DNA of 14,934 bases, from contig JAGQGA010000059.1 of assembly GCA_020432595.1 (NCBI GenBank), forward strand, positions 1-14,934, written 5' to 3'. This document shows positions 1 through 14,934 of the stretch, in pieces. Numbering within the stretch: position 1 is the first letter of the stretch; each line of letters begins with the position of its first letter. Position numbers and translations under genes: made by a program. Source of the DNA: Anaerolineales bacterium (GTDB lineage Bacteria; Chloroflexota; Anaerolineae; Promineifilales; Promineifilaceae). The notes below the pieces were generated by a model. That model worked only from the letters and a program-made list of their open reading frames with translations, made no database searches and was not told where the DNA came from.

Positions 1-229
1 CCTGCCCGATTTGGGTGGCGGTGCGTGCGGCGTGGTCGGCGAAGGATTCACCGGCTTGCTCGCGCAGGGCGTTGGCGCTGGTGATGTTGGTGACGACGCC
101 AAGCAGGGCAAGCGGGAGCAGGGTTACGATAATCATGGCGAGGATGAGTTTGGTGGCAACGCTGCTGGTTAGTTGAGCCATGATGTCGCGTATGGTGTTG
201 ATGGAAGAGCTTACCGTCATTTGTGACAT
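1..229 (-). CDS. N-terminus of a membrane-anchored sensor/receptor, cut by left edge
   Basis: Only the first 76 codons are in the window. The ATG at 229-227 is preceded by AGAGGA (235-240) with a 5-base spacer, a good ribosome binding site, and begins MSQMTVSSSINTI. Residues about 27-49 (KLILAMIIVTLLPLALLGVV) form one clear membrane segment after a short cytoplasmic leader. An amphipathic stretch with ALREQAGESFADHAARTATQ follows. This layout is typical of the start of chemoreceptors or histidine kinases with an extracytoplasmic Cache-type sensor. It lies 79 bp downstream of the PilJ-like gene, same strand, and so is probably in the same operon. A second receptor or a hybrid kinase is plausible; the signalling domain is not visible, so the exact class cannot be assigned. 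Confidence 0.7.
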   Translation of the reverse strand, partial: MSQMTVSSSINTIRDIMAQLTSSVATKLILAMIIVTLLPLALLGVVTNITSANALREQAGESFADHAARTATQIGQ

Positions 230-308
230 TGGGTTCCTCTTGGTCTACCGGCGGGCGTGTGGCCCACGGGCATGTGTCATGGTCTGATAGGGGGAGGTGG
301 AGGGGGGA

Positions 309-2543
309 TTAACGGCCGTTAACCCCACGCCCACTCCCGTTCGGCAGACGGAACGTACTAACCGAACTACGTAACTCATTGGCTAACTGAGCCAGATTGT
401 TGATCGAAACAGCCGCCTGCTTCGTCCCAGCGGCCGTTTGCTGCGTCACATCTGCAATATCACTCATCGCCAGGGCAATCGCTTCCGAGCCACGCGCCTG
501 CTGTTTGGCCGCCAGCGAAATAGATTGAATCAAACCAGACAACTGATTCGATACATCCTCAATCTCGCGCAGCGTCCCGCCCGCTTCGTTTGCCAAGCTG
601 GCTCCGTTATCCACTTCACGGATTGCCAGGCTCATAGAAGTAACGGCGGCATGTGTTTCCTGCTGGATGCTGCGGGTCAGTGCCACAATTTGGCGCGTTG
701 CTTCCGTAGACCGCTCCGCCAACCGTTCCACTTCCTCGGCCACCACGGCAAAGCCGCTGCCCGACACCCCGGCACGTGCCGCCTGAATCGAGGCGTTGAG
801 TGCCAAAATGCTGGTACGGTTAGAGATACCGCTAATGAGCTTCACAAACTCGTTAATCTGACGTGAGCTTTCGCCCAATTGCTCAATCCGGCGAGCCGTC
901 TCCTGCACCTGGGCGCGGATGCGGTTCATACCGGCGATGGTGTTTTGCACGGCACGGGTGCCTCGCTGGGCATTGACGGAGGCTTGTTCGCCAACCGTGG
1001 CCGACAGCGAAGCATTTTCGGAAACCTGCTGGATAGAAACTGTCATCTCGTCAATGGCAGCCGAGGTGTCAATGATTTGTGCCGCCTGGGATTCACTCCC
1101 ATATGCCAAATGCTCGGCGGTGGTTTGAATTTCATTGGCCGATGAGCTAACGTGGAGCGAGGTTTCCTGAACGGCCGTAATAATTTGCCGCAGTTGCCCA
1201 ATCATAAAATTAAAAGAGTCGGCAATCGCTAGTTGCCCAATCATAAAATTAAAAGAGTCGGCAATCGCTCCGGTCATGTCAGTAGTCACTTCCGCTTCAA
1301 CCGTCAAATCACCTTCAGCCACACCCGCCACCTCATCAATTAGCTTCATGATGGCAGCTTCAATGCGGTTACGGTCTTCACGGGTTTCAATGAGTGTCAG
1401 GGTGTTGTCCAACATGCTGTTTAGTCCCTGCGCCATTTGCCCCAATTCGTCGTCGCCCAGGTCGGCAACGCGGTTTTCCAGTTGTCCTTCTCCCACTTCA
1501 ATAAAGGTTTGGTTAATTGCATCAATAGATTGCGTAATTTGGTGGGAAACCAGATAAACAACGCCACCGGTGATGATGAGGGCAACCAGAACCAGCGCGA
1601 TAAACAAGATAAGGCTGGTTTGGGCGCGGGATTGAATGTTGCTGGCGGTGGCGATGAGCTTGGCGGCAAGCTGGAACTCCACATCGCCTAGCCGGTCAAT
1701 GCGCACGCTGGCGGTTTGGAACCAGAGGTCGGGGGCAACGCCAAAGTTGCCAATGGCGGAGTTGTTGATGGCAACTTCACGTAAACGCAAGAAGTTGTCT
1801 ACCTCTTTGCCCTGTACGGTTTGGGTGTAGAAATCAATTTCGTCGGGGCGGCTGGCGTTGAGAAAGGCGGTTTCCAGGGCGGCCTGCCCACCGGCCACGG
1901 TTACAAAGCGGCCTAGCTCGCTTGGCTTCACCCGGTCGGCGGCAAAAACGTCGGCCAAAATGGCGCGTTCTTGCCCGGCTAACTCCTTGATTTGCAGGAA
2001 GAGGTTGTAGGTGGTGAGCAAGCGGCTGATTTCGCCATCGGAACTGAGGCGGGCGGAAAAGGCCACCACGTTGAGGAGTTGGGAGGTAATGGTGCTGTAG
2101 CTGTTGATGGCGTTGGCACTGGTGACAGAGAGGGTGTCAATTTGGTTGTGGATGGCGGGAAGCTGGGAGAGGTTGTTGATGGCTCCCGTAGCGAGGCCCT
2201 CAAATTCCGGCCCAAATTGGGCGGCGTCGAAGTCGGCAAAGAGTTCGAGCAGGGTGGCTTTGCTGGCGTCGCTTGCCTTGCGCTGGGTCAACATTTGCTG
2301 TTGAAATTGTTGGCCTCCACTGCCCAGAAAGAGGGCGGTTTGGGCGCGTTCTTTTTGCAGTTCGTCAACATAGTCGCTGAGGGCGACGGAAAAGTTGACA
2401 AGGTTCTGGATGTCTGCCATTTCGCTGGCTAACTGTGCCCGGTTGATTGCTTCGACGGTGACAAAGTAGAGCAGGGCGAGCAGCGGCATCAGAACCAGAA
2501 GGAGGTGTTTATGACTGAGTTTGATATTTTTTAAACTGATCAT
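309..2543 (-). CDS. pilJ: PilJ-like methyl-accepting chemotaxis protein with NIT sensor domain
   Basis: Chemoreceptor of the Pil-Chp type, expected to control a CheA kinase through CheW. Counting from the ATG at 2543: membrane helix about 13-33; extracytoplasmic NIT (nitrate/nitrite-sensing family) domain about 45-290, with ELQKERAQTALFLGSGG and a following TQRKASD motif; second membrane helix about 309-332; HAMP about 333-386; a second HAMP-like segment about 395-451; then the coiled-coil signalling domain. The hairpin tip (575-592, NRTSILALNASIQAARAG) has Gln where classical receptors have Glu, as in PilJ. The end of the protein also resembles PilJ (RLAERSTEATRQI, SISLAAKQQARGSE). An in-frame TTG at 2558 would add five residues, but it has no ribosome binding site; the ATG has a weak GGA at 7 bases. 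The second HAMP-like segment contains a 13-residue tandem duplication. The stop codon is formed by a copy of the AACGGCCGTT palindrome. Follows the CheW gene. Confidence 0.93.
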   Translation of the reverse strand: MISLKNIKLSHKHLLLVLMPLLALLYFVTVEAINRAQLASEMADIQNLVNFSVALSDYVDELQKERAQTALFLGSGGQQFQQQMLTQRKASDASKATLLELFADFDAAQFGPEFEGLATGAINNLSQLPAIHNQIDTLSVTSANAINSYSTITSQLLNVVAFSARLSSDGEISRLLTTYNLFLQIKELAGQERAILADVFAADRVKPSELGRFVTVAGGQAALETAFLNASRPDEIDFYTQTVQGKEVDNFLRLREVAINNSAIGNFGVAPDLWFQTASVRIDRLGDVEFQLAAKLIATASNIQSRAQTSLILFIALVLVALIITGGVVYLVSHQITQSIDAINQTFIEVGEGQLENRVADLGDDELGQMAQGLNSMLDNTLTLIETREDRNRIEAAIMKLIDEVAGVAEGDLTVEAEVTTDMTGAIADSFNFMIGQLAIADSFNFMIGQLRQIITAVQETSLHVSSSANEIQTTAEHLAYGSESQAAQIIDTSAAIDEMTVSIQQVSENASLSATVGEQASVNAQRGTRAVQNTIAGMNRIRAQVQETARRIEQLGESSRQINEFVKLISGISNRTSILALNASIQAARAGVSGSGFAVVAEEVERLAERSTEATRQIVALTRSIQQETHAAVTSMSLAIREVDNGASLANEAGGTLREIEDVSNQLSGLIQSISLAAKQQARGSEAIALAMSDIADVTQQTAAGTKQAAVSINNLAQLANELRSSVSTFRLPNGSGRGVNGR
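1192..1269 (-). repeat. Perfect 39-bp tandem duplication inside the chemoreceptor gene
   Basis: Bases 1192-1230 and 1231-1269 are identical and directly adjacent. The unit is 13 codons, so the frame is kept and the peptide AIADSFNFMIGQL appears twice in a row (residues 426-438 and 439-451 from the ATG). Related receptors carry one such segment at the end of the second HAMP-like unit. The perfect identity points to a very recent duplication or to an assembly error. Confidence 0.97.
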
Positions 2544-2616
2544 GTTTCGTTCCGTCAATTCGGCGTGTCACGTGTGGGTGACGATGCGCGTCTACAGGTG
2601 GTTGATCTGTTCTGAG

Positions 2617-4275
2617 TTAGGTTAGGTCAAATTGCCAGATGGCGGGTGAGAGCAGCAGCTTTTCCAGGTCGAGGAGGACGAGCAAACGGCCGTTTTCCTC
2701 ATACACACCCTGCAAATAGGGGGCTACCTGGTCTTCAATGGGGGCACTCAACACGCCAATCTGGTCAGTATCGAGATAGCGAATATCTTCGATCTCATCT
2801 ACCACAAGTCCGGTGGTGATGGACGAGGCGTGTTTTTCGCTGTGTACCACCATTACCTGGCTGTCGCCGTGGCTAAAACTTTGCTCGCTGTGGCCGTTGC
2901 TGCTCAATCCCAGGAAGGCACGTAGCCCGATGAGTGACAAGACATCGCCGCGCAGGTTGGTGACGCCCATGAGCCAGCCGGGGACGTTGGGGATGCGGGT
3001 AACGGCCGTTAATTGCGCCACTTCACGCACATGGTTGGCCGGAGCCGCATACATCTCGCCCGCCAGCATAAAGACCACATATTGGCGCAGGCTTTGCAGC
3101 GGCGCGGTCAGTTGTTCGCTGGAAAGGTCGGTGATGGTGCCGTTACCATAAGCCGCCTCTACCTCATCATCAATGGTGCTGATGATGTCTTGCAGATAGT
3201 CGGCTGCGGGTTGGAGCGCGGCCAGGGCGGCGGCTTCGTCGTCAGAGAAGTCGGCAGCGGGTTCTTGCAGCGCGGCCAGGGCGTCGCTTTCATCGGCAAA
3301 AAGCCGGGGCGCGGGTTCTGCGGTTGCTGCATCTGCCAATGTTTCTTGCAAAGCCAGCAGAGCGTCGTCTTCGTCGGCACTGCTCATGGTTTCCGCCAGG
3401 GCGGCCAGGGCATTGGCTTCGTCGTTGCTGTCGGCCGCAAAAACGGCCGTTTCTTGCAAGGCATCCGCATCGGCCAACAAAGCAGCCAGGGCGTCGTCTT
3501 CGTCGTCGCTGTCGGCCGCGAAAACGGCCGTTTCTTCCGGCTCGGCTTCCTCTGCCAGCAGGGCAACCAGCGCTTCATCTTCATCGCCGTCGGGCATGGA
3601 GTCAAAAACGGCCGTTTCTTCCAGCTCGGCTTCGTCGGCCCATAAGGCCATCAGGGCATCATCGTCGTCGGCGAAAATGGCCGTTTCTGCCAGTGTGTCT
3701 TCGTCGTCTTTGTCGCGTTCATCGGGAGCGGGGTCAAAAACGGCCGTTTCTTCCGGCTCGTCTTCGTCTTCAACCGCTTCAACTGGGGTTTCCGCTTCTT
3801 CGGCTAAATCGGCGGCAATAAAAATGTCGTCGGCCTGCCCCGCCAGAAGCGCGTCGGTTGCCTGGTCAAGCAGTTCCAACAGCCCTTCATCTTCGGGCAG
3901 CGTGCCGTCGTCCAGGTCAAAGGGGGAATCATCGAGCCAGTCGGGTTTGGGGTTGGCGAGCCTGTCGCGGGCGGGTTTGTCATCGGTGCTGACCGGTTCG
4001 GAGGTGGGGTCAGAAACAGCCGTTTCTGGTTCCCCCCTGGCTGCTTGCAACGGGTTCAGCAGCAGCGATGCCTCCATCTCTGCCAAATCACTTAGGGCTG
4101 CCAGCGTTTCCGGGTCAAAAAGGGACGAGTCGGCCGGCGGTTGCAGCAACGCTTGCTCCATCGCCGCCATATCATCCACTTCTTTCGGCTGCGGTGGCGT
4201 TGCCTTTGGCTGGATGAGGTCTGCCAGCGGGTCTTGGTTTGTTTCTTTTTCAGGCTCTTTTTTCTGATTACTCAC
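2617..4275 (-). CDS. CheW-family coupling protein with long acidic N-terminal extension (PilI position)
   Basis: A 552-residue protein with a CheW domain only in the last third (about 398-545): QYVVFMLAGEMYAAP, then IPNVPGWLMGVTNLRGDVLSL, then GLVVDEIEDI and the VLLDLEKLL end. CheW links receptors to the CheA kinase in the cytoplasm; here it sits just upstream of the PilJ-like receptor, in the place of pilI/pixI. Usual CheW proteins are about 150-180 residues. Residues 1-390 are very rich in Asp, Glu, Ala and Leu, have no membrane segment and look disordered. They contain repeated units of roughly 21-28 residues with ETAVF at 176, 220, 248 and 275 and variants at 84 (ETAVS) and 197 (ETAIF), encoded by AACGGCCGTT palindromes. 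Start is GTG at 4275, with GAGG 10 bases upstream; no better start keeps the extension. Function of the extension is unknown; a flexible spacer or partner-binding array is possible. Confidence 0.88.
   Translation of the reverse strand: MSNQKKEPEKETNQDPLADLIQPKATPPQPKEVDDMAAMEQALLQPPADSSLFDPETLAALSDLAEMEASLLLNPLQAARGEPETAVSDPTSEPVSTDDKPARDRLANPKPDWLDDSPFDLDDGTLPEDEGLLELLDQATDALLAGQADDIFIAADLAEEAETPVEAVEDEDEPEETAVFDPAPDERDKDDEDTLAETAIFADDDDALMALWADEAELEETAVFDSMPDGDEDEALVALLAEEAEPEETAVFAADSDDEDDALAALLADADALQETAVFAADSNDEANALAALAETMSSADEDDALLALQETLADAATAEPAPRLFADESDALAALQEPAADFSDDEAAALAALQPAADYLQDIISTIDDEVEAAYGNGTITDLSSEQLTAPLQSLRQYVVFMLAGEMYAAPANHVREVAQLTAVTRIPNVPGWLMGVTNLRGDVLSLIGLRAFLGLSSNGHSEQSFSHGDSQVMVVHSEKHASSITTGLVVDEIEDIRYLDTDQIGVLSAPIEDQVAPYLQGVYEENGRLLVLLDLEKLLLSPAIWQFDLT
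3442..3748. repeat. Cluster of AACGGCCGTT palindromes in the CheW extension
   Basis: Perfect copies lie at 3442-3451, 3523-3532, 3607-3616 and 3739-3748, with a one-mismatch copy at 3676-3685 and a further degenerate one outside at 4015-4024. Intervals are 81, 84, 69, 63 and 276 bases, all multiples of three, so each is read in the same frame as part of Glu-Thr-Ala-Val/Ile. All four perfect copies extend to the 12-mer AAACGGCCGTTT. The spacers are irregular and coding, so this is not a CRISPR. Confidence 0.9.
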
Positions 4276-4383
4276 AGTCAGCTAACCTCACGCAAAAAGA
4301 ATGGTTCCCGTCAACAAGCAAAACGAAACAAACCTGACTGTGAGCCAGTTATTTTGTTTCAGATACAGTTGTTAGATGGGAGT

Positions 4384-4431
4384 TAATGGCTGGCAAATTG
4401 GGCACGATGTAGGAGGTGGTGCCAGCCATTA
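4384..4431 (-). repeat. Inverted repeat between the receiver gene and the CheW gene
   Basis: TAATGGCTGGCA (4384-4395) and TGCCAGCCATTA (4420-4431) are perfect 12-bp inverted repeats around a 24-base loop. They lie in the 179-bp gap downstream of the stand-alone receiver gene. No T-run follows on the minus strand, so a simple intrinsic terminator is unlikely. A transcript-stabilising or processing stem that sets different levels for the receiver and for CheW/receptor is possible. The rest of the gap (4276-4454) holds only the weak ribosome binding site of the CheW gene. Confidence 0.6.
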
Positions 4432-4454
4432 GCGTTTATCGAAAGGGATTTGTC

Positions 4455-4817
4455 CTAGATGAGCCTGGCGACCATTTGCACCAGTTCGTTTTCATCAAAT
4501 GGCTTGGTCATGTACTCATCGGCTCCCTGGCGCAGCCCCCAAAAGCGGTCGCTGTCCCGGTTTTTGCTGCTCAACATCAAAATCTTGATGTCCTTGGTGT
4601 TGGCCGCTGTTTTTAGCTGGCGGCACACCTGGAAACCGTTTTGCAGTGGCAAAACAATGTCCAACACAATGAGGTCAGGCATTTCGCGGGCTGCTTTTTC
4701 CAAAGCTTCTTCACCGTTGGTGGCGGTGCTAATGCGGTACCCCTGCCGGGTAAGCGGGGTGCTGATCAGGTGACGATGGGTGGGGCTGTCTTCTACAATT
4801 AAAATTGATTTACTCAT
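4455..4817 (-). CDS. Single-domain response regulator, CheY/PilH-like
   Basis: A stand-alone receiver of 120 residues, the normal length. The phosphorylation site is complete: acidic pair E9/D10 (ILIVEDSP), phospho-acceptor D53 (LIVLDIVLP), S83 in LMLSS, and K105 in MTKPF. The segment DRFWGLRQGADEYMTKPF is of the kind seen in PilH/PixH regulators of type IV pilus chemosensory systems. In those systems PilH takes phosphate from CheA, and acts on pilus motors or as a phosphate sink. ATG at 4817 has AGG 9 bases upstream. It lies 68 bp after the TPR-receiver gene and before CheW, matching the G-H-I-J order. No output domain is present, so it acts by protein contact rather than by binding DNA. Confidence 0.92.
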   Translation of the reverse strand: MSKSILIVEDSPTHRHLISTPLTRQGYRISTATNGEEALEKAAREMPDLIVLDIVLPLQNGFQVCRQLKTAANTKDIKILMLSSKNRDSDRFWGLRQGADEYMTKPFDENELVQMVARLI

Positions 4818-4885
4818 GGTTGCTACCTATCTTTGAAATCATGTTTGAATTGCAAACGATTCCTTTTCTCCTTTGCCAAGACTGT

Positions 4886-6265
4886 TTAGTCTCGTTTGAT
4901 ATGTTTGCTAACCGCTTCAACCAGATTTTCGGCTTTAAACGGTTTGGTAATATAGTCGGTTGACCCGGCCATACGGCCGCGCACGCGGTCAAAAAAGCCG
5001 TCCTTACCCGAAAGCATGACGATGGGGATGCCTTTGGTTTCTTTGTACCCTTTGATGATTTTGCATACCTGATAGCCGTCCATGCGGGGCATGGTGATGT
5101 CGAGCAGGATGAGGTTGGGTAAACGGCCGTTTAACTCTGACGAATGACCATTGAGCTTGCCCAAGGCCTGCATTCCATCGGCCGCCACCACCACGCTGTA
5201 GCCGGCCTCCTCTAACGTCATCGAAACCAGCTTACGGATGGTGGGGCTGTCGTCCACCACCAAAATGACCCCTTTTTGCGGCGCGGGCGCGTGCTGTTTG
5301 TTTTTGGCAACTTCGGCATCGGCCTGCCGTTGCAGCAGCACCGTCACCAGGGCGCGAATGGCGCGGTTATCGGGCTGGAGCTGGAGGGCAATGTTGAGCT
5401 GTTCGATGCCACGGTCAACGCGCCCCAAATTAAGCTGCGCCAGTGCCAGCTTGTAGTAAGTGCCAACCTCGTTAAGCGCGGCTGCCTCTTGCGTCAAACG
5501 CTGCGCCACGCTTTCCAAACAGTCGCGGTTGACGCTGCTGTTGTGGATTACGCTGTCAATGTCGGAAAGGGTGAGAATGGCGTGGCAGTTGGGGCAAGGG
5601 TCGCTGGGTTGGTCGGCGGGGGTCAGGCAGAGGGGGCACATCCAGGCGGGGGGGGCTTGTCGCTGTAGTTCAGCCTGGAGGTCGGCAACGGCCGTTTGTA
5701 AAAATTTGTTGTCGGGCTGAAGCCGCTGTGCTGTTTGCAGGTGGCGCAACCCCAGTGCCGTTTCGCGCATGTTCAAATGGGCCAACGCCAGCTTGTAATG
5801 GACACGTACATCGTCGGGGTCATGTTCCACCGCTTGCTGAAGCTGGGAAACGGCCGTTTGCAGCCGTCGGTTGTCCACGGCGTGGTTTTCCAGCAGCACC
5901 GTAAAATCGGTCAGCGTCAGCACGGCGCGGCAGCGGGGGCAGCGGTCGTGGGCTTCGGTGTCGGCAGCGTCACAAAGGGGGCAGTGCCAAACGGCCGTTT
6001 CCTGTTGTTGTGCCAGCCGCCCCTCGGCCTGCCGCAGTGCTGCCAAAATTTGCTCGTTGCCGGGGCTAAGTGCCAGCGCCCTGTGCAAATACTTGACCGT
6101 TTCGTCGGGAGTTGTGGCAACGACAGCCAGCCAGAGCCAGACGGATTTGTTATTAGGGTCATAGAGACTTGCCTCCAACAGCAAGCGGCGTGCCAATGGT
6201 TTATTGCCCGCTCGCGCTGCGGCAATGCCATCCTGCTGGAGGTTGAGAACATTGGCTGTTGTCAT
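4886..6265 (-). CDS. TPR and zinc-ribbon protein with C-terminal receiver domain (PilG position)
   Basis: A 459-residue cytoplasmic protein without membrane segments. TPR-like helices occupy about 8-85, 135-200 and 250-310 (for example VHYKLALAHLN and TYYKLALAQLN). Two four-cysteine zinc-ribbon-like motifs separate them: C95/C98/C109/C112 (WHCPLC, RCPRC) and C210/C213/C224/C227 (WMCPLC, PCPNC). The C-terminal receiver (about 333-457) has D338/D339, phospho-acceptor D389 (LLDITMP), S419 and K441 (YITKPF). Its KDGFFDRVRGRMAGSTDYI is a PilG-type signature. ZnR plus TPR forms a duplicated module. In pilG or pixG operons this place is taken by a bare receiver or a PATAN-receiver protein, so the N-terminal half is unusual and may bind a partner. 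ATG 6265 has AAGGA 8 bases upstream. It appears to be the first gene of the chemosensory operon. Confidence 0.9.
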   Translation of the reverse strand: MTTANVLNLQQDGIAAARAGNKPLARRLLLEASLYDPNNKSVWLWLAVVATTPDETVKYLHRALALSPGNEQILAALRQAEGRLAQQQETAVWHCPLCDAADTEAHDRCPRCRAVLTLTDFTVLLENHAVDNRRLQTAVSQLQQAVEHDPDDVRVHYKLALAHLNMRETALGLRHLQTAQRLQPDNKFLQTAVADLQAELQRQAPPAWMCPLCLTPADQPSDPCPNCHAILTLSDIDSVIHNSSVNRDCLESVAQRLTQEAAALNEVGTYYKLALAQLNLGRVDRGIEQLNIALQLQPDNRAIRALVTVLLQRQADAEVAKNKQHAPAPQKGVILVVDDSPTIRKLVSMTLEEAGYSVVVAADGMQALGKLNGHSSELNGRLPNLILLDITMPRMDGYQVCKIIKGYKETKGIPIVMLSGKDGFFDRVRGRMAGSTDYITKPFKAENLVEAVSKHIKRD

Positions 6266-6605
6266 GAACTATTTCCTTACGATTAAGGATGGTATACCCT
6301 TGGTGGGTGTTTCGCGGGTGATGCAGAGTAGAGGTTTCAGGTGTGAGCCAGGTAAGTCTGCCCCTTTGGGGTACAGACTCCCATAGCCCAGCTTCCAATA
6401 CGGTTTATCCAATACGTATGTATTACCGCTACACTGTAGACATAATCTGCAACAACACATTCCCGATACAAAAGCAGATAATGTTCGTCCTGGTTGGTTT
6501 AACGGTGTGGGGCTGGTGCCAGGCAATCGTTTAGCGTGAATGGTGTGATCCATTTTGTTACATCTACTATCTAAAATTTCGCTTAAGGCATGGCTTACGA
6601 TGGCG
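6266..6605 (-). other. Intergenic leader region of the chemosensory operon
   Basis: About 340 bases without a credible gene between the kinase-like gene and the TPR-receiver gene; it should hold the operon promoter. Visible elements: CGTATTGG twice on the minus strand (6395-6402 and 6409-6416, period 14); the near-palindrome CTACACTGTAG around 6433; and a short stem nearer the gene, GTCTG/CAGAC (6356-6360, 6374-6378) enclosing CCCC TTT GGGG. No sigma-70 promoter with good -35 and -10 boxes was found, so no promoter is called. No known riboswitch was recognised. Confidence 0.5.
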
Positions 6606-6625
6606 GTAAAAACGGCCGTTTTTAC
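6606..6625. repeat. 20-bp perfect palindrome at the end of the kinase-like gene
   Basis: GTAAAAACGGCCGTTTTTAC is a perfect palindrome that contains a copy of AACGGCCGTT (6611-6620) and overlaps the TAA stop codon (6622-6624) of the kinase-like gene. On the minus strand it can fold into an 8-bp stem with a GGCC loop and a five-T tract in its 3' arm. It may act as a weak terminator, but the stem is AT-rich and the T-run is inside it. Confidence 0.6.
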
Positions 6626-8262
6626 GAGCTTTTCACAGCTGGCATCACATCTTGCACCAAGCGTCCTAACTCTGCTTGCGCCCGGCTGGTCACATCGGCC
6701 GGCAGCGGCAGACCCAGTGCCTGTTGCAGCGCCGTCACCGTTGCAAAACGGTTGGCAGGGTTCTCATCTAAACATTGCTGAATCGCCAGCACCAGCCGTG
6801 GTTCCAGCCCCGCAAAGGCATCAGGGCGCAGCGTAGGGGCATGGAATAAACGGTTGGGCTGTGGCGGCTGCTCCAGAAAAGGGGAGCGCCCCGTGCTAAG
6901 CTGGTAGAGCAGCACGCCCAGCGAAAAAATGTCAACCTGCTGGTTTTGAATTAACGGGTCAACCAGCGGTTGTTTCCCATTGGCGTAAAAAAGCGACTGC
7001 TTACGCCTCACATATTCCGGCGCATTCCACTGCACATCGCCGTTTTCACCCCGTTTAACCTGGCTAAATTCGCTTTGCTGCGGCATGGTGGCCGCCGCAA
7101 AATCTGTCAGCCACACCTGACCCTGTTTGTCCACCAAAATGTTGGAAGGCTTTAGCTCGCGGTGAACAATGCCAGCCTGCTGGTGCAAATGACGCAGTGC
7201 CTCGATAAGCTGCGCCACAATTTCCAGCGCAATGGTGGTGCCCAGTTTGGGGCGTTCTGTCAGCACCTTGCTCAAATCTGCGCCGTCAATATATGCCTCC
7301 ACCAAATAGGGGCGGGGGCGGCTGTTCTTGTCGCTGCCAAAATAGCCAGACGCTTGCAGCGGCACAATGTGGGGCGCATGGGGGGCAATTTGCTCCCGGA
7401 TTTCAATTTCGCGTAGGCATTTTATTTCGGTGGCATCATCCACCGGCTGTTTGATGGCAATAAGGTGGGGAGTGCCACGCTGCTGCGCCTGCTGAATGTG
7501 GTATTTAACCCCAGTTGCCAAATGGTTGATGAGCCGATAGCCATCAAACTGTTTGCGCAGGTGGCGGGGAAGCAGCAAGGCCAGCAGGGGAAGCAAAATC
7601 AGCAGAATAATTGGCAATGCCACCGTGAGCATGATCCCGCTTAGTTTGGTTGATGTGCCTAGTAGTTGCAGCGTTAGCCGCCGCTGTGGCTGTAGGTCAA
7701 TGTTGGTGCCAAAGCGGGTGACAAACGTGTCGAAGTCGCTACTGCCCGCAAGATGCATCCAAACGGCCAATTGTGCCGCTAGGGTGGTTTCGGCTTCACT
7801 GTCATGGATACGCTGTAGCAAAGCCAACAGGTCGCTGTTGTGCGAAAGCGATTCTGGGGTGAAGGTGATGTCGGGGATGGGAAAGGCGAGGTTAACGTCG
7901 AGGCTGTAGGCGTAGGTGGTGCGGGAAATGGTTTCGCCCGGGGGCAGGGTGATGCTTTCGCTTTGCGAGAGGATGAGGTTGGCGTAATTGGGGTTGCTGC
8001 TGTGTAGCTGTTGCCCTTGCTCTAGGGTCAGGGTTAACGGCCGTTCTGTCTTATTGGTCAGGCGAAACAGCAGCATTGGCTGAATATAGGCAATGTTGCG
8101 CCCCTCGATCTCAATCTGCATCTGGTTGCTGGCAACTGCTTCAGACAGCGTTAACACCTCTGATTGAGCCGCCGCCATGTGGCTGGACAACAGCCATAGC
8201 ACCAGTGCAACCACTGTCGTGAGCCGAGAGTAAATTTTGCGGGCGGATATGTGGTAGGCCAT
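6622..8262 (-). CDS. Membrane protein with extracytoplasmic domain and degenerate Ser/Thr kinase domain
   Basis: 546 residues. A signal peptide (about 1-33, ending AAAQS) leads into an extracytoplasmic, probably beta-rich domain (34-205) of unrecognised family. A membrane helix (about 209-231) follows, then basic RHLRKQ and a cytoplasmic kinase-like domain (about 240-515). Kept kinase features: K271 (IAIK), H367/R368, K371/N374 (LKPSN), D387 (TDF), APE at 414-416, D444 (DIFSLG) and R505 (ANRF). Changed: the catalytic Asp of HRD is Glu (E369, codon GAG), DFG is DFA, and the glycine-rich loop is not recognisable (LATGVKYHIQQ). It is therefore likely inactive or weakly active. The topology, sensor first and kinase last, is the reverse of PknB-type kinases. 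ATG at 8262 lacks a clear ribosome binding site and sits just after a hairpin. Follows the BcsB-like gene and may sense or regulate surface polymer production; this role is inferred from position only. Confidence 0.85.
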   Translation of the reverse strand: MAYHISARKIYSRLTTVVALVLWLLSSHMAAAQSEVLTLSEAVASNQMQIEIEGRNIAYIQPMLLFRLTNKTERPLTLTLEQGQQLHSSNPNYANLILSQSESITLPPGETISRTTYAYSLDVNLAFPIPDITFTPESLSHNSDLLALLQRIHDSEAETTLAAQLAVWMHLAGSSDFDTFVTRFGTNIDLQPQRRLTLQLLGTSTKLSGIMLTVALPIILLILLPLLALLLPRHLRKQFDGYRLINHLATGVKYHIQQAQQRGTPHLIAIKQPVDDATEIKCLREIEIREQIAPHAPHIVPLQASGYFGSDKNSRPRPYLVEAYIDGADLSKVLTERPKLGTTIALEIVAQLIEALRHLHQQAGIVHRELKPSNILVDKQGQVWLTDFAAATMPQQSEFSQVKRGENGDVQWNAPEYVRRKQSLFYANGKQPLVDPLIQNQQVDIFSLGVLLYQLSTGRSPFLEQPPQPNRLFHAPTLRPDAFAGLEPRLVLAIQQCLDENPANRFATVTALQQALGLPLPADVTSRAQAELGRLVQDVMPAVKSS

Positions 8263-8268
8263 GTATTA

Positions 8269-8303
8269 AAGAAGGGTTCACCCTGTGCGAATGAACCCTT
8301 CTT
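8269..8303 (-). terminator. Terminator-like hairpin between the BcsB-like and kinase-like genes
   Basis: AAGAAGGGTTCA (8269-8280) and TGAACCCTTCTT (8292-8303) form a perfect 12-bp stem with an 11-base loop, five bases after the BcsB-like stop codon. On the minus strand the stem ends in CTTCTTTAATAC, a broken T-rich tail, so termination would be partial. It ends only 6 bases before the ATG of the kinase-like gene, which lacks a ribosome binding site, so it could also influence translation of that gene. Confidence 0.6.
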
Positions 8304-8307
8304 GCAA

Positions 8308-10713
8308 TTACTGTCGGAAGCGGATGAGAATAAGAATGAGCAGGACGATGACCGAAATCGCCAAAATGGTCATCCACACCCAGCGGCTAAAAAGATCGCT
8401 TTGGGCGGGAACCTGGGCGGGGTCGGCGGCGAGAATGGGGCCGCTTTCGGCAAGCTGGTCATTGATGGAAAACTGCGGCTGCTCCGGTTCATTGGCCGGT
8501 GTTGCCTGGCTGGCGGCGCTGTTTTCTTCGCTGGTAACGGCCGTTTCTACGGTTTCGGTGGGGGCGGCGGTGGGAGAAACGGCCGTTGTGGTAATGGTTT
8601 CCGTTCCCGTAATCACCGTTTCTGCCGTGATGCCCGGCGTTGTGTCCTCCGTGCTTGCTACTTCGGTGCCGCTTGGCACCTGGGCAAAAGCGTCCACATC
8701 AGGTGGTGCCACAAACAGCCGCTCCGCTTCGATGACGGCAAAGTTGCTGGCAAGCTGGGTGCGCTGGCTGGAGGTAAACAGGGCGTTGAGCGCTTGCTCC
8801 ACCCCGGCGGGCGAATCACCCAACACCGTCATGATGGCGTGTTCGCTGTTCCACGGGGTGGGCAGCAGTTGCAGATACCCCAGCGTGACATCGGGTGGAA
8901 CCAGAAAGTCAACGGGGAGCTTTTCGTCCACCACGCGGTCGCTGTCGCTGGCAAAGGGGGCAGGCAGCGATTCGTTGAGTTCGCCAAGCAGCGGCAGGGC
9001 ACGCGCCTGCCCAACGAGCAGCAGGTCATAATTGCTGCGGAGGTCGGCGGGGATGTTGTCGGCATAGGCGGCGCGGAGGGTGGTGAGGGTGCCGCTGGCG
9101 CGGTTGCCCAGGTCAAATGCCAGCTTGATGGCAATATTCCAGGCGCGGGTGTCGTTGGGCGGCACGATGATGGCCGTAGTGCCCAGCGTGGTGTCCAGGG
9201 TAAAGGGGTCGGGATATTGGCTGAGCGTGAAGGTGTTGGCATCTGGTTTTTGTGCCGGAGCCAGCGGCAGGTGCAGCCATGATTCGGGACGGATGGCGAG
9301 CCAGGCGGCGGCTCCTAAATCGTTGCAGCTTCGCAGCGGCACCAGTTCTGCCCGCAGTTGCAGGTGGTTGCGGCCGGGACGAACGGCCGTTATGGGAATT
9401 CGCACCGTATACGACCCCAAATTAGTGGTTTCATCGCTAAAACGAACGCTGCCCACCGGCTCGTCGTTGAGAATGACCGAAATGCCAGAGCGGGCGTAAT
9501 CTAGCAGCGCCGAATGGCTAAAGATAAGATTGATGGTTGCTTCATCGCTATCGGCAATGGTTTGCCCGTCGGGTAGCACAAATTCTAGGTCGGTTTGGTC
9601 GGTGCCGCGCCCTTGCAGCAGGGGCGAACCGTACCCCAGTTCGGTAAAGGTGCGGTCGGTGTCGGGGCTGCCAACGGTGGGATTGTTGGTGTCCACCGCT
9701 TCAACAATGGCCGTGCTGCGCTGGCCGCCGGTGCGAATGGTGCCAGAGCTAAACGCCTGGGCAGCCTTGATGGTGGCGGCATCGTTGCTGCCGGTGATGA
9801 TCAGCACCACCTTGGCCGGGTTCCAGGGGGAAACAACCATTTGCAGCAGCCCGTTGCCATCCGCTTCACCAACGGCCGGCGGTGGGCTGATGAGCAGTTC
9901 GGTTAGCCCGCTAAACCCCTCGGCCTTGCCCACCAGAATGAGGTGTTTGCTGCTCTGATCCTGCGGCGTTAGCTCATTGAGCGGGACGGTGGTGAGCAAA
10001 AGGGTGCTGCCGGTGGTTTTGCCCAGCCCGGCGGCCACGGTAAAGGCGGCCTGAAGTTCGCCAGCGGTGGGGTTTTGCGGCAGCACAATCACGGCTTCAT
10101 CGGGCAAGAAGGAGCGCTGGTAGATGGGGCGGGGGAGTTGGGTGAGGTCGGTGTTGGGGGCAATGGTGGTGTGGGGCAGCAGAAAGCGGGAGGTGGGCAA
10201 CAGGACGACGTTGACATTGCGTTCAAAATCGCAAACGTGGTCGCCGCGCAGGGTGATTTGCAGGGGAAAACGGCCGTCTATGCGGGTGGTGTCGAGAGCG
10301 ATGTCGGGGACGGTGAAGGTGAAGGTGGCGGGGCCATTTTGCGTGAGGGGGATGTCACCGATCACGATGTCGTTAAATTCAACCTCGATGGAGCCACCGT
10401 AAACGCCCAGCCCGGTGCTGAGGGCTTCACTGCTGATAAACACCAGGGTGTCTAGCTCAACTTGGGTGCCGGGGAGAAGCTGCCAGTCGGCGGGCAGGCT
10501 GAGGAATAGACGAGCGCTGTCGGAGGGGCCGCGCAGCGTTTGGCCGGTGAAGCTGAGTTGGTCAAAGGTGACAATGTTGCTGGGGTCAAGAACGGCCGTT
10601 GTGGCGGCTCCAGCCGTGGGCGACTCTTGTGCCTGCGTTGCCGGGATGACCAGCCCAAAGCTAAAGAGGGTGAGAAAAATACCGATAAAAATTCCGCTGA
10701 CTCTGTTTAACAT
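8308..10713 (-). CDS. bcsB: BcsB-like beta-glucan synthase membrane-anchored subunit
   Basis: 801 residues, close to E. coli BcsB. Signal peptide about 1-29 (ATQAQ), a long extracytoplasmic region, a Thr/Glu/Ala-rich linker (about 680-770), and a single C-terminal membrane helix (777-798) ending in RFRQ. The body repeats a pair of domains as in BcsB: carbohydrate-binding beta-sandwich about 48-175 (LRGPSDSARLFLSLPADW; RGDHVCDFE), flavodoxin-like about 196-340, second beta-sandwich about 355-485 (RSCNDLGAAAWLAI; ESWLHL), second flavodoxin-like about 500-665. In BcsB the C-terminal helix packs on the synthase BcsA, and the outer domains guide the glucan as it leaves the membrane. No synthase gene is visible, so the polymer is unknown. 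ATG 10713 has AGGAG (10720-10724) 6 bases upstream, the best ribosome binding site in the window. It lies 24 bp after the lipoprotein gene, so the two are co-transcribed. Confidence 0.88.
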   Translation of the reverse strand: MLNRVSGIFIGIFLTLFSFGLVIPATQAQESPTAGAATTAVLDPSNIVTFDQLSFTGQTLRGPSDSARLFLSLPADWQLLPGTQVELDTLVFISSEALSTGLGVYGGSIEVEFNDIVIGDIPLTQNGPATFTFTVPDIALDTTRIDGRFPLQITLRGDHVCDFERNVNVVLLPTSRFLLPHTTIAPNTDLTQLPRPIYQRSFLPDEAVIVLPQNPTAGELQAAFTVAAGLGKTTGSTLLLTTVPLNELTPQDQSSKHLILVGKAEGFSGLTELLISPPPAVGEADGNGLLQMVVSPWNPAKVVLIITGSNDAATIKAAQAFSSGTIRTGGQRSTAIVEAVDTNNPTVGSPDTDRTFTELGYGSPLLQGRGTDQTDLEFVLPDGQTIADSDEATINLIFSHSALLDYARSGISVILNDEPVGSVRFSDETTNLGSYTVRIPITAVRPGRNHLQLRAELVPLRSCNDLGAAAWLAIRPESWLHLPLAPAQKPDANTFTLSQYPDPFTLDTTLGTTAIIVPPNDTRAWNIAIKLAFDLGNRASGTLTTLRAAYADNIPADLRSNYDLLLVGQARALPLLGELNESLPAPFASDSDRVVDEKLPVDFLVPPDVTLGYLQLLPTPWNSEHAIMTVLGDSPAGVEQALNALFTSSQRTQLASNFAVIEAERLFVAPPDVDAFAQVPSGTEVASTEDTTPGITAETVITGTETITTTAVSPTAAPTETVETAVTSEENSAASQATPANEPEQPQFSINDQLAESGPILAADPAQVPAQSDLFSRWVWMTILAISVIVLLILILIRFRQ

Positions 10714-10737
10714 CCAATACTCCTGAAGGCGGCTCGT

Positions 10738-13230
10738 TTAGTCACATAGCTCTAGCGCCACATCGTCAATGAACATGTAGGTGGGGGCATTGTCGCCGTC
10801 GTTGACCACGCCGAAATAAAGAAAAATAGTTTGTCCTAGAAATTGGCTTAAATCGTAGGTTTTGTGTTCCCATGCCTGTTGGTTGGCCGTTTGCCACAGC
10901 AGCGTTTGCTGAATGGCCGCAAAGGTTTCGTCATAAATAGCCGCGCTCTGGGTGTCGCCGCCATCAACGTCGCTGGAGGCGGGATATTGCCAGTAGCTAA
11001 GGGTGGCACTGCGGGCGGTGGCGGGCAGTTGGATTTGCTGGCTGAGGCTGGAGAAGCTGGCCGAGGTAGTTGTGTCGCTGCCTAGCTGAATGGCGCGGCT
11101 GCCCTGGTGGGTTTGGCTGGTGGTGAAGGTGGCAGGAACGGCCGTTTCAACAATATTCCATCCCCCTTCCTGCTCAAAATCCCCGTTTACCATCAAATTG
11201 CGGCAGCCGCTGGCAATGGGGTCAGGCTGGGCGCATTCCGCCAACAGCCCCGCCTGGCAGAGGAATTGTTCCGCCACCGTGGCAAGCGGCTGCTCGTCGC
11301 CGCTATTGGGCTGGCCGTCGCTGCCAAGTTGGGTGTGGGATAGCAGTTGGTTGAACTGGGCGGGGGTGAGAACGGCCGTCATTTGCGCCAATTGCCCGGC
11401 AAGCTGTGGATAGGCGGCGGCAATTTCCTGGCGAATGACCGGGGTGAGGGTGTAGTTGGGAAAAAATTCCAGCGGGTCGGCCAGGATGTGGAGGGTGGGG
11501 GTGGTGGCAAAACTGCCGTTTTGCCCCGACGCCACGCCAATGGCGCAATCTCCGGCGGCAACCTGACTGTAAATATCGTCGCTGTCGCTGGCGAGAATAA
11601 TCTGGCTGTTGGGCAGCGAGAAGCCGTATTGCTCAAAGAGATAAAACAGCCCGTCGGGGTCGTTGAAGAAGCTGGGCAGGGTGCAGAGCGTGGGCGGCTC
11701 GTCGCTGCGGTTGATTTGTTCGGCCAGTTCGTTGATGCTGTTGGGGAGGGCGGTTTGAAAAACGGCCGTTTGTCGGTTGACAAAAACCACATCCCGCTGG
11801 CTCAGTTGGCTTGGCTCCAGCCAGTAAAGTGCGGTCTCGTTGCTGTCGTTCACCAGCGCTTCCTGGGCCAACGCGCCCAGGGCGGGTATTTGCTGCGGGG
11901 CAACGCCGTAGAAATAGCGCAGGGCATCATTGCTGTAGAGCCAGGCCAGGTCTACGCCGCCGTTTTGCAGAGCCGTGTTGAGCGTGGCTGGGTCGCCGCT
12001 GCTGGCGGCGGGAGCCAGATCGTAGCCGTTTTCTTGCAGCAGACGCTCGCTGAGGGCAGCCAAAAGCTGGCTGGCGGGGTTGAGCACGCTGCTGATGACA
12101 ATTTGCGGGGCATCGCCCAGCAGCCCGGCCTGGATGAGAAAGGCAGCGGCAGCGGCGGCGGGTGTTTCTTCATCGCCGCTGGCGGGCTGGCCGTCGTTAC
12201 CAAGCTCGACACGGGCAATGAGCTGGCGCATGGTTTGGCTGTCGAGGCGGACACCCCAGCGGGTTAACGGCCGTTCTAGCTCTGGCATGGCGGCCAAAAG
12301 TGGGCTGCGGATGACCGCAGCGGCGGCGTTGCTGGGGAAGAAAGCGCGGTTGTCAACCAGCGGCTGTAGTTCCCACGCCTCTAAACGGCCGTCGCTGTTT
12401 TGCGCCACAGCCACATCGCAATCTCCCTGGTGCAGCCCCATCAGCACATCCTCGGCGGCTAGCAGATAGACGCTGCTTTCGGACAAGGTAAAGCTGTAGC
12501 TGGCTTCCAGGTCACGCAGCCCGGTTTGGGCGCGGGCGTAAAAGTCGCTGTCGGTGCAGAGGCGCAGGGGGGTGCTGTTTTCACGCACATAACGCGCCAA
12601 ATCGTCCAGCGTGATGATGCCAGCCGCGCTGGTTTCGGCGGTGACAACGAGAATGGTTTGGCTGCGGTAGGCGGCGGGGGTGAGCCAGGTGAGACCCAGC
12701 GGCTGATCCAGCGTGCGGACGAGAGCAATGGCTTTGTCGGCTTCGCTGGGCAGGGCATCGGGCGGTAGTTGGTGAGCCTGGGTAAGGGTAGTGCCGGTGA
12801 AGCCGATGGCGAGGTCAATCTCACCTTGTTCGAGGGCGGTACGAACGGCCGTTTGTCCACCCAGCCCCGTTTTGTCCACCACCGCATAGCCGTTGGCCTG
12901 CAGCAGTTGAACGAGCATTTGCCCTAAAATAAGCTGCTCGGTATCGGTTTGGGAACCAACGATGATGGTTTTGGGGGGTGTCGTGGTGAGGGTGGCGGTG
13001 ACGACTGGGGTGGGCGAGGGGATGGGCGTGGGGTTGGCTTCGTTGGCAAGGAGGGAATTAACGGCCGTTGGCTGCGCCTCGGCTGGGGGTGGGGTTACGA
13101 TCATAAATGGCTCAGAGGGGGCTGCCGCCATTTCGGTTACTGCCTTTACCTGGCAGCTTGTTATCAGGAACGTTGTTATCATTATTAGCCCAAAAAACCA
13201 AATTTGTTTTTGTGGTACCGGGAAGATCAT
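10738..13230 (-). CDS. Lipoprotein with two tandem ProX/OpuAC-type binding domains and C-terminal beta-sandwich
   Basis: 830 residues from the ATG at 13230 (GGTGGA a few bases upstream). This start gives an ideal lipoprotein signal: MIFPVPQKQ, hydrophobic core, then lipobox ITSC with Cys26. An in-frame TTG at 13281 would spoil it. After a Pro/Thr linker, domain 1 (about 87-369) matches the glycine betaine/choline-binding family: IIVGSQTDTEQLILGQMLVQ, GLGGQTAV, then EIDLAIGFTGTTL. Domain 2 (about 375-665) is a diverged copy (SSVLNPASQLLAALSERLL; GVDLAWLYSNDAL). Both end alike, LGNDGQPASGDE and LGSDGQPNSGDE, each followed by a helix ending in QAGLL. Residues about 676-830 form a carbohydrate-binding-like jelly roll (NLMVNGDFEQEGGW; FIDDVALELCD). 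No ABC permease or ATPase gene is adjacent, and the BcsB-like gene follows after 24 bp, so a sensing or polymer-binding role is as likely as transport. Ligand unknown. Confidence 0.85.
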   Translation of the reverse strand: MIFPVPQKQIWFFGLIMITTFLITSCQVKAVTEMAAAPSEPFMIVTPPPAEAQPTAVNSLLANEANPTPIPSPTPVVTATLTTTPPKTIIVGSQTDTEQLILGQMLVQLLQANGYAVVDKTGLGGQTAVRTALEQGEIDLAIGFTGTTLTQAHQLPPDALPSEADKAIALVRTLDQPLGLTWLTPAAYRSQTILVVTAETSAAGIITLDDLARYVRENSTPLRLCTDSDFYARAQTGLRDLEASYSFTLSESSVYLLAAEDVLMGLHQGDCDVAVAQNSDGRLEAWELQPLVDNRAFFPSNAAAAVIRSPLLAAMPELERPLTRWGVRLDSQTMRQLIARVELGNDGQPASGDEETPAAAAAAFLIQAGLLGDAPQIVISSVLNPASQLLAALSERLLQENGYDLAPAASSGDPATLNTALQNGGVDLAWLYSNDALRYFYGVAPQQIPALGALAQEALVNDSNETALYWLEPSQLSQRDVVFVNRQTAVFQTALPNSINELAEQINRSDEPPTLCTLPSFFNDPDGLFYLFEQYGFSLPNSQIILASDSDDIYSQVAAGDCAIGVASGQNGSFATTPTLHILADPLEFFPNYTLTPVIRQEIAAAYPQLAGQLAQMTAVLTPAQFNQLLSHTQLGSDGQPNSGDEQPLATVAEQFLCQAGLLAECAQPDPIASGCRNLMVNGDFEQEGGWNIVETAVPATFTTSQTHQGSRAIQLGSDTTTSASFSSLSQQIQLPATARSATLSYWQYPASSDVDGGDTQSAAIYDETFAAIQQTLLWQTANQQAWEHKTYDLSQFLGQTIFLYFGVVNDGDNAPTYMFIDDVALELCD

Positions 13231-13489
13231 AATTCCACCACGGGCGACATCATGCCATACTTTACGGCCGGCAGGAATCAAACTGACGTGAATTTATACG
13301 TTTTGGAGGCTTGCCAGAAGGCTATGGGGGCTGCTATCCGCCCGCTGTTTACAAAAGAGATTATGTTGTGATGCGGGCAGCGAAAGCCACCAGACTGCAG
13401 AACAAGCTCCGTCAGAAGGCTAAGATTTTTGTCTTACGAAATGAGTTACGCCGGGGCGGGGCGGGGTGAAGATGGAGTTAAAAGAGGGG
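13231..13489 (-). other. Intergenic region upstream of the lipoprotein operon
   Basis: About 260 bases between the terminator of the epimerase gene and the lipoprotein ATG. It should contain the promoter of the lipoprotein/BcsB/kinase unit. TATAAA on the minus strand (13293-13298) is a possible -10 box, but no good -35 lies at the usual distance. CAGAAGGCTA occurs twice (13315-13324 and 13413-13422, plus-strand reading), 98 bases apart. A GC-rich tract (13451-13466) is also present. No RNA gene or riboswitch was recognised. Confidence 0.45.
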
Positions 13490-13519
13490 AAAAAGGGCTG
13501 GCAAATACCTTGCCAGCCC
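13490..13519 (-). terminator. Intrinsic terminator of the AlgG-like gene
   Basis: On the minus strand, starting ten bases beyond the stop codon, GGGCTGGCAA and TTGCCAGCCC (13510-13519 and 13495-13504) form a perfect GC-rich 10-bp stem with a 5-base loop, followed at once by TTTTT (13494-13490). This is a standard rho-independent terminator and separates the epimerase transcript from the lipoprotein unit. Confidence 0.9.
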
Positions 13520-13529
13520 CTTTAAAGGG

Positions 13530-14934
13530 TTAGTAGGGGTTGGTGGCGGCGATTTGGTCAGAAACCGGCCGGCGCCATTCGCGGGAAATACGAATGTTGT
13601 TGACGTTGGTCAGGAAGGTGTTGTTGATGAGGTAATCATCGGGCAGCGTCTTGAGGTAAATGCCAGACTCATTGTTGGCAATGCGGTTGGCGCTGATTTG
13701 GTTGTGCTTGGCCTCTTCTGTCAGGTAAACGCCCTGAGTGCTGTGTGAAATCCAGTTGTCAATCACAAAGTTCTCCTCGGATTTGAGGTAGATGCCCGTG
13801 TCATTACGCTGTAGGTCGTTGTTGCGAATGATGTTTTCCGAAGCACCATCATAAAGGTAGAAACCATACTGCGTCGAGCTGTGGATTTTGTTTTCGTGGA
13901 TGACGTTCAGGCTTGCTTCCCGGTTCAGGCGCACGCCGCGCTGGTTGCTGATGATTTCGTTATCGTACACATCATTACGGTGTGAGTCCCAAATGGCGAC
14001 ACCATCGGTGTTGCCAATGAGGATGTTGCCGTAAATGGAGTTGCGGTTGCTGTTGCGGTCAAGCATGATGCCATGAAGCCGGTTGTTCTCAGAGCGGTTG
14101 TTGCGGATGATGTTGTTGAAGCACCGCTTGGAGAAGATGATGCCGTGGTTGCCGTTGTCATGCACGTAGTTTTCTTCCACAATAAAGTTGTTGGAGTCGT
14201 CGTGGGGATCAATGCCATATTGAACATTGTCGAAAACTTCGTTGCCACGCATGATCAGGCCGGTGGTGCCAAAGGTGTAGATACCAAAGTAGTTGTTGTG
14301 AACCTTGCTGTTGATGATAGAACCGGTGGTCATCTCACGCCCGAATTGTTCGCGGACAGCAATGCGCCAGGAAAGCCCATACACACCACCGCCACCATCG
14401 GAGGCTTCTAGAGAGTACCCCAGGTAGCCAATGTCCGACTCAATGATGTCCATGCGTGCATTACGAATGAGCAGATAGCTGCGTCCGTCTTTGTGGTCGG
14501 TATCGTAGTCGCCCGTTTCGGGGTTCCAAGAAGAGATTTGGGTATGGGCAGCGACCAGATTGCCGCTTTTGCTGGTAACGGTGACAAACTTTTCGGGGGT
14601 GCTGAGCAGCTTGAGCCAGGCAACATCTGGGCCTTCGATGAGAAGGGTGGCGTGAGTATCTATAAAGAGACTGGCCTTGAGCAGATAGGTGCCCTTGCCT
14701 TCGTAATCTATGATGTCGTTGTCGTCAATGGCTTCACGGATTTGGGGAATGGTGGCAACGCTGCCAAAGCCGCTGATGATGATGGTGTTGCTTTCGGGCA
14801 GGTAGGTGATGTTGGCGTTGTTGCTTTCATCTAGCCCTTGACGATAGGTTTCAAAGGGCTGGAAGGGGAGTTGGATGTCTATGGTTTGGTCTTTTTCCCA
14901 AGCGGCGTTGTTGATGTTGATGGCACTGAGGGGG
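13530..14934 (-). CDS. AlgG-like mannuronan C-5 epimerase, right-handed beta-helix, N-terminus beyond window
   Basis: 467 codons are visible and the frame stays open to the right edge, so the start is outside; the internal ATG at 14453 is not the true start. The upstream part reads IDTHATLLIEGPDVAWLKLL, SWNPETGDYDTDH, DGRSYLLIRNARMDII and YLGYSLEASDGGGGVYGLSWR, which resembles the N-terminal half of AlgG. About ten parallel beta-helix coils of 21-24 residues follow (about 14330 to 13560), each ending in N-N or D-N turns such as IIRNN and VIDN. The DPHD motif conserved in mannuronan C-5 epimerases is at 14210-14199 (YGIDPHDDS). The AlgG reaction inverts C5 of mannuronate in the polymer to give guluronate, outside the cytoplasm. 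The substrate here may be alginate or another uronate polymer. A strong terminator follows. No AACGGCCGTT copy lies in the visible part. Confidence 0.85.
   Translation of the reverse strand, partial: PLSAININNAAWEKDQTIDIQLPFQPFETYRQGLDESNNANITYLPESNTIIISGFGSVATIPQIREAIDDNDIIDYEGKGTYLLKASLFIDTHATLLIEGPDVAWLKLLSTPEKFVTVTSKSGNLVAAHTQISSWNPETGDYDTDHKDGRSYLLIRNARMDIIESDIGYLGYSLEASDGGGGVYGLSWRIAVREQFGREMTTGSIINSKVHNNYFGIYTFGTTGLIMRGNEVFDNVQYGIDPHDDSNNFIVEENYVHDNGNHGIIFSKRCFNNIIRNNRSENNRLHGIMLDRNSNRNSIYGNILIGNTDGVAIWDSHRNDVYDNEIISNQRGVRLNREASLNVIHENKIHSSTQYGFYLYDGASENIIRNNDLQRNDTGIYLKSEENFVIDNWISHSTQGVYLTEEAKHNQISANRIANNESGIYLKTLPDDYLINNTFLTNVNNIRISREWRRPVSDQIAATNPY

Follow-up and report, generated by a model that had tools for sequence, protein, structure and literature searches.

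The window analysed here, a stretch of 14,934 nucleotides of Chloroflexota DNA, carries genes for chemotaxis and signalling together with a BcsB-like gene and a double OpuAC gene, all called as longest open frames. These genes adjoin one another and belong to different families, in agreement with the original prediction that the hosts of the repeated word are unrelated. The word itself is the ten-base palindrome AACGGCCGTT. The 22 perfect copies that had been claimed are present between 311–320 and 13060–13069 (table 1), and ten of them have the longer form AAACGGCCGTTT, again as claimed. Dinucleotide-preserving shuffles of the window (200) contain a mean of 0.02 copies and a maximum of 1, and no other ten-base palindrome is present more than once. 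Markov models of order 0 to 4 give expectations of 0.016 to 0.84; order 5 gives 4.8, the highest-order models absorbing the word itself. The nested forms CGGCCG, ACGGCCGT and AACGGCCGTT number 37, 26 and 22, respectively, and only eight ten-mers lie one letter away from AACGGCCGTT. All three reading frames are used by the 21 genic copies; the remaining one is intergenic. The sequence flanking the copies is mostly unrelated from one to the next.

Table 1. Copies of the palindrome in the window, with the residues encoded.
Feature	Position	Strand	Context
AACGGCCGTT	311–320	.	codes N-G-R, end of chemotaxis receptor gene
AACGGCCGTT	2685–2694	.	codes N-G-R-L, CheW-domain gene
AACGGCCGTT	3001–3010	.	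codes L-T-A-V, CheW-domain gene
AACGGCCGTT	3442–3451	.	codes E-T-A-V
AACGGCCGTT	3523–3532	.	codes E-T-A-V
AACGGCCGTT	3607–3616	.	codes E-T-A-V
AACGGCCGTT	3739–3748	.	codes E-T-A-V
AACGGCCGTT	5122–5131	.	codes N-G-R-L, TPR/response-regulator gene
AACGGCCGTT	5687–5696	.	codes Q-T-A-V
AACGGCCGTT	5849–5858	.	codes Q-T-A-V
AACGGCCGTT	5990–5999	.	codes E-T-A-V
AACGGCCGTT	6611–6620	.	sole intergenic copy of the window
AACGGCCGTT	8036–8045	.	codes E-R-P-L, kinase gene
AACGGCCGTT	8536–8545	.	codes E-T-A-V, BcsB-like gene
AACGGCCGTT	8578–8587	.	codes T-T-A-V
AACGGCCGTT	9382–9391	.	codes I-T-A-V
AACGGCCGTT	10591–10600	.	codes T-T-A-V
AACGGCCGTT	11137–11146	.	codes E-T-A-V, OpuAC gene
AACGGCCGTT	11761–11770	.	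codes Q-T-A-V
AACGGCCGTT	12266–12275	.	codes E-R-P-L
AACGGCCGTT	12844–12853	.	codes Q-T-A-V
AACGGCCGTT	13060–13069	.	codes P-T-A-V
ACGGCCGT, eight-letter form without full AA..TT flanks	1171–1178	.	
ACGGCCGT, eight-letter form	10270–10277	.	
ACGGCCGT, eight-letter form	11372–11379	.	
ACGGCCGT, eight-letter form	12385–12392	.	

Counting beyond the window, in relatives, reveals one palindrome hugely over-represented genome-wide; enrichment at this one locus only, the outcome that was to refute the original prediction, is contradicted there. The nearest genome found (G001) holds 2526 copies of AACGGCCGTT against 22 of the reversed word, and 29 of the 56 genomes of the order hold at least 300. Counts of ACGGCCGT reach 14867 per genome inside the order and do not exceed 430 in 361 sampled members of the class outside it. 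The unit common to the 56 genomes is CGGCCG, with lineage-specific flanks: the dialects are ACGGCCGT/AACGGCCGTT, TCGGCCGA, GCGGCCGC or bare CGGCCG. Compared with synonymous shuffles, CGGCCG ranks top of the 64 palindromic hexamers in samples of 46/56 order genomes and in 0/34 control loci. The C1 samples of G012, G030, G036, G040, G051 and G055 were masked; that of G027 was judged foreign-looking, and this genome was scored enriched by its genome-wide count of 3388. G034, G055 and G013 were scored as core-enriched despite sample observed/expected ratios of 1.20, 1.36 and 1.76. Dialects track clades of an rpoB tree, a quick build with support below 95 on several forks. A core, CGGCCG, that is enriched across most of the order and dressed in lineage flanks describes the unit better than a ten-mer does. 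AACGGCCGTT is the window's dialect of a highly iterated palindrome (HIP)-type system that the majority of genomes in a single Chloroflexota order possess, probably Promineifilales. In the titles and abstract openings surveyed, none of these words had previously been reported as an iterated palindrome.

In deeply sampled relatives, the word fills most of the positions that protein sequence permits. Pooled samples of 26 genomes encode 1082 of 1117 Thr-Ala-Val (TAV) tripeptides with it, and occupancy is 271/284 even where another site lies within 100 bp. Codon usage in G029 predicts 64.5 occupied TAV positions of 441 and 14.2 [DHNY]GR positions of 277; 427 and 248 are observed. In G029 the word is counted 780 times, as against 79.6 under a synonymous null, and non-coding and coding DNA carry 1.67 and 1.51 sites per kb. 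As the distance to the next site grows to 1 kb, TAV occupancy goes from 95.4% to 99.3%, and it is 36/40 beyond; [DHNY]GR occupancy is 173/205 with the next site within 100 bp and 25/37 beyond 1 kb, tripeptides on stretches lacking another site being omitted from both series and from the pooled counts. The G009 sample reaches 5.6 CGGCCG per kb. In these relatives the force acts per site, and a density limit is barely visible; occupancy measured in this way helps to tell per-site from density models. Tripeptide make-up follows the lineage dialect. TAV occurs at 6.3 times expectation in G029 and 0.8 times in G008 and G026 together, where SA[DE] stands at 4.3 times expectation and 219 of 245 instances are written as TCGGCCGA. 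The pressure of a DNA word is thus strong enough to shift tripeptide use in proteins.

The comparison of orthologous genes that had been proposed finds sites kept at synonymous positions that otherwise change. Where the amino acids are the same, sites are kept in 44/47, 52/54 (G029 versus G006) and 22/24 cases, against 22/120, 26/170 and 14/98 for the respective controls; in rpoB they are kept in 32/32 and 41/41, all pairs being counted in both directions and the rpoB positions being non-independent. The TCGGCCGA dialect keeps 2/12 sites in few orthologues (three gene pairs, 36% median identity). Deviations gather at the outermost letters of the word. Edge variants in G029 occur at 3.6 (TCGGCCGT) and 1.8 (GCGGCCGT) times expectation, but at 0.4 times for CCGGCCGT; changes in the middle four letters stand at 0.1–0.5 times. 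G006 is broadly like G029, and G026 gives 1.7, 1.4 and 0.6 at the edge and 0.04–0.8 in the middle. The null in this comparison is inflated by the abundance of T-A-V.

The original prediction called the word HIP1-like, and the likeness is supported in the relatives by genome-wide occurrence, in and outside genes, and by a saturation signature as in HIP1. The Chloroflexota word is not HIP1 proper, which is GCGATCGC of cyanobacteria and goes with CGATCG/GATC methyltransferases, and the statement that this is a different word stands. HIP1 is likewise an eight-letter palindrome with an informative hexamer core, genic and intergenic. According to Elhai 2015, its one-letter deviations affect the ends more often than the middle, as do those of the Chloroflexota word. 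Both come near to saturating their permissible positions, with frames ranked alike, and two cyanobacterial plasmids show the same pattern for HIP1 at lower saturation: occupancy is 82/64/39% on a Trichormus plasmid, compared with 97/90/68% in G029. Given the shared spread and saturation pattern, the Chloroflexota word works like HIP1, with a different word in a different phylum. The differences are the core CGGCCG, the phylum, dialects across a single order and a candidate rather than a proven methyltransferase. Alternate cyanobacterial HIPs (GGCGCC, GGGATCCC, TCGATCGA, RCCGGY and GCSGC) are described from one genome or a handful, and for each there is a putative methyltransferase that could modify it (Elhai 2015). 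They share the lineage-specific exchange of one GC-rich palindrome for another, whereas in Chloroflexota one core extends across most of the order and the flanks alone vary. Of the features of a HIP in the wide sense, those found are genome-wide excess in relatives, dispersed coding and non-coding copies, deviations gathered at the outermost letters, and clade-wide presence, the palindrome being now and then lost or exchanged for a different one among the 56 genomes; for a methyltransferase able to modify the word there is a candidate by presence pattern. REP/BIME elements are extragenic, longer imperfect hairpins; the word occurs in genes and in non-coding DNA as single dispersed copies without a longer repeat context, and this class was rejected. 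The function of HIP1 has been unexplained for decades. A second HIP system, outside the cyanobacteria, whose dialects and apparently repeated losses fall within one order, offers natural contrasts for testing function.

Other explanations were weighed. An artefact of codon usage, protein repeats or mobile elements might be suspected from the CheW-domain gene, a single protein of which holds four window copies coding E-T-A-V. It is refuted, and has next to no chance of being correct, given the use of all three frames, the non-coding copies, the mostly unrelated flanks and the excess over the synonymous null in G029. The word might instead be a DNA uptake sequence with dialects, built up by biased uptake and recombination. 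In Frye 2013 (PMC3630211), the uptake sequences of Neisseriaceae have a conserved core and lineage dialects that follow the tree, in thousands of copies, as here; those words are oriented, with a three-letter core CTG, whereas the Chloroflexota word is palindromic and dense in some phage contigs. These contigs were chosen for holding two close copies of the word; within them 87 of 91 TAV tripeptides are sites, in eight dense loci, and structural genes bear the word with an occupancy like that of the host. In some phage contigs the genes are shaped as host genes are. Uptake sequences are expected to be scarce in phage and foreign DNA; in the contigs so chosen the word is not scarce, which weakens the uptake reading of the original prediction and leaves it very unlikely.

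A stronger competitor, if still an unlikely one, is that the word is bound by a symmetric, non-enzymatic protein, chromosome-organising or other, which evolves together with its site, methylation being irrelevant. Each site would bring a small benefit, so that tiny per-site selection would fill most possible places. The palindrome, the core with variable flank and a per-site force with little density limit all fit, and the selection required is small, because the odds of site to non-site in G029 are about 30 : 1 against about 1 : 6 predicted from codon usage. Such a protein would have to act on phage DNA too. The distances between sites are close to Poisson (CV of 1.07; variance/mean of 1.01 for bins of 2 kb), with no regular spacing or helical phase seen in the spacing analysis, although 11 gaps exceed 3 kb where 4.7 are expected; the near-Poisson spacing weakens the earlier suggestion in the form of a regularly spaced chromosome-organising signal. 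Elhai's model, in which mismatch repair directed by methylated GC makes and protects sites as a by-product, predicts saturation near one site per kb (PMC4390886). The pattern is of the HIP1 kind, CGGCCG contains GC, mid-word changes are scarcer than end ones (with the T-A-V caveat on the null), and TAV occupancy rises slightly with distance up to 1 kb. The model is nevertheless improbable for this word in view of the occupancy where a neighbouring site lies within 100 bp and of the density of the G009 sample. In addition, A-T or T-A flanks contribute no GC, although conservation is seen for the flanked form, and C5-methyltransferases are unmatched in 14 of 28 ACGGCCGT genomes, N4-methylation still being compatible.

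The account we favour, tentatively and at somewhat under an even chance, is a HIP-type system with an order-wide core and dialect flanks that is read by a methyltransferase-like protein and whose sites are protected. A symmetric DNA-reading protein would recognize the core CGGCCG, and its fine specificity would set the lineage dialect. A site would be protected once formed, and sites would therefore behave as an absorbing state; they may be kept by weak selection on each site or by mismatch correction confined to it. A bolder formulation, rather doubtful as it stands, is an independently evolved Chloroflexota HIP system where each occurrence of the lineage's word would be locked by a molecular process local to the site, and not by selection on spacing or density. 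A shift in the reader's flank preference would then rewrite thousands of sites, proteome tripeptides and resident phage genomes.

Within the proposed mechanism, the part played by a methyltransferase is the least secure, and the word is a possible methylation site. The leading candidate reader is a DNA methyltransferase-like protein of about 660–700 amino acids, with a DPPY motif and catalytic motifs in permuted order, found through weak PF01555 matches and not by a blind screen (PF00145 and PF01555 were the enzyme families searched). For the cognate enzyme that had been suggested, the presence pattern gives this candidate: it is matched in 26 of 28 ACGGCCGT genomes, but matches occur outside the order too, unaccompanied by enrichment. 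There the median CGGCCG/GCCGGC ratio is 0.66 in 19 genomes with close homologues and 0.67 in 20 without, these being the first listed lacking a match (p 0.66). Within the order, a full-length copy is missing from the four genomes that show no core enrichment (G015, G016, G021 and G022), G015 carrying part of one. The word is present in G041 and G042 with the candidate unmatched, and in G020 and G030 with an internal stop in the match; G009 and G048–G052, with strong, mostly bare CGGCCG, are unmatched, and 14 other order genomes have a match and no ACGGCCGT dialect. G033 and G226 are examples of genomes with a homologue and without that dialect. The association with core enrichment gives a Fisher value of 0.005, ignoring kinship, which becomes 0.049 with the borderline G034 and G055 taken as not enriched and 0.035 when broken and partial copies are counted. 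In the one neighbourhood inspected (G029), no nuclease gene lies directly beside the candidate; the flanks of 1.6 and 2.0 kb hold, by eye, one HNH-like gene past an MFS-like gene, and a restriction partner was rejected. Carriage of the candidate by phages was also rejected: viral contigs give 12 distant matches, the best-ranked 36% identical, and no close copy. PF01555 as a family was set aside, having many unrelated members and merely weak matches in several enriched genomes, as were C5-methyltransferases as the cause, PF00145 being unmatched in the same half of the ACGGCCGT genomes. The C5 enzymes common to G009, G033, G049 and G050 are 66–76% identical; L104, the member examined, aligns over residues 61–402 of 404 with PDB chains 3lx6/3me5, which we take to be Dcm, and these enzymes are therefore unlikely readers of CGGCCG.

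The palindrome AACGGCCGTT is a genome-wide trait in most of the order, as measured in relatives. Its 22 copies in the window were confirmed against a mean of 0.02 in dinucleotide shuffles, as were the ten copies of the longer form AAACGGCCGTTT that the original prediction had counted. Nested counts (CGGCCG 37, ACGGCCGT 26, AACGGCCGTT 22, AAACGGCCGTTT 10), together with only eight one-letter neighbours of AACGGCCGTT, define a sharp word. Relatives were sought by aligning the BcsB-like protein with 13 homologues and then scanning genome contigs. The word was found in just one of 35 loci (L001, 12 copies in 14.4 kb). Whole-genome counting, the check proposed at the outset, was run on relatives and places the enrichment far past the window: the genome containing L001 (G001) carries 2526 copies versus 22 of the reversed word. 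Across 56 genomes of the order, counts of AACGGCCGTT range from 4 to 5060, with at least 300 in 29. Among 396 genomes of the class, ACGGCCGT reaches at most 430 in the 361 outside the order and up to 14867 inside it. Related Candidatus Leptofilum proteins (NCBI order Promineifilales) suggest Promineifilales as the order's name.

The window genes encode an MCP, a CheW-domain protein, two response regulators, a kinase, a BcsB-like protein, a double OpuAC protein and a NosD-like protein. Twenty-one copies lie within genes, read in three frames as T-A-V, N-G-R and E-R-P-L, and one is intergenic. The DNA word may have shaped the acidic E-T-A-V stretch of the CheW-domain protein (see table).

A core with dialects, saturation and site-by-site retention are observed in relatives. 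To sample dialects, rpoB regions were used along with a single stretch per genome, at most 20 kb long (four genomes contributed two); six genomes were masked in the stretch sample. CGGCCG is the one common core, and its flanks differ among genomes. The main-clade dialect is ACGGCCGT; AA-TT flanks dominate in G010, G011 and the window. TCGGCCGA makes up 77–78% of CGGCCG in G008 and G026, and GCGGCCGC 79% in the small sample from G044. In G009 and G048–G052 the core is mostly bare (A-T flanks 10% in G009, 18% in G048). Compared with synonymous shuffles, CGGCCG is the top over-represented palindromic hexamer in 46 of the 56 genomes, is borderline or lower-ranked in six more (G013, G027, G034, G041, G047, G055), and is not enriched in G015 (0.98), G016 (1.23), G021 (0.19) and G022 (0.62). 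Pooled early branches gave 29 observed versus 8.4 (G045–G047) and 140 versus 70 (G053–G056). G022 appears to have lost the trait, being nested within the main clade of the rpoB tree (SH-aLRT 94, just missing the 95 mark). Control loci taken from elsewhere (34) show depletion of CGGCCG (191 versus 302), and it ranks first in none of them.

In G009, G044, G028–G030 and G041, GCCGGC is scarce and CGGCCG abundant; GCCGGC has 132 copies in 4.1 Mb of G009 and 51 in 8 Mb of G044. In G029 and G006 avoidance extends to many further palindromic hexamers, as if many restriction systems acted. G021, with 157 copies of TTGCCGGCAA versus 4 of AACGGCCGTT and just 447 CGGCCG in 4 Mb, could possibly use another word.

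Occupancy, the fraction of permissive tripeptides actually coded by the word, is close to complete. In 549 kb of G029, a deeply sampled relative, T-A-V is coded ACGGCCGTN in 427 of 441 cases (codon-usage prediction 64.5), [DHNY]-G-R is occupied in 248/277 and the third frame in 105/154; sites number 1.67 per kb inside genes and 1.51 outside. The window has ACGGCCGTN at 18 of 19 T-A-V. In G026, where 200 kb contain no ACGGCCGT, S-A-[DE] is coded TCGGCCGA in 159/180 and the second frame in 50/104. The tripeptide make-up of the proteome follows the dialect: T-A-V is 6.3 to 8.6 times as frequent as expected in G029, G006 and the window and 5.6 times in other A-T genomes pooled, versus 0.8 times in G008 and G026 together, which have S-A-[DE] at 4.3 times expectation.

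Pooled samples from 26 genomes gave a T-A-V occupancy of 1082/1117. By distance to another site, from ≤100 bp through 1 kb to >1 kb, it was 271/284, 356/368, 272/277, 147/148 and 36/40, climbing slightly up to 1 kb with no ceiling near one site per kb; [DHNY]-G-R gave 173/205, 217/242, 200/217, 98/111 and 25/37 in the same bins. Over 400 kb, sites are spaced almost as in a Poisson process (CV 1.07); gaps >3 kb are in excess (11 versus 4.7). The force therefore acts mainly per site.

In ordered rpoB comparisons, ACGGCCGT sites were identical in 32/32, 41/41 and 48/50 cases at 90–97%, 85–90% and 80–85% nucleotide identity. Over the same ranges, other G/C-only hexamers were kept at 57–65%, 40–44% and 27–36%, and CGGCCG without A-T flanks in 20/29, 21/40 and 10/39. 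At 70–80% identity the three frames retained 472/704, 20/153 and 718/799, the low value reflecting mostly one T-A-V column coded in some lineages only. Sites return at the same rpoB columns in as many as 21 of 23 genomes. In other orthologues, where amino acids were equal, 44/47, 52/54 and 22/24 sites were kept (controls 22/120, 26/170, 14/98); raw rates were 48/57, 58/144 and 28/62, since most sites with differing amino acids are not shared. Retention of TCGGCCGA between G026 and G008 was 2/12, with three gene pairs comparable, and across dialects (G029 versus G026) 0/18 ACGGCCGT and 0/15 TCGGCCGA sites were kept. Of the four most frequent rpoB sites, three are missing from G010, a AACGGCCGTT genome, as if protection were limited to the full dialect word.

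The Chloroflexota word works like HIP1, the highly iterated palindrome of cyanobacteria, and is best classed as a HIP variant. The yardstick came from two cyanobacterial plasmids, with 150 kb taken from that of Trichormus and 50 kb from that of Synechocystis; plasmids may differ from chromosomes. HIP1 occupancy on the two was, respectively, 40/49 and 16/18 for A-I-A, 27/42 and 7/16 in the second frame, and 17/44 and 3/8 in the third: the same pattern, but weaker, so that the earlier description as HIP1-like is upheld. Passages of Elhai 2015 (PMC4390886) cover HIP1, alternate HIPs, linked methyltransferases and deviations in the outer letters, and model saturation near one site per kb. The near-absent density dependence in Chloroflexota is evidence against this last part. 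Uptake-sequence dialects with a common core, as treated in part of Frye 2013 (PMC3630211), offer a useful analogy.

Reader and mechanism are candidates at most. PF00145 had no match in 14 of the 28 ACGGCCGT genomes. Weak PF01555 matches led to a conserved protein of 658–699 aa with motifs DPMMGGGTT and DPPY in permuted order, a putative methyltransferase-like reader and a lead rather than a result. Its top library models are DUF1156 (75 bits, far under the curated cut-off of 1000), PglX and Hma methyltransferases. The cognate enzyme originally envisaged has a candidate in 26 of the 28 ACGGCCGT genomes (not G041, G042; several matches are fragments), but homologues outside the order occur without enrichment. 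Within the order it is present in 43/56 genomes, including 14 without the ACGGCCGT dialect (G033–G040, G044, G046, G047, G054–G056), and was unmatched in G009, G016, G021, G022, G041, G042, G045 and G048–G053. It has an internal stop in G020 and G030, is interrupted or split in G008 and G026, and is partial in G015. With fragments counted as present and these last three genomes as absent, it occurs in 40/52 core-enriched versus 0/4 other genomes (Fisher 0.005, kinship uncorrected; 0.049 and 0.035 under alternative counts). Beyond the order, a match at 1e-60 occurs in 43 of 361 genomes and is close in 19, with some scores as high as in enriched genomes; none of the 43 has ACGGCCGT at the order's level, and CGGCCG is not raised across the 19 as a group. 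Another kind of reader could be a symmetric regulator similar to TTHA0973 of Thermus thermophilus; the string AACGGCCGTT occurs twice in a paper on its binding sites (PMC6651687). Similar C5 methyltransferases lie in L104 (G050), L106 (G049), L105 (G033) and L125 (G009), and an N-terminal extension, helix-turn-helix-like by eye, is present in those of L104 and L106.

Coordinates of individual features in the window and in a contig stretch (L303) of G029
Feature	Sequence	Coordinates	Description
Acidic stretch of CheW-domain protein	window	3442-3748	repeated E-T-A-V, every one coded by the word
In-frame tandem duplication	window	1191-1265	in chemotaxis receptor gene, IADSFNFMIGQL twice; real or assembly error
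HNH-like endonuclease gene	L303	590-1330	~1.3 kb upstream of the candidate reader, past an MFS-like gene (by eye)

Viral contigs were scanned for two close copies of the word, giving 25 stretches. Some are dense, with as many as 2.0 copies per kb, and others hold barely more than the pair used to find them. One stretch, L172, had zero matches to plasmids. The dense stretches point to word pressure in some phages or prophages; because the contigs were chosen for carrying the word, they give no estimate of how many. In eight dense stretches T-A-V is a site in 87/91 cases. Eight of ten proteins tested from five dense stretches match phage head, packaging or tail families, and for one terminase, relatives at <60% identity turned up in 15 phage records (33% for the best-ranked).
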